Assembly: GCA_022793335.1 (NCBI GenBank)
Contig: JAAWCQ010000007.1
Location: 1-64,000 of the forward strand
DNA length: 64,000 nucleotides
From: Clostridia bacterium
Lineage (GTDB): Bacteria > Bacillota > Clostridia > Christensenellales > UBA1242
Reading direction: 5' to 3'
The position numbers and the translations under genes are program-made. Positions 1-64,000 of the stretch are shown piece by piece. Under the pieces are notes generated by a model that ran no database searches, was not told the DNA's origin, and worked only from the letters and a program-made list of their open reading frames with translations. The first letter of the stretch is position 1. The number at the start of each line of letters is the position of its first letter.

Positions 1-468
1 ATGAAATTCCTTTTTGCTGGTGATATGACCGAAAAAGCTGAGAAAAATGTAATCAATCACTGCAAATTAAATGGCATTGATTTAAAGGAAGTCAATTTTC
101 TTAAAGTTGCACATCACGGCTCGGATACCTCATCAAGCAAGAATTTTCTGGCTTCTCTTGGCGACAATCTTACAAGTGTAATAAGTTGTGGTGCTGAAGA
201 TAAATGTAAGCGCACACAAGAGCTTAGGCAAAAGGGCATTTTATATAAGACTTCAGACAATGGAAATGTCAACATAAAACTATTGCCAAAGGTGAGAGGT
301 TATGTTGTAAACGCACAAAAGCAAACTCTAAGCACAATGCAACCTTCACTTAAAAAGCCTGACGAGCTTAATAAGCTTGGCTGTTTAAATAAAGATTTGA
401 AGGTCTTTATGGAAGAAGCTCATCCTGAAATTTATGGAAATGACCATTTTGATGGCTTTTATGTATAA
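1..468 (+). CDS. ComEC/Rec2-type metallo-beta-lactamase domain, C-terminal part (5' end outside window)
   Basis: The reading frame is open from base 1 and the gene almost certainly begins upstream. The visible 155 residues open with FLFAGDMTEKAE, then LKVAHHGSDTSSS near residues 35-47. These match the GD...VGHHGS signature of the metallo-beta-lactamase module at the C terminus of the DNA-uptake channel ComEC and of free-standing relatives. The last 60 residues (NAQKQTLSTMQPSLKKPDE and following) match nothing I know and are not typical of ComEC. The N-terminal membrane part cannot be seen, so a soluble MBL hydrolase is equally possible. dprA and yifB/comM lie 11-13 kb downstream, so competence-type genes do occur here. 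A strong intrinsic terminator follows directly. Confidence 0.6.
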   Translation: MKFLFAGDMTEKAEKNVINHCKLNGIDLKEVNFLKVAHHGSDTSSSKNFLASLGDNLTSVISCGAEDKCKRTQELRQKGILYKTSDNGNVNIKLLPKVRGYVVNAQKQTLSTMQPSLKKPDELNKLGCLNKDLKVFMEEAHPEIYGNDHFDGFYV

Positions 469-476
469 TTAAAAAA

Positions 477-506
477 ACGACCAATTTTGCTTGGTCGTTT
501 TTTTTG
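477..506 (+). terminator. Intrinsic terminator after the ComEC-like gene
   Basis: ACGACCAA and TTGGTCGT form a perfect 8-bp stem around the loop TTTTGC, followed by a run of eight T. Confidence 0.85.
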
Positions 507-637
507 TGTTATCTTAATTTAAAATGTTTTATATAATGTTTTTGATAAAAATAACAACAATTTTAATAATTTAATATATTTGTCTATTTAATTAAAAGAT
601 TTATAGTAGTTTATATATCGTTTTGTATTTTTTTTCT

Positions 638-1075
638 TTAAAAAGGTCTTAAAAATATTATTTTAATTTTTCGTCTGCGCCTTTTGGGTTTCGGCTTGAT
701 TGTAAGCTGCAAATTACAACATCTGGTTATATTTTGGCCAAGCTTTTCGTTGACTACATTTGCATAATATTTCCACTCTTTTCCATGAGGAGCGGCCTCT
801 TTAAAGTTTTCCATAATAAGTGCATGAAGCAGCTCATGCATTATCGTATTTTTCTTATCGCTGTCAAATTTGATAAATTTTGAAATTCCTATTACATATT
901 TAAAATCCTTTTCAGATGGCCTATTTGGATAGGTTTTTCTGCACCAACCATGCGTTCTTGCTGCCGATATATCTTTAAAAAGAATTTCTTTCGGAATTTG
1001 CAAGCCTATGCTTTCAAGCTCAACCAGCGCTTGCCTTATCAATAATGTAGTGTTTTCTTGTGTGTCAAATTTCAT
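638..1075 (-). CDS. SprT-like zinc metalloprotease
   Basis: This 145-residue protein has the zinc-protease motif HELLH at residues 80-84 and a third likely zinc ligand, His97, in AAPHGKEW. That spacing is typical of SprT-like domains such as those of SprT and SPRTN. Family members are thought to act on nucleic-acid-bound proteins, but the substrate here is unknown. The usual C-terminal zinc ribbon is reduced to two adjacent cysteines (RCCN), and the protein ends in a very basic tail with RRRR, which could bind nucleic acid. GAGGAAAAA sits just before the ATG. The gene is transcribed alone, toward the ComEC-like gene; the 130 bases between them are AT-rich beyond the terminator. Confidence 0.75.
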   Translation of the reverse strand: MKFDTQENTTLLIRQALVELESIGLQIPKEILFKDISAARTHGWCRKTYPNRPSEKDFKYVIGISKFIKFDSDKKNTIMHELLHALIMENFKEAAPHGKEWKYYANVVNEKLGQNITRCCNLQLTIKPKPKRRRRKIKIIFLRPF

Positions 1076-1236
1076 TTTTTCCTCTTTAAAAATAGTCTAT
1101 CATTTATCAAAAAAAATCGCAAACTTTTTTTTATTCATCAAAAAGTTTTTGATAAACTTTAAAATATGTTATACTAAATATGACTAAATGAGGTTGGCAA
1201 AATCAAAGTGGCCAAACTTTAAAGTAAGGAGAAAAA

Positions 1237-2025
1237 ATGAAATTGCATATTTTAGGAACGGGTAATGGCGGGGCGATAAAATGTTATAACACCTGTTTTG
1301 CTCTTGAAAATAATAATGAATATTTTTTGGTTGATGGCGGTGGCGGCAATCAAATTCTTTTGCAACTTGAAAAAGCGGGGATTGCCTTAAATAAAATTCA
1401 CGACATCTTTTTGTCGCATAATCATACAGACCATATTTTAGGTGTTATATGGGTGCTTCGTTCAATTTGCGCAAACATGAGATTTGCTGGAAAATATGAA
1501 GGCAATTTGAATATCTATGGAAGTGATGAAAGCATGAGCGTACTTAAACATCTTATTGATTTATTGTTTCCGCCTGCAAGAGCTTTTATAGATAAGCGGG
1601 TGTTTTTCAATGTTGTGGAAGATGGACAGGTTGAAAATATAATCGGAAAGGAGTTTACCTTTTTTGACATTCATGCCAAAAAAGACAAACAATTTGGATT
1701 TATTCAAAACTCAAACTTAGCATTTTGCGGAGATGAGCCTTTAAAAGAAGAAATATTTGAAATCGCAAAAGGGAAAAAATGGCTTCTGCATGAAAGCTTT
1801 TGTCTTGACAGCGAAGAAACTATTTTTAATGCTCATCTTAAAGGACATTGCACGGTTAAAGAAGCGGGACAGATAGCTGAAAGTCTTGGCGTTGAAAATC
1901 TTATAATTGTTCATACTGAGGACAACGACCTTAAAAATAGAAGGGCTTTATATACAAAGGAAGCAGCTTCTGAATTTGGTGGAAATATTTTTGTCCCAAA
2001 TGACCTAGATGTTTTGAATATTTAA
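1237..2025 (+). CDS. MBL-fold metallo-hydrolase, ribonuclease Z-like
   Basis: This 262-residue protein has a metallo-beta-lactamase core. It starts MKLHILGTGNGG, typical of the RNase Z/arylsulfatase branch, and carries the metal motif HNHTDH at residues 61-66. Later ligand candidates are CGDEP, LHESF and the C-terminal IIVHTEDND. It lacks the long exosite arm of true tRNase Z, so hydrolysis of a phosphodiester or small ester is as likely as tRNA processing. TAAGGAG lies a good distance before the ATG. The leader holds a TTGG...CCAA inverted repeat near 1194-1216, which may be an operator. The final codons are part of a 22-bp tandem repeat (2008-2090). Confidence 0.75.
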   Translation: MKLHILGTGNGGAIKCYNTCFALENNNEYFLVDGGGGNQILLQLEKAGIALNKIHDIFLSHNHTDHILGVIWVLRSICANMRFAGKYEGNLNIYGSDESMSVLKHLIDLLFPPARAFIDKRVFFNVVEDGQVENIIGKEFTFFDIHAKKDKQFGFIQNSNLAFCGDEPLKEEIFEIAKGKKWLLHESFCLDSEETIFNAHLKGHCTVKEAGQIAESLGVENLIIVHTEDNDLKNRRALYTKEAASEFGGNIFVPNDLDVLNI

Positions 2026-2090
2026 TTTTGATGTTTTGGATATTTAATTTAGATGTATTGAATATTTAACCTTGATGTTTTTGAATTTGA
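2008..2090. repeat. 22-bp tandem repeat, about 3.5 copies, across the MBL gene stop codon
   Basis: Units run 2008-2029, 2030-2051 and 2052-2073, with a partial unit after. Each begins GATGTtTTG and contains ATATTTAA. The first unit encodes the last residues (DVLNI) and the stop. Because 22 is not a multiple of three, later copies change frame. The unit expanded after or at the gene end, probably by replication slippage. Confidence 0.8.
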
Positions 2091-2100
2091 TTAAAAATAA

Positions 2101-2130
2101 AAGTGACAGCACTGAGTTGTCGCTTTTTTA
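2101..2130 (+). terminator. Probable intrinsic terminator after the MBL gene
   Basis: AAGTGACA pairs with TTGTCGCTT, with one G-T wobble, and six T follow. It lies just beyond the 22-bp repeats. Confidence 0.6.
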
Positions 2131-2152
2131 TTTTTCAATCTTTTTAAGATTA

Positions 2153-2800
2153 TTATTTATCTTTAGTTAAAAGAAAGTCTTTTAGGCAGTTTAGCATGAA
2201 TTCAAATTCAAACCGAGTGAAGACTGTCTCGCTTTTTTCTTCCTTTCCAATTGAATGGATAATTTGCTTTTTGCCCACTTTTTTTATAGCGTTTCTATAA
2301 AGCGGATTTTGTAAAAGCGATATGTAAAGCTCGTCAATCAATTGGTCATATTCAAAGCTGTCTCTATTATAAGCCTTTCCTTGAAAGAATATTGTTTGTG
2401 TTTCTTGCCAGTCAAAATCACTTGCCATTTTAATTTGATTTGAGGGCATGCCAGAATAATCAAATACCAGTTTTTGCGCTTTTTTATTTTTAAATTTAAT
2501 TCCTTGAAAGAAGCTTTCAATAGACGCAAGCTTAAGTCCTCTAAAATAAAATTGATAGGGGAATAGGTTTGAAAGAAGTTTTGACATAGCATTGTGAATG
2601 CCATAGCCTACATTAAGAAAATTTTCAGTTTCGCCTAAAAGCTGGGCTTCGTCACTTTCTTTTATGCAATCATCTCCGCAGAAAATGGCGCCATTCTCCT
2701 GTTGGCGAAGGGACTTATATTCAAATTTGTAGGTTTTCTTAAACTCTCTAAATTCTTTCAGCTCTTTTTTAATTTTCATTTGCAATGCAATATTTTTCAT
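2153..2800 (-). CDS. NADAR-domain (YbiA-like) protein
   Basis: The 215-residue protein has the pattern of the NADAR/YbiA family (formerly DUF1768). LSNLFPYQFYFRGLKLAS is followed by IESFFQGIKF near residues 73-104, the equivalent of LSNF.PYPF....SVEHYFQA.KF. Family members are N-glycosidases or ADP-ribose-processing enzymes: YbiA acts on riboflavin intermediates, and others remove ADP-ribose from nucleic acids. The family Glu occurs as ESFFQ. The N-terminal 60 residues are lysine-rich. TGAGGATTTT precedes the ATG. It is divergent from the AdSS-like gene, and both touch nucleotide chemistry, but a functional link is only a guess. Confidence 0.65.
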   Translation of the reverse strand: MKNIALQMKIKKELKEFREFKKTYKFEYKSLRQQENGAIFCGDDCIKESDEAQLLGETENFLNVGYGIHNAMSKLLSNLFPYQFYFRGLKLASIESFFQGIKFKNKKAQKLVFDYSGMPSNQIKMASDFDWQETQTIFFQGKAYNRDSFEYDQLIDELYISLLQNPLYRNAIKKVGKKQIIHSIGKEEKSETVFTRFEFEFMLNCLKDFLLTKDK

Positions 2801-2956
2801 AAAATCCTCACTTTTTTCAAAGATTTTTTTAAGTTTTTTGTCATTTCGTTTAAATTAAATTAAGATTATCATCATTTATAATATTATTTTTAAATACATG
2901 AAAAGTATATTTCAATTTTTTGTTGTTGTCAAATGTAATGCAAATAAATATAACTA

Positions 2957-2985
2957 TTGACTTATTGAGTAAAAATGATTACAAT
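2957..2985 (+). promoter_or_regulatory. Sigma-A promoter that would give a leaderless mRNA
   Basis: TTGACT (2957-2962), a 17-base spacer and TACAAT (2980-2985). The ATG at 2992 is exactly seven bases after the -10 box, where transcription is expected to start. No ribosome site precedes this ATG. Confidence 0.7.
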
Positions 2986-2991
2986 AAAATT

Positions 2992-4326
2992 ATGAGATAT
3001 AATGGCAAAATTCATATAGTATATGATGGAATGTGGGGCTCTTGTGGCAAGGGTAAATTTTGTGGCGAATTGGCACTTGACCCTAAACTTAAAATAGATG
3101 TTTGCGTAAACAACAATGCACCAAACGCGGGTCATTCTTTTGTCTTTGAAGATGGAAGAAAGGTTGTGACAAAACATATTCCAATTGGGTTTGTTAATAA
3201 AAATATTCCATTCCTTGTTCTCGGCGAAAGCTCGGTAATTGATTATGATAGATTGGTGTATGAGCTTGAAGAATATAAAGACCTGTTGAATGGTCGAAAG
3301 CTCTATATTGCAGATACCGCGGCTGTGATTTTGACCGAGCATAAAGATAAAGAAGTTTCTTCTATTAAAACAGGCAGCACTTTCAGTGGAGCAGGGGCTG
3401 CCAGCGTCGATAAATTAAACAGAACAAATTCGCTTGTTTTTCGTGATGAGAGATTTAAAGAGCTTGAGCGAAAAGGGCTTATTAAAATTGTGCCTTCAAA
3501 GACCTTCTTTTCATGCATCTATGAAGGCTTGAGCGGTTTTAGCGGCAATGAAAACATCTTAGTAGAGCTTTCACAAGGCGATGCATTAAGCATAAACAAC
3601 AGTGATAATTATCCATTTACAACATCACGAGATTGCACGCCAGCGGCGGCACTTAAAGATATTCATGCAACAGATTACAGTCAAAATGTGAGAAAATATT
3701 GCGTGTTTAGACCTTATCCAATTCGTATAAATAATGTGGGCAAGGCAGGCTTTGCCTATACTGGTGATTTTGCAGGAGCTGACGAGATTTCATGGGAGGA
3801 AGTCTGCGAAAGATGCGGCCTTGATCCAAATGAAGTAAGTAAAAAAGAATTTACTACAAACACCAAAAAACTTAGAAGGGTGGCGGAATTTTCGGTAAAA
3901 CAATTTGGGAAAATGCTTATGGATACCAAGCCTGACGAGCTTTTCTTAAACTTTGCACAATATGTTGACGGACATTTGGAAGGGCTGAATGAAACAGAAG
4001 CAATTAAAGCACAAAAACAATTTGTTGATCCTTTTAAATATGACCTTTATGATGATGAAGAATATCAAGAGGTTTGTATAAAAAATTGGGCTATCGAGCA
4101 TCTTTTAGGCTATGTTGATTATATGAAAAACCTGTTTAAAGAAGCTTGCAACGACAGGGTGGAAATCAATATAACCAAGCTTGGTACTGGAGCAAGATGT
4201 GGAGAGACCTTGAGAGTGGCAAAACTTAAAAATGTCTCATCATCAAGACATGCAAATAAAGATTTAAACCCGCTTGATTATGCAGATAAAACAAATGTGC
4301 CTGACTTTGATTTAGATTTAAATTGA
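2992..4326 (+). CDS. Adenylosuccinate synthetase-superfamily protein with Ser at the catalytic Asp (PurZ-like substitution)
   Basis: The protein has the GTP-dependent IMP-aspartate ligase fold. It shows a P-loop (WGSCGKGK, residues 15-22), NAGH at 45-48, TGSTFSGAGAASVDK (equivalent of IGTTGRGIGPAYEDK), ELSQGDALSIN...YPFTTS and a basic NTKKLRR segment. The canonical P-loop is WGDEGKGK. Here the Asp that acts as general base in PurA is Ser and the next Glu is Cys. From what I recall of the family, phage PurZ enzymes (2-aminoadenylosuccinate synthetases, acting on dGMP) also lose this Asp, so the substrate may not be IMP. The ATG at 2992 matches the family start and a leaderless promoter. In-frame TTG/ATG starts at 2920 and 2938 lack ribosome sites and would lie inside or upstream of that promoter. 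A housekeeping role is unlikely. Confidence 0.8.
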   Translation: MRYNGKIHIVYDGMWGSCGKGKFCGELALDPKLKIDVCVNNNAPNAGHSFVFEDGRKVVTKHIPIGFVNKNIPFLVLGESSVIDYDRLVYELEEYKDLLNGRKLYIADTAAVILTEHKDKEVSSIKTGSTFSGAGAASVDKLNRTNSLVFRDERFKELERKGLIKIVPSKTFFSCIYEGLSGFSGNENILVELSQGDALSINNSDNYPFTTSRDCTPAAALKDIHATDYSQNVRKYCVFRPYPIRINNVGKAGFAYTGDFAGADEISWEEVCERCGLDPNEVSKKEFTTNTKKLRRVAEFSVKQFGKMLMDTKPDELFLNFAQYVDGHLEGLNETEAIKAQKQFVDPFKYDLYDDEEYQEVCIKNWAIEHLLGYVDYMKNLFKEACNDRVEINITKLGTGARCGETLRVAKLKNVSSSRHANKDLNPLDYADKTNVPDFDLDLN

Positions 4327-4352
4327 AGGAATAAAAAGATTAAATTTTATAT

Positions 4353-4384
4353 AAAAAACACTTAGGATTTAAGTGTTTTTTTTA
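4353..4384. terminator. Bidirectional terminator between convergent genes
   Basis: AAAAACACTTA pairs with TAAGTGTTTTT across a GATT-type loop. A-rich and T-rich flanks let it serve both the AdSS-like gene and the minus-strand glycosyltransferase operon. Confidence 0.75.
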
Positions 4385-4395
4385 TTTTCATCATC

Positions 4396-7300
4396 TTATT
4401 TTTTATTTTTGCGTCGGTTTTTAAGCTTTTGCTTAAAGGTCTTTCTGTCAAAAAGGAAATAGAATAATGCTCGTTTAAATCTTGAATGTTTTGAAAGATA
4501 ATTTGAAAGGGTCTCTTGTGTATTTACGACTGTTGGCACTTGCACAACAACCTCTTTGGTATTTCTGTCAAGGTGAGAAATATGCCATGTCCAAATGTCA
4601 AATATGCTCTTTTCATCATATCCGCCATAAATGTTGTCTTCAACCATTGATGCACTGAAAGAATATCTGTCAAATTCAGATGCATTTAGAAGGTAATATT
4701 CAAATGGTGCAGAAGCGTCGCAAGGTCTGATATAAAAATCTTTAAGATAATCTTTGAAGATGTTTATAAAAGTTTTGCAGAAGTTGAAAGCACCTTTTTG
4801 AAATTCAAATATAGGGTAGGTGGTTTCATAAGCAAAATTTTTATTTTCAAGAATTGGGATAATCTTTGAGTTTTCAAGTTTATAACCTGTGCAAGAAGGG
4901 CTTGGGTCAGAAATCATAAATTCGCGAACAATTCCTGTGATTGTAGGGGTGAAATTGTAGTAAGAATGAATTTTGAATTTATAAGGTGAGTTGATTGAAG
5001 TATTATCACCATTTGCATGAATAAAGAAGGTGTTTACCGGCTTTTTTGCAAGGTTGCAAATAATAGATTGAAGTCTGCCGCTGTATCCGATATCGAAGGT
5101 TGCACAGTTGTCGGTGAAAACTTCATTAAACGCTTTTTCAATGTCCTTTCGTTTTGCCTTGCAAAGCTCGATGTTGAAAGAATACTTTTTAAGGCATTCT
5201 ATAAATTTATAAAATTCCTTTTTTGAAGCAAAGGTTTTGTCTAAGATTATGCCTGAATTGAAATATTTTGATTTGATTTCTTCTGTAAGTGGGTTGAATA
5301 TAATTGAGCAATAATCCAAAATATCGTTTGGAGTATGTGAATAAATGTCTATAAAGTCACTTATTTTTGCCAAGTCTCCTGGCTCTGCAATATTGTAAGG
5401 CAACAATGAATGTCTGCTTGCGTAAAAATAATCTGTCTTGATGTTTACGCCTGTCTGCTTGCAATAATGGTCAAAGATTTGTTTTAACAAATAGCCATCT
5501 CTTGCTAAGAATACGATTTTTTTGTAGTTGCTTCTTACAGCTTTATCACACATCCATTTTGCCACGCTAAATAAATGCATGCCCATTGTATAAAAGCCTG
5601 TGTTATATGTGTCAGCATTGAAATTTGATATCTTTTGATAAGGGTTGAAAGGGTTATCAAATATATTGTTTGCAACAACGCCAAGCATGCACCTGATTGG
5701 CAATTGGTTTAACGCATAAGTTGTGTCAATAGTTGAAAGTGTTTTCTTAGCAAAAGGTGTAATGCCGTTTCCTGTATAAATATCAGAAATTTTATTTTCA
5801 AAGGTCTCAATTGCTTTTGGCAGGAAGATGACTTTCAAGCCCTTTGATTGAGCTTTGACATAATCAACATTCCAATTGTCGCCAATGTGAATAATCTCTG
5901 AAGGTGCTACTTTAGTCTCTTTAATCATCAAATCAAAGAGATGTCCTGTAGATTTAAGAAGGCGTCTGTCACTTGATAGGTAAAGCTTGTCAAAGCCTTC
6001 AATTCCATTTTTGTGAAGAATTTGTTCGATTATAGGCTTTTCAAGATACATATCAGAAGTTAAAACCACTTTTTTGCCGCATGCAAGTGCAAACTCAAGA
6101 AGCTCTTTGCCAGTTTCTCTTGTTCCGCAAAATTTAACCTCAAGCTCAATTTCTTTAAACATGATTTTCTCAATGGTTTGTTTGTCAAGTTTAAACATCT
6201 CTGCCATGGCCTGATAGATATCAAAAAGGGTGATATCTTCATACATAGGATTGCTTATTTTTGACTTTTCTCTTGCTAAACTCTCTGCATTTTTTCTCAT
6301 GTCAACAAAGATATATTCTGTAATATTTTTCATGATAGTTTTGGCATATTTTCCTACAAAATAGAATAAATCATCCACTTTATAGAAAGGTCTTGAAATA
6401 AGGGTGTCGAATATGTCAAAGCTTACAACCTTTGTGCTTTCAGGTTTAATTTGCTTTTTGATATTTTCATATCTATTTGACCATGGCGTAGTAAGCTCAT
6501 AGAAATAAAATTCATGTGGAGATGGCAAGATTACTTCACGCTTTCCAAAGGTAAACTCAAGCGCAGCCAATGCTGTTTCATCTTTTTGAGCACCTTTTGA
6601 ATAGACATTTCCGCTCCAAATTCGGTGATATCTATCTTTGAAATTTACTATCTGTTTATAGTGCTTTTTATAAAGATTTGCATCATATTCTCTTAGGCAA
6701 GTTTCAAGATAGTCAAACACCTTTTTCAAGTCTTTAATATTGTTTAAAATGTTTTCAAGAGGAAGGGTAGTGCTTGTTGAAGCTTGTGAGTGTCTGTAAT
6801 AAAAATATCCATCAGCGTTTGCAAAAGCCAACTTGTTTGCGTGAGAGAAAAGCACAGAAGAGAAGGCAATGTCTTCTCCCATAATAAGCCTAAAGTCAAT
6901 TTTTTTGAAATATGGCATGCATTCATTTATAAGGCGTTTTGTGTAAAGTTTGTTCCAAATAGTATGCCAAATAAAACAGCTTCCCTCTTGAGAAAGAAAG
7001 TGTTCCATCAAATTTTCTTTTTCAATGGTAGAGTGCGACTTTGTCAAACTTCTGTAATTATTGTAATAGTTGCAAGTGCCATCTTCAAAAACATTGATGG
7101 TATTGCCAAGCACCATATCAGCTTTTTCTTTAACAATTTTGTTGTGAAGAAGTCTAAACCAGTCAACAGAGATATAGTCGTCTGCGTCAACAAAGGCAAT
7201 AAAGTCGCCTTTTGCAACTTTCATTCCTTCCACTCTTGCTCTAAAAAGCCCAAGGTTTTTTGGGTTTTTGACAACTTTTACACGAGGGTCTTTTTCAGCA

Positions 7301-7461
7301 TAAGTGCCTGCAATTTCTGCAGACTTATCTGGGCTTCCGTCATCAACACATAAAATTTCAAGATTTTTATAAGATTGAGCACAAACACTGTCTAAGCATT
7401 TTGCGATAAAATTTTCCATTTTATACATTGGGATAATTACTGATATTAAGTCTTGTTTCAT
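4396..7461 (-). CDS. Multidomain family 2 glycosyltransferase fused to HAD-type (COG5610-like) domains
   Basis: A 1021-residue cytoplasmic enzyme. Residues 1-220 are a GT-A glycosyltransferase: SVIIPMYKMENFIAKCLDS, CVDDGSPD, and the metal-binding FVDADDYI near 90. From about residue 344 comes a HAD domain with VVSFDIFDTLI (nucleophile Asp), LTSDMYLE and HIGDNWNVDYVKA. A third region from about 630 has KIVFLARDGYLLKQIFDHY and CATFDIGYSGRLQSII, as in COG5610 hydrolases often joined to surface-polysaccharide glycosyltransferases. The C terminus is very basic. It likely transfers a sugar and handles a phosphorylated sugar or phosphodiester in cell-surface glycan assembly. AAAAAGGAAA precedes the ATG. 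The 347-residue glycosyltransferase lies 14 bases upstream in the same operon. Confidence 0.8.
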   Translation of the reverse strand: MKQDLISVIIPMYKMENFIAKCLDSVCAQSYKNLEILCVDDGSPDKSAEIAGTYAEKDPRVKVVKNPKNLGLFRARVEGMKVAKGDFIAFVDADDYISVDWFRLLHNKIVKEKADMVLGNTINVFEDGTCNYYNNYRSLTKSHSTIEKENLMEHFLSQEGSCFIWHTIWNKLYTKRLINECMPYFKKIDFRLIMGEDIAFSSVLFSHANKLAFANADGYFYYRHSQASTSTTLPLENILNNIKDLKKVFDYLETCLREYDANLYKKHYKQIVNFKDRYHRIWSGNVYSKGAQKDETALAALEFTFGKREVILPSPHEFYFYELTTPWSNRYENIKKQIKPESTKVVSFDIFDTLISRPFYKVDDLFYFVGKYAKTIMKNITEYIFVDMRKNAESLAREKSKISNPMYEDITLFDIYQAMAEMFKLDKQTIEKIMFKEIELEVKFCGTRETGKELLEFALACGKKVVLTSDMYLEKPIIEQILHKNGIEGFDKLYLSSDRRLLKSTGHLFDLMIKETKVAPSEIIHIGDNWNVDYVKAQSKGLKVIFLPKAIETFENKISDIYTGNGITPFAKKTLSTIDTTYALNQLPIRCMLGVVANNIFDNPFNPYQKISNFNADTYNTGFYTMGMHLFSVAKWMCDKAVRSNYKKIVFLARDGYLLKQIFDHYCKQTGVNIKTDYFYASRHSLLPYNIAEPGDLAKISDFIDIYSHTPNDILDYCSIIFNPLTEEIKSKYFNSGIILDKTFASKKEFYKFIECLKKYSFNIELCKAKRKDIEKAFNEVFTDNCATFDIGYSGRLQSIICNLAKKPVNTFFIHANGDNTSINSPYKFKIHSYYNFTPTITGIVREFMISDPSPSCTGYKLENSKIIPILENKNFAYETTYPIFEFQKGAFNFCKTFINIFKDYLKDFYIRPCDASAPFEYYLLNASEFDRYSFSASMVEDNIYGGYDEKSIFDIWTWHISHLDRNTKEVVVQVPTVVNTQETLSNYLSKHSRFKRALFYFLFDRKTFKQKLKNRRKNKK

Positions 7462-7475
7462 GATATTTTTCCTTT

Positions 7476-8519
7476 TTATTTATTTTTTGCAAATTTTCTG
7501 TAAATTTTAAGGGGCAGCTTAAAAAAACTGCTTGTCCTTATTTTTTTTGCATGTTTTAATTTAAGTTTTTTAAGCAGGGTGAAATTGTATATTTTTGCCC
7601 TTGCCTTTTTCTCACTGCGAGAATATTTTTTAAGCGTTTGGCACTCTTTGAATATTTTTTTGCATTTTTTGCAATAGTTTTTGTAAATTAAAGCGTTTTT
7701 ATTTTCTAATTGGCCATATAAGAAAGCATATTGCAGATATAAGCCAAACAATTGAAATAAAATCTTTTCAACTCCAACCATTAAATGCTTTAAGTTGTTT
7801 TTTTTGTAAAATTCAATTCTGTCAAACAGCGCATCTATGTCATCGAGATATTTAAGTGGATTGGATTGACGTGAAAGACTGTCTTTCCGCACAAGATAAT
7901 GATAAAGCACATTTGGAATGGTGACAATCTTTTTTGCCTGCCAAAATATATAATGCACAGTTGCTTGGTCTTCAAACAATTTTCCTTCTGGAAATCTTAT
8001 CTTTTCAAAAATTTCTTTTTTGTAAAGTTTGTTCCAAGCCACGACATATCTAAACTGTTTTTCTTGTGAAAGCAAATCAAGTGCTTCAAGGTTTGTATAA
8101 GTGTCCTCTAATAGAGCAGGGCACTCGTCAACAATATTTTGATTTTCATCTTCCATTTGAAATGAACAAATGGCAATATCTGCATCATTTTGTTTTAGTG
8201 AAATATACAATTTTTCAAACATGTCATTTTCAATGTAGTCATCACCATCAATGAAAGCAATTAAATTGCCTTTTGATTTTTCAATTCCCATGTTTCTTGC
8301 AGAAGATAATCCGCCATTTGTTTTATGTATTACGACAATTCTTTCATCCTTTAATGCAAGATTGTCGCAAAGTTGGGCAGTTTCAATTTCTGAGCCATCA
8401 TCAACTAAAATAATTTCTAGATTATGATAGGTCTGATTTAAAACACTTTCCACACATTTTGTCAGATATCTTTCAATATTGTAAACGGGAATAATTACAC
8501 TTATTAAATCGTTTGCCAT
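7476..8519 (-). CDS. Family 2 glycosyltransferase
   Basis: The 347-residue protein has a GT-A fold. SVIIPVYNIERYLTKCVES is at the N terminus, then LVDDGSE, TNGGLSSARN and the DXD-type AFIDGDDYIE near residue 93, which binds metal and nucleotide sugar. The acceptor half contains KLFEDQATVHYIFW, the usual E-D catalytic-base region. The C-terminal 60 residues are strongly basic, suggesting contact with the membrane surface. It is the first gene of a two-gene operon with the 1021-residue glycosyltransferase. AAGGA lies about 13 bases before the ATG, an unusually long spacing. The sugar and acceptor cannot be told from sequence; surface polysaccharide or teichoic-acid-like decoration is most likely. 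Confidence 0.85.
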   Translation of the reverse strand: MANDLISVIIPVYNIERYLTKCVESVLNQTYHNLEIILVDDGSEIETAQLCDNLALKDERIVVIHKTNGGLSSARNMGIEKSKGNLIAFIDGDDYIENDMFEKLYISLKQNDADIAICSFQMEDENQNIVDECPALLEDTYTNLEALDLLSQEKQFRYVVAWNKLYKKEIFEKIRFPEGKLFEDQATVHYIFWQAKKIVTIPNVLYHYLVRKDSLSRQSNPLKYLDDIDALFDRIEFYKKNNLKHLMVGVEKILFQLFGLYLQYAFLYGQLENKNALIYKNYCKKCKKIFKECQTLKKYSRSEKKARAKIYNFTLLKKLKLKHAKKIRTSSFFKLPLKIYRKFAKNK

Positions 8520-8752
8520 AGTAAAATATAGTCCTTAATCACATATAATTTTAAAAATATAAACATTTGTTTTTTTTGATAAGATTTATCAATCAACATC
8601 TGATATAGTATTTTATATAAAATATATTTATTATTATAACATAATTTATCCAACTTTGCAATAGAAATCATAAATCAAAATGTTTTAATTCTTTATATTC
8701 AAAACATCTTTTTTCTTGCTTTTTGAAAGTTTTGGTGTTAAACTTGATGGGT

Positions 8753-10033
8753 ATGAAAATTGGTGTGATGACTTTAGGGTGCAAAGTAAACAAATATGAA
8801 AGTGATGCACTCATAAACAAACTTGAAAACCTTGGATTTGAAACGACAGACAAACTCGAGCCTGCCGATATTTATGTTATCAACACTTGTGCAGTCACAG
8901 CAGAGGCCGAAAAAAAGTCAAGACAGATGATTGCAAGGTGCCGAAGGTATAACGCAAACGGGAAAATATTTATATGCGGCTGTGCTTCTCAGCACAATGG
9001 AAAACAGTTTTTAGATAAGAATGTTGAAGTGGTTGTTGGCACAAGTGGAAAGCTTAAAATAATTGATTTTATTGAAAATTTAGCCCAAAATAATGAAAAT
9101 TATCAAAAAAACAGCGAAAAAATTGAAGATTTGCCTTGTTTTTATCAAGATGACATGCAGGCAAAGCAAAGTCGAACACGCGCTTACATAAAAATTCAAG
9201 ATGGTTGCAACAACTTTTGCTCTTATTGTATTATCCCATATTTAAGGGGAAGAAGCAGGTCAAGAGAGCTTGACTCTATATTAAATGAAGCGAAAAACTT
9301 GGGTGAGGATATCAAAGAAATTGTGCTTACAGGAATAAATGTGACTGATTATAAAATTGATGGAAAAATGGGGCTTTTGACACTTTTAGAGGCACTTGAT
9401 GGGCTTGGAAAAAGACTTCGTTTAAGCTCAATGGAAGACACGCTTATCAGTGAAGAATTTGCAAAAGGGCTTGCAAAGCTTAAAAACTTTTGTCCGCATT
9501 TTCACCTTTCATTACAAAGTGGATGTGACAGTGTTTTAAAGAGGATGAACAGGCATTACACGGCAGAACAGTTTGCCCAGTCTGTAAAGCTTCTTCGCAA
9601 ATATTTTCCTGACGCTGCCATAACAACTGATGTCATTGTCGGTTTTCCGCAAGAGAGTGAGGAAGAATTTCAAAAGACTTATGATTTTGTTGAAAAGGTA
9701 GGCTTCAGCCAGCTCCATATCTTCAAATATTCTCAAAGAGAGGGGACGGCGGCAGTCAAACTATATAAAGATGTTCCGTTTGCAATCAAACAATCTCGAC
9801 TTGAACGCCTTGAAAAGCTGAATGAGAAACTTAAAGAGAAGTTTCTTTCTGACAATAACGCAGGAGAGGTGTTGTTTGAAGAAAAAGACGGAAAGTTTTA
9901 TGTAGGTTATACAAAAAATTATATTCGTTGTTTTGTTGAAAGCAAAAAGTCTCTTACAAATCAAATTCATTCTGTCAAATTTGAAGAAAAATATAAAGAT
10001 GGCATGCTTGCAAAGCTTATCTTAAAAAAATAA
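8753..10033 (+). CDS. mtaB: tRNA t6A37 methylthiotransferase MtaB
   Basis: A radical-SAM enzyme that adds a methylthio group to t6A at position 37 of tRNAs decoding ANN codons. The N-terminal UPF0004 domain supplies three cysteines for one Fe-S cluster (TLGCKVNKYES, NTCAVT, CGCAS). The radical-SAM cluster is CNNFCSYC, followed by IIPYLRGRSRSRE. The C-terminal 60 residues are a TRAM-like RNA-binding domain. The ATG at 8753 matches the family start; in-frame ATG 8747 and TTG 8723 are alternatives, and none has a clear ribosome site. rpsU follows, the same order as yqeV-rpsU in Bacillus. Confidence 0.92.
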   Translation: MKIGVMTLGCKVNKYESDALINKLENLGFETTDKLEPADIYVINTCAVTAEAEKKSRQMIARCRRYNANGKIFICGCASQHNGKQFLDKNVEVVVGTSGKLKIIDFIENLAQNNENYQKNSEKIEDLPCFYQDDMQAKQSRTRAYIKIQDGCNNFCSYCIIPYLRGRSRSRELDSILNEAKNLGEDIKEIVLTGINVTDYKIDGKMGLLTLLEALDGLGKRLRLSSMEDTLISEEFAKGLAKLKNFCPHFHLSLQSGCDSVLKRMNRHYTAEQFAQSVKLLRKYFPDAAITTDVIVGFPQESEEEFQKTYDFVEKVGFSQLHIFKYSQREGTAAVKLYKDVPFAIKQSRLERLEKLNEKLKEKFLSDNNAGEVLFEEKDGKFYVGYTKNYIRCFVESKKSLTNQIHSVKFEEKYKDGMLAKLILKK

Positions 10034-10053
10034 AATAAATTTTGCCTTTCTGC

Positions 10054-10082
10054 TTGACAAAAGCGGAGATAAAAATTATAAT
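10054..10082 (+). promoter_or_regulatory. Consensus promoter for rpsU
   Basis: TTGACA (10054-10059), a 17-base spacer and TATAAT (10077-10082), a perfect match to the housekeeping consensus. Confidence 0.85.
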
Positions 10083-10118
10083 AAGATAGATTTTACAAAT
10101 TAGAAGGTGGTGAGAAGA

Positions 10119-10301
10119 TTGACAACTGTTAAAGTGGGCGAAAATGAAACTCTTGAAAGTGCGCTTAAAAGATTTAAAAGAAAGTGCCAAAAAGATGGTA
10201 TCATTGGTGACATCAGAAGAAAAGAAGCCTATGACAAGCCTAGTGTAGCTAAAAAGAAGAAAAGAGAAGCTGCAAGAAAAAGAGCAAGAAAGAGAGGCTA
10301 A
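10119..10301 (+). CDS. rpsU: 30S ribosomal protein S21
   Basis: A small, very basic ribosomal protein of the 30S platform near the 3' end of 16S r[23 protein letters not shown] and the Lys/Arg-rich C terminus ([16 protein letters not shown]) are diagnostic. The TTG at 10119 is the best start: AGAAGGTGG lies at the right distance before it, and the protein then begins at the family position with 60 residues. The GTG codons at 10107 and 10110 lie inside the ribosome site. It is driven by the consensus promoter just upstream. The hairpin GCAAAAC-CACA-GTTTTGC at 10315-10332, without a T run, separates it from rplS. Confidence 0.95.
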
Positions 10302-10366
10302 AAGTTAATCTTTGGCAAAACCACAGTTTTGCATAATTAAACTATACTATTAAAAGGAGAATAATA

Positions 10367-10720
10367 ATGGCTAACATTATAGACCAAATCGAGAAGGAAA
10401 ACATGAAAGAAACTTTCCCTGAATTTAATGTCGGTGATACTGTTAAAGTTGGCGTTAAAATCAAAGAAGGCGACAAAGAAAGAATCCAAGGCTATGAAGG
10501 TGTTGTTATCGCTCGCAAAAACGGCGGCGTAAGAGAAACTTTCACTGTAAGAAAAATTTCTAATGGCGTTGGCGTTGAAAGAACTTTCCCTATTCACTCA
10601 CCACTTGTTGCAAGTGTTGAAGTTGTAAGAAAAGGTAAGCCAAGAAGAGCAAAATTATATTATGTTCGTGACCTTACTGGAAAAGCTGCGAAGATTAAGT
10701 CAGCAGATGCAAACAGATAA
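10367..10720 (+). CDS. rplS: 50S ribosomal protein L19
   Basis: L19 sits at the 30S-50S interface and forms part of the B8 bridge. The signature is clear: [47 protein letters not shown] and the C-terminal [19 protein letters not shown]. At 117 residues it has the usual length. A strong ribosome site (AAAAGGAGA) precedes the ATG. In many Firmicutes rplS follows rimM-trmD, but here it stands after rpsU with no trmD nearby. The palindromic terminator at 10728 ends the unit. Confidence 0.96.
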
Positions 10721-10727
10721 TAAAATT

Positions 10728-10751
10728 GCAGTCAAAATTGACTGCTTTTTT
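10728..10751 (+). terminator. Intrinsic terminator of rplS
   Basis: GCAGTCAAAATTGACTGC is a perfect 18-base palindrome followed by TTTTTTG. Confidence 0.9.
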
Positions 10752-10871
10752 GTTTTGGCAAAAAAAGACATATTAAAGCTTACAAAAATTGAATATGATT
10801 TATTTCGGTATATCGTATGACATTATTCAATTTATGAGGGATAATTGATTTGTTAGCACAGGAGAAAAATT

Positions 10872-11555
10872 ATGCTTGAAGAAGAAATCAAAGAATTTAT
10901 TGCCACACATACTGATGAAAAAAAGGCAAGGTTTGATGAGGGGCTTATCTCATCAAGCTATGAAATAAAAGGTATAAGCATGAGTGACATGAACGCCTAT
11001 GCCAAAGAATTGGCAAAGCGAGGTGTTGACATTGAAAAAATGCCACTTTCATGCCATGAAGAAATATTGCTTGCTGGAATGACACTTGCTTATTCAAAAC
11101 TTTCGCCAAAAGACAAGGTGGAAAAACTTAAAAAGCTTTTGCCTTATATTGACAACTGGGCAACTTGCGACATGATAGTTTCAAGACTTAAAGGCATTGA
11201 AAGCGAGAGGGAGTTTTTTATAGAACTGCTTCACTCAAACAGACCTTTCTATATTCGAGTGGGCATTGTTTGGCTTATGAAATTTGAGCTTAAAAAGGAT
11301 GTAATTAAGACAGTAAATCTTTTAAACGACAATGTGAAAAACACCAATTATTATGTTGAAATGGCTCTTGCTTGGTGCTATGCCGAGGCAATGATAGTTG
11401 AATTTGACTATATGATTGAGTTTGTTCAAAGACTTGAAAGATATGTGGTGAGAAATCGCACCTTGCAGAAAGCGACTGAATCTTTCAGAATAAGTGATGA
11501 GCGCAAGAAAGAGGTAAGGGCTCTTCGCAGCAGATTGCTTGGCATGGAAATATAA
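10872..11555 (+). CDS. AlkD-like DNA alkylation repair protein
   Basis: A 227-residue helical-repeat protein resembling the AlkC/AlkD DNA glycosylases. LLPYIDNWATCDMIVSRLKG (about residues 91-110) matches the D.WA.CD segment that contains the family's functional Trp and Asp. FYIRVGIVWLMKFEL is the next HEAT-like repeat, and YYVEMALAWCYAEA matches the conserved AWALRE-like region. Such proteins excise cationic alkylpurines such as 3-methyladenine or 7-methylguanine without flipping the base. AGGAGAAAAATT precedes the ATG. The gene is alone between two terminators. Confidence 0.8.
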   Translation: MLEEEIKEFIATHTDEKKARFDEGLISSSYEIKGISMSDMNAYAKELAKRGVDIEKMPLSCHEEILLAGMTLAYSKLSPKDKVEKLKKLLPYIDNWATCDMIVSRLKGIESEREFFIELLHSNRPFYIRVGIVWLMKFELKKDVIKTVNLLNDNVKNTNYYVEMALAWCYAEAMIVEFDYMIEFVQRLERYVVRNRTLQKATESFRISDERKKEVRALRSRLLGMEI

Positions 11556-11602
11556 AAATTTTCATCGAAAGTAATTTTAATTAAATTGATTAAATATTAA
11601 GA

Positions 11603-11627
11603 GATAGACAAATTTTGTCTGTCTTTT
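11603..11627 (+). terminator. Intrinsic terminator after the AlkD-like gene
   Basis: AGATAGACAAA pairs with TTTTGTCTGTCT, with one G-T wobble, followed by TTTTT. Confidence 0.75.
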
Positions 11628-11681
11628 TATTTTGTTTGGAAATAGAAGAAAATTATGTTATCATTGTACTTGGAGAAAATT

Positions 11682-13211
11682 ATGTATTCAAAAGTTTTAA
11701 GTTTTGGGTTGAAGGGCATTGAGGGCTTTCCGATTGATGTTGAAACAGATGTCAGCAATGGACTTCCACATTTTGAAGTAGTGGGGCTTGCAGATACGGC
11801 TATTAAAGAGGCTAAAGAAAGAGTGCGAAATGCCATAAGAAACTCTGGCTTTGAATATCCGATAAAGAAAATCACCATCAATTTGGCACCAGCTGATGTC
11901 AAAAAAGAGGGGGCTCTTTATGACCTTGCTATAGCTATTGCCATTCTTTCTTGTGATGATGAGATGGAATTAAAACATGAAAAAGATTATGTTTACATAG
12001 GCGAGCTTTCTTTTGACGGAAGCGTGAAAAGGGTGAAAGGCATTTTGCCTCTTTTGATTTCTGCAAGAACAAGCGGCTTTAAAAAATTTATCATTCCATT
12101 TGACAATCTTCAAGAAGCAAGTTTCATTTCAGGAATTGAAGTTTATGGCGTAAAATCTTTGATAGAAACAACTCGGTTTTTAAAAGGTGAGGAAGAAATA
12201 GCACCTGTCAAGACCTGCACTTTTGATGAGGTGACTAAGAATGGAAAAATTGGCATGGATTTTTGCCATGTTAAAGGTCAAGCCATGGCAAAGCGAGCAC
12301 TTGAAATAGCAGCGGCTGGCGGGCATAACCTTATAATGATTGGGCCTCCAGGCAGCGGAAAAAGCATGCTTGCAAAGTGCTTTCCTTCAATTTTGCCAGA
12401 CCTTACATTTGATGAAGCACTTGAAGTGACAAAAATACATTCAATAGCGGGTGAGCTTGACCAAACGCAGGGCATTGTCTCGACAAGACCTTTCAGAAGC
12501 CCACACCATACAGCATCCACTGTATCACTTACAGGTGGCGGAAGCAACAGCAAGCCGGGCGAAATTTCGCTTGCTGACCATGGCGTGCTTTTCTTGGATG
12601 AATTTCCAGAATATACAAGACATACAATAGAGACGCTGCGTCAACCACTTGAAGACGGAATAATTACTGTTGCTCGTTCAAATGCAACAATTGTATATCC
12701 TGCAAACTTTACTATGATTGCCAGCATGAACCCATGTCCATGCGGTAACTATGGCTCAAAAGATAAAGAATGCAAGTGTTCGCCAAGCCAAATTACTAAA
12801 TATTTGGCTAAACTTTCAGGGCCAATTATGGACAGAATAGACATTCACATCGAGGTAGAAAATGTCACTTATGACCAGCTTAAAAGCGAAGAGCTTGAAG
12901 AGTGTTCTGAAGATATCAAAAAGCGGGTGGACAGGGCAAGAGAAATTCAACTTAAAAGGTTTGCCGAAAGCGGAAATTATTGCAATGCAAAGATGAGCGC
13001 ACCTCAAACTCGAAAATATTGCAAACTTGACGCAAAGGGTGAAATCATGCTTAGAAATGCCTTTGAAAAATTGAAACTGAGTGCAAGGGCACATGACCGA
13101 ATACTTAAAGTAGCAAGAACAATTGCTGACCTTGAAGGCAGCGAAAATATTCAGCCAAGCCATATCGCAGAAGCAATATCTTACAGAACATTGGACAGAA
13201 AATATTGGTAA
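11682..13211 (+). CDS. comM: YifB/ComM-family Mg-chelatase-like AAA+ ATPase
   Basis: ComM-type proteins are hexameric helicases that promote branch migration when incoming DNA recombines during natural transformation. The N-terminal domain is typical (VLSFGLKGIEGFPIDVE, VGLADTAIKEAKERVRNAI, NLAPADVKKEGALYDL). The Walker A is GPPGSGKSMLAKC near residue 215; the Walker B region is GVLFLDEFPE, and ASMNPCPCGNYG carries the family zinc-type cysteines. The C terminus (RTIADLEGSENIQPSHIAEAI) is standard. The ATG at 11682 has TTGGAGAAAA before it and starts at the family position; the in-frame ATG at 11655 has no ribosome site. dprA follows after 139 bases, a typical Firmicutes pairing. Confidence 0.92.
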   Translation: MYSKVLSFGLKGIEGFPIDVETDVSNGLPHFEVVGLADTAIKEAKERVRNAIRNSGFEYPIKKITINLAPADVKKEGALYDLAIAIAILSCDDEMELKHEKDYVYIGELSFDGSVKRVKGILPLLISARTSGFKKFIIPFDNLQEASFISGIEVYGVKSLIETTRFLKGEEEIAPVKTCTFDEVTKNGKIGMDFCHVKGQAMAKRALEIAAAGGHNLIMIGPPGSGKSMLAKCFPSILPDLTFDEALEVTKIHSIAGELDQTQGIVSTRPFRSPHHTASTVSLTGGGSNSKPGEISLADHGVLFLDEFPEYTRHTIETLRQPLEDGIITVARSNATIVYPANFTMIASMNPCPCGNYGSKDKECKCSPSQITKYLAKLSGPIMDRIDIHIEVENVTYDQLKSEELEECSEDIKKRVDRAREIQLKRFAESGNYCNAKMSAPQTRKYCKLDAKGEIMLRNAFEKLKLSARAHDRILKVARTIADLEGSENIQPSHIAEAISYRTLDRKYW

Positions 13212-13350
13212 AACAGCTTAAAATGCCTTAAAAATGATGAATTTTATGTAAAATAGACATTTTAGTTGCCCATTTGCTGCAAAAAGTGTTAATATTACAA
13301 GAAGTATGAATTTGCTTAAAAATAGAGAAAAAGGGGAATAAGGTGAAGAG

Positions 13351-14433
13351 ATGAGTGAACTTAAAAGCTTGATTATTTTTCTTTCACAATATGATTTGAC
13401 AAGTGCAAAGATTTGCAACATTCTTGATGTGCTTGCCAAGCCTTCTATCTCTGCTTTTAAAAAATCAAAAAATCAATTTAAAAATTTGATAAATGAAAAA
13501 GTCTTAAATAAAATGCTTGATTGTGCAGACGAGGCAATCGTGCATACCTATACTTTAAATCTTGCCAATAAAGGCATTAAAATTGTTACAAAATTTGATG
13601 AAGATTTTCCAAGACAATTGCAAGACCTTCCTGATGCACCTGTAATTTTGTATTATATGGGAGATTTGAATTTGGTAAATACTCAAACTCTTGCCGTTGT
13701 TGGCACAAGAAAACCTTCAAATTATGGATACATGGTCACCGAAAGACTGGTGAGAGATGCCACAAGTGCTGGTATAACCATTGTAAGTGGACTGGCTTAT
13801 GGGGTGGACTCGATTGCTCATCGAAAATGTCTTGAGCTTGGTGGAAAGACCATTGCTGTTTTAGGTGGCGGCTTTGAGCATATTTATCCGCTTGAGCATC
13901 ATTCTCTTGCGATGGAAATTGCTGAAAAAGGACTGCTTTTAAGTGAATACAGACCAAAAATGAATGCGACAAAATATACCTTTCCAACAAGAAATCGCAT
14001 AGTGGCTGGGCTTAGTGATGGCGTGCTTATCACAGAGGCTGGCATTAAAAGCGGAACGATACATACAAAAGATTTTGCACTGGAATATGGCAAAAATATC
14101 TATGCTGTGCCAGGAAATATTGACAGCCCAAACAGCGAGCTTACAAATCAAATTATCAAGTATGGTCAAGCTGCCTGCGTTACACAAAGTGATGATATTT
14201 TGAGAGATTATCAAAACTTAAATAACAAAGAAAATGTTGTTCAGCCATCGTTTTTTGATGCAAGTGATGAAGAGAAAATAATAATAGAATGTCTTAAAGA
14301 TGGAATGAAATCAATTGACGAATTGACAAAAAAATGCAAACTTTCAATGAATATCTTTAATACTTGTTTGACAACTTTGGAAATAAGTGGAATAATTAAA
14401 AGATTGCCAGGCGGCGTGGTCGCCTTAAACTGA
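13351..14433 (+). CDS. dprA: DNA processing protein DprA (Smf)
   Basis: DprA binds incoming single-stranded DNA during transformation and loads RecA onto it. The Rossmann-like core is clear: LAVVGTRKPSNYG, TIVSGLAYGVDSIAHRKCLE, GGKTIAVLGGGFEHIYPLEH, FPTRNRIVAGLSDGVLITEAG and GKNIYAVPGNIDSPNS. At 360 residues it has the usual length, with a short N-terminal helical region and a C-terminal winged-helix-like domain (DELTKKCKLSMNIFNTCLTTLE). AATAAGGTGAAGAG precedes the ATG. topA begins 13 bases after the stop, so the two are probably co-transcribed. Confidence 0.95.
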   Translation: MSELKSLIIFLSQYDLTSAKICNILDVLAKPSISAFKKSKNQFKNLINEKVLNKMLDCADEAIVHTYTLNLANKGIKIVTKFDEDFPRQLQDLPDAPVILYYMGDLNLVNTQTLAVVGTRKPSNYGYMVTERLVRDATSAGITIVSGLAYGVDSIAHRKCLELGGKTIAVLGGGFEHIYPLEHHSLAMEIAEKGLLLSEYRPKMNATKYTFPTRNRIVAGLSDGVLITEAGIKSGTIHTKDFALEYGKNIYAVPGNIDSPNSELTNQIIKYGQAACVTQSDDILRDYQNLNNKENVVQPSFFDASDEEKIIIECLKDGMKSIDELTKKCKLSMNIFNTCLTTLEISGIIKRLPGGVVALN

Positions 14434-14446
14434 AGCGGAGGAAATT

Positions 14447-16531
14447 TTGAAATTAGTAATAATAGAATCACCTTTTAAAAGAGAAGCTTTGAAAAAATAT
14501 CTTGGAAACGGATATGAAGTTTTTGCCACAAAGGGCCATATTCGCGACCTTCCTGCCAAGAGTTTTGGAATTGATTTGAGAAATAATTTTGAGCCTAAGT
14601 ATGAAATAGTGCCAGATAAAAAAGATTTGATTAAAGAGCTTAAGGCCAAAGCTGACAAGGCAGAAGATGTCTTAATCGCAACCGACCCCGACCGAGAAGG
14701 CGAGGCGATTTCATGGCATGTTGCAAATATTTTGGGCTTTGATAAGGATAAAACTTGCCGTATTGAGTTTAACGAAATCTCAAAGAAAGCGGTGACTAAG
14801 GCTCTTGAAAAACCAAGAAAGATTGATATTAAATTGGTGGATGCGCAACAGGCACGAAGGGTGCTTGACAGGCTTGTGGGCTATAAAGTTTCACCAATTC
14901 TTTGCAAAAAGATTGCGCCAAAGCTTAGCGCGGGAAGGGTGCAATCGGTGGCTCTTAAACTGGTTGTTGACAGAGAAATTGAAATTGAAAAGTTTGTTCC
15001 AGAAGAATACTGGACTGTAAATGCCTTTCTTAAAAAGGGTGCAAGTCAGATAAAAGCGACTCTTGCCACCTTTAAGAAAAAGAAATTTGTCCCAAAAAAT
15101 AAAGAAGAGGTGGATAAGCTTCTCGAAGATGTAAAAGACAAAGATTTTGTTGTCAAAGAAGTGAAAAAGTCAAAGACAAAATCTCATGCTCCAGCTCCTT
15201 TCACAACAAGTACTATGCAGCAGGATGCGCTCAACAAGCTTGGCATGAGCCTTGCAAAAACCTCTTCTGCAGCACAGCAGTTATATGAAGGTGTTGACGT
15301 AAAAGGTGAGGGCAAAATTGCTCTTATTACCTATATCCGTACTGACTCTGTTCGTGTTTCAGCGGATGCGCAAAATGCCTGCCGTGAGTATATTAAAAAC
15401 AAGTTTGGAAGCGAATTTGTCCCTGAAAAACCAAACATATATCACACCAAAGACTCAGCTCAAGACGCGCACGAAGCCATAAGACCAATTACTATGGATA
15501 TCACGCCAGAGCTCGCTAAAGAAACCTTATCAAATGATAACTATCGTCTTTATAAACTCATCTATGAACGCTTCTTGGCGTCTCAGATGACCGAAGCTGA
15601 ATATGCCTCTGTATCAGTAAACTTTGACTGCGAAAACTATGGCTTTAAAGTCAACGGAAAGACTATGGAGTTTCCTGGATATACCAGCGTATATAAGGAA
15701 TTTGTTGAAGATGACAGTAAGGAAGGCATGGCAGGAAAACTTCCAAAACTTGAAGAGGGCGAGATATTGCCTTGTGAAAAGATTTTGCCAGAACAAAAAT
15801 TTACCAAGCCTCCAACAAGATATACAGAAGCAAGTCTTGTCAAGGCTATGGAAGAAAAAGGGATTGGAAGACCAGCAACTTATGCTGCAACAATTACCAT
15901 CTTACAGTCAAGAAAGTATACAATAAAAGAAAGCAAATATTTGGTGCCAACAGAGCTTGGTCGAAAAATTACAGCATATCTTGACCAGTTTTTCAGTGGT
16001 GTAATCAATGTGAAATTCACCGCTTATATGGAAGGCAGACTTGACGATATTGCTGTCAAAGAGGAAGACTGGCACAGTGTTGTTTCAAGTTTTTGGAACG
16101 GTTTTGAACATCTTCTTGAAAGGGCTGATGCAAGCTCGCTTACTATGAAAGAGCCTCCAAAAGAGACTGACATAGTGTGTGAAAAATGCGGAAGTAAAAT
16201 GCTTATAAGAACGGGCAAATTTGGTGAGTTTTTGGCTTGCTCAAATTTCCCAAAATGTAAAAATACAAGACCGATGGAAACTGCTAAAAAGATTGTTGGA
16301 AAATGTCCTGAATGCGGTGCTGACATGGTAGAACGAAAAAGCAAGAGGGGCAAACTTTATTATTCATGCGACCGCTATCCTGATTGCAAGTTTATGAGCT
16401 GGGATGCCACAACAGGCGAAAAATGTCCAAAATGCAAAAGCCCAATTATAATGAAAGGCAAACAAGAAAGATGCAGCAATCATGATTGCGATTATGTCAA
16501 GCCAAAAAATGACGAAAAAACTGATGCTTGA
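14447..16531 (+). CDS. topA: DNA topoisomerase I
   Basis: A type IA topoisomerase that relaxes negative supercoils. The N-terminal TOPRIM domain has LVIIESPFKREALKKYLG and IATDPDREGEAISWH with acidic metal ligands. The active-site Tyr lies in ITYIRTDSVRVS, and QDAHEAIRPI and GIGRPATYA are standard motifs. The C terminus carries three four-cysteine zinc ribbons (CEKCGSKM...CSNFPKC; CPECGADM...CDRYPDC; CPKCKSPI...CSNHDC). The start is a TTG with GCGGAGGAAA at good spacing, and the protein begins at the family position. The 694 residues match the usual length. Linkage to dprA is common in Firmicutes. Confidence 0.96.
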   Translation: MKLVIIESPFKREALKKYLGNGYEVFATKGHIRDLPAKSFGIDLRNNFEPKYEIVPDKKDLIKELKAKADKAEDVLIATDPDREGEAISWHVANILGFDKDKTCRIEFNEISKKAVTKALEKPRKIDIKLVDAQQARRVLDRLVGYKVSPILCKKIAPKLSAGRVQSVALKLVVDREIEIEKFVPEEYWTVNAFLKKGASQIKATLATFKKKKFVPKNKEEVDKLLEDVKDKDFVVKEVKKSKTKSHAPAPFTTSTMQQDALNKLGMSLAKTSSAAQQLYEGVDVKGEGKIALITYIRTDSVRVSADAQNACREYIKNKFGSEFVPEKPNIYHTKDSAQDAHEAIRPITMDITPELAKETLSNDNYRLYKLIYERFLASQMTEAEYASVSVNFDCENYGFKVNGKTMEFPGYTSVYKEFVEDDSKEGMAGKLPKLEEGEILPCEKILPEQKFTKPPTRYTEASLVKAMEEKGIGRPATYAATITILQSRKYTIKESKYLVPTELGRKITAYLDQFFSGVINVKFTAYMEGRLDDIAVKEEDWHSVVSSFWNGFEHLLERADASSLTMKEPPKETDIVCEKCGSKMLIRTGKFGEFLACSNFPKCKNTRPMETAKKIVGKCPECGADMVERKSKRGKLYYSCDRYPDCKFMSWDATTGEKCPKCKSPIIMKGKQERCSNHDCDYVKPKNDEKTDA

Positions 16532-16641
16532 TTTAAATTTGATTTTAGTATCACATTTTAAGAAAAAAAGAAAAGAAAGAATTGAAGTTTTAAAAAAAAA
16601 TTATAAATAAAAAATTATAACAAAATAGAAAATATAGAAAA

Positions 16642-16682
16642 TGCGGAAAATCCGCAAAAAAGAAGCGAAAGCAAAATCGCTT
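16642..16682 (+). promoter_or_regulatory. Two consecutive hairpins in the hslV leader
   Basis: TGCGGAAAATCCGCA (16642-16656) is a perfect palindrome. AAGCGA (16663-16668) pairs with TCGCTT (16677-16682), ending just before the AGGGGG ribosome site. No T run follows, so these are unlikely to be terminators. They could affect translation of the protease operon. No CIRCE element is seen. Confidence 0.45.
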
Positions 16683-16693
16683 AGGGGGATAAT

Positions 16694-17233
16694 ATGGAAA
16701 GTATGTTTAGAGGCACAACCATTTGTGGAGTAAAACGAGATGGAAAGATTGCAATTGCAGGTGACGGTCAAGTTACACTTTCAGAAAGCGTGATATTTAA
16801 GTCAAATGCACATAAGGTGCGCAGAATTTATGATGACAAAGTGGTCATTGGTTTTGCCGGCTCGGTAGCAGACGCTTTTTCACTGTGTGAAAGATTTGAA
16901 AATATGCTTAATAAATTTTCAGGCAATCTTATGAGAAGTGCAGTAGAGCTCGCTGGCACTTGGCGAGAGGATAAAGCGTCAAGACAGCTTAATGCTATGA
17001 TGATTGTTGCCGATAAAGACAAACTTTTGATTGTAAGTGGCACTGGTGAAGTTATTGAGCCAGATGATGATGTTTGTGCAATTGGCTCTGGTGGAAATTA
17101 TGCACTTTCTGCTGCAAAGGCACTTAAGCAAAACACCGACCTTTCTGCAAAGGAAATTGCCACTAAGGCACTTGAAATTGCAGGTCAAATTTGCGTATTC
17201 ACAAATGACCATATTACTGTTGAGGAGGTTTAA
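16694..17233 (+). CDS. hslV: ATP-dependent protease peptidase subunit HslV
   Basis: The proteasome-like peptidase ring of the HslUV protease. Diagnostic segments are [36 protein letters not shown] and [16 protein letters not shown]. The catalytic N-terminal Thr would be exposed by removing a seven-residue leader (MESMFRG). This is longer than the single Met of E. coli HslV and resembles the extended N termini of several Firmicutes homologues. A start at the Met four codons in is possible, but AGGGGG is best placed for the ATG at 16694. hslU follows after two bases. Confidence 0.95.
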
Positions 17234-17235
17234 TC

Positions 17236-18531
17236 ATGAATTTGACACCAAAACAAATAGTTGAAGAGCTTGACAAATATATCATAGGGCAAGCCAGAGC
17301 AAAAAGAGCGGTTGCTATTGCACTGAGAAATCGTTATCGTAGAAGCCGCCTTTCAAAAGAACTTCGTGAAGAAATTACTCCAAAGAATATTATAATGAAA
17401 GGGCCTACTGGTGTTGGTAAAACTGAAATTGCGAGAAGACTTGCAAAGCTTGTTGGCGCGCCTTTTATTAAAGTTGAAGCCACAAAATATACCGAAGTTG
17501 GTTATGTGGGAAGAGATGTTGAAAGCATGGTTAGAGACCTTGTTGAAGTTTCTGTACGCATTGTAAAAGATGAAAAGACGCATGAAATGGAAGCAAAAGT
17601 TAAACCAAGCGTTGACCGCAAACTTGTCAATGCAATTTGCGATTCAAGAAGAGCTTTAAACATTGCTGTTGATAAAACCGATGTTGAAAATGAGCTTAAA
17701 GAGGGCAAAGTTGAAAATGAGACAATTGAAGTTGATGTTGAAGACAACGCAAAGCCAATGGTTGCAATTGGAATGCCTGAAATAAACATCGGAAGCATGT
17801 TTGATGGAATACTTCCAGCCAAACGCCATAAGAGAAAGATGTCAGTTGCAAGGGCAAGAGAAATCTTGATGGCAGAGGAATGTGACAGAGTTGTCGATAA
17901 AGACAGCGTTTATGCTGAAGCTATAAGAAGGGCAGAAGAAGAGGGTATCATCTTTATTGACGAGATTGACAAAATCATCGGCAAGGCAGGTGGCTCGAAT
18001 AACCAAGATGTTTCAAGAGAGGGTGTTCAAAGAGATATTCTTCCAATTGTTGAAGGAAGCACTGTTGCCACAAAGTATGGCAATGTCAAAACAGACTTTA
18101 TTCTCTTCATCGCCTCTGGCGCCTTCCATGTTTCAAATATTGAAGATATGATTCCAGAGCTTCAAGGTCGTTTTCCAATTCGTGTTGAACTTGACAATCT
18201 GACCAAAGAAGATTTTAAACGAATTTTGACAGAACCAAAAAATTCAGTTACTCTTCAATATGCAAGCATATTAAATGTCGATAATATTGACCTTAAATTC
18301 ACAGATGACGCAATTGATGAAATTGCACAGATGGCGGCAGCAGAAAATGAAACAAGCGAAAATATTGGTGCAAGACGCCTGCACACGATTATGGAACTTC
18401 TTCTTGAAGATATTTCCTTTAATGCGACTGGCGAGCACCCAATGCTTGAAGTCACTGTTGACAGACCTTATGTGCAAAATGTGTTTAAAGCAACAATTAA
18501 GAAATTTGATTTAAGCAAATATATTCTTTAA
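17236..18531 (+). CDS. hslU: HslUV protease ATPase subunit HslU
   Basis: The AAA+ unfoldase that feeds substrates to HslV. It shows ELDKYIIGQARAKRAVAIAL and the Walker A GPTGVGKTEIARRLAKL. The substrate-gripping pore loop GYVGRD lies within TKYTEVGYVGRDVESM. The Walker B is IIFIDEIDKI, and the sensor region contains GRFPIRVELDNLT. An I-domain insertion lies at about residues 110-220, rich in acidic residues. The C terminus ends FDLSKYIL, consistent with the tail that docks into HslV. At 431 residues it is slightly shorter than E. coli HslU. GAGGAGG lies at the very end of hslV, so the two are translationally linked. Confidence 0.96.
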   Translation: MNLTPKQIVEELDKYIIGQARAKRAVAIALRNRYRRSRLSKELREEITPKNIIMKGPTGVGKTEIARRLAKLVGAPFIKVEATKYTEVGYVGRDVESMVRDLVEVSVRIVKDEKTHEMEAKVKPSVDRKLVNAICDSRRALNIAVDKTDVENELKEGKVENETIEVDVEDNAKPMVAIGMPEINIGSMFDGILPAKRHKRKMSVARAREILMAEECDRVVDKDSVYAEAIRRAEEEGIIFIDEIDKIIGKAGGSNNQDVSREGVQRDILPIVEGSTVATKYGNVKTDFILFIASGAFHVSNIEDMIPELQGRFPIRVELDNLTKEDFKRILTEPKNSVTLQYASILNVDNIDLKFTDDAIDEIAQMAAAENETSENIGARRLHTIMELLLEDISFNATGEHPMLEVTVDRPYVQNVFKATIKKFDLSKYIL

Positions 18532-18605
18532 TTGGCAATTATTATGCATTTAGAAAAAGCATCATTTGTCAGCATAATTTAATAAAAAAGCTAAAAAATT
18601 AAGAA

Positions 18606-18639
18606 AAAACTTGAAAAAACAATGATTTTTTTAAGTTTT
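18606..18639 (+). terminator. Possible terminator after hslVU
   Basis: A long A/T-rich stem: AAAACTTGAAAAAA (18606-18619) pairs with TTTTTTTAAGTTTT (18626-18639) around CAATGA. It has few G-C pairs and no T tail, so the call is moderate. Confidence 0.45.
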
Positions 18640-18691
18640 AATCAAAATTATCATCATTTGATGCAATTTTTCAATTATTAAAAGGTTTAAA

Positions 18692-19369
18692 ATGGATAAC
18701 TCAAGAACAGAAGCCTTGATTGGAAAAGAAGGGCTGGAAAAGATTAAAAAGTGCCATGTCACAGTTGTAGGTGTGGGCGGCGTAGGCGGTTATACAACAG
18801 TTATGTTGGCCCGCGCTGGCATAGAAAAATTTAAACTTATTGACTTTGATGAGGTTTCACCTTCAAATATCAACAGGCAAATAGTCGCTTACAAAAGCAC
18901 AATAGGCAGAAAAAAAGTTGATGTTTTAAAGGAAATGCTGGGTCAAATCAATGATAAAATCGAGGTTGAAGTCATTCCGCAAAGACTGACAAAGGAGAAT
19001 ATATCTTCACTTATCGGGCAAACTAGCATTGTGGTTGACGCCATAGATTCTGTGAAAGATAAGATTGAACTTATTGTCTATTGCAAAGAAAAAGGCATTG
19101 AAATTATCTCTGCAATGGGTGCGGGTAATCGATATGATTTGCCAAACTTTAAGCTTGTTGACATCTATAAAACAAGTGATGATGGACTTGCAAAAGTGGT
19201 CAGAAAAGCACTTAGGCAACGCGGTGTAAAATCACTTGATACGGTGATAAGCATGTCAAAAGCGGAAAGCGTTGAAGGTGTAATAGGAAGCATAAGTTAT
19301 TATCCAGCTGCAAGCGGAAGCTATTTAGCAGCTGTTGTAATAAATAAAATTTTGAGGGAGGAAATATGA
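18692..19369 (+). CDS. tcdA: E1-like ATP-dependent tRNA t6A dehydratase (TcdA/CsdL family)
   Basis: A ThiF/MoeB-fold enzyme that adenylates and cyclises t6A in tRNA to the ct6A form. The ATP-binding segment is VTVVGVGGVGGYTTVMLARAGI, followed by LIDFDEVSPSNINRQ and the Lys/Asp ligands. SAMGAGNRYDLPNF and DIYKTSDDGLAKVVRKALR are typical of the TcdA branch. The paired cysteines of MoeB/ThiF zinc sites are absent, as expected for TcdA. The 225 residues are close to the family size. The ATG follows AAAAGG. The stop overlaps the thioredoxin start by four bases (ATGA), so the two are coupled. mtaB, upstream in the window, acts on the same t6A base. Confidence 0.85.
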   Translation: MDNSRTEALIGKEGLEKIKKCHVTVVGVGGVGGYTTVMLARAGIEKFKLIDFDEVSPSNINRQIVAYKSTIGRKKVDVLKEMLGQINDKIEVEVIPQRLTKENISSLIGQTSIVVDAIDSVKDKIELIVYCKEKGIEIISAMGAGNRYDLPNFKLVDIYKTSDDGLAKVVRKALRQRGVKSLDTVISMSKAESVEGVIGSISYYPAASGSYLAAVVINKILREEI

Positions 19370-19671
19370 AAGTAGTTGAAGAAAAAGATTTTAATGAAGA
19401 AATTAAAGAAGGGGTTGTTCTTGTAGACTTTTTTGCAAGTTGGTGCATGCCATGCAGGGCTATGGGCGGCATTTTAGAGCAAATGGATGGCACTCTTGAA
19501 GGTGTCAAAATTGTCAAAGTTGATGTGGATGAAAGCACAACTGTTGCAAGACAATTTGGAATTATGTCAATTCCAACACTTATCATCTTCAAAGATGGCC
19601 AAATGCAAGAAAAGCATGTTGGACTTTGGCAAAAGTCAGAATGTGAAGAGGCAATAAAAAAATATCTTTAG
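19366..19671 (+). CDS. Thioredoxin with a CMPC active site
   Basis: A 101-residue thioredoxin fold. VVLVDFFASWCMPCRAMGGIL gives the redox motif CMPC (residues 27-30) instead of the usual CGPC, with the buried Asp21 retained. The cis-Pro loop is present (FGIMSIPTLIIFKDGQ). The Gly-to-Met change in the motif should shift redox potential or partner choice. The start overlaps the tcdA stop, with GGGAGG shortly before. No thioredoxin reductase is in the window, so this may be a specialised rather than the main thioredoxin. Its position just before the Fe-S genes is suggestive only. Confidence 0.9.
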   Translation: MKVVEEKDFNEEIKEGVVLVDFFASWCMPCRAMGGILEQMDGTLEGVKIVKVDVDESTTVARQFGIMSIPTLIIFKDGQMQEKHVGLWQKSECEEAIKKYL

Positions 19672-19728
19672 TTTTTAATAAACCAAATTTGTTTTAAATT
19701 TGAAAATTAAACAAAGTCAATCAAAAGA

Positions 19729-19757
19729 AAAAGTTGAGAAAATTCCCAACTTTTTTT
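19729..19757 (+). terminator. Intrinsic terminator after the thioredoxin gene
   Basis: AAAGTTG and CAACTTT pair around a ten-base loop, with seven T following. Confidence 0.75.
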
Positions 19758-19829
19758 ATATATTCAATCTTAACTATTGACTTTGATTATTTTAAGTGAT
19801 AAAATATTAAAAGATTAAAGGGGTGTAAA

Positions 19830-21005
19830 ATGTCAAAGAAAGTTTATCTAGATTATGCTTCAACAACCTATGTTTCAAACGAAGTTTTAAATGAAATGAT
19901 GCCTTGCTTTAACTCATTCTATGGCAATTCAAATTCTCTTCACAGTTTTGGAAGAGAGGCTTCAAGCATTGTTGACAGAGCAAGAGACCGCATTAAACAT
20001 GCAATCGGTGCAAAAAAATCAAATGAAATTTATTTTACTTCAGGCGGGACTGAAGCAAACAACTGGGCAATCAGAGGTCTTGCTCATGCCTATTCTGAAA
20101 AAGGAAAACATATTATTGTAAGTGAGATAGAACATAAATCACTGCTTGACAGCTGTGCTGCTCTTGAAGCAGAAGGCTATGAAATTTCATATCTTCCTGT
20201 TGACAAGCATGGGCTTGTAAAACTTGGGGAGCTTATTCACCTTATCAGAAAAGATACTATTCTAGTTTCAATCATGGCTGTAAACAATGAAATTGGCACA
20301 ATTCAAAATATCAAAGCTATTGCAAAAATTGCTCATGATTATGGTGTAATTTTCCATACTGATGCAGCTCAAGCTCTTGGCGCTTTGAAGTTGAATGTTG
20401 AAGACATGGAAATCGACGCAATGACAATTACTGCACACAAGATTTATGGTGCAAAAGGCGTTGGCGCTTTGTATGTGAAAGAGGGTGTTCGAATTGAAAA
20501 CCTCATCTATGGCGGAAGCCAAGAGAGAGGCAAAAGAGGTGGCACTCTTAATGTTCCTGCAATCGCTGGCTTTGGAAAGGCTGTCGAAATTGCAAACAGA
20601 GATGTGGTTGTAAATCAACAAAAACTCAGAAATGTAAGAGAATATTTTGTTAAAAATGTAACAGAAAGAATTGATTATGTGACTGTAAACGGTCATCCGC
20701 TTCAAAAGGTAAATGGAATTTTAAGCATGACTTTTGAAATGGTTGACAAAGAATCTCTTTTAATGCTTCTTGATATTGAAGGCGTGGCAGTATCTGCTGG
20801 CTCTGCTTGCACAGCAAACTCAACTTTGCAATCTCATGTTTTAAAGGCTATCGGCCTTGAAGATGAAATGGCAAACAGCACAATTCGCTTCTCATTCGGC
20901 AAAAATACAACAAAGGCTGACCTTGACTATGCAATTGACGCTCTTGTAAAAGCAGTTGAAAAATTAAGGTCAATTTCAGCACTTACAAAAGCAGGGAGGA
21001 GATAA
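19830..21005 (+). CDS. Cysteine desulfurase (IscS/NifS family), housekeeping copy
   Basis: A PLP enzyme that takes sulfur from cysteine for Fe-S clusters and thio-modified tRNA. The PLP lysine is in TAHKIYGAKGVGALYV, and FHTDAAQALGAL carries the Asp that contacts the ring. The sulfur-carrying Cys is in SAGSACTANSTLQSHVLKAIG. The 391 residues are a standard length. AAAGGGGTG lies before the ATG. The IscU-like scaffold begins two bases after the stop, so the pair forms an operon. A second, diverged desulfurase lies at 61710-62867 next to the BREX genes. Confidence 0.93.
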   Translation: MSKKVYLDYASTTYVSNEVLNEMMPCFNSFYGNSNSLHSFGREASSIVDRARDRIKHAIGAKKSNEIYFTSGGTEANNWAIRGLAHAYSEKGKHIIVSEIEHKSLLDSCAALEAEGYEISYLPVDKHGLVKLGELIHLIRKDTILVSIMAVNNEIGTIQNIKAIAKIAHDYGVIFHTDAAQALGALKLNVEDMEIDAMTITAHKIYGAKGVGALYVKEGVRIENLIYGGSQERGKRGGTLNVPAIAGFGKAVEIANRDVVVNQQKLRNVREYFVKNVTERIDYVTVNGHPLQKVNGILSMTFEMVDKESLLMLLDIEGVAVSAGSACTANSTLQSHVLKAIGLEDEMANSTIRFSFGKNTTKADLDYAIDALVKAVEKLRSISALTKAGRR

Positions 21006-21007
21006 TT

Positions 21008-21400
21008 ATGTTTAGTGAAAGAATTTTAAAAAGATTTACTGATCCTAAATATGCTGGTGGCCTTAGAGGTGCAAACGGCACTGGAAAGAGTGGCGAAAGC
21101 AGCAGTGGAGACCTTATCAAAATTTATATTTTGGTAAATGAAGAAAATGTAATTACTGATGCAAAATTCAAAGCCTATGGCGGAGTATGCACAATTGCAG
21201 CTTGTGATGTGGCTTGCGGTCTTATTGAAGGAAGAAGCTTGGAGGCAGCACTCAGAACAAATTATTATCAAATTCTTGAAGAAATGGGGCAGGTGCCAAG
21301 CAATCGTGAATATACTGCAGCTCTTGCTGAAGAAGCAATCAAAAATGCAATTGAAGATTTCTATAAAAAGAAAGAAAAAGAAATCAAATCAAAAAGATAA
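21008..21400 (+). CDS. IscU/NifU-N-like Fe-S scaffold with displaced cysteines
   Basis: The 130-residue protein has the IscU fold signature: FSERILKRFTDPKYAG, GDLIKIYILVNEENVITDAKFKAYGG, and LAEEAIKNAIEDFY at the C terminus. The three canonical scaffold cysteines are missing from their positions. The ACGD site reads SSGD (Ser33), the GCGSA site reads GGVCT, and the HCS site reads EYT (101-103). Three other cysteines cluster at residues 61, 66 and 70 in VCTIAACDVAC. The fold is kept but the metal chemistry must differ, or this is a sulfur-handling relative. It is in an operon with the desulfurase. Other scaffolds may exist outside the window. Confidence 0.75.
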   Translation: MFSERILKRFTDPKYAGGLRGANGTGKSGESSSGDLIKIYILVNEENVITDAKFKAYGGVCTIAACDVACGLIEGRSLEAALRTNYYQILEEMGQVPSNREYTAALAEEAIKNAIEDFYKKKEKEIKSKR

Positions 21401-21416
21401 TTTAATTAAAATATTG

Positions 21417-21447
21417 AAAAAGTGGTTGAATTTGACCACTTTTTTTG
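21417..21447 (+). terminator. Intrinsic terminator after the desulfurase/scaffold operon
   Basis: AAAAAGTGGT pairs with ACCACTTTTT across an eight-base loop, with seven T. Confidence 0.85.
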
Positions 21448-21586
21448 TTTTTTAAAGTGTTTTGTTAAGAAATTTAAATATTTGACCATTTTTTTAACTT
21501 TTTGCTTGCTCAAAGAAAAAGCTTTTAATCTTTAAATGTATGTATATTATCACAACAATGGCACAAAATAAACATAAGGAGGGATT

Positions 21587-21754
21587 ATGAAAGATGTTTT
21601 AATGTTGCTTGGTTTCAGTATGGGACTAGTGACGGGTGCATTATTATATAAGTACTCTGAGAGTGCAAAGCAAGCTGTTGATAAAAGCGAAAAAGCTGTA
21701 ATGAAAGAAGTCAACAAGCTGGAACAAAAAGCCAAGAAAGCAAATCAAGAATAA
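21587..21754 (+). CDS. Small YtxH-like membrane protein, 55 residues
   Basis: An ORF with a strong ribosome site (AAGGAGGGATT) directly before the ATG. The translation begins MKDVLMLLGFSMGLVTGALLY, one membrane segment with a glycine-rich face. It is followed by a short charged amphipathic helix (SESAKQAVDKSEKAVMKEV and onward) that should form a coiled coil in the cytoplasm. This layout is like YtxH-type stress or envelope proteins. A perfect palindromic terminator follows, so it is a one-gene unit. The function is unknown. Confidence 0.75.
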   Translation: MKDVLMLLGFSMGLVTGALLYKYSESAKQAVDKSEKAVMKEVNKLEQKAKKANQE

Positions 21755-21794
21755 TTTTGGCTTTTAGTTGTTTATGCTTTAGCATCAAAAAAAG

Positions 21795-21822
21795 GGACTG
21801 AAAATTTTCAGTCCTCTTTTTT
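21795..21822 (+). terminator. Intrinsic terminator after the small membrane protein
   Basis: GGACTGAAAATTTTCAGTCC (21795-21814) is a perfect 20-base palindrome followed by a T-rich tract. Confidence 0.9.
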
Positions 21823-21845
21823 ATCTGTCTTAATAATTTTTTATG

Positions 21846-21995
21846 CTATTCAGCTTCAATTTCATCCTCAGCCTTCTGCGAAACAATCTCTTCAAAATAA
21901 ATTTTGTGTAATCATTGATATTTTTCATGACTTTTAAGTTTATCTTGTAATTTATCATAAATAAAACTTCCAAACTCATTGATATAATCTTCCAT
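21846..21995 (-). pseudogene. Broken small gene with an in-frame TGA
   Basis: On the minus strand, AAAGGAAATGCTTT precedes an ATG at 21995. The frame reads MEDYINEFGSFIYDKLQDKL to 27 residues, meets TGA, then continues in the same frame for 21 more codons (LHKIYFEEIVSQKAEDEIEAE) to TAG at 21846. The acidic, helix-rich composition is continuous across the stop. TGA is a real stop elsewhere in the window (dprA and the AdSS-like gene end with it). This is therefore most likely a small gene killed by a nonsense mutation, or a functional 27-residue peptide. No homologue is recognised. Confidence 0.45.
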
Positions 21996-22134
21996 AAAGC
22001 ATTTCCTTTGAATTAGTATAACTTATCGCCGCTTAAAAGTCAATAAATTTTATTTTTACTTTTTAAAGCTTACAAACTATAAAAAACAATATGAAACATT
22101 ATATATTTTTATATATAATAAATATTCTTAGATA

Positions 22135-22163
22135 TTGACTTTTGACTGAGCTGATGATATACT
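22135..22163 (+). promoter_or_regulatory. Strong promoter of the eight-paralogue operon
   Basis: TTGACT (22135-22140), a 17-base spacer and TATACT (22158-22163) with an extended -10 TGA. Transcription would start near 22170, inside or next to the AAGGAG of gene 1, leaving only about 15 bases of leader. Confidence 0.8.
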
Positions 22164-22184
22164 TTAAATAAGGAGTAGTCTATT

Positions 22185-22841
22185 ATGGCATCATTCAAAG
22201 GTATATTAAAAAAGATTTCAGGTGGTCTTAAAATGGCGGCAGCTTACGCGCCTGGCGTACTTGCTCTTGCTGGCGTTTTGGTCGCTTTCGGTGGGGTAAT
22301 AGGCGCTGCTGTTTATGAAGATAAAATAGAAGAGTTTAAAGAAACTCCAGTTTACATTCAAGCGTATGAAGATGATTTTGAAAGTGCAAAAACATCTTTT
22401 AAAAACGAGGAAATTTCTTTTGAAGAATATCAAAGTAAAATAAATTATTTGGGCAACAAAGACTATATAAAAGAAACAATAGAAAATTCTGAAAGTGAAG
22501 AAACTCTAGAATATAAAAATTATTTAAAACAACAAGATATCAGCAAAACTGTTGCTTTTTCAGGGCTTGGTGTTTTTGGTGCATGTGGAGTTTTAAGTTT
22601 AGTTTGGTTTGTTGGCCCTGTTGCAGATAATATCATTACTTCAGCAGAAAATGATTTTGATTATGAAAGCGATTACGAAATGGACAGAGAAAGGAAAATG
22701 CGAGAAGAAGAAAACAGAAAAAAACTGGAAGAAGAAATCAAGAAACTGAAAGAGCAAGACAAATTTTTAATGCAAGATAAAGATGAAGATGAAGAAGACA
22801 AAGATCTTCCAGATATAGCAGAAACTTATTATAAAGATTGA
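22185..22841 (+). CDS. Tandem paralogue 1: two-TM protein with acidic tail
   Basis: The 218-residue first member of an unrecognised family. It starts with the cationic segment ASFKGILKKISGGLKMA, then a glycine/alanine-rich membrane helix (about 18-44). A charged central domain follows with the family motif EEISFEEYQSKINYLGNKDY. A second membrane helix (about 123-150, VAFSGLGVFGACGVLSLVWF) precedes a highly charged helix at 165-195 that should form a coiled coil. The tail ends in KDLPDIAETYYKD. With positive charges at the N terminus, both ends should be cytoplasmic and the central domain outside. TAAGGAG precedes the ATG. It shares the LVWFVGPVA-type second helix with paralogue 6. Confidence 0.85.
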   Translation: MASFKGILKKISGGLKMAAAYAPGVLALAGVLVAFGGVIGAAVYEDKIEEFKETPVYIQAYEDDFESAKTSFKNEEISFEEYQSKINYLGNKDYIKETIENSESEETLEYKNYLKQQDISKTVAFSGLGVFGACGVLSLVWFVGPVADNIITSAENDFDYESDYEMDRERKMREEENRKKLEEEIKKLKEQDKFLMQDKDEDEEDKDLPDIAETYYKD

Positions 22842-22866
22842 TATTATTCACAATGTTGGAGAAAAA

Positions 22867-23415
22867 ATGAAGAAAAAAACTGGTTTTTTGAAGAAAGTCA
22901 TTAAAGGTTTAAAACTTGCTGCGACTACTATTCCGCTTGCCTTGGCGGTTGCGATGCCTGTGACGGCGATCACCTGCATTTCTGTAGCTGGTGTTAGAGA
23001 GCCTATGATTTTTGAAGAAATTATTGAAACTGACAACTTTGCAACAGCAAGAGATGCTGATCTTCAAGAGTTGACACAAAAGTATAAGGCAGGTGAAATT
23101 TCAAATAGAGATTATAATGACGAGCTTGGCAAGTTTGGTACAAAAACTTATATAAAAGAATTTCTTAAGCAAGATTTTGAAGGAAACGCCGAATATCTTA
23201 CAAGATTAAAAAACAATGATGCTTTGTTTTATATAGGAATGGGTGCTTTTGTAGGTATGATATTTACTATTGGTGGTGCAACTTATTTTGAACTTAGTGC
23301 AGCGTCAAAAATAAGGAAAAAAATACTTGGCACTTATGAGGAAGAAGAACCAAAAATTGAGATATTTCAAGATAGCGATGATGAAGATGAACTTGTTGAT
23401 ATAAATAAAGAATAA
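22867..23415 (+). CDS. Tandem paralogue 2: two-TM protein with acidic tail
   Basis: The 182-residue protein begins KKKTGFLKKVIKGLKLAATTI, then membrane helix 1 (about 18-42). The central motif is AGEISNRDYNDELGKFGTKTY with IKEFLKQDFEGNAEYLTRLK. Helix 2 is about 122-145. The tail is short and acidic (SDDEDELVDINKE) and lacks the YY pair of its relatives, so it is diverged. GTTGGAG precedes the ATG. The gap to paralogue 1 is 25 bases. No known family is recognised. Confidence 0.82.
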   Translation: MKKKTGFLKKVIKGLKLAATTIPLALAVAMPVTAITCISVAGVREPMIFEEIIETDNFATARDADLQELTQKYKAGEISNRDYNDELGKFGTKTYIKEFLKQDFEGNAEYLTRLKNNDALFYIGMGAFVGMIFTIGGATYFELSAASKIRKKILGTYEEEEPKIEIFQDSDDEDELVDINKE

Positions 23416-23430
23416 AAAGGGGAAATAATT

Positions 23431-23997
23431 ATGGAAAAAGAAAAACATCCAAAAAGATTTGTAGGTATTATAAAATTGGCCAGCTTTTTGTTGTTTCCTA
23501 CTTTAGCTTTAGGTAGTCTCGGTGTGGCACTTGGAACTGGAATTGCTGCTGGTACAATTGGTGGAAATTCACTTAATGATGACTATAAAAAAACTGCCAT
23601 TTATGAAGAATGGTATAATGCAGATGTTGATGAAGCAAATCGCGCTTATGAAGCAGGTGAAATAAAACATCTTGAATATAACAATCGAATTTCTTATATT
23701 GGCTCAAATGATTATGTTTTAGAGATTATGAACAAAGACTTGGAAGGCAATGAAGAATTTCAAGCAAGATTTGAAAAATCTGAGATATTAAAGAAAGCAT
23801 GCTATGTTTCTTTGGGGCTGAGTGTGGCAGGAATTGCTGGTACATTTGTTGAGATGGCCAAAGACCCTGATAAACTTTATAATAATGCGATTAAAGATAT
23901 TCGCTATACTGAATATGAGAAAATTGATAATTTTGAAGTCAGTGAAGATGAGGAAGAAGAGCTTCCAAGCATTGATGAATCATATTACAAATCATAA
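23431..23997 (+). CDS. Tandem paralogue 3: two-TM protein with acidic tail
   Basis: The 188-residue protein has a diverged N terminus (EKEKHPKRFVGIIKLASFLL) and membrane helix 1 (about 14-44). The best-conserved central motif reads EAGEIKHLEYNNRISYIGSNDY, with MNKDLEGNEEFQARFEKSE after it. Helix 2 is about 122-142. The tail ends in EEELPSIDESYYKS. At DNA level this tail is almost the same as that of paralogue 5 (GAGCTTCCAAGCATTGATGA in both), although the N termini differ. That suggests exchange of the 3' segment. AAAAGGGGAAA precedes the ATG. Confidence 0.82.
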   Translation: MEKEKHPKRFVGIIKLASFLLFPTLALGSLGVALGTGIAAGTIGGNSLNDDYKKTAIYEEWYNADVDEANRAYEAGEIKHLEYNNRISYIGSNDYVLEIMNKDLEGNEEFQARFEKSEILKKACYVSLGLSVAGIAGTFVEMAKDPDKLYNNAIKDIRYTEYEKIDNFEVSEDEEEELPSIDESYYKS

Positions 23998-24046
23998 CAA
24001 ATTTAAATTATTTAAAACAGCTTAAATTAAGATAAAGGGATAAAAT

Positions 24047-24628
24047 ATGGGGAAATTTAAAGGTATATTAAAGAAAATTTCATGCGGGCTTAAAATGGCA
24101 ATAGTTACCGCTCCTTTTGTATTGGGACTTTCTGGCCTCTTGGTTGGAGTAGGAGGGGCAATCAGTGCAGCTGTTTATCATGATAAAGCTTTTAAATATA
24201 TTGAAACAGAAGAATTTTTAGAAAGAAAACTTGAAGATGTAAATAATAATCAGTTTGCTTTAAAAAATGGTGAGATTTCAGCAAAAGAGTATACTCAAAA
24301 TGAAAAATATTTTGAAACCAAAGAATATATTCTTAAAGTCCTTAAAGAAAGTGAAAGCGAAGAATCAAAAATTTATCAAGGTTATATTGATAAAAATCAT
24401 ACAAGCGTAACAGTTGCATTTTCAGGATTGGGAGCTGTTGGAGCAGCTTTTTTGATAGGGATGCCACTTCGTTTTACTGGTGCAAGCCAACGAATTATAA
24501 TGTCTGCTCTCAATGATAGTGCTGAAGGCGATGAGGAATTCTACGATGCTAAGATAAAAAAAGACCCATTCTATGATGAAAATGAAGAAGATCTTCCAGA
24601 TATAGAACAAGATTATTACAATGAATAA
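24047..24628 (+). CDS. Tandem paralogue 4: two-TM protein with acidic tail
   Basis: The 193-residue protein starts with the archetypal GKFKGILKKISCGLKMA and helix 1 (about 18-44). The central motif is KNGEISAKEYTQNEKYFETK. SESEESKIYQGY matches SESEETLEYKNY of paralogue 1, its closest relative. Helix 2 is about 122-142 (VAFSGLGAVGAAFLIGM). The tail ends in EEDLPDIEQDYYNE. About 30 bases upstream of the ATG (AAATTAAG, AAGGGATAAAA) resemble those before paralogue 7, so leader and start were duplicated together. The 49-base gap before it is one of the two longest in the array. Confidence 0.83.
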   Translation: MGKFKGILKKISCGLKMAIVTAPFVLGLSGLLVGVGGAISAAVYHDKAFKYIETEEFLERKLEDVNNNQFALKNGEISAKEYTQNEKYFETKEYILKVLKESESEESKIYQGYIDKNHTSVTVAFSGLGAVGAAFLIGMPLRFTGASQRIIMSALNDSAEGDEEFYDAKIKKDPFYDENEEDLPDIEQDYYNE

Positions 24629-24652
24629 GAAAATTTTTAAAGGTGAAAAAAT

Positions 24653-25249
24653 ATGGGAAAGTTTAAAGGAATAATTAAATCATTAAAAGGCGGATTGAAA
24701 ATGGTCGCATTTGCACTGCCAACGCTTGGCGCGCTTGTGGGCTTATCTCTTACCATTTCAAGTTGCAGCATGGCAACTCCAGATGAAACTTTTTATAGAA
24801 GTTATAGAAATACTGAATATTTTAAAGAAGTTTATATGGAAGATGTGTCAGCTGCTCAAGAGGCTTATAAAGAGGGCTATATCACGAATGCAGAATATCA
24901 AAAAAGAATAGAGAAATATGATTCAGACCAATACCTCGAAGAAAAAATCAGAGAAGATACAGAACATCCTGAATATAAAGAAGCTTTAGATAAACGTGAT
25001 GAAGGATTTAGAAATTCTATGATAGGGGTTGGAGTTTTTGGAGCTTCTTCATTTGCAGGAGCTATTTTGTATGGCACGGGTGGAAAGTCATTTTATAAAT
25101 CTGCCGTTAATGACCTTGCTGATGCAAAGAGAGAATTTAAAAAGAAAAATCCTCCTAAGCCAAAAACTCAAAAAGCGACCAAAAATTTTGCATTTAACGA
25201 CGATGAAGATGAGCTTCCAAGCATTGATGATCAATATTACAATGATTAA
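24653..25249 (+). CDS. Tandem paralogue 5: membrane protein with acidic tail
   Basis: The 198-residue protein begins GKFKGIIKSLKGGLKMVAFAL. Helix 1 ends in LTISSCSMATPD, which resembles a lipobox, but the segment is too deep and its start too like the paralogues to call a lipoprotein with confidence. The central motif is KEGYITNAEYQKRIEKYDSDQY, and helix 2 is about 120-140. A lysine/proline-rich linker (KKKNPPKPKTQKATK) leads to the tail DDEDELPSIDDQYYND. AGGTGAAAAA precedes the ATG. Confidence 0.82.
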   Translation: MGKFKGIIKSLKGGLKMVAFALPTLGALVGLSLTISSCSMATPDETFYRSYRNTEYFKEVYMEDVSAAQEAYKEGYITNAEYQKRIEKYDSDQYLEEKIREDTEHPEYKEALDKRDEGFRNSMIGVGVFGASSFAGAILYGTGGKSFYKSAVNDLADAKREFKKKNPPKPKTQKATKNFAFNDDEDELPSIDDQYYND

Positions 25250-25262
25250 ATAAGGAGATATT

Positions 25263-25922
25263 ATGGGAAAGTTTAAAGGTATTTTAAAAAGTTTGGCAGG
25301 TGGCCTTCTTCTTGCGACAGCTTTTCTTCCAGGTATTGCTGGCATAGGGGGGCTAGTTGGAGCTGGAATTTCTGGCATTGTTGGGCTTTCGTATGATCCT
25401 ATGAATGAATATGGGGAATCAGCAATATATAGACAGGAATATTTAAATGATGCTGATGCGGCCTCTCAGCAACATTTAAATGGCGAATTATCTGATGAGG
25501 AATATTATGAAAAGCTTCAATATTTCGGAAGCGATGATCATAAATATGAAATAGTGCAAAGAGATATTGAAGAGAACAAGTCTTATCAAGAAAGTCTTAA
25601 AAAGAGGGATGTTTGTTATGATTGGGCTAAAGGTTTGGGTATTGCTGGTGCGGTTGGTGCAGGCTTAAGTTTAATTTGGTATATAGGGCCTGTTGCAGAA
25701 ATGGCGTCTGATGAAGCCGACTACCAGTTTACTTGTGCAAGAAAAGATTTTGATGAAGAAAGAAGAAAGGAAGAAGAAGCTGAAAGATTGAGAAAAGAAC
25801 AAGAATATAATAGAAAACGCGAAGAAGAGTTGAAAAGGCAGTATGAAATAGACAAACCTTTTATGGAAACAGAAGAAGAGGAAGATCTTCCAGACATTGA
25901 AGACACATATTACAGAGACTAA
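25263..25922 (+). CDS. Tandem paralogue 6: two-TM protein with long charged helix and acidic tail
   Basis: The 219-residue protein begins GKFKGILKSLAGGLLLATAF with a long glycine-rich helix 1 (about 14-42). The central motif is NGELSDEEYYEKLQYFGSDD, then YEIVQRDIEENKSYQESLKK. Helix 2 (AGAVGAGLSLIWYIGPVAEM) matches that of paralogue 1. A very charged helix (ERRKEEEAERLRKEQEYN and onward, about 160-195) should form a coiled coil. The tail ends in EEDLPDIEDTYYRD. Only 13 bases separate it from paralogue 5, with AAGGAGA as ribosome site. Confidence 0.84.
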   Translation: MGKFKGILKSLAGGLLLATAFLPGIAGIGGLVGAGISGIVGLSYDPMNEYGESAIYRQEYLNDADAASQQHLNGELSDEEYYEKLQYFGSDDHKYEIVQRDIEENKSYQESLKKRDVCYDWAKGLGIAGAVGAGLSLIWYIGPVAEMASDEADYQFTCARKDFDEERRKEEEAERLRKEQEYNRKREEELKRQYEIDKPFMETEEEEDLPDIEDTYYRD

Positions 25923-25973
25923 GTAATTTTTGTTGTTTTATATCGGCTCAAATTAAGTTAAAAAGGATAAAAA

Positions 25974-26657
25974 ATGGGGAAATTTAAAGGTATTTTGAAA
26001 AAGGTAACAGGAACACTTAAATTTGCTTTGGGTGTATTACCAATAGTTTCGGCATTGGGTGGAATATTGACATTCGCTGGGCTTGGAATAGGTACTTCTT
26101 TGTATAGCAATAAAATCTATGATGATTTTAAAGGAACTGATTATTATATTGAAAGAGCTGAAGAAGGTTATAAAGAAGCTTATATTCAATATAATAATGG
26201 CGAAATTGATAATGCCCAGCTAAAAGAAAAGCTGGATTATTATCATAATAAAAAAGGCTTAAAAGAGATTATCGAAGAGGGCGGTGAGGAAACTGACGAG
26301 TTTAAAGGCAAAATCAAGAATATAGAAAACTGCGTAATTGGTATTATTACTGTTGGTGCACTGACTGTTGTTGGTATTGGAAGCTGCCTTGTTGTTAATT
26401 ATGGCCATGACTTTATTGAAGATTTGTTTGATTCAGCTAAGGCTGACTTCAGCTATAAAAGTATAAACGATCCACCAAAACCACCAAAGCCACCGAAGGT
26501 GAAAAAGAAAAAAGAAAAACAAGAGGAAGAGGTTGTTGTGGAATTACAATCAAACGCTTGTAAAAAAGAATGTGACGAAAATGGCTTTGAATATGACTCA
26601 GAAGAGCTTAATGATATAGATGAATATTTAAAAAAACTCGATAATTATATTCAATAA
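25974..26657 (+). CDS. Tandem paralogue 7: two-TM protein with proline hinge
   Basis: The 227-residue protein, the longest member, starts GKFKGILKKVTGTLKFALGV. The central motif reads NNGEIDNAQLKEKLDYYHNK, with EEGGEETDEFKGKIK after it. Helix 2 is about 120-142. A proline/lysine hinge (PPKPPKPPKVKKKKEK, about 163-178) joins a tail that contains two cysteines (NACKKECDENG) and ends in DEYLKKLDNYIQ instead of LPxI..YY. The tail has therefore been replaced or has drifted. AAAAAGGATAAAAA precedes the ATG and resembles the leader of paralogue 4. Confidence 0.82.
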   Translation: MGKFKGILKKVTGTLKFALGVLPIVSALGGILTFAGLGIGTSLYSNKIYDDFKGTDYYIERAEEGYKEAYIQYNNGEIDNAQLKEKLDYYHNKKGLKEIIEEGGEETDEFKGKIKNIENCVIGIITVGALTVVGIGSCLVVNYGHDFIEDLFDSAKADFSYKSINDPPKPPKPPKVKKKKEKQEEEVVVELQSNACKKECDENGFEYDSEELNDIDEYLKKLDNYIQ

Positions 26658-26670
26658 TCTTGGAGGTTAT

Positions 26671-27147
26671 ATGAAAGAAACAGGTATTGTGAAAAAAATG
26701 GGTAAAGCAGCTAAACTTAGTCTTGCAGTTTTACCTATTACTATGATTGGAATAGGTGTCTTAGGCTGTGTGAGTGCTGTCATTTCAAATGGTGTAAATA
26801 ATACGATTGTTGCACAAAAAATTGAAAGGTATGCAGAGACAGAAGCATTTACAGATGCACAAACTGAATTTATAAATGGCTTTAAGCTTGATTTTGAAAG
26901 TGGAAAAATTACACAAGAAGAACTTAACGAGAAAACTGAAATTGCACAATCAAAAAGTTTTAAAGAGGAATGCTTCAGTCTTACAGAAGAAGGGCAAAAA
27001 TCGGAAAAAGTTGAAGAAAATATAACTCTTGCTGCAGGTGCTTTTGTTGTTACAGCAGGGCTTGGTATTGCGACTGGGGCAGTCTTGGCACAGGGTGGTG
27101 TATATGATAAGCATTTTCCTAAAAATGAAGAGCGCGAATTAAATTAA
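26671..27147 (+). CDS. Tandem paralogue 8: short member without the acidic tail
   Basis: The 158-residue protein keeps the basic N terminus (KETGIVKKMGKAAKLSLAVL), helix 1 (about 15-40), a central domain with SGKITQEELNEKTEIAQSKS, and helix 2 (about 120-142). It ends soon after at KHFPKNEERELN, with no acidic YY tail. It is the last gene of the operon and sits 13 bases after paralogue 7 (TTGGAGG ribosome site). A member lacking the tail could serve as a partner or a limiter of the others, but that is a guess. Confidence 0.8.
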   Translation: MKETGIVKKMGKAAKLSLAVLPITMIGIGVLGCVSAVISNGVNNTIVAQKIERYAETEAFTDAQTEFINGFKLDFESGKITQEELNEKTEIAQSKSFKEECFSLTEEGQKSEKVEENITLAAGAFVVTAGLGIATGAVLAQGGVYDKHFPKNEERELN

Positions 27148-27170
27148 CATATTTTATTGTTGCAAAAAAT

Positions 27171-27192
27171 AAGACTGTAAAAGTCTTTTTTT
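27171..27192 (+). terminator. Intrinsic terminator of the paralogue operon
   Basis: AAGACT and AGTCTT pair around a short loop, followed by seven T. Confidence 0.75.
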
Positions 27193-27237
27193 GTTTATAA
27201 CAATATTTTCGGTTTAAAAAGATAAATAAAAACATAA

Positions 27238-27544
27238 AAAAAGACAGAAATTATATCTGTCTTTGTGATTGCGAAATCGAGCATCTTGGTCCGATAAAAA
27301 ATCACCAACTGCCTTACAAAACTTAAACTCCACCAAAGCTACCTTATGGCACACCAAGTGATCCTCTTAATGATGCTTCCGTCAGGACCTGACATGATTC
27401 AAGGGACTTGATTGCATAAGACCTTGATTTCATCGCCTAAGATTTTGTACGCATATTTGACAAAATTAAACCTCGCCAAGCATTCAACCCCACTATAGCG
27501 GATTGTGGGCAACAGAGCACCGCTAACTCTCCATCTAGCTCGAC
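27238..27544 (-). ncRNA. ffs: Signal recognition particle RNA, large Bacillus/Clostridium type
   Basis: On the minus strand the conserved helix 8 is clear: GTCAGGTCCTGACGGAAGCA with the GGAA tetraloop, followed by TCATTAAGAGG and GTGCCATAAGGTAGC. The 5' part holds an Alu-like domain (GTTAGCGGTGCTCTGTTGCC, AATCCGCTATAG), as in Bacillus scRNA. The ends pair (GTCGAGC with GCTCGAT). A terminator hairpin (AAGACAGA/TCTGTCTT plus T run on the minus strand) closes the 3' end at about 27240. The RNA binds Ffh and targets nascent membrane proteins. It lies just downstream of the membrane-protein array, convergent to it. Confidence 0.95.
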
Positions 27545-27550
27545 ATTGAT

Positions 27551-27579
27551 ATTATATCACAATTTTTTAAAAAATACAA
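27551..27579 (-). promoter_or_regulatory. Promoter of the SRP RNA gene
   Basis: On the minus strand: TTGTAT (27574-27579), a 17-base spacer and TATAAT (27551-27556) with an extended TGA. The predicted start is at about 27544. Confidence 0.75.
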
Positions 27580-27728
27580 TAAAATATTATAAAATGTAAT
27601 AATAAGTTTGTAAGATTATGTAATTTTTGATATACTTATATTTAAGGGAAGAGTTTATTTTTTTGTTTTATCAAATTTAAAAACAAAAGTTAAGCTTAAA
27701 AAATAATAGAGTTAAGGAGTTTAAATTT

Positions 27729-28457
27729 GTGAAAAAAGAAGAAAAAACCAATTCAAAACGCTTTATTGATGCCTACAACAATATTGATTATGCTTTAAAG
27801 ACGAGATATGGTTTAAACAGAGCTATGGGTTTTTCCGACCTTATCAGAAAGGCTGTTGTAATCAATTATGTGGTGAGAAAATATGAAGATGACCTTATTG
27901 ATTATGGCAGACTGAGAAATGCAATTGTGCACAACAATAATGAAGACTTTGTGATTGCAGAGCCGCATATAAATGTTGTCGAGAATATCGAACATATTGA
28001 AAAACTTTTGACCACTCCGCCACTTGCGCTTGAGGCAGTTGCACAAAAGAATGTTGTCATTACTGATGCTTCAAAGAGTATGCGTGAGGTGATTATGCAA
28101 ATTGCTTCTTCGGGCTTCAGTAATATCCCTGTTTATAAGGCAAACAAGCTGGTTGGTGTTGCAAACGGTCAAAAAATTCTTCACTCTCTTGGCAATTTTT
28201 TACTTGCAGGGGGCAATGAAGAGGTTTTTTTGGATAATGTCCAAATTGAAGATATGCTTTCCAGTTTGACAGGAAGTGTATATTATGTGGTCAAAAAGGC
28301 TGATTGCACAGTTGAAGAGGCTCTGAATGAATTTGCAAAAAACCACAAACTTCTTGCGATTTTGTTTACAAGAAATGGGCTTTTGACAGAGCAGCCTCTT
28401 GGAATTATGACAGGTGCCAATGTTGCCCAAGCTCAAAGTATAATAGAACAATATTAA
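27729..28457 (+). CDS. Protein with a HEPN-like N terminus and CBS-like domains
   Basis: In this 242-residue protein the first 85 residues are helical and contain RLRNAIVHNN. R63 and H68 fit the R-x4-H motif of HEPN domains, many of which are RNases or nucleotide-binding modules. From about residue 110 there is a CBS-pair-like region: SKSMREVIMQIASSGFSNIPVYKANKLVGVANGQKIL, then DCTVEEALNEFAKNHKLLAILFTRNG...LGIMTG. CBS pairs usually sense adenine nucleotides. An energy-sensing or nucleotide-controlled RNase is possible but unproven. The start is GTG with AAGGAG nine bases before. It lies between the SRP RNA and the ileS T-box and appears monocistronic. Confidence 0.6.
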   Translation: MKKEEKTNSKRFIDAYNNIDYALKTRYGLNRAMGFSDLIRKAVVINYVVRKYEDDLIDYGRLRNAIVHNNNEDFVIAEPHINVVENIEHIEKLLTTPPLALEAVAQKNVVITDASKSMREVIMQIASSGFSNIPVYKANKLVGVANGQKILHSLGNFLLAGGNEEVFLDNVQIEDMLSSLTGSVYYVVKKADCTVEEALNEFAKNHKLLAILFTRNGLLTEQPLGIMTGANVAQAQSIIEQY

Positions 28458-28471
28458 AACAACAAAAATTG

Positions 28472-28500
28472 TTGACATAATTTTTTTGATATGATAAAAT
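28472..28500 (+). promoter_or_regulatory. Promoter of the T-box/ileS unit
   Basis: TTGACA (28472-28477), a 17-base spacer and TAAAAT (28495-28500) with an extended TGA. The predicted start is at about 28507. Confidence 0.8.
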
Positions 28501-28506
28501 CATTTT

Positions 28507-28779
28507 CAGCAGGTTTAACTTGCAAACTATTAAATAAAGGCGTTGATAAAGGACACGATTTTAAGTTTAAAGCTTTACAGAGAGTTGTCGCTTGGTGAAA
28601 GACAATAAGCAGGATTAAGATTATCACCTTAGGAGCTGCAAAGACTAAAATGCAATTTTGCATGAGTAATTTTTGACGGGGCTTCCCGTAACAGAAGGCG
28701 TGGGTGTTTGCCCGCAGATGAGAATACAAGTGGTTTATTAAGCCCCAAAAGGCTCTTGTTTCTTTTGGGGCTTTTTGCA
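28507..28779 (+). promoter_or_regulatory. T-box riboswitch, isoleucine type
   Basis: The leader has the T-box order. GCGTTGATAAAGGACACGAT opens stem I, then the AGAGAG-type bulge (TTTACAGAGAGTTGTCG) and GGTGAAAGACAATAAGCAGG. The probable specifier ATC lies in ATTATCACCTTAGGAGCTG. The antiterminator side carries AAGTGGT, which pairs with the tRNA CCA end. The terminator is AGCCCCAAAA (28741-28750) with TTTTGGGGCT (28763-28772) and a T run. Uncharged tRNA-Ile should stabilise the antiterminator and allow transcription into ileS. The stem I fold was not computed, so the exact specifier is an inference from position and the downstream gene. Confidence 0.9.
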
Positions 28780-28857
28780 ATCTTAGTTTGCATCATTAGT
28801 TTAGTTTTTTGCTAAGGTGCTATGCACCAGTCAAAAAATATATGTATTGGAGGAAAA

Positions 28858-31800
28858 ATGTATAATAAAGTTGAAACAAAACTCGATTTCATCAAAAATG
28901 AAGACAAAATCTTAAAATTTTGGGAAGAAAATGACATAATCAACAAAGGTTTGAAATTAAATGAGGGCAGCGAAAAAAGCTATACTCTTTTTGACGGGCC
29001 TCCAACAGCCAATGGAAAGCCACATATTGGTCACCTTCTTACAAGAGCTATGAAGGATATCATCCCAAGATATAAGTCAATGAAAGGCTATTATATTTAC
29101 CGCAAAGCAGGTTGGGATACCCATGGACTTCCAGTTGAGGTCGAAATTGAAAAGAAGCTGGGGCTTAATGGCAAACAAGATATTGAAAAATATGGCGTTG
29201 ATAAGTTTATCGAGCTTTGTCGCAGCTCTGTTTGGGAATATAAAGGAATGTGGGAAAAGTTTACCAAACGCATTGGCTATTGGGTAGACATGGACAACCC
29301 TTATATCACCTATGACAATAATTATATTGAAAGCATATTCTGGGCTTTGAAAGAGATGGATAAAAAAGGGCTTGTTTATAAAGGCTATAAAATTATGCCT
29401 TACTGCCCACGCTGCGGAACAACTCTCTCAAAAATGGAAGTTGAGAATGGCGATAATTACAAAATTTTGAAGGAAAATTCTGTATTTGTAAAATTTAAAA
29501 GCCTTGAAGAAGAAAACACTTATTTTCTTGTTTGGACGACTACACCTTGGACGCTTCCATCAAATGTTGCACTTTGTATGAATCCAAATGAAACCTATTG
29601 CAAGCTTACTCATGATGGAAAAAATTATATTATGCTTGAAAAACTTGTGCCTACTCTTTTTGAAGAGGGTAGTTTTGAAATTGTCTATTCAAAGAAGGGT
29701 AAAGCATTTGAATTTCATAAATATCAACCATTGTTTGACTACGCAAAAGACAGCGTTAAGAAGGGCTATTTTGTGATAGTTGACGATTATGTAACTACTG
29801 AGGACGGAACAGGAATTGTTCACATAGCACCAGCTTTTGGTGAAGATGACTACAACGCATGCAAGAAATATGATATCGATTTTGTTCAACTTGTTGACGA
29901 AAGTGGAAACATGAGTGAAAAGACAGACTTTGGCGGACTTTTTGTCAAAGATGCTGACAAACACATCATTAAAAAGCTTGAAGAGGAAGACAAAATGTTT
30001 AAGGTGCTGCCTTTTGAACATAGCTATCCTCACTGCTGGCGTTGCAAGAGCCCATTGCTTTACTATGCAAAGGATACTTGGTTTATTAAGACGACAGCCT
30101 ATAAAGATAAACTTGTTGACAACAATAATTCTGTTTATTGGTGCCCAGACCATATTAAAGCGGGCAGAATGGGCAATTTCCTAGCCAATAATATTGACTG
30201 GGGAATTTCAAGAAATCGTTATTGGGGAACACCACTTCCTTTCTGGGTATGTGAAAATGGACATACTCATGTTGTTGGAAGCGTGGACGAAATTGAAAAG
30301 CTTTCAGGGGAAAGACCAGCTGATTTGCACAAACCAAGTCTCGATAAAATTACCTTCCCTTGTCCTCATTGCGACAAACCTATGCGCCGCACACCTGAGG
30401 TTATGGACTGCTGGTTTGACAGCGGTGCTATGCCATTTGCTCAATATCACTATCCATTTGAAAACAAAGAATTGTTTGAAAAAGCTTTTCCAGCAGATTA
30501 TATAAGCGAGGCAATCGACCAAACAAGAGGTTGGTTTTACACACTTTTGGCAGTAAATACACCACTATTTGATAAGTCACCATATAAGGCTTGCAATCTT
30601 CTCGGCCTCGTGCTTGATAAACATGGACTCAAAATGTCAAAGTCACTCGGCAACGGAATTGATCCTTGGTCAGTGCTTGATAAAGAAGGGGCAGACGGGC
30701 TGCGTTGGTATTTCTATAACAACTGCGTTGCAGGTCAAGGTATAGCCTTTAATGAAGACAACCTTATTGACCTTCAAAGAAAGTTTATGGGCACTCTGTG
30801 GAATGTCTATGCCTTCTATGTGCTTTATGCCGAGATAGACAAGATTGACCCTAGTAAATATAACCTTTCTCAGTGTAAACTTTCCTTCCTTGATAAGTGG
30901 TTGTTGTCTGAATATAACGCCCTTGTTGGCTATGTAAATGATGCACTTGATAAACTTGATATGCTTTCATCTTCAAGAAAGATTACAGAATTTGTGGATA
31001 AACTTTCAAACTGGTATGTTCGCCGCTCAAGAGAAAGATTTTGGGGCAGCGAAGAAAGTGACGATAAAATTGCTGCTTACAAGACACTTTATGAGGTGCT
31101 TGTTGGGCTTAGCAAACTTATTGCGCCTTATCTTCCATTCCTTTCAGAAGAAATATATCAAAATCTTGTAAGAAATCTTGATAAAAATGCTCCAGAAAGC
31201 GTACATTTCTGCACATATCCTCAAGCTGACGAAAGCTTTATCGACAAATCGCTCAATGAAGGCATGAATAAGGTGCTTGAAATCGTGCTTCTTGGCAGAA
31301 CATGCCGTGCTTCAAGCGGAGTGAAAAATCGTCAACCTCTTTCAAAGGTTATGATTTGTTCGACTGGGAACTTAAAGCTTGACGATGAGCTTGCAGCGCT
31401 TATTGAAGACGAATTAAATGTCGAAAGTGTTGAAATTCTTGAAAGAGCTGACGAATATGTTTCTTATGAGCTTAAACCACAACTTAAAACTCTTGGGCCA
31501 AAATATGGCAAAAATCTGGGTGCGATAAGAGAATATTTGGCAGCTGCTGACCCAAATGCACTTGTATCAGAAGTGAGAAAGGGCGAAAAAGTAAAATTTA
31601 TTGCTCCAGACGGCAGCGAAATCGAGCTTGGCGAGGAAGATCTTCTCATTACACTTAAAAATAAAGAAGGCTATTCTTCAGACAGTAATGGCGAGACAAC
31701 AGTTGTGCTTGATACTTCATTAAACGAACACCTTCTTGAAAAGGGCATGGTTGCTGAATTTGTAAGCAAGGTGCAAAACCTTAGAAAAGATAGTGGACTT

Positions 31801-31989
31801 GAAGTGGTAAATCATATAAGCGTTGAAATCTCTGGTGATGAAAAACTTTGCGAAGTTTTAAGTCGAAGAAGTGAAGAATTTACTAAAACTCTTCTTGCTG
31901 ACAGCTTTAAACTGGGCACAAAAGGTGATTTTTCAACAGAATTATCTTTCAACGATAAAAAATTGAATATTTATATTACAAAGATGTAA
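28858..31989 (+). CDS. ileS: Isoleucyl-tRNA synthetase
   Basis: A class I synthetase that charges tRNA-Ile. The HIGH motif occurs as KPHIGHLL in FDGPPTANGKPHIGHLLTRA. WDTHGLPVE and the KMSKS motif (HGLKMSKSLGNG) are present, as is the CP1 editing region (VWTTTPWTLPSN, DGTGIVHIAPAFGEDD). The anticodon-binding domain and a long C-terminal extension follow. The length (1043 residues) and lack of a C-terminal zinc finger fit the longer IleS type of many clostridia and eukaryotes. The ATG at 28858 has TTGGAGGAAAA before it; an in-frame ATG at 28822 has no ribosome site. The T-box leader controls it. Confidence 0.96.
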   Translation: MYNKVETKLDFIKNEDKILKFWEENDIINKGLKLNEGSEKSYTLFDGPPTANGKPHIGHLLTRAMKDIIPRYKSMKGYYIYRKAGWDTHGLPVEVEIEKKLGLNGKQDIEKYGVDKFIELCRSSVWEYKGMWEKFTKRIGYWVDMDNPYITYDNNYIESIFWALKEMDKKGLVYKGYKIMPYCPRCGTTLSKMEVENGDNYKILKENSVFVKFKSLEEENTYFLVWTTTPWTLPSNVALCMNPNETYCKLTHDGKNYIMLEKLVPTLFEEGSFEIVYSKKGKAFEFHKYQPLFDYAKDSVKKGYFVIVDDYVTTEDGTGIVHIAPAFGEDDYNACKKYDIDFVQLVDESGNMSEKTDFGGLFVKDADKHIIKKLEEEDKMFKVLPFEHSYPHCWRCKSPLLYYAKDTWFIKTTAYKDKLVDNNNSVYWCPDHIKAGRMGNFLANNIDWGISRNRYWGTPLPFWVCENGHTHVVGSVDEIEKLSGERPADLHKPSLDKITFPCPHCDKPMRRTPEVMDCWFDSGAMPFAQYHYPFENKELFEKAFPADYISEAIDQTRGWFYTLLAVNTPLFDKSPYKACNLLGLVLDKHGLKMSKSLGNGIDPWSVLDKEGADGLRWYFYNNCVAGQGIAFNEDNLIDLQRKFMGTLWNVYAFYVLYAEIDKIDPSKYNLSQCKLSFLDKWLLSEYNALVGYVNDALDKLDMLSSSRKITEFVDKLSNWYVRRSRERFWGSEESDDKIAAYKTLYEVLVGLSKLIAPYLPFLSEEIYQNLVRNLDKNAPESVHFCTYPQADESFIDKSLNEGMNKVLEIVLLGRTCRASSGVKNRQPLSKVMICSTGNLKLDDELAALIEDELNVESVEILERADEYVSYELKPQLKTLGPKYGKNLGAIREYLAAADPNALVSEVRKGEKVKFIAPDGSEIELGEEDLLITLKNKEGYSSDSNGETTVVLDTSLNEHLLEKGMVAEFVSKVQNLRKDSGLEVVNHISVEISGDEKLCEVLSRRSEEFTKTLLADSFKLGTKGDFSTELSFNDKKLNIYITKM

Positions 31990-32000
31990 TTTTTTAAAAG

Positions 32001-32029
32001 GCGACTTGATTTAAAAGCCGCTTTTTTTT
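32001..32029 (+). terminator. Intrinsic terminator of ileS
   Basis: GCGaCTT (32001-32007) pairs with AAGcCGC (32015-32021) with one mismatch, followed by eight T. Confidence 0.65.
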
Positions 32030-32114
32030 AATCCAAAATTTTGCAATAAATCAAACATGATATTGATTTTTAAACTGTTTTATGATAAAATAAATACTGA
32101 AAAAAAGAGTAGTT

Positions 32115-34724
32115 ATGGAAATAAAAGAAGGCATTTTATTAAAGGTTGACAACAAAGATTTTGTAAACGGCACTTTGACTATACCAGAAGGTGTAAAACA
32201 AATAAGTGACGATTTTTCGCAAAATTCAAAGAATTTGATAGAGCTTGAAAAAGTGGTTTTTCCAAAAATGTTTACAAGTATAGGAAAGCGTGCTTTTTCT
32301 GGCTGTAAAAGACTGAAAGAGGTTGATTTTGCCGATCGAATTATATCCATAAAAGAAGAGGCCTTTAAAGGCTGCGGAATTGAAATTTTAAATTTGCCAG
32401 AATATATTGAAATAATAAAAGATAACGCATTTGCCGATTGTAAACAACTGAAAAAAGTGATCTTTCCAAAAAGCAGTTATACTTTAGGCATGTCTGTCTT
32501 TTCGGGTTGTAACAGTTTAACTGGTGATTTAGAGCTTGGAAAAGTTGAAAATATCGGCTCATCTGCCTTTAAAAATTGTGTGAATATAAAAAGTGTAACG
32601 ATAAATTCTGAGAAACTTAAGGCAATTGGCAGTAATGCTTTCAATTGCTGCAGATCTCTTAAAACTGTGAAACTGCCAGACTCTTTAAGCGCAATTGGAA
32701 GCAGCACTTTTATAGGTTGTGAAAAACTTGAAAGCATAAATCTACCTAAAAAATTATCGACCATTCCTGATTGCCTCTTTATGAATTGTCACAAACTTAA
32801 AGAAATAAAAATTCCAGATAGGGTAATGACCATATATGCAAGTGCTTTTTATAAATGTCACAATTTGCGAAAGGTGACCCTCCCAAAAGAGTTGCATGCA
32901 ATTGGAAGCATGGCTTTTCTTGAATGCTATAAACTTAAAAACATCGAATTGCCTGAAGGGCTTGTTCATATCAGTGATAAAGCCTTTGCAGATTGCTGGA
33001 ATTTGAAAAGCGTGAGTTTTCCAACTACACTTGAAATCATAAACTTTGGCGCTTTTGACAGATGTTTTAAACTTAAAGAGGTTGACCTTTACAACACTCA
33101 AGTTGATAAATGTGCTTTTCAAGACTGTCTTTCACTGACAGATTTCACTTTGCGTGAAGGCAGCGTTGAAACAACTACCTTCACAAAATGTAAGAATATA
33201 AAAAATATAAGAATTGGTGAAAAGGTTAAATTTCTTGAAATACCTTTTTCCAGCAGTAAAAGACTTAAAAAAATTTACAAAGAAGGAAATCTTTTTGTTA
33301 TTTCAAACAATATCAAAAATGTGGATGCTATTGATATAGAAAAGCTTAATGACGCCTACATAAGTGCTTTAACAACCGTTTGGGATAAACGAAAAAATTT
33401 TATGACGGACATTAAAAATGACAATCTTTTAAGACTTTACAACTTAATTTATAAAGAGCTTGAAAGTGAAGATTTTGCTGAGTTTTTTAATAATAAAAAT
33501 GTCAAATTTTTCAAACAGCTTCCAAATTTGCCAAAAGAAGATGAAGATTTCAACGCTTTTTGCAGGTTTTATTACAATTTAGGTGGTTTCCTTGCTCCTG
33601 TTGAAGAAACTCACATTTCAAAAACTGGAAAAGAAATCACTGAAAAAGTGGACTATGCACAAATTGTCGGAGAGTTTTTAAAAGAACAGCTTGAAAAAGA
33701 AAAAAATATTTTTATTCAATCAAATGACTTGTTTTTAGAGATGAAGTTTGGCAGATTTAAAAGAGATTTTACTAAATTTATCACCAAAAAGGAAAATTTT
33801 GAAAAACTTTGCACTCAACTTCATCGTGATAAGATGTTTATACAAAATTGTTATTTGCAGTATGAAAATGTTCAAAGGACAAATACCTCGCATAAGGGTG
33901 AGCAAAGACAACTTAAAATCACTGCTGAAAAATTTATTGATTATTTTACTAAAGATAAATATAAAGGGGTTACACCAGAAAACTATGATATTGCAAGCAC
34001 TATTTCTCCATATTTCAACAAGCAAGAGAGTTTCGACAGCGCTCTTGAAATAAGACAAGAAAAGGAAGAAAATAACACTAGCGACCATATTTTAGGTGAG
34101 CCATTAAGTGAAGTGGATGTCTTTGGTCAAATAGAAGAGTTATCAAAGATGATTAAAACAAAGGGTGAAAGCACTGTGAAAATTATGAATGATATTGCAC
34201 AGGATAATTTCACTTTTGAATGGCTTGCCAAAAATGACCCTAAAAATTATATTCTTGGTAAGTTTTGTCATTGCTGTGCTCATCTTGAGTCTGCCGGATA
34301 TTCTTTCATGCGCGCAAGCATTGTTCATCCAGATGTTCAAAACCTTGTGATTAAAAATGATGAGAATGATATCATTGCAAAAGCCACTTTGTATGTTAAT
34401 CGCAAACAAGGCTATGGATTATTCAATAATATTGAAATCAATAAATATATGTTGAGCGAAGACAGAAAATTGATTTTTAGAAAGTTTCAATTGGCAGCTG
34501 CAAGTTTCGTAAAAAAATATAATTCTTTAAATCCCGAGTGTCCAATTAAGAAAATAAATGTCGGAATGGGGCATAACGATGCAAGAGAAATTATTGAAAA
34601 AGAGCTTGAAAGGGAAAAAACTCTCTTAGAGTCAATTAAATATGAAGAGTTTGGCTCGATTGACAAAAGAGGAATGTCTGAAAGTGATGAAGAACAATAT
34701 ATTGTTTGGAAAGATTTGACTTAA
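32115..34724 (+). CDS. Cytoplasmic BspA-type leucine-rich repeat protein with a large C-terminal domain
   Basis: The 869-residue protein has about a dozen LRR_5 repeats over residues 40-370. Each is built like IGKRAFSGCKRLKEVDFAD, with the regular x-I-x-x-x-A-F-x-x-C-x-x-L pattern. No signal peptide or anchor is visible, unlike most BspA proteins, which are surface-exposed. The C-terminal 450 residues contain KFCHCCAHLESAGYSFMRAS, later DIIAKATLYVNRKQGYGLFN followed by NIEINK, and INVGMGHNDAREI. The cysteine cluster plus NNIE-type motif recalls a GNAT-like module I have seen in other bacterial proteins, but I cannot name it firmly. The gene stands alone. A role in sensing or binding a protein ligand inside the cell is inferred from the LRR array only. 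Confidence 0.75.
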   Translation: MEIKEGILLKVDNKDFVNGTLTIPEGVKQISDDFSQNSKNLIELEKVVFPKMFTSIGKRAFSGCKRLKEVDFADRIISIKEEAFKGCGIEILNLPEYIEIIKDNAFADCKQLKKVIFPKSSYTLGMSVFSGCNSLTGDLELGKVENIGSSAFKNCVNIKSVTINSEKLKAIGSNAFNCCRSLKTVKLPDSLSAIGSSTFIGCEKLESINLPKKLSTIPDCLFMNCHKLKEIKIPDRVMTIYASAFYKCHNLRKVTLPKELHAIGSMAFLECYKLKNIELPEGLVHISDKAFADCWNLKSVSFPTTLEIINFGAFDRCFKLKEVDLYNTQVDKCAFQDCLSLTDFTLREGSVETTTFTKCKNIKNIRIGEKVKFLEIPFSSSKRLKKIYKEGNLFVISNNIKNVDAIDIEKLNDAYISALTTVWDKRKNFMTDIKNDNLLRLYNLIYKELESEDFAEFFNNKNVKFFKQLPNLPKEDEDFNAFCRFYYNLGGFLAPVEETHISKTGKEITEKVDYAQIVGEFLKEQLEKEKNIFIQSNDLFLEMKFGRFKRDFTKFITKKENFEKLCTQLHRDKMFIQNCYLQYENVQRTNTSHKGEQRQLKITAEKFIDYFTKDKYKGVTPENYDIASTISPYFNKQESFDSALEIRQEKEENNTSDHILGEPLSEVDVFGQIEELSKMIKTKGESTVKIMNDIAQDNFTFEWLAKNDPKNYILGKFCHCCAHLESAGYSFMRASIVHPDVQNLVIKNDENDIIAKATLYVNRKQGYGLFNNIEINKYMLSEDRKLIFRKFQLAAASFVKKYNSLNPECPIKKINVGMGHNDAREIIEKELEREKTLLESIKYEEFGSIDKRGMSESDEEQYIVWKDLT

Positions 34725-34791
34725 ATTTAAGTAATGCGAGTTTAAACTCTGCAGATTAAATTGTATAATTTTGAGATTTTAAAAAAGTATT

Positions 34792-34820
34792 AAAGAGGGG
34801 GAAATTAAGCCCTCTTTTTT
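34792..34820 (+). terminator. Intrinsic terminator after the LRR gene
   Basis: AAAGAGGG (34792-34799) pairs with CCCTCTTT (34810-34817) and a T run follows. Confidence 0.85.
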
Positions 34821-34889
34821 ATGTGAAATAGGTTGCTAAAAAAATATATTTTTGCTAAAATAACAACAGACAAATAAATGAGGTGAAAA

Positions 34890-35741
34890 TTGAAAATTGC
34901 AGAGAATTGGCAAGATTATCAAGTGCTTGCAACAGGCGATGGCGAAAAACTGGAGCGTTGGGGAAAATATAAGCTTTTAAGACCTGACCCACAGGTGATT
35001 TGGCATGCTAAAAACCCACTAAGTGCGACAAAAGGCATTGATGGACATTATATAAGGTCAAACAGCGGTGGTGGCGGCTGGAAATTCTTTTCTAAAGTGC
35101 CAGAAAGTTGGAATATTGAATGGAATGGAATTAAGTTTATCATAAAGCCAATGGGGTTTAAGCATACAGGACTTTTTCCAGAACAGGCTGTCAATTGGGC
35201 TGATATGACAAAACTTATTAAAGAAGCAAGCAGGCCAATAAAAGTGCTAAACTTGTTTGCCTATACTGGCGGAGCAAGCGTGGTTTGTGCCAAGGCTGGA
35301 GCGAGTGTGACACATGTCGATGCCAGCAAAGGCATGGTGGAGCGCGCAAAAGAGAATGCCACTTTAAATGGAATTACAACAATACGCTATATAATTGATG
35401 ACTGTGAAAAGTTTATCAATCGAGAAATCAGAAGAGGCAACCACTATGATGCAATCATAATGGACCCACCAAGCTATGGCAGGGGCGTGAATGGAGAAAT
35501 GTGGAAGCTTGAAGATAATCTATATGATTTTGTCGAGCTTACAAAAAAAGTGCTTTCTGATAATCCGCTTTTTGTGCTTATTTCATCATACACAACAGGG
35601 CTTCAGGCAAGCGTACTTTCAAATATTCTCAGTCTTGTTTTTGGAGAAGGAAATATTGACGCTGATGAAATAGGGCTGCCAACGAGCGAAAAAATAGTAT
35701 TGCCATGCGGGGCAAGGGGAATGAAAATATGGAAAAATTAG
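34890..35741 (+). CDS. Class I SAM-dependent methyltransferase, RlmI/COG1092-like
   Basis: In this 283-residue enzyme the SAM site is KVLNLFAYTGGASVVCAKAG, followed by VTHVDASKGMVERAKENATL. The catalytic segment is DAIIMDPPSYGRGVNGEMWK, a DPPSY motif as in rRNA cytosine-C5 or guanine-N2 methyltransferases of the RlmI/RlmK group. It lacks the N-terminal PUA domain of RlmI, so target choice may differ. The start is TTG with ATGAGGTGAAAA before it. The next gene overlaps its last 13 bases, so the two RNA-modifying enzymes are co-expressed. Confidence 0.85.
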   Translation: MKIAENWQDYQVLATGDGEKLERWGKYKLLRPDPQVIWHAKNPLSATKGIDGHYIRSNSGGGGWKFFSKVPESWNIEWNGIKFIIKPMGFKHTGLFPEQAVNWADMTKLIKEASRPIKVLNLFAYTGGASVVCAKAGASVTHVDASKGMVERAKENATLNGITTIRYIIDDCEKFINREIRRGNHYDAIIMDPPSYGRGVNGEMWKLEDNLYDFVELTKKVLSDNPLFVLISSYTTGLQASVLSNILSLVFGEGNIDADEIGLPTSEKIVLPCGARGMKIWKN

Positions 35742-36424
35742 TAGTTTTATATGAAGATAACCAAATTATAGTAGTGCTTAAACCACACAATGTGCCAACA
35801 CAAGCTGATGCTTCAGGTGATGATGACCTTTTGAGTATGGTTAAACAATATGTCAAAGAAAAATATAATAAAGAGGGTGAGGCTTTTATAGGGCTTGTTC
35901 ACCGACTTGACAGGCCAACAGGTGGAATTATGGTGTTTGCAAGAAACTCAAAATCTGCAGCCAGACTTTCTGCTCAGTTTGCAAGCCATGATACGAAAAA
36001 GACATACTATGCTGTTACAACTGCAGTGCCACAGGCAAAAACTGGCAGACTTAAGCATAATTTAAAAAAGGATGAAAAAAACAATATAGTAAGAATTGTT
36101 CCTCTCAGCGAAGAGGGCTCTAAACTGGCAGAGCTTGAATATAAAACTTTGCAGGTTGAAGGTGATAATGCGCTTGTTGAGGTAAACTTACTTACTGGCC
36201 GCAGTCACCAAATTCGAGTGCAGTTTGCAGCCATCAATTGTGCCCTTTATGGCGATAATAAATATGGAAAAGAAAAAACTAGGGCATCAAACAATCTCGG
36301 GCTTTGGGCTGGACGCTTGGAATTTAATCATCCAACAACCAAAGAAAGAATGGTTTTTGCATGTCCTCCAGAAAATGTTTTGCCTTGGTCTAAATTCTAT
36401 ATTGATAAATATTTTGTAAGATAA
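35729..36424 (+). CDS. RluA-family pseudouridine synthase
   Basis: This enzyme isomerises uridine in rRNA or tRNA. The catalytic Asp is in LVHRLDRPTGGIMVFARNSK. LLTGRSHQIRVQFAAINCALYGDNKYG is the second conserved block. No S4 RNA-binding domain precedes the catalytic core, as in RluA and TruC-type members, so the target cannot be named. The ATG at 35729 (GCAAGGGGAATGAAAAT before it) fits the family start (LVVLYEDNQIIVVLKPHNVP). The in-frame ATG at 35705 lies deep inside the methyltransferase gene and is less likely. The reading frames overlap by 13 bases. Confidence 0.9.
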   Translation: MEKLVVLYEDNQIIVVLKPHNVPTQADASGDDDLLSMVKQYVKEKYNKEGEAFIGLVHRLDRPTGGIMVFARNSKSAARLSAQFASHDTKKTYYAVTTAVPQAKTGRLKHNLKKDEKNNIVRIVPLSEEGSKLAELEYKTLQVEGDNALVEVNLLTGRSHQIRVQFAAINCALYGDNKYGKEKTRASNNLGLWAGRLEFNHPTTKERMVFACPPENVLPWSKFYIDKYFVR

Positions 36425-36506
36425 TTAAGCTCAAAACGCAGATTTTTTCAAAAAAATAGCTAAAAATAACGAAAAAAATGTAAATCATATTAAAAAGAGG
36501 TGAAGT

Positions 36507-38291
36507 ATGGCTGAAAATTCAGTTTTGACAAGAGATAAAATTGAAGAAAAATATAAATGGGATTTAAGCCCACTTTGCACAGATGATGAAGCTTTCTTTG
36601 CAAAAATCACTGAGGCTAAAGCTATGCTTCCAGCACTCAAAGAATATGAAGGAAAGCTCAACACTATTAAGACAGTCAAAGAATATCTTGAGCTTGATAA
36701 AAAGGTCAGTGAAGTTTTAGAGCCTGCCGAGCAGTATTGTTTTCTTAAAAATACTGAATGCCTCTCAAGTGATAAATATAATGAAATGCAGGAAAAACTT
36801 TATGTTTTTTTAAGTGATTTCAGTGTTGAGACAGCTTTTGCTTTGTCAGAGTTTTATGAGCTTCCAGATAGTATGCTGGATGAGTTGATAGCAGATAAAC
36901 AGCTTAAAGATTTTGACCGCATGTTTAAAAATATCAAAAAAGACAAAATTCATAAGCTTTCAAAAGCGGAAGAAAAACTTCTGGCTGGAATGGACTTCTT
37001 GGGCGGTTTTTCTGATAATATGGAAAAAGCTTCTGATGTCGATTTTGACTATGGAGAGATTTCAAACACAAGCGGTCAAAGTTTCAAACTTACTCAGTCA
37101 AGTTATGGCAAATTTATGCGAAGCGGTGATAGACAACTTAGAAAAGAAGCATTTTGCAAACTCAATGGCAAGTTTGGCTCGCTTATCAATACGCTTGCTT
37201 GCAATTATATAAATGAGGTTAAATCAGATTGCTATTTTGCTAAAGCACGAAAATATGTAAGCGCTTTAGACGCTGCTCTTGAAAATGAAGAGGTGAGCAA
37301 GGAGGTTTATAACTGCCTGATTGAACAGGTTGGTCAAAACCTGCCTATCCTATTTGATTATTTTAAACTTAAACAAAAAGAGCTTAATCTCAAAGATTTT
37401 TATATTTATGACGCCATGGCATCAACTGATAAAGGTGAAGAAAAGAAATATACCTATGAAGAGGCTATGGAGCTTATTAAAAAAGCACTTTCTCCGCTGG
37501 GTGAGGAGTATATAAAGTTGCTTGATAAGGCTCAAACGGAGAGATGGATTGATGTTTATCCAACCCTTGATAAACGCTCAGGCGCCTTTGAAAGCGGAAT
37601 TTATGGTTTTCATCCTTATGTTATGACAAATTTTGAAGGAGACCTTGACTCTGTGTTTACTCTTGCTCATGAGCTTGGCCACGCAATGCATTCATATTAT
37701 TCAAATAAAAATCAGGCAAGAGAGAAGGCAAATTATACAATTTTCTTGGCTGAAATTGCCAGCACCACCAACGAGATATTGCTTATAAATTATCTTTTGA
37801 AAGAGGCCAAATCGGCAGACGACAAAAAAGCTCTTTACAACAAACTTTTTGATGAGGTCAAGGGCACAATTTTCAGACAAACCATGTTTGCAGAGTTTGA
37901 ACAAGAGGTGCACCAGTTGCATGAAAATGGCGACGGCCTTACTAAAGATAAACTGTGTAAACTTTACTATCAGCTCAACGAAAAATATTTTGGGCATGTG
38001 AAACTTGTCGATGAAGTGCAGTATGAATGGGCAAGAATCCCACACTTTTTCAATTCATTTTATGTTTATAAATATGCCACAGGAATGCTAAGCGCAATTT
38101 GTTTTGCAAACAAAATGCTTTCAAAGGAGAAGTGTGCAACAGAGAATTACTTTAAGTTTCTTTCGGCTGGCTGCTCTTTAGAGCCTGTTGAAATATTAAA
38201 AAATTCTGGCTGCGACCTTAGTGATAAAAAGACTTTTGAAAACTGTTTTGAATATTTGGCAAGCATGCTTAACGAGTGGAAAAAGCTTTAA
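36507..38291 (+). CDS. pepF: Oligoendopeptidase F (M3 family)
   Basis: A cytoplasmic zinc endopeptidase that cuts short peptides. The metal site is TLAHELGHAMHSYYS (HExxH near residue 387), with the third ligand in NYTIFLAEIASTTNE. The C-terminal half carries the substrate-binding RIPHFFNSFYVYKYATGM. The N terminus (REKIEEKYKWDLSPLC-like: RDKIEEKYKWDLSPLCTDDE) is the usual PepF opening. At 594 residues it has the usual length. AAAAAGAGGTGAAGT precedes the ATG. No partner genes are seen. Confidence 0.95.
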   Translation: MAENSVLTRDKIEEKYKWDLSPLCTDDEAFFAKITEAKAMLPALKEYEGKLNTIKTVKEYLELDKKVSEVLEPAEQYCFLKNTECLSSDKYNEMQEKLYVFLSDFSVETAFALSEFYELPDSMLDELIADKQLKDFDRMFKNIKKDKIHKLSKAEEKLLAGMDFLGGFSDNMEKASDVDFDYGEISNTSGQSFKLTQSSYGKFMRSGDRQLRKEAFCKLNGKFGSLINTLACNYINEVKSDCYFAKARKYVSALDAALENEEVSKEVYNCLIEQVGQNLPILFDYFKLKQKELNLKDFYIYDAMASTDKGEEKKYTYEEAMELIKKALSPLGEEYIKLLDKAQTERWIDVYPTLDKRSGAFESGIYGFHPYVMTNFEGDLDSVFTLAHELGHAMHSYYSNKNQAREKANYTIFLAEIASTTNEILLINYLLKEAKSADDKKALYNKLFDEVKGTIFRQTMFAEFEQEVHQLHENGDGLTKDKLCKLYYQLNEKYFGHVKLVDEVQYEWARIPHFFNSFYVYKYATGMLSAICFANKMLSKEKCATENYFKFLSAGCSLEPVEILKNSGCDLSDKKTFENCFEYLASMLNEWKKL

Positions 38292-38347
38292 TTGTTTTAG
38301 ATGTTTTAAACATCGAAAGCAAGCTTGAAAGATAAAAATAATTTGTT

Positions 38348-38376
38348 TTGACATTTTTCGCACAATATTGTATAAT
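38348..38376 (+). promoter_or_regulatory. Consensus promoter that would give a leaderless mRNA
   Basis: TTGACA (38348-38353), a 17-base spacer and TATAAT (38371-38376). Transcription should begin at 38383-38384, and the ATG is at 38384. Confidence 0.75.
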
Positions 38377-38383
38377 TTAAAAT

Positions 38384-40681
38384 ATGTTGAAAGCAAAAAA
38401 TAACATTTTATTGATAACGCTGATGATGACGATTTTCTGTTTGTCAGCGTTTTTGTTTTCTTGTGGGAACAGTAAGCCAAATGTTATAATTTCCGTTGGC
38501 GAGAATGGCAGCATAGAAAGCTATGAAAAAAATGGCGAAAAATATTATAGGGCAACTGCTGATGACTGGTTTGCGTTTACAGGGTGGTATGATGGATATA
38601 GAAAATATAGCGACAATCCAAATTTGAAGATTACCAGCAAAACTCCTAAAAAGCTGGAAGCTAGGTTTTCAACAAGCGGCACACTTACATTTGATAGACT
38701 TTTAAACAGCATGTATAATATATACAGTGCTGGCTGTGAAAAGCAAGGTGAATATTTCAATTTTTCGTTAGAGGGCGATTTATTATATAAAAATGCTGAA
38801 AATTTGACAATTTTTAATAAAAATACCACATTAAGCGGCTATTTAAATGAAAATAATCGCGAAAAACTTTTAAGCTTCAAAGCTGGTGAGCAAGATAATT
38901 TAAAAAATGTATTTGCCTATTTAGAAGAAAATCAAGAGGGGAAAATTTATCTTGATTTTGAAAATAAAAAATATTGTTATGGTGACTTAAATTTGTTTTC
39001 AAATCTACAAAATTTATTAAAGCCGTCTGAAGAAGCTTGGAATTGCGAAAAATTATTTCAAGATGCCTTCTATCAATTTGACCGCTGTTTTGGTCTGATG
39101 AATGATTATGGCTTTGTTGAAAGTGTTGAAAATGACAAAGACAATTCAAGCCTTACTATAAGCTTTCAAAAGATATTAAACACACTTAAAAACTTCTATC
39201 CTTCGATTAAAGATGAAGGGCTCAAACAACTTGCAAATGTGCTAATTGGCGCTTATTCTGAAGAAAGTTTTCCAAAGATTTCAATTAAACTTGACATTGA
39301 ATATGTTGAAAACGACAGTGAAAAATTGAAAAATATTAAAATGGTTTGCGCTCTTTCAAAAGATTATCATCTTACCTTTGGCGAAAGAATTATTACATTG
39401 CCAAAAGGTGAAATTTTTATGAATTTAAATGCTTTTGATTGCGGCTTTAAAGATGAAGCAGAGGATAAGTTTAAGGAAGAGATCTCTTCCTATCCACCTT
39501 ATACGCATAATGCATTAAACTATCGCGCCGAGGGCAGCATTGCTTTTGTTTCAGAGGGCGAAATGGTGCAGGTGAAGGATAGATATGATGTAAGTATTGA
39601 CGCAGATTTAAATCCGTTTGCACTTGTTTCGTTTAAAGGAAAAAACTATCAAGATATAGATTGGTCACGACTGGGCTTTCTAAGTGCAAGAATTACGCTA
39701 AATTTAGATGGACTTGATGAAGCTGAAAAGAAGGCGCAACTTGTAAAACATAATAATTCCACCGATTATTTAAATATTTTAATTGACAGCAAACGCTATG
39801 GCGGAAAGGTGCTTGTTTATGCCTCTTTCTATGACCCAAAAACTTTGCTTTCAAAGGCATATTTGATAAACAACAGCTTTGACCTTGATGGGCTTTTTGA
39901 CTTAAGAAAAGCTGAAAAAGGAAATGACTTAAATCAGCGCCAAAGCAATATAATTTCAGATATAATTAAAACAGCTTTAGGATTGGCAGAAAATTTTGAT
40001 AAAGAAAATTTAAATCAAACCTTCTTTGAAACAATCAATAAATATCTATTCGAAAATGAATATTTTAAAGATTGCCTGTCTTTGCAAGAGGATAAAATTC
40101 AAGTAAAACTTATGCCAATAAGGGAAAAATTAAGAGAAATTCAAATCGGAAATGGACTTGGCACTGTGAAGCCAGATAAATATCTGTTTGGTGATGAGTC
40201 AATCTCAAAACTTGAAATTGATTTTAGTGAGTTTAAAACCAATTGCGTGGTCAAAGATGAGACTGGAAAATATTATGATAAACAAGGCAAAAGCATAACC
40301 GATGATTTTAATCAAAAACATAGCACGGTGATTGCCATTGAAAAAATTTCAGAGCTTGAAAAAGAAAATTACAACGATGGCGAAATTGAAAAATTGTGCG
40401 GCAAAGTGGTTTCTGCTGATAGGGTGACATTGAGTGATGGAAATCTGAGCGAGACATACTTTGCAAATAATGGCATGCAGGAAAAGGTTAGGCTTAAAAT
40501 CATTAAGGTGCAGACAAACCAACTTGAAAGTGGAAAAATTGTAATAAATCTTGCACTGCAAATTGATGCTCCTTTAAACAAACCAAATGTGCTTGACATA
40601 AATATTTCTGACACATTTAATAATCTTTTAAAAATGCCTTACGGACTTCTTTATTACAGTTTTGAGACAAATTTGAAATAA
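38384..40681 (+). CDS. Large predicted lipoprotein of unknown function
   Basis: In this 765-residue protein a lipoprotein signal peptide is clear: basic MLKAKN, hydrophobic ILLITLMMTIFCLSAFL, and the lipobox LFSC with Cys27 as lipidation site, then GNSKPN. Shortly after, VGENGSIESYEKNGEKYYRA and WFAFTGWYDGYRKYSDN form a short beta repeat like the bacterial InlB-type repeats of surface proteins. The rest is charged with no motif I recognise. It would sit on the outer face of the membrane. Its ATG coincides with the predicted transcription start, and no ribosome site is present. A strong terminator follows. Confidence 0.78.
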   Translation: MLKAKNNILLITLMMTIFCLSAFLFSCGNSKPNVIISVGENGSIESYEKNGEKYYRATADDWFAFTGWYDGYRKYSDNPNLKITSKTPKKLEARFSTSGTLTFDRLLNSMYNIYSAGCEKQGEYFNFSLEGDLLYKNAENLTIFNKNTTLSGYLNENNREKLLSFKAGEQDNLKNVFAYLEENQEGKIYLDFENKKYCYGDLNLFSNLQNLLKPSEEAWNCEKLFQDAFYQFDRCFGLMNDYGFVESVENDKDNSSLTISFQKILNTLKNFYPSIKDEGLKQLANVLIGAYSEESFPKISIKLDIEYVENDSEKLKNIKMVCALSKDYHLTFGERIITLPKGEIFMNLNAFDCGFKDEAEDKFKEEISSYPPYTHNALNYRAEGSIAFVSEGEMVQVKDRYDVSIDADLNPFALVSFKGKNYQDIDWSRLGFLSARITLNLDGLDEAEKKAQLVKHNNSTDYLNILIDSKRYGGKVLVYASFYDPKTLLSKAYLINNSFDLDGLFDLRKAEKGNDLNQRQSNIISDIIKTALGLAENFDKENLNQTFFETINKYLFENEYFKDCLSLQEDKIQVKLMPIREKLREIQIGNGLGTVKPDKYLFGDESISKLEIDFSEFKTNCVVKDETGKYYDKQGKSITDDFNQKHSTVIAIEKISELEKENYNDGEIEKLCGKVVSADRVTLSDGNLSETYFANNGMQEKVRLKIIKVQTNQLESGKIVINLALQIDAPLNKPNVLDINISDTFNNLLKMPYGLLYYSFETNLK

Positions 40682-40688
40682 AAAACAA

Positions 40689-40716
40689 AAAATATGGGTT
40701 TTTTAGCCCATATTTT
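40689..40716. terminator. Strong intrinsic terminator, possibly bidirectional
   Basis: AAAATATGGG (40689-40698) pairs perfectly with CCCATATTTT (40707-40716). A-rich and T-rich flanks would serve the lipoprotein gene and the convergent MBL gene. Confidence 0.85.
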
Positions 40717-40781
40717 TATAATTTTTAGCCATATTTATTTAATTATGAGATTTTTGCAAGCGTTTATAACAAAATTTTATT

Positions 40782-41486
40782 CTATTCTACGATTACAATA
40801 TCGCTTTGCTTTGGATATGGCACACCAGCTTTATCCAGCTCTTTAATTGAAAAAATTGACATGTGAGTAGGATAAATTTTGCAAGATGGATAGTCTTTAA
40901 TAAGACCTTTTACTTCTTCAACACAAAGATGTTTGTTTGTCACTTTTACCTGTGCGCAATCAATGAATGCGACTTTACTTTTGCTGATAATCTTTCTCAC
41001 ATTGTTGCACATGGCACTGTCACCGCTGAAACCAATTGTTATGCCATTTTGCTGAATGGTGAAACCATAAGCGTCAAGGTTGTTATGCAGCATTTTAAAC
41101 ATTTTTATTTTATAATCTCCAAGATTGATTATTTTATTGTTTTCACATTCAATGAAGGTTATGTCATTTAAAGCTTCTTCAAGATAGCTCACCTCGACCA
41201 GCCTAAACATAGTTTTTAGCCGTTCTTTGCAGCCTTTTGGTGCAATAATTGTCAGCTTTTCTTTGCTGTGATGAACAAAAAAGTCCAGCACAAGATGAAT
41301 ATCCATAAAGTGATCACTATGAAAGTGTGAGATGATAATATATTTTGTTTTTAATATGTCATAGTCTTCAAACAATGTTTTGAAGCTGCCTTGCGGAATA
41401 TCAAACATAAGCTCATCGTTGATTATATAACTTGATGATAAGTTTTTAGTCCATGTACACATGCATCCAACAACATCAATTTTCAT
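40782..41486 (-). CDS. MBL-fold metallo-hydrolase
   Basis: In this 234-residue protein the metal motif is IISHFHSDHFMDI (HFHSDH), with IGFSGDSAMCNN and KIYPTHMSIFSI supplying later ligands. It belongs to the broad ribonuclease Z-like/beta-CASP-free MBL group and differs from the MBL protein at 1237 in sequence and spacing. GDSAMCNNVR is typical of small phosphodiesterase-type enzymes. The substrate is unknown. GAGGTAACCCA precedes the ATG. The gene is alone and convergent with the lipoprotein gene. Confidence 0.75.
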   Translation of the reverse strand: MKIDVVGCMCTWTKNLSSSYIINDELMFDIPQGSFKTLFEDYDILKTKYIIISHFHSDHFMDIHLVLDFFVHHSKEKLTIIAPKGCKERLKTMFRLVEVSYLEEALNDITFIECENNKIINLGDYKIKMFKMLHNNLDAYGFTIQQNGITIGFSGDSAMCNNVRKIISKSKVAFIDCAQVKVTNKHLCVEEVKGLIKDYPSCKIYPTHMSIFSIKELDKAGVPYPKQSDIVIVE

Positions 41487-41644
41487 TGGGTTACCTCGAA
41501 AAAATCAAATTTTATATAAATTAAGTTTAGTGCAAAACGCTTTTTTTGTCAAATCTTTTCTTTAAGCTTAATATAATGCGTTGCGCTTGTTATTACATGG
41601 TATTTTTATAAATAAAAATAATTCAACTTTATTTTCAAATACTA

Positions 41645-41672
41645 TTGATTTTTTGTTTTAATATGTTACAAT
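41645..41672 (+). promoter_or_regulatory. Promoter of the 473-residue orphan gene
   Basis: TTGATT (41645-41650), a 16-base spacer and TACAAT (41667-41672) with an extended TGT. A second TATAAT overlaps at 41672-41677. Confidence 0.55.
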
Positions 41673-41694
41673 ATAATTAAACAAGGGAGAAACT

Positions 41695-43116
41695 ATGAGC
41701 GAAAAGAAAGACAAGAAAAAACAAATTGACCAGCTTGCTGATAATCAGTTTCATGATGATGAGCAAATTCTTTCTGAGAGCGAAATTGACAATGCAGAAG
41801 ATTATCTTTTTGGTGACCGTGATTCAGCTGTTCTTCGTCTTTCCCACCAAAAGAATAAAACAGACATGAAAGAGATTATCCCTTTATTAAAACAAGATTT
41901 GTTAAAATATGTCACTTATCATCATAAAGAGTTTGTTGGTGATATTCACACTAATGTGCCTGTTTATGAACTTATGAAAAAGTTTAATAATGAAACTTTT
42001 GTTTCAAGACCTTGGAAATATGAGCCTTACATGGTGCGTCAAAACCAAATTGATGAACTTCAAGCATGCATCAAAAATCCAGTTTATGTAAAGCGCTATC
42101 AATATGACCGTCCAATTTATGAATTTCAAAATGTAATTTCCTTCCGTGACAAAAAAGCTAGGGCAACAGGGGAACAGGTAAAAACTGACATTCAATATTA
42201 TCTTTCAAAAAATGAGGATATTTTGTGTGCCAAAGTGGTCAATCTTAAATATAAACCAAAGGCATTGAAATATTTTGGTCGAAAGAGATATCCAAGCAGC
42301 AAAATTGAAATTGAGGCTCGTATAAATGACAGGTTTTTATATGACCGAAGCTTGTCAATTTCAATGTATGTGCTTTTGGATGGAGATCCTAAAAAGGCTA
42401 TGCCTTTCATGAGATATGACAATGACCCACATCCTCACACTAATGTTTGGATAGGTCAAGATAAACGCAAAGCAGTGTTTGGGGAAGTTGCTCAGTCTCC
42501 ACACTTTCATTTCCAAAGTGAAGAAGATGCAATTTTATGCTTGAGAAAATTTCGTTATACAAATGGCAAGGGAAAGTATCGCACAGGCAGATGTAATGCC
42601 ATTGATTGCAGACATCTGAAAAATTATCTTATGAAAATAGATAATATGGGCGGAAAACTTGCCGAAAATGAATTGGCTAAAAATGGCACTTATGGTCTTC
42701 CATTTCTCAAGATGAAGATAAATAAGAAAGCTTTAAAAATCAATGTTGACAATCTTGTAAAAGATTATCTTGACGGCAAATCGTCGACAGAGCAGGGGTA
42801 TTTGAGATATTTGACAAAGTGGCTGGACGCGACTAAAGATAACCCTGATTATGAAATGCCAAAGAATAAATGTTTTGGCTCACTAATCAGAGCGCTTGAT
42901 TTTATTGACTTTATGACAAACAATATGAGCACTGGCTTGTATGGCTGTGACAGAAAAATGCTTTCAGAAATTGAAGTGTTGGTGGCCAATGCAGTGGTCA
43001 ATGTGATAAATAATAATCAAGAAGATTATTTGAGAAAAGAAGGAAAACCAAAATATTCTATTGAATGCAAGTTTGACAAGGATTTAGAATATGAAGAAAG
43101 TTTAGAAGATGAATAA
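41695..43116 (+). CDS. Conserved-looking protein of unknown function, 473 residues
   Basis: I do not recognise this gene. The first 55 residues are charged and probably disordered (SEKKDKKKQIDQLADNQ). The middle has YKPKALKYFGRKRYPSSKIE and a His-rich block near residue 240: MRYDNDPHPHTNVWIG, then VAQSPHFHFQSEEDAI. This faintly recalls the YDN..HH/H.H.F pattern of TumE-like toxins, but the match is weak and the protein is far larger. The C terminus is acidic. AAGGGAGAAACT precedes the ATG. It is monocistronic and convergent with glmM. Confidence 0.6.
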   Translation: MSEKKDKKKQIDQLADNQFHDDEQILSESEIDNAEDYLFGDRDSAVLRLSHQKNKTDMKEIIPLLKQDLLKYVTYHHKEFVGDIHTNVPVYELMKKFNNETFVSRPWKYEPYMVRQNQIDELQACIKNPVYVKRYQYDRPIYEFQNVISFRDKKARATGEQVKTDIQYYLSKNEDILCAKVVNLKYKPKALKYFGRKRYPSSKIEIEARINDRFLYDRSLSISMYVLLDGDPKKAMPFMRYDNDPHPHTNVWIGQDKRKAVFGEVAQSPHFHFQSEEDAILCLRKFRYTNGKGKYRTGRCNAIDCRHLKNYLMKIDNMGGKLAENELAKNGTYGLPFLKMKINKKALKINVDNLVKDYLDGKSSTEQGYLRYLTKWLDATKDNPDYEMPKNKCFGSLIRALDFIDFMTNNMSTGLYGCDRKMLSEIEVLVANAVVNVINNNQEDYLRKEGKPKYSIECKFDKDLEYEESLEDE

Positions 43117-43146
43117 ACTTTTTTCTTTAAGGTTGTGTTTAAAAGC

Positions 43147-43178
43147 AAAAAAGATGCAAATAATGCATCTTTTTTTTA
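43147..43178. terminator. Bidirectional terminator between the orphan gene and glmM
   Basis: AAGATGCA (43151-43158) pairs with TGCATCTT (43164-43171), flanked by runs of A and T. It overlaps the glmM stop. Confidence 0.85.
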
Positions 43179-44480
43179 GTTTTTTTCCATTTCAATTGAC
43201 CGAATAAGCTCTTCCAATTCTTTTGCATAAGCTTGAGCTTCTTTTTTATCAACATGTTCACACATAATTCTGATTTTATTTTCTGTTCCGCTCGCTCTCA
43301 CAAGCACTCTTCCATTGCTGCCAAATTGTTTTTGAATGGCAAGAATTTTTGAGGAAAGTAGGTCAGAATTTAATAAGCGGAATTTATCAACAACTTCCAC
43401 ATTGATTAAAATTTGTGGATAATGTTTGAAAGAATTCATCTTTGAAAGCTTGGTGTTTTGCTGTTTGACCAAACTTGCAATGCTGAGAGCTGTCAAAACG
43501 CCATCGCCAGTGCAACCAAGACTCATGTCTATAATATGCCCAGAAGTTTCGCCGCCAAGCGAGGCACCTTTATTTTTCATAAGCATAGCCACATATTTGT
43601 CACCAACATCGGCTCTCAACAGGGTGATGTTTTCTTTTGCCAGCGCTACCTCAAGCCCTTTGTTTGTCATGCTGGTGCCCACTACATAAGAAGAAGGTGG
43701 AAGTTTGTGTGAAAGAATGAAAAGCAGATCATCGCCATCAAGAAGCTCTCCCTTCTCATTGCAACCTATTATTCTGTCGGCATCACCGTCAAAAGCAAAA
43801 CCCATGTCGGCATTATGGCGTTTTACAGCATTTGCAAGCTCCTCAGGATAAAGCGCACCGCACTTGTTGTTAATCTTTTTGCCACTTTTGCCATTGTTTA
43901 GAATGATTGTCTTTGCCCCAAGAGTTGAAAATAGCTCTTTGGCTGTGCTGATTGAAGCGCCATTCGCAAGGTCAAGTACAATCTTTAGTCCGTCAATACT
44001 TTCAATATTTGAGATTATATTTTCTTTATATTTCTTAAGTAGACGCGGTTTGAAATAATATCTTCCAAGCTTTTCGCTGCCAAGCTCTGTCGAATAAAGT
44101 ATTTTTCGCTCAATTGTCGCTTCAAGCTCTTCACTTATTTTAAATCCGTCATGGTCAAAAATTTTTATTCCGTTATACTGTCTTGGATTGTGACTTGCAC
44201 TTATAACCACGCCATAATCAAAGCCTAGTGCCTTTGTAAGATATGCTATGACCGGAGTTGGAACAATTCCTATATCAATTACATCAACGCCATGACTCAT
44301 AATTCCACTTGCGAAGGAAAGCGTCAAAAGACTGCCACTTCTTCGCGTATCTCTTCCAATTATAATTTTCTTTTTGCAGCATAGACTGCCTAAACTGTTT
44401 CCGACTTTGTAGGCAATGCTGGGGGAGATAACCTCACCATAAACGCCTCGAAATCCATCTGTACCAAAATAAATTCCCAT
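43176..44480 (-). CDS. glmM: Phosphoglucosamine mutase
   Basis: This enzyme converts glucosamine-6-phosphate to glucosamine-1-phosphate on the way to UDP-GlcNAc and peptidoglycan. The phosphoserine loop is GVVISASHNPRQYNGIKIFD. The metal loop is FAFDGDADRIIG, the sugar-binding loop is LGGETSGHII, and the phosphate-binding end is VLVRASGTENKIRIMCE. At 434 residues it is slightly shorter than usual (about 445). AAAGGAGAAAAA precedes the ATG. The next enzyme of the pathway, in acetyltransferase-only form, lies 103 bases upstream on the same strand. Confidence 0.95.
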   Translation of the reverse strand: MGIYFGTDGFRGVYGEVISPSIAYKVGNSLGSLCCKKKIIIGRDTRRSGSLLTLSFASGIMSHGVDVIDIGIVPTPVIAYLTKALGFDYGVVISASHNPRQYNGIKIFDHDGFKISEELEATIERKILYSTELGSEKLGRYYFKPRLLKKYKENIISNIESIDGLKIVLDLANGASISTAKELFSTLGAKTIILNNGKSGKKINNKCGALYPEELANAVKRHNADMGFAFDGDADRIIGCNEKGELLDGDDLLFILSHKLPPSSYVVGTSMTNKGLEVALAKENITLLRADVGDKYVAMLMKNKGASLGGETSGHIIDMSLGCTGDGVLTALSIASLVKQQNTKLSKMNSFKHYPQILINVEVVDKFRLLNSDLLSSKILAIQKQFGSNGRVLVRASGTENKIRIMCEHVDKKEAQAYAKELEELIRSIEMEKN

Positions 44481-44583
44481 TTTTTCTCCTTTGATTATAT
44501 ATTTTGTTTTTAATAGGGTGATTATGTTTTTTTTATTAAAAATAGATGATAAAGATTTTATTTATAAAAATCTAACAAAGAGG

Positions 44584-45201
44584 CTATGCCTCCCAATATT
44601 TTTTTGCTCTGCCAGGTTTGTTTTGCTGACGCGTGCGACCAATGACCATATCATGCTTTTCGACCTTTTCAGTGACTGTAGTGCCTGCGCAAATATAACT
44701 GTCATCTTCAATTGAGACAGGCGCAATAATATTGCTGTTTGAGCCAATAAAAACATGCCTTCCGACAATCGTTCTGTTTTTTTGTTTGCCGTTGTAGTTT
44801 GCAAAAATGACCCCACAGCCAATATTGCAATCTGCACCCATGTCAACATCACCCACATAAGCAAGATGACTTATCTTGCAACCATTTCCGATGCTGCTGT
44901 TTTTGATTTCTACAAAATTTCCAACTTTGCAGCCATTTCCAATTAAAGAATGAGGACGCAACCTTGCAAATGGGCCAATGCTTACATCATCTAAAATTTC
45001 ACTTTCTTCCAAAACACTGCTTAAAACTTTGCAATTTTTACCGATTCTGCAACTTGAAATGAAATTCCCAGGGAGCAGGGTGGTGTTGTCGCCAATCGTT
45101 GTATCACCCTCAATGTGATTGTTTTCATAAATGGTGACATTTTTGCCGATTTTGACATTTTCACCAATAAAACAACTTTCTTTATTTATAAATTTTGTCA
45201 T
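44584..45201 (-). CDS. GlmU-type glucosamine-1-phosphate N-acetyltransferase without the uridylyltransferase half
   Basis: The 205-residue protein is a left-handed beta-helix of hexapeptide repeats matching the C-terminal half of GlmU. GPFARLRPHSLIGNGCKVGN and FVEIKNSS align with the E. coli domain. ISHLAYVGD holds the catalytic His (His112, equivalent to E. coli His363), and NIGCGVIFANYNGKQKNRT plus ICAGTTVTE complete it. Normal GlmU is about 455 residues and starts with a pyrophosphorylase domain, which is absent. The ATG at 45201 has TAGGAGAAATC before it. The frame stays open upstream only through the tRNA gene. Transcribed toward glmM. The uridylyltransferase must be encoded elsewhere. 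Confidence 0.88.
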   Translation of the reverse strand: MTKFINKESCFIGENVKIGKNVTIYENNHIEGDTTIGDNTTLLPGNFISSCRIGKNCKVLSSVLEESEILDDVSIGPFARLRPHSLIGNGCKVGNFVEIKNSSIGNGCKISHLAYVGDVDMGADCNIGCGVIFANYNGKQKNRTIVGRHVFIGSNSNIIAPVSIEDDSYICAGTTVTEKVEKHDMVIGRTRQQNKPGRAKKYWEA

Positions 45202-45270
45202 GATTTCTCCTATGCTGATATATGATAAAACTGCTGCTATGGTGAGGAATTTGAAAAATTTCAAAAATAG

Positions 45271-45299
45271 TTGCCAAAAAGTGAATATTGTGATAAAAT
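45271..45299 (+). promoter_or_regulatory. Promoter of the tRNA-Gly gene
   Basis: TTGCCA (45271-45276), a 17-base spacer and TAAAAT (45294-45299) with an extended TGA. It ends ten bases before the tRNA. Confidence 0.7.
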
Positions 45300-45308
45300 A
45301 ATAATGAT

Positions 45309-45382
45309 GCAGGTATAATTTAGCGGCAAAATGTACGCTTCCCAAGCGTGATTCACGGGTTCGACCCCCGTTACCTGCTCCA
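45309..45382 (+). tRNA. tRNA-Gly, anticodon CCC, CCA end encoded
   Basis: The acceptor stem GCAGGTA pairs with TACCTGC. The D stem is ATTT/AAAT, the anticodon stem TACGC/GCGTG with loop TTCCCAA (anticodon CCC), and the T arm ACGGG-TTCGACC-CCCGT. A discriminator T and encoded CCA close it at 45382. It reads the rare glycine codon GGG. Its 3' end faces the accessory region to the right, the usual orientation for island insertion. Confidence 0.95.
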
Positions 45383-45534
45383 ACTATATTCACTAAAAAG
45401 TCTTTTTTTGAAAAGGCTTTTTTCTTTCTAAAAACCACAATATACAGTGTTGTTTGAGCAAAATATCACTGCATACAGAGATGACATTTTTTGAGTTTAG
45501 AAACTTTGCCATTTCAAGTCTTTTTTCATAAACA

Positions 45535-45680
45535 TAAAATTTTTGATTTTTTGATTTTTTGCCCAAAATTTTGATTTTTTATCAAAAAATTGGCTGTCGC
45601 AAAATCAAAAGTTGAAAAATCAAAACTGCCCACCGAGAAAATCAAAAATAATCAAAATAAATCAAAAAATCAAAATTTCA
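45535..45680. repeat. AT-rich tract of GATTTTTT words and their complements
   Basis: The 344 bases between the tRNA and the next gene hold no coding region. The left half has repeated TTTTTGATTTTTTG words, the right half repeated AAAATCAAAA words (at least five). Together they form a large imperfect inverted repeat with GCCCA/CTGCCCA near the middle. It may be a leftover of insertion or a structured transcript; no known element is recognised. Confidence 0.55.
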
Positions 45681-45714
45681 AGCCAAAACTGATACAGATT
45701 GCAAAGAGTTGTGG

Positions 45715-45720
45715 TATAAT
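45715..45720 (+). promoter_or_regulatory. Extended -10 promoter giving a leaderless mRNA
   Basis: TATAAT at 45715-45720 with TGG directly before it (extended -10) and no good -35. The ATG at 45727 is exactly seven bases beyond the box. Confidence 0.6.
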
Positions 45721-45726
45721 GAAATT

Positions 45727-46287
45727 ATGAAAGATATATTGACTTTTTCAAATAGAGATGAGTTCAGAAATTGGCTTTCGCAGCATTGCAAAACAAATGA
45801 GGGTGTTTGGCTTTTTTTTGGCAAAGAAAAAGGCCCAAAGACAATCAAGGCAGAAGAAGCTCTTGAGGAAGCACTTTGCTTTGGGTGGATAGATGGACAG
45901 ATACAAAGTATTGATTGTAAAACATACAAGAAATATTTTTCAATGCGAAGAGTAAACAGTAAGTGGTCAGAGAAAAATAAGGAATTGGTTAAAAGTCTAG
46001 AAGAACGAGGGTTGATGACTGACTTTGGCAGAAAGAAAATAGAAGAAGCAAAGAAAAATGGACAATGGGATGCCAAAGATCCTATGACATTTACAGAAGA
46101 GCAAATCAATGTATTGAATGAAATCTTAAAAGAATACGAACCAGCACACACCAATTTTCAAGCGATGTCTATGTCGGTAAAAAAGACATATACACGAGCA
46201 TATTTCGATGCAAAAACAGAGGCGGGCAAAGCAAAGAGAATTGCTTGGATAGTAGATAGACTTAACAAAAATTTGAAACCTATGTAA
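45727..46287 (+). CDS. YdeI-like (OmdA/bacteriocin-protection family) protein
   Basis: The 186-residue protein has the family pattern. FSNRDEFRNWLSQHCKTNEG and VWLFFGKEKG come first, then EEALEEALCFGWIDGQIQSI, YFSMRRVNSKWSEKN and the KTYTRAYFDAKTEAGKAKRI segment at the C terminus. Members have been linked to resistance to antimicrobial peptides or bacteriocins, but the biochemical activity is not established. The ATG at 45727 matches the family start and the predicted transcription start. The in-frame GTG at 45709 lies upstream of the -10 box and would not be transcribed from it. It is the first gene after the tRNA. Confidence 0.8.
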   Translation: MKDILTFSNRDEFRNWLSQHCKTNEGVWLFFGKEKGPKTIKAEEALEEALCFGWIDGQIQSIDCKTYKKYFSMRRVNSKWSEKNKELVKSLEERGLMTDFGRKKIEEAKKNGQWDAKDPMTFTEEQINVLNEILKEYEPAHTNFQAMSMSVKKTYTRAYFDAKTEAGKAKRIAWIVDRLNKNLKPM

Positions 46288-46301
46288 ATTTTATATAAAA
46301 C

Positions 46302-46331
46302 AATCACGAGTAAAGTTTCGTGATTTTTTGA
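46302..46331 (+). terminator. Intrinsic terminator of the YdeI-like gene
   Basis: AATCACGA (46302-46309) pairs with TCGTGATT (46318-46325), with T6. It is nearly identical to the terminator at 47191. Confidence 0.85.
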
Positions 46332-46359
46332 AAAAGGATAGAACAAACCTATCCTTTTT
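46331..46359 (-). terminator. Terminator at the HxlR gene end
   Basis: AAAAAGGATAG and CTATCCTTTTT form an 11-bp stem around a short loop that contains the HxlR stop codon. Confidence 0.75.
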
Positions 46360-46684
46360 GTTTATATGCTTTTTTGTATTTCTTTCCAAAGTCAGCAAGG
46401 GCATCAATTATTGGTCGCATCGACTCGCCAAGTTCGGTCAAAGAGTATTCCACGCGAAGGGGGATTTCGGCAAATACTTCACGCTTTACAAGTCCATCTT
46501 CTTCCATTTGTTTAAGGTTTTCAGTCAAGACCTTTGGACTTATTCCTTCAATGCCAAATTGCAAATATTTATATCTTTGAGTGCCTTGCATAAGGTTTCG
46601 CAAGATGAGCGGTTTCCATTTGTTCCCAATAAGGGTAATGGTTGTAGCGACAGGGCATTCTGGCAATTCATTTTTATATAGCAT
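46349..46684 (-). CDS. HxlR-family transcriptional regulator
   Basis: A 111-residue winged-helix protein with the family signature. CPVATTITLIGNKWKPLILRNL is followed by GTQRYKYLQFGIEGISPKVL, TENLKQMEEDGLVKRE and IPLRVEYSLTELGESM. The Cys at residue 10, before the helix-turn-helix, is the position at which several HxlR members sense redox or electrophile stress. It is divergent from the cupin gene. Two strong dyads lie in the 145 bases between them, so it probably controls both. AAGGAG-type bases (AAAAAGGAGTTTATC) precede the ATG. Confidence 0.9.
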   Translation of the reverse strand: MLYKNELPECPVATTITLIGNKWKPLILRNLMQGTQRYKYLQFGIEGISPKVLTENLKQMEEDGLVKREVFAEIPLRVEYSLTELGESMRPIIDALADFGKKYKKAYKQKG

Positions 46685-46725
46685 GATAAACTCCTTTTTT
46701 CTTTACTTACAAAAAGATACCTAGA

Positions 46726-46756
46726 TTACAAAAAAGTGCGTATGCACAATTTGTAA
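46726..46756. promoter_or_regulatory. Large dyad, likely HxlR operator
   Basis: TTACAAA...GTGC-gtat-GCAC...TTTGTAA is an imperfect 31-base palindrome between the divergent genes. Confidence 0.6.
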
Positions 46757-46762
46757 GTTATG

Positions 46763-46777
46763 GTGTTATGATAACAC
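46763..46777. promoter_or_regulatory. Second dyad upstream of the cupin gene
   Basis: GTGTTATGATAACAC is a perfect 7-1-7 inverted repeat. It overlaps the region where a cupin-gene promoter must lie. Confidence 0.55.
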
Positions 46778-46828
46778 TGACAAACAAAAAAGTCAAGTTT
46801 GTTGAGAAAAAATAAAAGGAGAAAAAGT

Positions 46829-47182
46829 ATGAAAAATTTTAAGAAAATTAGTTTAGGAGAAGATGCACGCACAGAGCTTCACGATGCATTAAAATTGACA
46901 GGGGCAGAAATCAGCATCAACATTCTGCCAGCAGGAGCAAGTGTCCCATTTGTTCATTCACACAAACAAAATGAAGAAATTTATGGAATAATTGAAGGAA
47001 AAGGCAAAGTCACAATTGATGGCGAAAGTATTGATTTGAAAGCAGGTGATTGGCTACGAATTGCTCCACCTGCAAAAAGACAATTTTTTGCAGATGGCAA
47101 AAGTGCAATAAAATACATTTGCATCCAGGTCAAAGAAAATTCTTTAGAAAATTACACTGCCACAGATGCAATTGTTTTATAA
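46829..47182 (+). CDS. Single-domain cupin protein
   Basis: A 117-residue beta-barrel protein. The first cupin motif is VPFVHSHKQNEEIYGIIEGK (two His and one Glu as metal ligands). The second motif region is LKAGDWLRIAPPAKRQFF, which lacks the usual second-motif His, so the metal site may be incomplete. The start at ATG 46829 follows AAAAGGAGAAAAA. The TTG 30 bases upstream lies before this ribosome site. It is likely induced through the HxlR regulator, a common pairing with small detoxifying or reducing enzymes. The substrate is unknown. Confidence 0.85.
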   Translation: MKNFKKISLGEDARTELHDALKLTGAEISINILPAGASVPFVHSHKQNEEIYGIIEGKGKVTIDGESIDLKAGDWLRIAPPAKRQFFADGKSAIKYICIQVKENSLENYTATDAIVL

Positions 47183-47190
47183 TTTAGTTA

Positions 47191-47220
47191 AAATCACGAG
47201 CAAAGGTTCGTGATTTTTTT
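47191..47220 (+). terminator. Intrinsic terminator of the cupin gene
   Basis: AATCACGA and TCGTGATT stem with T7, almost the same sequence as at 46302. Confidence 0.88.
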
Positions 47221-47255
47221 GATGCAAAAAATTAAAATTAAAGGAGAATAAGAAA

Positions 47256-47531
47256 ATGGCAGTTTTAGACCAATTTAGAGTAAAGGTAGACAACAATGAT
47301 GTCTACAACAAAAATGGAACAATGAAGAGTTTGAGAGAAATTCACACACAATGGGATTTTATTTCCACAGAATGGATTGGGCAACTATGTTCATCCAGTA
47401 TTGAACAAAATGGGAACAAATCCCAATGCATTCAAGCACATCACAAGCACAGAAACGGGGAGATTTGTGAACACAGCAGAAGGCATCAATTTCATCTTTG
47501 ATGCATTGAACGATGCACGAATGAAGAGTTT
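47256..47531 (+). pseudogene. Frameshifted and truncated gene of unknown identity
   Basis: A good ribosome site (AAAGGAGAATAAG) precedes an ATG. The first frame reads MAVLDQFRVKVDNNDVYNKN and on to FISTEWI near 47378. The sensible reading then moves to the next frame (GNYVHPVLNKMGTNPNAFKH, then TETGRFVNTAEGINFIFDAL, ending NDARMKS near 47531). After 47531 the sequence becomes the antisense of the minus-strand 80-residue gene. A one-base frameshift plus a deletion junction explains this best. Neither piece matches a family I know. Confidence 0.55.
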
Positions 47532-47774
47532 TTATTTGTTTAAAAAAATTTTCTTGCAAACTTTAAAAGTTATTTCAATGATGTGGTCAATTTCAAGAGA
47601 ATAAAGTTGAGCTTTTTCATTGTCTAAGTTTATATATGCATGCCATTTTTCTGTTGAGAAGTCTTTTGTAAAAGCATCTTCAAGTTCACAAACTTTGTTT
47701 AATTGAAGTTGTGTCTCGGCACTCCGTTTCTCGGATTCAAGAATATTCATAACTATTTCAATAATATGTTTCAT
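47532..47774 (-). CDS. Small protein of unknown function, probably truncated
   Basis: An 80-residue minus-strand ORF with a good ribosome site (TGGAGGTGTT just before the ATG). The sequence begins MKHIIEIVMNILESEKRSAE and contains FSTEKWHAYINLDNEKAQLY followed by SLEIDHIIEITFKVCKK. It looks like a real, mostly helical protein. Its last residues (CKKIFLNK) run into the junction with the pseudogene at 47531, so the original C terminus may be lost. No homologue is recognised. Confidence 0.45.
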   Translation of the reverse strand: MKHIIEIVMNILESEKRSAETQLQLNKVCELEDAFTKDFSTEKWHAYINLDNEKAQLYSLEIDHIIEITFKVCKKIFLNK

Positions 47775-47859
47775 AACACCTCCATAAATTTGGTTGTGTG
47801 TTGTATAGCGTAAATAAATTTCTTTTGCAAGTCTTTTCGAAAAGTTTTTTTAAAAATTT

Positions 47860-47915
47860 ATCGGCAATAATTGTTATGTGATTTGTTTGACTTTTTGCCG
47901 ATATCGGTATATAAT
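47860..47915 (+). promoter_or_regulatory. Promoter with embedded operators for the Fic gene
   Basis: TTGACT (47887-47892), a 17-base spacer and TATAAT (47910-47915). The spacer contains the perfect palindrome CCGATATCGG (47898-47907). ATCGGCAA at 47860-47867 is the exact inverse of TTGCCGAT at 47895-47902. A repressor bound here would block RNA polymerase. The Fic protein itself has an N-terminal DNA-binding-like domain and may be the repressor. Confidence 0.6.
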
Positions 47916-47943
47916 AAAACTATTAAACGGGGGAGAGATCTAA

Positions 47944-48840
47944 GTGAAATTTTTATCAGTTGCTGAAATTGCTAAAAAATGGGGGATGAGCGATAGGTCT
48001 GTTAGAAACTATTGTGCCCAGGGTCGTATAAAAGGTGCGTTTCTAACCGGCAAAACTTGGAATATCCCAGCAGATACAGTTAAGCCAGAAAGAGAGAATA
48101 AAGCGAAGTTTAGTGATAACGAACTTTTGAATGTTTTAAAAGAACAAAAAGACATGAAACTTAAAGGTGGAATTTATCACAAGACGCAAATTGAGTTAAC
48201 TTATAACTCGAATCATATTGAGGGTAGCAAGCTTACAGAAGATCAAACAAGATTTATATTTGAAACTAACACAATTGGCATTGACAACGGAACAATAAAT
48301 ATCGACGATGTTATAGAAACTTCAAACCACTTCAAATGCGTTGATTATATCATTGATAATGCGAAGAAAATTTTGACAGAATCAATGATTAAAGAATTAC
48401 ATTTCATCTTAAAAACTGGAACATCAGACAGTCGCAAGGATTGGTATAATGTTGGTGGATACAAAAAACTTCCAAACGAGGTTGGCGGTGAGGAAACCTG
48501 TAAACCAGAGAATGTTGCAGTTGAAATGAAAAAACTTTTAGAAGTTTACAACACAAAACAAACAAAATCATTAGAAGATATAATTGAGTTTCATCAATAC
48601 TTTGAAAAAATCCATCCATTTCAAGATGGTAACGGCAGGGTAGGTCGCCTAATAATGTTTAAAGAATGTTTATCAAACAATATAGTTCCATTTATTATAG
48701 ACGACAGTTTAAAATTCTACTACTATCGCGGCCTTAAGAAATGGAACAACGAACATAGTTTCTTAATTGATACTTGTTTGACTGCTCAGGATAAGTATAG
48801 AAACTGGTTGGTATATTTTGACATCACAACTAGAGTATAA
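47944..48840 (+). CDS. Fic-domain protein with N-terminal helix-turn-helix
   Basis: In this 298-residue protein residues 1-50 are a MerR/excisionase-like helix-turn-helix (SVAEIAKKWGMSDRSVRNYC, then GRIKGAFLTGKTWNIPADTV). The inhibitory helix motif S-x-x-x-E-G lies at 89-94 (SNHIEG) and should block ATP until released. The catalytic motif is HPFQDGNGRVGR at 224-235, complete, so AMP transfer to a protein hydroxyl is expected. The start is GTG with GGGGGAGAGATC before it. It sits between gene fragments and the BREX operon on the same strand, 172 bases upstream, with its own promoter. Toxin, regulator or defence accessory roles are all possible. Confidence 0.88.
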   Translation: MKFLSVAEIAKKWGMSDRSVRNYCAQGRIKGAFLTGKTWNIPADTVKPERENKAKFSDNELLNVLKEQKDMKLKGGIYHKTQIELTYNSNHIEGSKLTEDQTRFIFETNTIGIDNGTINIDDVIETSNHFKCVDYIIDNAKKILTESMIKELHFILKTGTSDSRKDWYNVGGYKKLPNEVGGEETCKPENVAVEMKKLLEVYNTKQTKSLEDIIEFHQYFEKIHPFQDGNGRVGRLIMFKECLSNNIVPFIIDDSLKFYYYRGLKKWNNEHSFLIDTCLTAQDKYRNWLVYFDITTRV

Positions 48841-48925
48841 TCAATATATTCCTGTATAGATACACATTTAAACTATTTTTGCAATAAAACTAAAGAAAAA
48901 CGATACAGATATATGCATTATATGG

Positions 48926-48957
48926 TATAATAAATTGAGAAATTATAGCTATAATTT
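48926..48957 (+). promoter_or_regulatory. Promoter and 18-bp palindrome upstream of the BREX operon
   Basis: TATAAT (48926-48931) with TGG before it (extended -10). The predicted start is at about 48938. A perfect palindrome AAATTATAGCTATAATTT occupies 48940-48957, overlapping the start site, a likely repressor site. No BrxR-type WYL regulator is in the window. Confidence 0.55.
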
Positions 48958-49012
48958 ATGAAATTCTATAATCTTAAATAAAATTCAGAATAGGGGAGGT
49001 TAAAGATAAACG

Positions 49013-51247
49013 ATGAATTATAAAAATCATATTAAATCTGACAGTTGTTACAAGATTAGTAGTAATAGTATTGTTGAAGATATGTCGTACACCTCACCTG
49101 TAAAATTCAAATTGGGGGATGAGAGCTATTTTGTATCAAATTGGACTGAATATATCGTTCTTTTAGCAAAAAAATTAATTAGAGTTTATCCAGAAGTGGA
49201 TATTACTAAATTTAACTTTTCACAGACCAAAAGATGTATTTGGTCGAAAGATGGAAATGAATTTTTAGCCCCAAAAAGAATTAGCGAAAGTTTATTTTTA
49301 GAAACTAATTATAGTGGAACGGCATTATGTTCTATGTCATTAGAATTAATAAAATTTTACAAGATTGACTTCAATAACTTTGTTTTATATTTCTGTAATA
49401 AAAAAGAACAACAAAATGAACTGCTAGTTGATTGGCAAGCAGTTAATAATGGAGAACTTTCGCTATATTCGTTCAGCAACCCAACGAAGTTTAGCTTATT
49501 TGATGTGGAATTGACTGTCAATTCATGGATGGATGTCGTCTACGAGATGTGTAATGTCCTGATAGATAAAAAATATAATGTAAACACAAGTTTATATTTT
49601 ATAAAAGAAATGCCTTTGCCTTATGATAAGGATCATTATGGATGCAAGCAGTTAAAAAACGGACTTTATATCCAGGTTCCTTACATGGCGAACTCTATAT
49701 TAAAATGCATTGTAAATCTCTTGAAACATAGTAAGATAGGGTTTAATGAATGTAAGATTTATTTTAGCAATAAAAATAGTAAAAAACTGGATTGGCCAGA
49801 AAAGATGGTCAAAAAATCCGACACATTAAAATTATCAGCAGTTGATGCTGGATGTATTAGGGAAGTTTATGTAAATAATTTCAAAAGAGGTTATAGAGTT
49901 GGTAGTATAATTGACTATAGTAGATTTAATAACTTTTTTAATAGCGAATACAACAAGGATATAGCTTTAGATCAGAAAGTTGTTGAAGATATATTAGCTG
50001 AGACATCAATAAAGATAGAAGATAAAATTATTGATGTAAGAAATGTTATTACTGATTCGTTATTAGTAAAATTAAAAAAATATATCGACGATCAATTTAA
50101 TAATAACTATTATATGCTATATTACAAGGATATTTATTTGCAGTATGAAAATGAACTAATTTCAACAAATGTTTCAAATGAATTGATTTTAAAAAATATA
50201 CTTATTAAATTGTATCCTAAAGAATATGTTTACGAAAGAACATATATGCAGAGTAATATAAATTTAATGGATATAGTGCAAGAAGTGAGACAGTGTTTTG
50301 AAACAAACGATAAATCTTTAAGTATTGAAGAAATAGTTGGTATGTTTGTCGGCGTTTCAGAAGAAAAAGTCAGGCAGATAATTTATTCAGATAATGGATA
50401 CATAAATGTCGCAAAAAATACTTATTGTAGAATTGAACAATTTAAATGTAATAAAAATGAAATTAATATGGCGCTAGATGTTGTTAATGAGTTAATTAAA
50501 ACTAACGGCTTTGCCTTAAGAGATAATGTAATTAATATTTTATTGCAAAGGGCTCCTGCGATTATAGAAAATAATCAATGTTTTGGGAATGCGGGGATAT
50601 GTAGAGCTTTGGAGATATTATTCAATAATAATATTAAGTTTAAGAGATATCTATTTACAAAAGATGGAGAAGAATTAGTTTTTTCTAAGATATTAATAAA
50701 CGCTTTTAAAGAATATGATCATATAACTATACAGCAGTTACAAGTTGTAGCAGAAGAAATAGGTATTGGCCTTTCAAAATACTATTTATCAGAAATTTTT
50801 AATGTGTTTATTAGAGTTAGTGAAAAAGAATTTGTAAGAAAACAAAGTGTGAGTTTTGATATAGCAAAAATAGATGATTTATTGAAGAAGTACACTGCTG
50901 ATAAAGGATATATTTCCCTTAAAGATATCAAAAGTTATTCGCAATTTCCAGTAATGGATTATTCTTGGAATGATTTTTTATTGATTAGTTATATTGAAAA
51001 TTATAGTCCCCAGTTTGAAATAAGAACTGAATCTAACTCTATAAATAAAGCCATAGGATATATTGTTAGAAAAGATTTAAATATTAAAAGCTTTGATGAG
51101 CTTATAGAAAAAGTATTAAGAAATTCTAAAATAAACTTTGATGGAGCTGATAGTGTGTTAAATTATTTATTTGAAATTGGCTTGATAGGGAAAAGAAGAT
51201 ACCAAAATATTGGCGATGTTTTGGACAGGTTAAATGTTATTAATTAA
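49013..51247 (+). CDS. First gene of the BREX-like operon: unknown protein with tandem N-terminal modules
   Basis: In this 744-residue protein two related modules occupy about residues 28-260. One has PVKFKLGDESYFVSNWTEYI and later KIDFNNFVLYFCNKK; the second has PTKFSLFDVELTVNSWMDVV and later KIGFNECKIYFSNKN. Between them lie Y.G..L-type segments. I recall similar short modules on restriction-associated proteins but cannot name them. The C-terminal half has helix-turn-helix-like stretches (SLSIEEIVGMFVGVSEEKVR, and again HITIQQLQVVAEEIGIGLSK). No catalytic motif is seen. GGGGAGG lies 13 bases before the ATG, a long spacing. The brxP-like gene begins 15 bases later. It may recognise DNA or regulate the system. 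Confidence 0.7.
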   Translation: MNYKNHIKSDSCYKISSNSIVEDMSYTSPVKFKLGDESYFVSNWTEYIVLLAKKLIRVYPEVDITKFNFSQTKRCIWSKDGNEFLAPKRISESLFLETNYSGTALCSMSLELIKFYKIDFNNFVLYFCNKKEQQNELLVDWQAVNNGELSLYSFSNPTKFSLFDVELTVNSWMDVVYEMCNVLIDKKYNVNTSLYFIKEMPLPYDKDHYGCKQLKNGLYIQVPYMANSILKCIVNLLKHSKIGFNECKIYFSNKNSKKLDWPEKMVKKSDTLKLSAVDAGCIREVYVNNFKRGYRVGSIIDYSRFNNFFNSEYNKDIALDQKVVEDILAETSIKIEDKIIDVRNVITDSLLVKLKKYIDDQFNNNYYMLYYKDIYLQYENELISTNVSNELILKNILIKLYPKEYVYERTYMQSNINLMDIVQEVRQCFETNDKSLSIEEIVGMFVGVSEEKVRQIIYSDNGYINVAKNTYCRIEQFKCNKNEINMALDVVNELIKTNGFALRDNVINILLQRAPAIIENNQCFGNAGICRALEILFNNNIKFKRYLFTKDGEELVFSKILINAFKEYDHITIQQLQVVAEEIGIGLSKYYLSEIFNVFIRVSEKEFVRKQSVSFDIAKIDDLLKKYTADKGYISLKDIKSYSQFPVMDYSWNDFLLISYIENYSPQFEIRTESNSINKAIGYIVRKDLNIKSFDELIEKVLRNSKINFDGADSVLNYLFEIGLIGKRRYQNIGDVLDRLNVIN

Positions 51248-51262
51248 TAGGAGAAATTAAAA

Positions 51263-53614
51263 ATGTATTCATACGAATGGGATAAAGAAACAGGTGGATA
51301 TATTCTGCAAAGTACTGAGCTAAAATTTAGTAAAGAACCAAGACCTGTTTATTACAAGGAACTTGATATTTTGGGTTTCGATAAATATTGGGAATATGAT
51401 AAAAATGATAAGTACCCATATATGTGGGCGGAGAGTAATTCTTATTATTACAGAGGAGAATTGGTTGCAAGAACGAAAGGCGGCTCATTGTATACAAAGC
51501 CAGAGCTGGACATTGTTAACGAAAATCCAGATATAAATGGAAAACTGCAATTTGTTAATATTCCTAAAATGGTTGAAAAGAATAAAGCAATCATGGAAAC
51601 ATTAGTTAACGCAACGGTTAAGAGAGTATACAATACATATATTGCATATAAAAATAAGATTGATGTTTTTTATGTCGCATTTAGTGGAGGTAAGGATAGC
51701 GTTGCATTATTAGACATAATTCAGAGGGCCTTGCCACACAACTCATTTAAAGTAATTTTTGGTGATACAAAAATGGAAAATCCAGACACATATGATTTAG
51801 TTAATAAAGTTGATTCAATGTGTCAAGATTATGGCATTGAATTTTTACGCGCTACTTCTCATTTGAATACTAATGCTTCTTGGCTTGCTTTCGGATATCC
51901 ATCACAAAAATTAAGATGGTGTTGTGCTGTTCATAAAACAACGCCACAAATTAATTTACTTAGAAAGGTTTTGAACAAAAGAGATTTTAAGGGGATGGCT
52001 TTTGTTGGCGTACGAAGAGATGAAAGTTTAATGAGGTCAAAATATGAAACTATTAGCGAAGGTGAAAAACATGAGGGGCAGTTTAATTTTAATGCAATTG
52101 ATGATTGGAATTCTGCTGAATTATTTCTATATATTTATGAAAATAATTTATTCCTTAACGAAAGCTATAAGAAGGGGAATAGTAGAGTTGGGTGCCTAAT
52201 GTGCCCAATGTCTTCTGGGAAACATGAATATATGAAAAGGGCATGTTATCAAAAGGAGGTTGATTATTTTGTAGATTTAATAAAGAGATCTTCTAATAGA
52301 AAGTTCGAAGAAGAACAAAAGGAAAGACAATTTATAGAAAATGGTGGATGGAAAATAAGAAATAATGGAAGAGATTTGAAGGTCCCAGACATCAAGTATG
52401 AAGAAAAAACAGAAGACGATAAATTATTTATTTATGTAATTAAGAATACAAAATGGTCTATATGGTTAAAGACGTTAGGAGAGTTTTACTCGGATGATGG
52501 AATAAATTACAAAATGATATTTATGCCTCAAAAACAGCAAACTGCTGAGTATTTGTTTAGTGTAGAAGAGGAATCTAATAAACTTAAATTTACCTTAAAT
52601 GCGAAGTCAAAAACAAGAACAGATATTAAATTTTTATCGCTTTTTAAATCTTGTTTAAAAAAATCTGCTTATTGCTTAGGATGTAGAGAATGTGAGGCGA
52701 ACTGTATAAATGGTTGCATATCAATGTCAAATGGCTTAGTGATTGAAAACTGTCAGCATTGTTTTAAATGCCATAATATTGACAGTGGGTGTTTAGTATA
52801 TAATTCAATAAAAATATTAAAAGGAGTGGAGAAAAAGATGAGTTTAGATTGTTATTTGAGCTTCGGTGTTGAAAAGGAATGGGTTGAAAGATATTTAAAA
52901 TATAAAGAGGATTTTTGGAAATCAGAATATAATGATTTGGGTTCTATGAAGATTACTGCATTAAAAAGATTTTTGAGAGATGCAAAATTGAAGCTTGAAA
53001 CTGATAAAACAGATCCCACATCACTTAAAATGAACGAGATATATGACAAACATATTCTTAATACTTTTGATTATTGGTCTATAATACTTGTAAATTTAGC
53101 CTATTCTCCACAAATTAATTGGTTTTTGAAAAATACAGTTATAAATGAGAGATATTTGGTAGATGAACTTAAGGACAAGATAAGTGATGGTAGTAGTGTG
53201 GGAACAATTTCCAATATTATTTCTTCTTTAAAAAATTTAATAATGAAAACTCCATTAGGACAAGAAATAAACATAGCCTCTTGTGAGATGAGTGGTAATA
53301 AGTTAGAATCTATCACAAGGTTGAAATCTAGGGGTATTAATCCTATAGTAGTCCTATATAGTTTGTATAGGTTTGCAGAAGCATGTGGAGATTATTATCA
53401 GTTCACATTAACAAGATTGTTTAATTATTCAATAGATAGTGATGGCGTAAGTCCGGCCCGGATATTTGGTGTAGATAAAGAAGAATTGCAAAAAATATTG
53501 ATGGGGCTTTCTATCAACTATCCAGACTTTATAAATACTACTTTTACATTAGATCTTGACAATATTAATTTAAGAAAAAATAAGACATCATTTGATGTTT
53601 TGAATTTAATTTAG
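51263..53614 (+). CDS. brxP: BrxP-like PAPS-reductase-family protein with an Fe-S cysteine cluster
   Basis: In this 783-residue protein the PAPS reductase/ATP-pyrophosphatase core has the P-loop AFSGGKDSVALLDIIQRAL (SGGKDS at 141-146), VIFGDTKMENPDTYD and RWCCAVHKTTP. This is the arrangement of DndC, the sulfur-activating enzyme of DNA phosphorothioation. Residues 465-509 carry CLGCRECEANC, CQHCFKCHN and further cysteines, enough for two 4Fe-4S clusters of ferredoxin type. The remaining 270 residues, with FGVEKEWVERYLKY and ITALKRFLRDAK, resemble the DUF4007-type domain found beside such proteins, a tentative match. AGGAGAAATTAAAA precedes the ATG. A sulfur-transfer role is inferred, not shown. 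Confidence 0.85.
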   Translation: MYSYEWDKETGGYILQSTELKFSKEPRPVYYKELDILGFDKYWEYDKNDKYPYMWAESNSYYYRGELVARTKGGSLYTKPELDIVNENPDINGKLQFVNIPKMVEKNKAIMETLVNATVKRVYNTYIAYKNKIDVFYVAFSGGKDSVALLDIIQRALPHNSFKVIFGDTKMENPDTYDLVNKVDSMCQDYGIEFLRATSHLNTNASWLAFGYPSQKLRWCCAVHKTTPQINLLRKVLNKRDFKGMAFVGVRRDESLMRSKYETISEGEKHEGQFNFNAIDDWNSAELFLYIYENNLFLNESYKKGNSRVGCLMCPMSSGKHEYMKRACYQKEVDYFVDLIKRSSNRKFEEEQKERQFIENGGWKIRNNGRDLKVPDIKYEEKTEDDKLFIYVIKNTKWSIWLKTLGEFYSDDGINYKMIFMPQKQQTAEYLFSVEEESNKLKFTLNAKSKTRTDIKFLSLFKSCLKKSAYCLGCRECEANCINGCISMSNGLVIENCQHCFKCHNIDSGCLVYNSIKILKGVEKKMSLDCYLSFGVEKEWVERYLKYKEDFWKSEYNDLGSMKITALKRFLRDAKLKLETDKTDPTSLKMNEIYDKHILNTFDYWSIILVNLAYSPQINWFLKNTVINERYLVDELKDKISDGSSVGTISNIISSLKNLIMKTPLGQEINIASCEMSGNKLESITRLKSRGINPIVVLYSLYRFAEACGDYYQFTLTRLFNYSIDSDGVSPARIFGVDKEELQKILMGLSINYPDFINTTFTLDLDNINLRKNKTSFDVLNLI

Positions 53615-53623
53615 GAGAAAAAA

Positions 53624-56600
53624 ATGAAGTACCGTGATTATTTTAGTATTGATAAAAAATATTTCCCAACAGTCAATCAACAAGTCTTAAATTCTATGGA
53701 TAAGGATTTTTGGAAAACTTTTTATCCACACAAAACTTTTGTTAAATTATTGAATGATGTTGAGAGTATTTTATCTAGAAGAAAAAAGCAATCAATTTGG
53801 GTGGAAGGAGCTTATGGTACGGGAAAATCACATGCTGTATTGACTGTAAAAAAAATCCTAGATGCTTCTGAAGAAGAGATGAAGTCCTATTTTGAGAAAT
53901 ATAAGGACAATTTATCTGAGGATTTATTTAATAAAATCCAAAATCAGAAAAATCAAGGAAAGATATTAACAATACATAGATATGGTTCGTCAGGCATTAC
54001 AAGTGATAACCATTTAATTGTTGCATTGCAAGAAAGCATTAAAAATGCAATGAAAGAAGAAGGGGTGGAAAATCAAGCCGAGGAATCATTGAAGGACAGT
54101 ATTATTAAATGGTTGTCTGACACTGTGAATAAGGGTTATTTTAATGAACTTATAAAAAATAAGTATTCATATAAATTTGACGGAGATTCAGTAGATACGA
54201 TTCTAGAAAAATTGAAAACTTTAAGTGGTGATAATGTTATATCGTTAATAAATAAAATATTTTTTGTGGCAGATGAAGTTGGAATTACTGCAATGAAATT
54301 GGATATATCCGATCTTTGCGAATGGATTAAGAACATTATAAAGGCTAACAAATTGAAGGCTATAGTTTTTATTTGGGACGAATTTACTGAATATTTTAAC
54401 AAGAACAAACATGCTTTAACTGGTTTTCAACAATTGATTGAGATGAGCAATACACAACCTTTTTATATGATGATTGTTACACATAAATCTGAAGCTTTGT
54501 TTCATGACACTGATAGTGATAAGCAAAAAATTTTAGATAGATTTGTTCAACCGACATGCAATATTGAATTGCCGGAAAATATGGCATTTCAGTTAATGGG
54601 GGCTGCACTAAAAAAGACTTCAGATATCGTTAGATTAAATGATTGGATAACTTATGAGGATGAACTGAATAGTCAACTTATGGCCTCAAAAAAGCTTGTA
54701 ATTGAGGCTGCAAATATTTCCGACAAAGAGCTTAGGAATATTTTACCTATTCATCCTTATGCTGCCCTATTATTAAAGTATTTATCTACTGCTTTTGACT
54801 CTAATCAAAGAAGTATGTTTGATTTTATTAAAAATGATAGAGGAAATGAAATTAAAGGATTTCAATGGTATATTGATAACTATGGCCCACTGGATAATTG
54901 GCCTTATTTAACTATTGACATGCTTTGGGATTTTTTCTATGAAAAAGGAAAAGAACATTTAGCTACTGATATAAGAATAATTTTGGATTCCTATGAAAGA
55001 TTATCAAAAAACAATTTGACTGAGGAAGAGAAAAGAGTTTTTAAGACAATTCTATTGTTGCAAGCAATCTCTCAAAAGGTTGGCGATTCGGTTGAGATTT
55101 TGATTCCAAATGAGAGGAATGTTTCTAATGCATTTGATGGTACCGAGTTGGAGCATAATGCAGTATCAATTGCTGAAAGATTGATAAAATATGGATGTAT
55201 CTTTAAAAAACCTGTTGGGAATAATAAGTTTCAATTTTCTTCTATAATAGCAAGTGGAGATACATCTGCCATTGAGAAAAATAAACAACAGTTAAGAGAT
55301 AATAAAAGGACTCAAGATTTAGTTACGGAAGGAGATCTAGAAGAGTCTGTTCCTTTTGATTCTTATTTAAAACTAAGATTTTCTAAAAAGGCTGCAACGG
55401 TTGATAATTTTAAGAGAGTTTATGCGGATCTCAGGTCTCAATCAAACACAGATAAGATAAGTTGTATTCTTGCTTTTGCGAAGGATGATAATGAATGTGC
55501 CGCTCTTCGTAAGGTTTTATCTGAAACCCAATTAGATGAAAACATCATAGTTATTGATACTTCACCAAATGTGTTAGGGGGTGATAGCCTTGATCAGTAT
55601 TATGAAAATGCTGCCAATGGGATGTATCAAAGAGGCAAGGATAATGGGTTGGCATCTGATTATGATAGAAGAGCATTGGAGGTTATTAATAGATGGAAAG
55701 AAAGAATACGTTGTGGCGAATTCATTATTCATACTAATAATGTGAATGGAAAAAGATTATCAAATTATGATGAATTGATGGACGAATTGAAATTTATAAA
55801 CGGCAATAAATATCCTTTAGGACTGGAAAATTATAATGTTATTGGGAACATGTTCTCGGCAAGTTCATTGGCTTTAGGTGTTCAATGTGGAATTAGGCAA
55901 GAGACTTCGGGGACATATAAATCTATTAATGATGCAACAAAGTTAGAGACAGCATTAAAAGAAGTGTGGAATTTCCCTGAAGGAGAAAAATATTGGGCAG
56001 AGAAACCAAATCTAATTATCTCACAAATTAAGATTAAAATTGAAGGTGAAATTTCAAAATCATTTGAAGAACAAGGTAGTATATCAATATCACATATATA
56101 TGATATCTTAAAAGATAAACCTTATGGATTTATGCCTTGCAATTTGACCGCGTTTATGATGGGATTCTTACTTAAAGAATATGCTTCTCCAGAATATAGA
56201 TGGAGTGATGGAAATTTAAGCGACAATATGAGTGAATCTCGTTTAAAAGATATGGTAAAAGAGGTTATCGATTTACAAATGAATTATAACCCCCGCTATA
56301 AGGAAAAGTACATTAAAAAGATGACTGAAGAAGAAATTAAATTTATTTCTGTAACGGCTAAAGTTTTTGATATACCAGAATTTAAATGTAATTCAGTAGA
56401 GCAAGTAAGAGAAAGTGTCAGATTCAAATTAAAAGACTTAAGTTTTCCATTGTGGAGTCTTAATTATTTAATTGAGTATAAGAGCTTGAATTCAGATACA
56501 AATTTGTTAAAAAATGTGATTGAGGCATATTGTGGCGTGGCAAATTCAAATAATTTTTCAGGCAGCGCTGATGGGACGTCTGAGTTGGATATTGCTTTAG

Positions 56601-57814
56601 GTATAGGTAAATTATTTATACAAAATGATACTCTTGAAAACGATTTAATTGTATTAATTAGTAAAGAAAACTGTCGAGAAGGTATGCAAAATTATTTAAA
56701 AAAGTATTCAAATGGCAGGTTGGTTGAATTGGCTAATCAAATTAATGATCATAACGACTACTTAAATTTATTAAAAGAAAAATTTGATGCTGTTGATGCT
56801 AACTGGGTTTGGAGTAGAGATACTGTCGATAAACAAATAGACGATCTGATAATAGAATATTCTATTATTTCAGAAAGTTATAAATATTCAATCATAACTA
56901 ATTCATATGATAAATGTATTATTGAGTGGTGTAATAAAATGCAGACTATTAAATTGCCATATGATTTAATTAGTAGTTATAATGAAGAATTGAGTACTTT
57001 GTTAAAAATTTTGCATGACATAAAGAGAACCACAATATTAGAAAAAAATAATAAAGAAACCTTCTTTAATTTGCTAAAAACAAAGGAAAAAGTTTTTAAT
57101 AGTTTTTATAATAATCAAATAGACTTGTTTAAGGCCATTTGTCAATCTTATTTAAATGGTCTTGAAGACGAGCATATAAGAAACATATATAGAAATCTTC
57201 CTGGCAATCTTTTTACAGATAATAAAAATGAATTTTTTGATAAATTACAACATGTAAAAAATGATTATATTTCTCAATTAGGAAGAGAAAAGTTGAAGAA
57301 ATTATGGACTGAAAAGACAAATAGCGAATCCCCAAGAAATTGGTCGGAAAAAAATAGAACTCCATTATTATGTATGGTGCCGGATGGTGAAGAAAATTAT
57401 GCTAAAGAGGTTTTTGGTATATTAATAAAGACCAATCCTGACAATTTAGAAGTTGAAAAAGCGGCAAAATTCATAAGCGAAGCTGAATTTATGGAAGAAC
57501 TTAATTATAAAGACAAACAAAATGATTGCATGTTAAGAAAAATGTCGAAGCAATATGCTGTTCTTTTTGATGATGTGGACGAAATTAGAAATTACCTACA
57601 TGATTATATTTCTATGGATGTTTATGATTGGTATCCCAATATTGTTGTGGAAAATAAATTACATGAGTTTGCAGAGAAGAAATATAAGAATGGTACCAAT
57701 AAAATAGCAATTGAAAAAATTGAAAACATGGAATCTGATAAATTAAAAAAATATTTAATTAATTTAGTAAGAGATAATGTAAATGTTGGAATCGAAATTA
57801 TTAATGATAAGTAG
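53624..57814 (+). CDS. brxC: BrxC-like large ATP-binding protein
   Basis: The 1396-residue protein has an N-terminal P-loop ATPase: WVEGAYGTGKSHAVLTVKK (Walker A about residues 62-70). KAIVFIWDEFTEYF is a Walker B near 246. MMIVTHKSEALF is a sensor-like segment, and ILDRFVQPTCNIELP follows. The rest is long and largely helical with no second clear motif. This is the layout of BrxC, the large ATPase common to BREX systems. It begins nine bases after brxP and ends eight before pglZ, so all are in one operon. Codons are richer in TTA/ATA than in the core genes upstream, suggesting transfer. Confidence 0.82.
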   Translation: MKYRDYFSIDKKYFPTVNQQVLNSMDKDFWKTFYPHKTFVKLLNDVESILSRRKKQSIWVEGAYGTGKSHAVLTVKKILDASEEEMKSYFEKYKDNLSEDLFNKIQNQKNQGKILTIHRYGSSGITSDNHLIVALQESIKNAMKEEGVENQAEESLKDSIIKWLSDTVNKGYFNELIKNKYSYKFDGDSVDTILEKLKTLSGDNVISLINKIFFVADEVGITAMKLDISDLCEWIKNIIKANKLKAIVFIWDEFTEYFNKNKHALTGFQQLIEMSNTQPFYMMIVTHKSEALFHDTDSDKQKILDRFVQPTCNIELPENMAFQLMGAALKKTSDIVRLNDWITYEDELNSQLMASKKLVIEAANISDKELRNILPIHPYAALLLKYLSTAFDSNQRSMFDFIKNDRGNEIKGFQWYIDNYGPLDNWPYLTIDMLWDFFYEKGKEHLATDIRIILDSYERLSKNNLTEEEKRVFKTILLLQAISQKVGDSVEILIPNERNVSNAFDGTELEHNAVSIAERLIKYGCIFKKPVGNNKFQFSSIIASGDTSAIEKNKQQLRDNKRTQDLVTEGDLEESVPFDSYLKLRFSKKAATVDNFKRVYADLRSQSNTDKISCILAFAKDDNECAALRKVLSETQLDENIIVIDTSPNVLGGDSLDQYYENAANGMYQRGKDNGLASDYDRRALEVINRWKERIRCGEFIIHTNNVNGKRLSNYDELMDELKFINGNKYPLGLENYNVIGNMFSASSLALGVQCGIRQETSGTYKSINDATKLETALKEVWNFPEGEKYWAEKPNLIISQIKIKIEGEISKSFEEQGSISISHIYDILKDKPYGFMPCNLTAFMMGFLLKEYASPEYRWSDGNLSDNMSESRLKDMVKEVIDLQMNYNPRYKEKYIKKMTEEEIKFISVTAKVFDIPEFKCNSVEQVRESVRFKLKDLSFPLWSLNYLIEYKSLNSDTNLLKNVIEAYCGVANSNNFSGSADGTSELDIALGIGKLFIQNDTLENDLIVLISKENCREGMQNYLKKYSNGRLVELANQINDHNDYLNLLKEKFDAVDANWVWSRDTVDKQIDDLIIEYSIISESYKYSIITNSYDKCIIEWCNKMQTIKLPYDLISSYNEELSTLLKILHDIKRTTILEKNNKETFFNLLKTKEKVFNSFYNNQIDLFKAICQSYLNGLEDEHIRNIYRNLPGNLFTDNKNEFFDKLQHVKNDYISQLGREKLKKLWTEKTNSESPRNWSEKNRTPLLCMVPDGEENYAKEVFGILIKTNPDNLEVEKAAKFISEAEFMEELNYKDKQNDCMLRKMSKQYAVLFDDVDEIRNYLHDYISMDVYDWYPNIVVENKLHEFAEKKYKNGTNKIAIEKIENMESDKLKKYLINLVRDNVNVGIEIINDK

Positions 57815-57822
57815 GAGAAAAT

Positions 57823-60066
57823 ATGACAATTCAAGAGGTTAATTATGTTAAAGAATATTTATTTGAAGGAGATATAAATGAAACATGTATCTTGAATATT
57901 GAAAGTTTAGATATGTATAATAACATAGTTAAAGCAATTAAAGAGCTAAACATAAATATAGTTAGATTGTCATCTTTTTGTCTGAATGATAATGTTTCGC
58001 CAAATATGGAAAATTTTTATAATGCGTTAGAACATATAAACCAACCTACAGCTGTGATAGGAATTAGTCAATTCTTTAAATTTATTGGAAAGGATAGGCT
58101 AAAAAATGAAATTTCTGTTGCACTATCGAAGACTCTCAAAAACAAGGCGTTATTTATAACATTTCAATGTTTTGATGTATTAAAAGAAATACTTTCTCAA
58201 GATATTCGTCTACACAACAGAATTACAATTTTGGGGGAGAAAAGCATAGATAATTTTTGTTTTGATTTTATAAAGGTGGATGTTAATCAATCCAATGAAA
58301 TTCGCGGTTTTAAAAATTTGCTCGCAAAAATGGAAGATAACCTATCAAAAGATACATATAGATGCTTTACGACAATTGACGATAGAATATTTAAAGAGCA
58401 TTGTTATGCAATAAACATTATTAACAACTACTATGATGTAATAGCTAAATTTGATAAAACCATTAAATTATATTCTGATGCTGAATTTATGTCGCAGGAA
58501 CAATGGGGAAATTTATATAAGATTGTAAAAAAATATGATTGTTTGGATTCTGCTTACAATAAACTGATCGGGAGAACTGATAGATATAAATGTTATGAAT
58601 CCATAATTAATGATTCACGCTTAACCAACATCTACATTTTAGCATTGAGAGCTGATGGTTCTACGCACTATTTGAATTATGTTGCAAAGTCAATAAAAAA
58701 TGTAAATGATTTTCTTAAAGGTGTTTATTTATCTTTTATAGAAGTTCCGGTTAAAAGTGAGAACTTTAATATCTATTATTTGGAAAGAAAGAAGTTGTGT
58801 AATGTATTTAATTCGGGGAGAACAGCGGGATTTATCAATGATTATTGTAAATTTGCAGTAAACAAAGGAATAGTTGGACTAAAGTATCTTACTGATAATA
58901 CTGAAAATGAAAGAAAGGCTGTAATTGAAATAATTGATAAAGAATATTTTAAGGATATATCGGAGTTAATAAAATCTGTATCAGAAGTGTATCCCGACTT
59001 AGCTGCGTATTTAAGTTGCTATTATTTTAATATAAATTCGGGATTGTTAGATGAATATTTTAAAGAATACAAGTTTTGCAAAGTTGTAAATAAAATATCG
59101 CATAAAATGGAAGAACTTGTTCGTGAACAGTCTATAAAACGGGGATATAATTACTTGTTGCCAACAAGGACAGAAGTGCTTGAAAGTATTAAAGGGGCAA
59201 ATGATTATGTGATATTTACTGATGCAATGGGAGTCGAATATTTATCATTTATTTTAAAGAAAAGTAAAGATTATCAAATGAATGTTAATATTCAAGTTGC
59301 AAGAGCTAATCTTCCAACATTAACAGATAAAAATAAGGATTTCGAATATGAGTATAATTATAAAGAGTTGGATAAATTAAAACACCATCCTGAAGGAGAT
59401 TATAATTATGAAAAAACCAAATTACCTATACATATTGTAAAAGAATTAAATTTGGTGGACGAGCTATTAAAAACGGCCTTAGACAAATTATCCACCAAGA
59501 GTAGAGTATTGTTGGTTTCTGATCATGGGGCTAGCAGATTGGCGGTTATAGCTAATTCTCAAGTTATAAACTCAGGTTCGCAGGGAGAACATAATGGACG
59601 TTGTTGTAATGCTATAGGTGTTACCAATATGCCAAATTCAGCAGTTGAGGAAGGTGGATATTATTGTATGGCCAACTATGATAGATTCAAGGGAGGTAGA
59701 GCCTCAGAAGTTGAGGTCCATGGTGGCGCGACACTTGAAGAGGTTGTAGTTCCGATTATAGTGTTAACTAGAGAATTAATACAAATAAATGTAAAATTGA
59801 TTAATACATTAATAAAAGTGAGTTTTAAACAAAAAGCAATATTAGGAATAGAGACGTCCATTAAACTACAAAATCCATATGTAATAATAAATGGCAAAAA
59901 ATACAATGCTGAAAATAATAACGAAAAGCTAGCAGAGTTTATCTTAGATGATATTAAAAAGCCCGGTGATTATATTGCAAAATTATATGATGGCGGAAAT
60001 CAAATTGGAGATGAACTAAACTTTATTATCGAAAGTAAAGTTTCAAGTGAGAATACATTATTCTAA
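57823..60066 (+). CDS. pglZ: PglZ-domain protein of the BREX-like system
   Basis: In this 747-residue protein the C-terminal alkaline-phosphatase-like domain begins at YVIFTDAMGVEYLSFILKKS (Asp near 465). It continues with VARANLPTLTDKN, VLLVSDHGASRLAVIA near 565, and VEVHGGATLEEVVVPIIVLT near 629. The Asp and DHG/HGG residues are the expected metal ligands. PglZ is one of the hallmark genes of all BREX types. Its target is unsettled in the family. The N-terminal 400 residues are helical and without known motifs. TAGGAGAAAAT precedes the ATG. The brxL-like gene follows after 11 bases. Confidence 0.9.
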   Translation: MTIQEVNYVKEYLFEGDINETCILNIESLDMYNNIVKAIKELNINIVRLSSFCLNDNVSPNMENFYNALEHINQPTAVIGISQFFKFIGKDRLKNEISVALSKTLKNKALFITFQCFDVLKEILSQDIRLHNRITILGEKSIDNFCFDFIKVDVNQSNEIRGFKNLLAKMEDNLSKDTYRCFTTIDDRIFKEHCYAINIINNYYDVIAKFDKTIKLYSDAEFMSQEQWGNLYKIVKKYDCLDSAYNKLIGRTDRYKCYESIINDSRLTNIYILALRADGSTHYLNYVAKSIKNVNDFLKGVYLSFIEVPVKSENFNIYYLERKKLCNVFNSGRTAGFINDYCKFAVNKGIVGLKYLTDNTENERKAVIEIIDKEYFKDISELIKSVSEVYPDLAAYLSCYYFNINSGLLDEYFKEYKFCKVVNKISHKMEELVREQSIKRGYNYLLPTRTEVLESIKGANDYVIFTDAMGVEYLSFILKKSKDYQMNVNIQVARANLPTLTDKNKDFEYEYNYKELDKLKHHPEGDYNYEKTKLPIHIVKELNLVDELLKTALDKLSTKSRVLLVSDHGASRLAVIANSQVINSGSQGEHNGRCCNAIGVTNMPNSAVEEGGYYCMANYDRFKGGRASEVEVHGGATLEEVVVPIIVLTRELIQINVKLINTLIKVSFKQKAILGIETSIKLQNPYVIINGKKYNAENNNEKLAEFILDDIKKPGDYIAKLYDGGNQIGDELNFIIESKVSSENTLF

Positions 60067-60077
60067 GGGAGAACATA

Positions 60078-61508
60078 ATGAACAAGTTAAGAGAATGTTT
60101 TGATGAAATGGTTGTATATAAAGATTTAAAAAAGACGAATTTCTTTTCGGCTTTAAGTCTTCCATCCTTCTTAAGGGATTGGCTTTTAAAACAATTTGAA
60201 GATGACGATGGAAATCTTGACCAAGATGGGGTAAAAAAATATATAGATACATATCTTCCTAAAAAATCCGATTGGATAAGTATAAAAGATAGATTAGTAA
60301 ATGACAGGGAAAGAGTAAAGTTTTTAACAAAAATATCTATCGATATAGATGTTAAGACCAATGAAACGACTTTTGCCCTACCAGATTTTGGTCTTACCAA
60401 TAAGGAGACAATAATTGAGTCTTTAGTTTGGGAAAGTTGTAAAGATGAATTGGTAAAAGGTAAAGAAACTTGGGGCGTAGTTGAATTAGGGTATAGGCCA
60501 CCAGAGAGTAAAAAATTGCCGGGGAAAATAAAACTTTTAAGTTTTAAAAATTTTTGTCCTTATAATATAGATCTGGATTTTTATAAAGAAGCTAGGCGGG
60601 AGTTTTCTATAGAAGAATGGGTAGATATTCTATTGGGAGCAATTGACTATAACGCTGGCGGTTATAAGAATATTGAAGAGAAATTGACCATGTTAACAAG
60701 ACTATTACCATTTGTGGAAAAGAGGCTTAATTTAATAGAATTGGCGCCAAAGGGCACGGGTAAATCATATCTATTTGGACGTGTAAGCAAGTTTGGGTGG
60801 TTGTCTTCTGGTGGTGTGATGTCAAGAGCAAAGATGTTTTATGACATTAGTAAAAGGACTCAAGGTCTAGTTTGCAATCATGATTTTATTGCCTTAGATG
60901 AGGTCCAGACCATTACCTTTGCTGATGTTGATGAAATGAGAGCCGCATTGAAAGGATATATGGAATCGGGGGTATTTACGGTTGGTAACTATGAAGGTGT
61001 AGCTGATGCTGGAATTATATTGTTGGGTAATATCAAAAAAGAGAACATGGATGAATATTTAGACATGTTCGCCGACTTGCCTAAGGAATTCCATGAAAGT
61101 GCACTTCTGGATAGATTTCACGGGTTCATTAAAGGTTGGGATATCCCAAGAATGCATGATGATCTTAAAATGACAGGCTGGGCACTTAATTCTGAATATC
61201 TTTGTACTATTTTACATATGCTGAGAAGTGATGTTAGTTATCGTTCAATTGTTGATAGATTAATAGAGGTTCCTGAAAAAGCTGATACCAGAGACACTGA
61301 AGCCGTAAAAAGATTAAGTACTGCATTCTTAAAGTTGCTTTTCCCAAATGTTGAAAAGGAGTCCGATATCAGAGCGACAGATTTTAATAGGTATTGTTTA
61401 AAGCCTGCAGTAAGAATGAGGGCAACGATAATTAAACAGCTTGGCATAATTGATAGTGAATTTAAAGGGAAAAACATGCCTAATTTTACAATAAAAGAGG
61501 TGATATAA
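60078..61508 (+). CDS. brxL: BrxL-like AAA+ protein lacking the Lon protease domain
   Basis: The 476-residue protein matches BrxL over its N-terminal and AAA+ parts. Present are FVEKRLNLIELAPKGTGKSY (Walker A near 222), SGGVMSRAKMFYD and QGLVCNHDFIALDEVQTITF (Walker B region). GYMESGVFTVG, LLDRFHGFIKGWDIPRM and DTEAVKRLSTAFLKLLFPN follow. Type I BrxL is about 680 residues and ends in a Lon-like serine protease. Here the protein stops after the region equivalent to the AAA+ lid, so proteolysis is not expected. AAGGGAGAACAT precedes the ATG. The stop overlaps the next start by one base (TAATG). Confidence 0.88.
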   Translation: MNKLRECFDEMVVYKDLKKTNFFSALSLPSFLRDWLLKQFEDDDGNLDQDGVKKYIDTYLPKKSDWISIKDRLVNDRERVKFLTKISIDIDVKTNETTFALPDFGLTNKETIIESLVWESCKDELVKGKETWGVVELGYRPPESKKLPGKIKLLSFKNFCPYNIDLDFYKEARREFSIEEWVDILLGAIDYNAGGYKNIEEKLTMLTRLLPFVEKRLNLIELAPKGTGKSYLFGRVSKFGWLSSGGVMSRAKMFYDISKRTQGLVCNHDFIALDEVQTITFADVDEMRAALKGYMESGVFTVGNYEGVADAGIILLGNIKKENMDEYLDMFADLPKEFHESALLDRFHGFIKGWDIPRMHDDLKMTGWALNSEYLCTILHMLRSDVSYRSIVDRLIEVPEKADTRDTEAVKRLSTAFLKLLFPNVEKESDIRATDFNRYCLKPAVRMRATIIKQLGIIDSEFKGKNMPNFTIKEVI

Positions 61509-61699
61509 TGCAGTGCTGTATATGTGGCTTAGATGATTTGAATAAAAATACAATAGGCATAAACAAAAAGTTATTGGGGAAGGATATTAAAAATTATTAT
61601 TGCATGGATTGTTTGGCTGAATATTTAGGCGTAACAGTTCAAGAATTGTATGATAAAATCGAAGAGTTTAAAGAACAGGGATGTAAATTATTTAGTTAA
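61508..61699 (+). CDS. Small zinc-ribbon-like protein, last gene of the BREX-like operon
   Basis: The 63-residue protein opens MQCCICGLDDLNKNT, and a second pair occurs in YYCMDCLAEYLGVT. The CxxC...CxxC spacing fits a zinc ribbon. The rest is a short amphipathic helix (QELYDKIEEFKEQGCK). It overlaps the brxL stop by one base, so it is translated with it and is likely part of the system. It could bind DNA, a partner, or a metal or sulfur carrier. I know of no named BREX gene of this kind. Confidence 0.75.
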   Translation: MQCCICGLDDLNKNTIGINKKLLGKDIKNYYCMDCLAEYLGVTVQELYDKIEEFKEQGCKLFS

Positions 61700-61724
61700 A
61701 AAGGAAAGATTAAATCTTTCCTTT
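61700..61724. terminator. Bidirectional terminator shared by the BREX operon and the second desulfurase
   Basis: AAAGGAAAGAT (61700-61710) pairs perfectly with ATCTTTCCTTT (61714-61724) around TAA, with A- and T-rich flanks. The loop includes the desulfurase stop codon. Confidence 0.85.
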
Positions 61725-62867
61725 CATTTTTTTTATCTGAGTGATTGTTTCACTTATTATTTTTGCGGCAGAATTAAGTTGTTCGATTGTTATCAAATCA
61801 TCAAAAGAAATTCGGACTGAAGAATCTATTGCCTTATTGTCTAGGCCCATTGACTTCAGAACGTGACTCCTACGTTTGTTACTACTATTACAAGCGGAAC
61901 CTATAGAAATATAAACTCCTTTATCATCCAATATATGAAGGAGCCCTTCAGCATCTATATCGTTAAATGTAATATTTAAAATGTTGCTAACCTTTGGAGA
62001 TTCGCCATTAATTTTAAAATTAACATTATGATTTGATAGATATTTAATAAGCGATTTGCTTAAATCTTCATATTTAGTTGTTTTTAAATCTCTACTTTGT
62101 GCATTTAATTCTACCGCTTTGCCGAATCCAACAATAATAGGGGTGTTTGATGTTCCACCACGTTTGGAGAATTCTTGGCTCCCTCCATCTATCAAATCAT
62201 AAATTTTAGTTTTAGATTTAATATATAGCACTCCAATACCTTTTGGTCCATGAATTTTATGAGAACTAAGAGATAATAAATCCGCTTTTATATTTTTTAT
62301 ATCGGGCTTAAAAAGGCTTAGAGCCTGAACAAAATCGACATGGTACGCAACTTTATACTTATGTGCTAAATTTGCAATATCCTCTATTGGTTGAATGCAG
62401 CCTGTTTCATTATTAACAGCCATAACTGAAATTAGTATTGTTTTACTGGTAATTAATTTTTCAACTTCTTTTGGGTTGATGTGCCCAGACTTATCTGGTT
62501 TAACAAAACTAATCGTAAAACCGTTTTTTTTAAGGAAATGAGCGGATTCCAATAAACTATCATGTTCGATAGAAGAAATAATAATATGGTTTCCTTTATC
62601 TCTATTGGCATATGCAAATCCTTTGAGAGCCCAATTATTTGCTTCTGAGCCACTTCCAGTGAAGAATACATTACCTGGCGAACAATTTAAATCATTTGCT
62701 ATCAGTTTTCTTGCACCCTCTATGGCTTGATGAGACATTCTGCCGATTTTGTGTAATGAGTTTGGGTTGCCATAATTATGTGAAAAATATGGTAGCATTT
62801 CAGTTACTACCTTTTCATCGACTTTTGTTGTTGATGCACTATCTAAATAAATGTTAGTGTTTTCCAT
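61710..62867 (-). CDS. Cysteine desulfurase (IscS/DndA-like), convergent with the BREX operon
   Basis: The 385-residue protein is a PLP-dependent desulfurase. SSHKIHGPKGIGVLYI carries the PLP lysine, and YHVDFVQALSLF replaces the usual HTDAAQ (Asp kept, Ala-Ala changed to Phe-Val). SIGSACNSSNKRRSHVLKSMG carries the sulfur-bearing Cys. It is clearly diverged from the housekeeping copy at 19830. Its position beside a DndC-like BrxP suggests it supplies sulfur, as DndA does for phosphorothioation. The ATG lies seven bases after a TATAAT box, so its mRNA should lack a leader. It ends inside the shared terminator. Confidence 0.88.
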   Translation of the reverse strand: MENTNIYLDSASTTKVDEKVVTEMLPYFSHNYGNPNSLHKIGRMSHQAIEGARKLIANDLNCSPGNVFFTGSGSEANNWALKGFAYANRDKGNHIIISSIEHDSLLESAHFLKKNGFTISFVKPDKSGHINPKEVEKLITSKTILISVMAVNNETGCIQPIEDIANLAHKYKVAYHVDFVQALSLFKPDIKNIKADLLSLSSHKIHGPKGIGVLYIKSKTKIYDLIDGGSQEFSKRGGTSNTPIIVGFGKAVELNAQSRDLKTTKYEDLSKSLIKYLSNHNVNFKINGESPKVSNILNITFNDIDAEGLLHILDDKGVYISIGSACNSSNKRRSHVLKSMGLDNKAIDSSVRISFDDLITIEQLNSAAKIISETITQIKKMKGKI

Positions 62868-62873
62868 ATTTCT

Positions 62874-62879
62874 ATTATA
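62874..62879 (-). promoter_or_regulatory. Extended -10 promoter of the second desulfurase, leaderless
   Basis: On the minus strand TATAAT (62874-62879) with TGT before it. The ATG at 62867 is seven bases beyond the box. The -35 region is weak (AATACA). Confidence 0.6.
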
Positions 62880-63050
62880 ACATAAATTTTTTAAAATGTA
62901 TTAAAAAATATCATAAAAATTTAATTTATAATTTGGCTTTGAAAAATATTAGAGATGATATTTGAAATTTTATATTTAATTTAGCTATGTTATATTCTCT
63001 TGTGTTATAATAAATTTTAAAGGAGGTGATTTGCGAAATCTGATTTTTGA

Positions 63051-63119
63051 ATAGTAGGAAACATGCCTACGGCAGCTGGTGGTGAATTGCGACAGCTGGA
63101 AGAGTGTGGGTGGATGTGA
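63051..63119 (+). pseudogene. Possible 3' scrap of an IS200/IS605-type tnpB
   Basis: In the 363-base gap before the transposase the frame 63051-63119 reads IVGNMPTAAGGELRQLEECG then WM and TGA. It resembles the G.....ACGGE-type C terminus of TnpB proteins, and GATGGAAGCGGAAGCCC follows, as in the right-end RNA region of such elements. An in-frame stop lies just upstream, so at most 22 codons remain. The rest of the gap (62880-63020, 63140-63230) is AT-rich without a gene. Confidence 0.3.
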
Positions 63120-63230
63120 GATGGAAGCGGAAGCCCATAAATGAAAATTGTTTTGTGTGTTTTGGATTTTCCATTCTAAAATATTGGCTATTTAGTCAAT
63201 GTTTTAAATTTTGAATATGGAGATGAAGAA

Positions 63231-64000
63231 ATGTTGAAGATGAAAGAATTTTTAGAGATCAAAAAATTGAAAGAATATGGATTTACAAAAAGTGAAGTTG
63301 TGAAGATGACTGGGCTTAAACAGTTCTCGGTTAGAAAATATTGGGATTATTCAGTTGATGATTTTGCTGACAGCGACAAGTTGATGCGAAATGATAAGAT
63401 TGAAAAATATCGAAACTTTTTGATGAAAGAATTGAAGGATAATCCCGGGATAAGAAATACCACATTATTTGACAAGATTAAAGAGATTGATGCAAAATTT
63501 GGGGCGAGTGAAAGTGCCTTTTATAGGTATATGAGAAAACTGAGAGAAGTGCTTGGAATAAGCGGAAAGATTGGCAGAGCATATCAGTTGATTGGAGATA
63601 CGAAGCCTGGCGAACTTGCACAAGTGGACATGGGCGAAATATGGATTCGAGATGTATATGATGTAAAAGTTAAGATCTACTTTTGGTGCATTGTGTTGAT
63701 GTATTCAAGATACAAGTTTGTTTATTGCAAGCGAGAGCCGTTTTCAAGTAAGGATTTTGTTGATGTGCATGAGCGAGCATTTGCGTATTTTGGTGGTAGA
63801 CCAATGATGATTATGTACGACCAAGACAGAGTTATGGTTGTGAGCGAGAATTGTGGAAATGTGATCTTTACCAAAGAGTTTGAAACTTATAAAGATTTTA
63901 TTGGTTTGGATGTTTATGTTTGTAAAAAGCAAGATCCTGATACTAAGGGTAGAGTTGAAAATGTTGTTAAGTTTGTTAAAACAAGTTTCTTTGACCACAA
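63231..64000 (+). CDS. IS21-family transposase (IstA-like), 3' end outside window
   Basis: The frame is open from ATG 63231 to the window end (256 codons, no stop). The N-terminal helix-turn-helix is IKKLKEYGFTKSEVVKMTGL, followed by KQFSVRKYWDY. The integrase core has the first Asp in LAQVDMGEIWIRD, the second in MIMYDQDRVMVV, and the Glu in DTKGRVENVVKFVK, a complete DDE triad as in IS21 IstA. ATATGGAGATGAAGAA precedes the ATG. The helper ATPase IstB should lie just beyond the window. The left terminal repeat was not located with certainty. Confidence 0.85.
   Translation, partial: MLKMKEFLEIKKLKEYGFTKSEVVKMTGLKQFSVRKYWDYSVDDFADSDKLMRNDKIEKYRNFLMKELKDNPGIRNTTLFDKIKEIDAKFGASESAFYRYMRKLREVLGISGKIGRAYQLIGDTKPGELAQVDMGEIWIRDVYDVKVKIYFWCIVLMYSRYKFVYCKREPFSSKDFVDVHERAFAYFGGRPMMIMYDQDRVMVVSENCGNVIFTKEFETYKDFIGLDVYVCKKQDPDTKGRVENVVKFVKTSFFDH

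Follow-up and report, generated by a model that had tools for sequence, protein, structure and literature searches.

A type 4 BREX operon with two under-described components and a convergent cysteine desulfurase in a Clostridia bacterium

Organization of the locus

The window, a stretch of 64,000 nt from contig JAAWCQ010000007.1 of a Clostridia bacterium, harbors an intact operon on the forward strand (49013–61699) with the gene order g1-brxP-brxC-pglZ-brxL-ZR, in which consecutive long genes are separated by 8–15 bases. All ORFs of the originally predicted order (an unknown gene, brxP, brxC, pglZ, brxL and a zinc-ribbon gene) are present, and BrxP, BrxC, PglZ and BrxL have profile matches. 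The features of the locus are as follows:

49013..51247 (+): g1, 744 aa; tandem winged helices by prediction, N-terminal module variable
51263..53614 (+): brxP, 783 aa; PP-loop domain resembling PAPS reductase, a pair of ferredoxin-like cysteine motifs and DUF4007-like C-terminal part; PADLOC BrxP, E = 1.1e-245
53624..57814 (+): brxC, 1396 aa; AAA+ ATPase; PADLOC BrxC, 5.4e-253
57823..60066 (+): pglZ, 747 aa, type-4 form; NCBIfam BREX_PglZ_4, 7.8e-109; PADLOC PglZ, 1.6e-77
60078..61508 (+): brxL, 476 aa, short form that lacks the Lon-like C-terminal part; PADLOC BrxL, 1e-226
61508..61699 (+): ZR, 63-aa zinc-ribbon gene whose ATG overlaps the brxL stop codon
61700..61724 (no strand): stem-loop of 11 pairs and T-run with the tail CATTTTTTTT; candidate terminator between ZR and the desulfurase gene
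61710..62867 (−): cysteine desulfurase, 385 aa, convergent; operon membership uncertain

PglZ scores 365 bits against BREX_PglZ_4 (cut-off 140), BrxL aligns with the entire 482-position PADLOC model and also matches Pfam BrxL_N and BrxL_ATPase, and a GxxGxGKS motif is visible in the translation of brxC. Seven proteins, encoded by the five long operon genes, the desulfurase gene and an upstream Fic gene, were scanned with PADLOC, Pfam and NCBIfam. No methyltransferase, PglX/BrxX included, is among their matches listed (for the desulfurase in NCBIfam, the best 25 of 39), which agrees with the operon having been described as lacking one. The stem-loop and T-run had been proposed as a terminator common to the operon and the desulfurase gene; they do lie between the two, and a shared, two-way candidate terminator is plausible at most. 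The region has 11 terminator-like sites, versus 4.4 ± 2.6 in shuffled sequences.

G/C content is 27–33% across the operon compared to 31–39% elsewhere in the window, and no full-length BrxP was found in 36 other genomes of the genus, which gave two partial matches. For these reasons the operon looks acquired. To its left, just upstream of g1, lies a gene for a Fic protein with an HTH_17 N-terminus (47944–48840, +), and ∼60-aa ORFs resembling part of this protein are found immediately upstream of g1 in four relatives (L085:2612–2800, L074:6965–7156, L094:7667–7849 and L127:5959–6159). To the right of the desulfurase gene, a transposase-like ORF (63231–63998, +), which we take to be IS21 IstA, continues past the window edge.

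The operon belongs to type 4 BREX

Judged by its proteins, the operon is of the type 4 BREX class on every point that could be run: brxP, brxC, pglZ and brxL all lie in one operon, PglZ is of the type-4 form, and the seven scanned proteins include no PglX/BrxX methyltransferase. The search against BREX and Dnd profile models that the original prediction called for likewise returned BREX-family matches, and none for g1. A small zinc-finger gene and a desulfurase gene are also shared with type 4 BREX as described in section 34 of PMC12839542, in the part of that survey available; in contrast, the window desulfurase gene is inverted and its product falls outside the usual clade, and g1 is not named in that part.

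BrxP matches Pfam PAPS_reduct (4e-29), and its SGGKDS PP-loop and 12 cysteines are invariant in all 14 aligned BrxPs. Four of these cysteines form CC and CxxC motifs in the reductase core, presumably as in APS reductases, and the other eight form two ferredoxin-like motifs, CxxCxxCxxxC and CxxCxxCx(6)C. The claim of a SGGKDS core with enough cysteines for two Fe-S clusters was therefore correct. Pfam Fer4_10 matches nine of the 14 proteins at E≤0.01 and DUF4007 two of them, the window copy being in neither group; the PADLOC model of the 265-aa BrxP C-terminus covers residues 530–781.

Similarity to other sulfur-based systems is evident but secondary. BrxP resembles SspD (E 3e-17), BrxC gives a secondary match to SspC (7.2e-21) and the desulfurase resembles SspA (7.7e-125); however, the PADLOC scores of BrxP and BrxC are much higher for the BREX models, and the window has PglZ and BrxL instead of SspE or SspFGH. 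PADLOC found no SspB, SspE or SspFGH among the seven proteins, and membership in the Ssp systems was rejected. With DndABCDE the locus shares a DndA-like desulfurase and the PP-loop core of the reductase, which matches DndC at E 9e-12, whereas it has the AAA+ protein BrxC rather than DndD and additional ferredoxin-like motifs. Since the DndC match is weak and confined to the reductase core, and DndD and DndE, like DndFGH, are without a PADLOC match among the seven proteins, membership in the Dnd systems was rejected as well.

A sulfur-based self-mark had been proposed from the window alone. Family membership and two papers back this part of the original prediction, and the sulfur reading of type 4 BREX is already established rather than new, because the available text of both papers describes these systems as phosphorothioate (PT)-based: PMC12839542, a 2026 survey, reports that 255 of 457 taxa have a desulfurase, often accompanied by a small zinc-finger protein, and describes the ferredoxin-type region of BrxP, and PMC11931770 names brxPCZL as PT-making, with a 2024 preprint as its source. 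We put the probability that the window operon is a type 4 BREX whose BrxP puts phosphorothioate sulfur into host DNA at roughly 0.82.

BrxP could also act in ordinary sulfur metabolism, or transfer sulfur to another position in DNA or RNA, so that the mark would not be a phosphorothioate. Its reductase core does match cysH and archaeal PRK13795 models as well, and its 12 cysteines, enough for possibly three clusters, point in the same direction, as DndC has fewer. We consider this very improbable, since the full-length BrxP model matches including the DUF4007-like end, brxP stands in fixed linkage with brxC, pglZ and brxL, and PT has been reported for brxPCZL in the available part of PMC11931770.

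Relatives of the operon and their g1, ZR and desulfurase genes

A scan of 84,980 species genomes gave at least 328 confirmed BrxP matches, the best 80 loci of which were analyzed and lean toward near kin. By record title, they are mostly from Bacillota, and also from Bacteroidota, Spirochaetota, Pseudomonadota, Mycoplasmatota, Verrucomicrobiota and others. Among these best 80 of at least 328, g1 is directly upstream of brxP in 76 of 77 loci with room for it (exception L148), ZR follows brxL in 63 of 64 (exception L102), and a desulfurase gene lies downstream on the operon strand in 47 of 61; 3, 16 and 19 loci, respectively, were dropped for lack of room, those dropped for ZR and the desulfurase including loci in which brxL was not found, such as L121. 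The gene order is more than chance, because 64 of the 65 relatives with all five long genes show it on a single strand. In L121 the order is g1-brxP-brxC-ZR-desulfurase and pglZ and brxL were not found; this locus is possibly a modification-only remnant, as if modification genes can persist without effectors.

A wider sample of 17 loci from order and phylum searches contained g1 in eight (one of them weak, 51 bits), ZR in nine and a desulfurase in two, indicating that the g1/ZR/desulfurase module is a lineage trait and not common to every type 4 BREX. An additional split contig of one genome (G110) carries brxL-ZR-desulfurase. In 398 genomes of the phylum, BrxP was detected in 34 at E≤1e-60, with 15 above 680 bits and one more split. 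ZR was present in 16 genomes, comprising 11 of the 16 with high-scoring or split BrxP and five weaker matches (31–59 bits), four of which adjoin alpha-galactosidase genes. Matches to g1 came from 11 genomes and fell into two groups, eight of at least 169 bits and the remainder not exceeding 46 bits. Seven of the eight strong g1 genes adjoin brxP; the eighth, in G325, lies 175 bases from a contig end.

Five records labelled viral contain the whole g1-brxP-brxC-pglZ-brxL-ZR-desulfurase set: L288 (MT835511.1, 10000–32000), L149, L151, L153 and L166. In L151 brxP is split, and in L166 ZR precedes brxL.

The window desulfurase may not be the operon's own

A second cysteine desulfurase gene does converge on the operon, as claimed, another being located at 19.8–20.9 kb of the window, and the genome has four full-length class-V family genes in all. 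The convergent enzyme matches DndA (3.5e-124) about as closely as SspA, and its alignment contains EH, D..Q, HK and GSAC, which we take to be catalytic-type residues. The expectation that related genomes keep a desulfurase next to brxP holds for the family at 47 of 61 loci with room, and is weaker for the window itself. A desulfurase was found in 48 of the 80 loci analyzed (the best 80 of at least 328), always on the operon strand (48/48), whereas the window copy is on the opposite one. In a 70-row tree, from which L053 was omitted because it duplicates L124, the 49 BREX desulfurases group together in a single clade (95/84), and the window enzyme is placed outside it on a long branch. In the alignment the window enzyme has RGGT and HKIxG like the genus's own C7-type enzyme, where eight BREX copies read RAGTEN and HKFNG.

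The desulfurase could therefore be an unrelated neighbor of a type 4 BREX operon whose sulfur is supplied by a housekeeping desulfurase encoded at another site in the genome, a reading to which we give somewhat less than even odds. Strand and tree position speak for it, and so does an own paralogue of the enzyme, the nearest named one, at 41.8% identity. A housekeeping source would also accord with the absence of a desulfurase within the locus in 14 of 61 relatives, with the three other full-length class-V genes in this genome and with the available text of PMC12839542, where housekeeping enzymes are reported as substitutes. However, the gene lies 11 bases past the ZR stop codon, exactly where relatives keep theirs. 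Moreover, it has no close relative in the rest of the genus, as would be expected for cargo: its best match is 34–44% in 60 other genomes of the genus and 44% in 248 genomes of the order, own genome included. In AU tests, neither placement was rejected, be it inside the BREX clade (p 0.189) or together with the genus's C7-type desulfurase (p 0.404). The window desulfurase may thus be a substitute or only a neighbor, and may have arrived with the operon or replaced the usual one. Either way, the window warns that a desulfurase adjoining brxP is not always the operon's own.

g1 is a rapidly diverging, predicted winged-helix array

The g1 protein of the window has no match in Pfam, NCBIfam, PADLOC or PHROGs, and its best E against PDB sequences is 0.13; none was found in plasmids, and one phage record matched. 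No description of g1 was found in the available portion of the literature searched, with supplements and figures outside that search. In the predicted structure, the core is modelled as several winged helices in a row, and most of the matches listed by VIA-align are isolated winged-helix domains, taken from regulators, Z-DNA readers and polymerase III parts. Going by the model, this likeness would reflect a common fold and does not imply a function. Tandem winged helices are also a likeness to DndG, SspB, BrxA and DUF4007, from which g1 differs in its greater length and variable N-terminus. Comparison of a g1 alignment (54 rows from 78 loci: the window, 46 whole g1 and seven segments) with the BrxP alignment, its DUF4007-like part included, gave no match by hhalign.

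g1 diverges faster than the other operon genes. The median pairwise identity of its last 460 residues is 24% compared to 45% for brxP (77 loci), and the medians over 63 loci are 34% for brxC, 30% for pglZ, 61% for brxL and 55% for ZR. In 70 uncut proteins the length of the N-terminal part ranges between 0 and 958 residues, and the N-terminal module of the window g1 is found at other positions in other g1s. In one pair of loci (L111 and L116) the brxP genes are 81% alike, yet the g1 N-terminal parts have no BLAST match (E≤1e-3); in another (L075 and L128; brxP 95%) the g1 proteins differ by a missing middle piece. Proteins in the g1 slot carry HARE-HTH in two loci (L058 and L159) and sigma-70 region 4 in three (L050, L051 and G325). 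Whole sigma-70-like proteins occupy the slot in L054 and L063, where they may be unrelated neighbors. HARE-HTH has been proposed to tell modified DNA (PMC10853773).

Because of its rapid change and modular DNA-binding parts, g1 fits a site reader or sensor; a protein targeted by phage inhibitors would fit these features as well. As regards the choice of sites in PT systems and the discrimination of self from foreign DNA in type 4 BREX, a conserved gene that diverges this rapidly and keeps its position next to brxP makes a direct candidate for the site chooser.

ZR is linked to the reductase

ZR has five cysteines, and C3, C6, C32, G58, C59 and F62 are invariant in all 63 aligned rows (63 of 65, two near-identical ones being left out), with C35 present in at least 90% of them. 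The AF2 model has a pLDDT of 95. Pfam matches are weak and scattered, the window ZR has no match in NCBIfam, and one member of the 63 matches PHROGs. ZR was found in three phage records and in no plasmid. The fold search gave no match at E≤0.001, the weak matches being HTH regulators.

In 10 viral contigs (L154–L158, L160–L163 and L168), several of them near-identical to each other, ZR forms the C-terminal end of a BrxP-like reductase of 574–578 aa where complete, which is without the DUF4007-like part. Downstream of the fusion gene there is often another BrxP-like gene and then a free ZR, and L158–L163 have a second copy; neither brxC nor pglZ was found in the examined stretch. These fusions point to phage-borne sulfur chemistry.

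The position of ZR within BREX loci also varies: it lies between pglZ and brxL in L159 and L166 and after brxP in L055. Given this variation and the viral fusions, the reductase appears to be the most constant partner of ZR, and the fusion would tie ZR to the sulfur step. With 63 aa and a natural fusion to the reductase, ZR offers a small and easy target for studying how sulfur reaches DNA.

Possible roles of g1 and ZR in marking and restriction

In the mechanism we propose, a cysteine desulfurase, either the window copy or a housekeeping enzyme, would take sulfur from cysteine, ZR would work with BrxP at the sulfur step, and BrxP would put the phosphorothioate sulfur into host DNA. Holding and reading the DNA and choosing the sites would fall to the g1 array, the BrxC ATPase and the DUF4007-like end of BrxP, and PglZ and BrxL would act against unmarked DNA. 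Gene content, order and family membership are observed, as is the retention of g1, ZR and the desulfurase across relatives; it is the assignment of steps, with g1 as DNA reader and ZR as partner of BrxP, that we infer.

The operon is ordinary in kind, and its value lies in exposing g1 and ZR as two under-described components. Tentatively, and as one joint reading that we think could well fail, we see here the core of a large, multi-phylum type 4 BREX lineage, which would have seven parts instead of four or six. In this core g1 would be an unrecognised, fast-diversifying DNA reader with swappable N-terminal modules that sets the marked sites or the DNA to be attacked. ZR would be a dedicated partner of BrxP, perhaps passing sulfur via its invariant C-terminal cysteine, although that ZR hands on sulfur is a guess.

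It is no less conceivable, though again rather doubtful, that g1 and ZR are transcription regulators of the operon and stand outside marking and restriction. The winged-helix array of g1, the sigma-70 region 4 or whole sigma-70 domains in some g1 or upstream proteins and the weak matches of ZR to HTH regulators agree with such a role, and in the available text of PMC12839542 a comparison is drawn between the zinc-finger protein and HTH-type regulators. The ZR-reductase fusions and the HARE-HTH domains in two g1-slot proteins, with their proposed sensing of modified DNA (PMC10853773), argue against it, and faster divergence than that of the other operon genes would be unusual for a local regulator.

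ZR-like proteins outside BREX

Small ZR-like genes are located beside or between alpha-galactosidase (Melibiase_2) genes in four genomes (L277–L280), and all of them retain a GCxLF-like tail with the C-terminal cysteine. A fifth non-BREX match, at the end of a 276-aa ORF, keeps this cysteine as well, which weakens the idea of a sulfur-carrier role special to the C-terminal cysteine of ZR. Because its relatives adjoin alpha-galactosidases, the ZR family appears, by sequence, not to be confined to sulfur systems.
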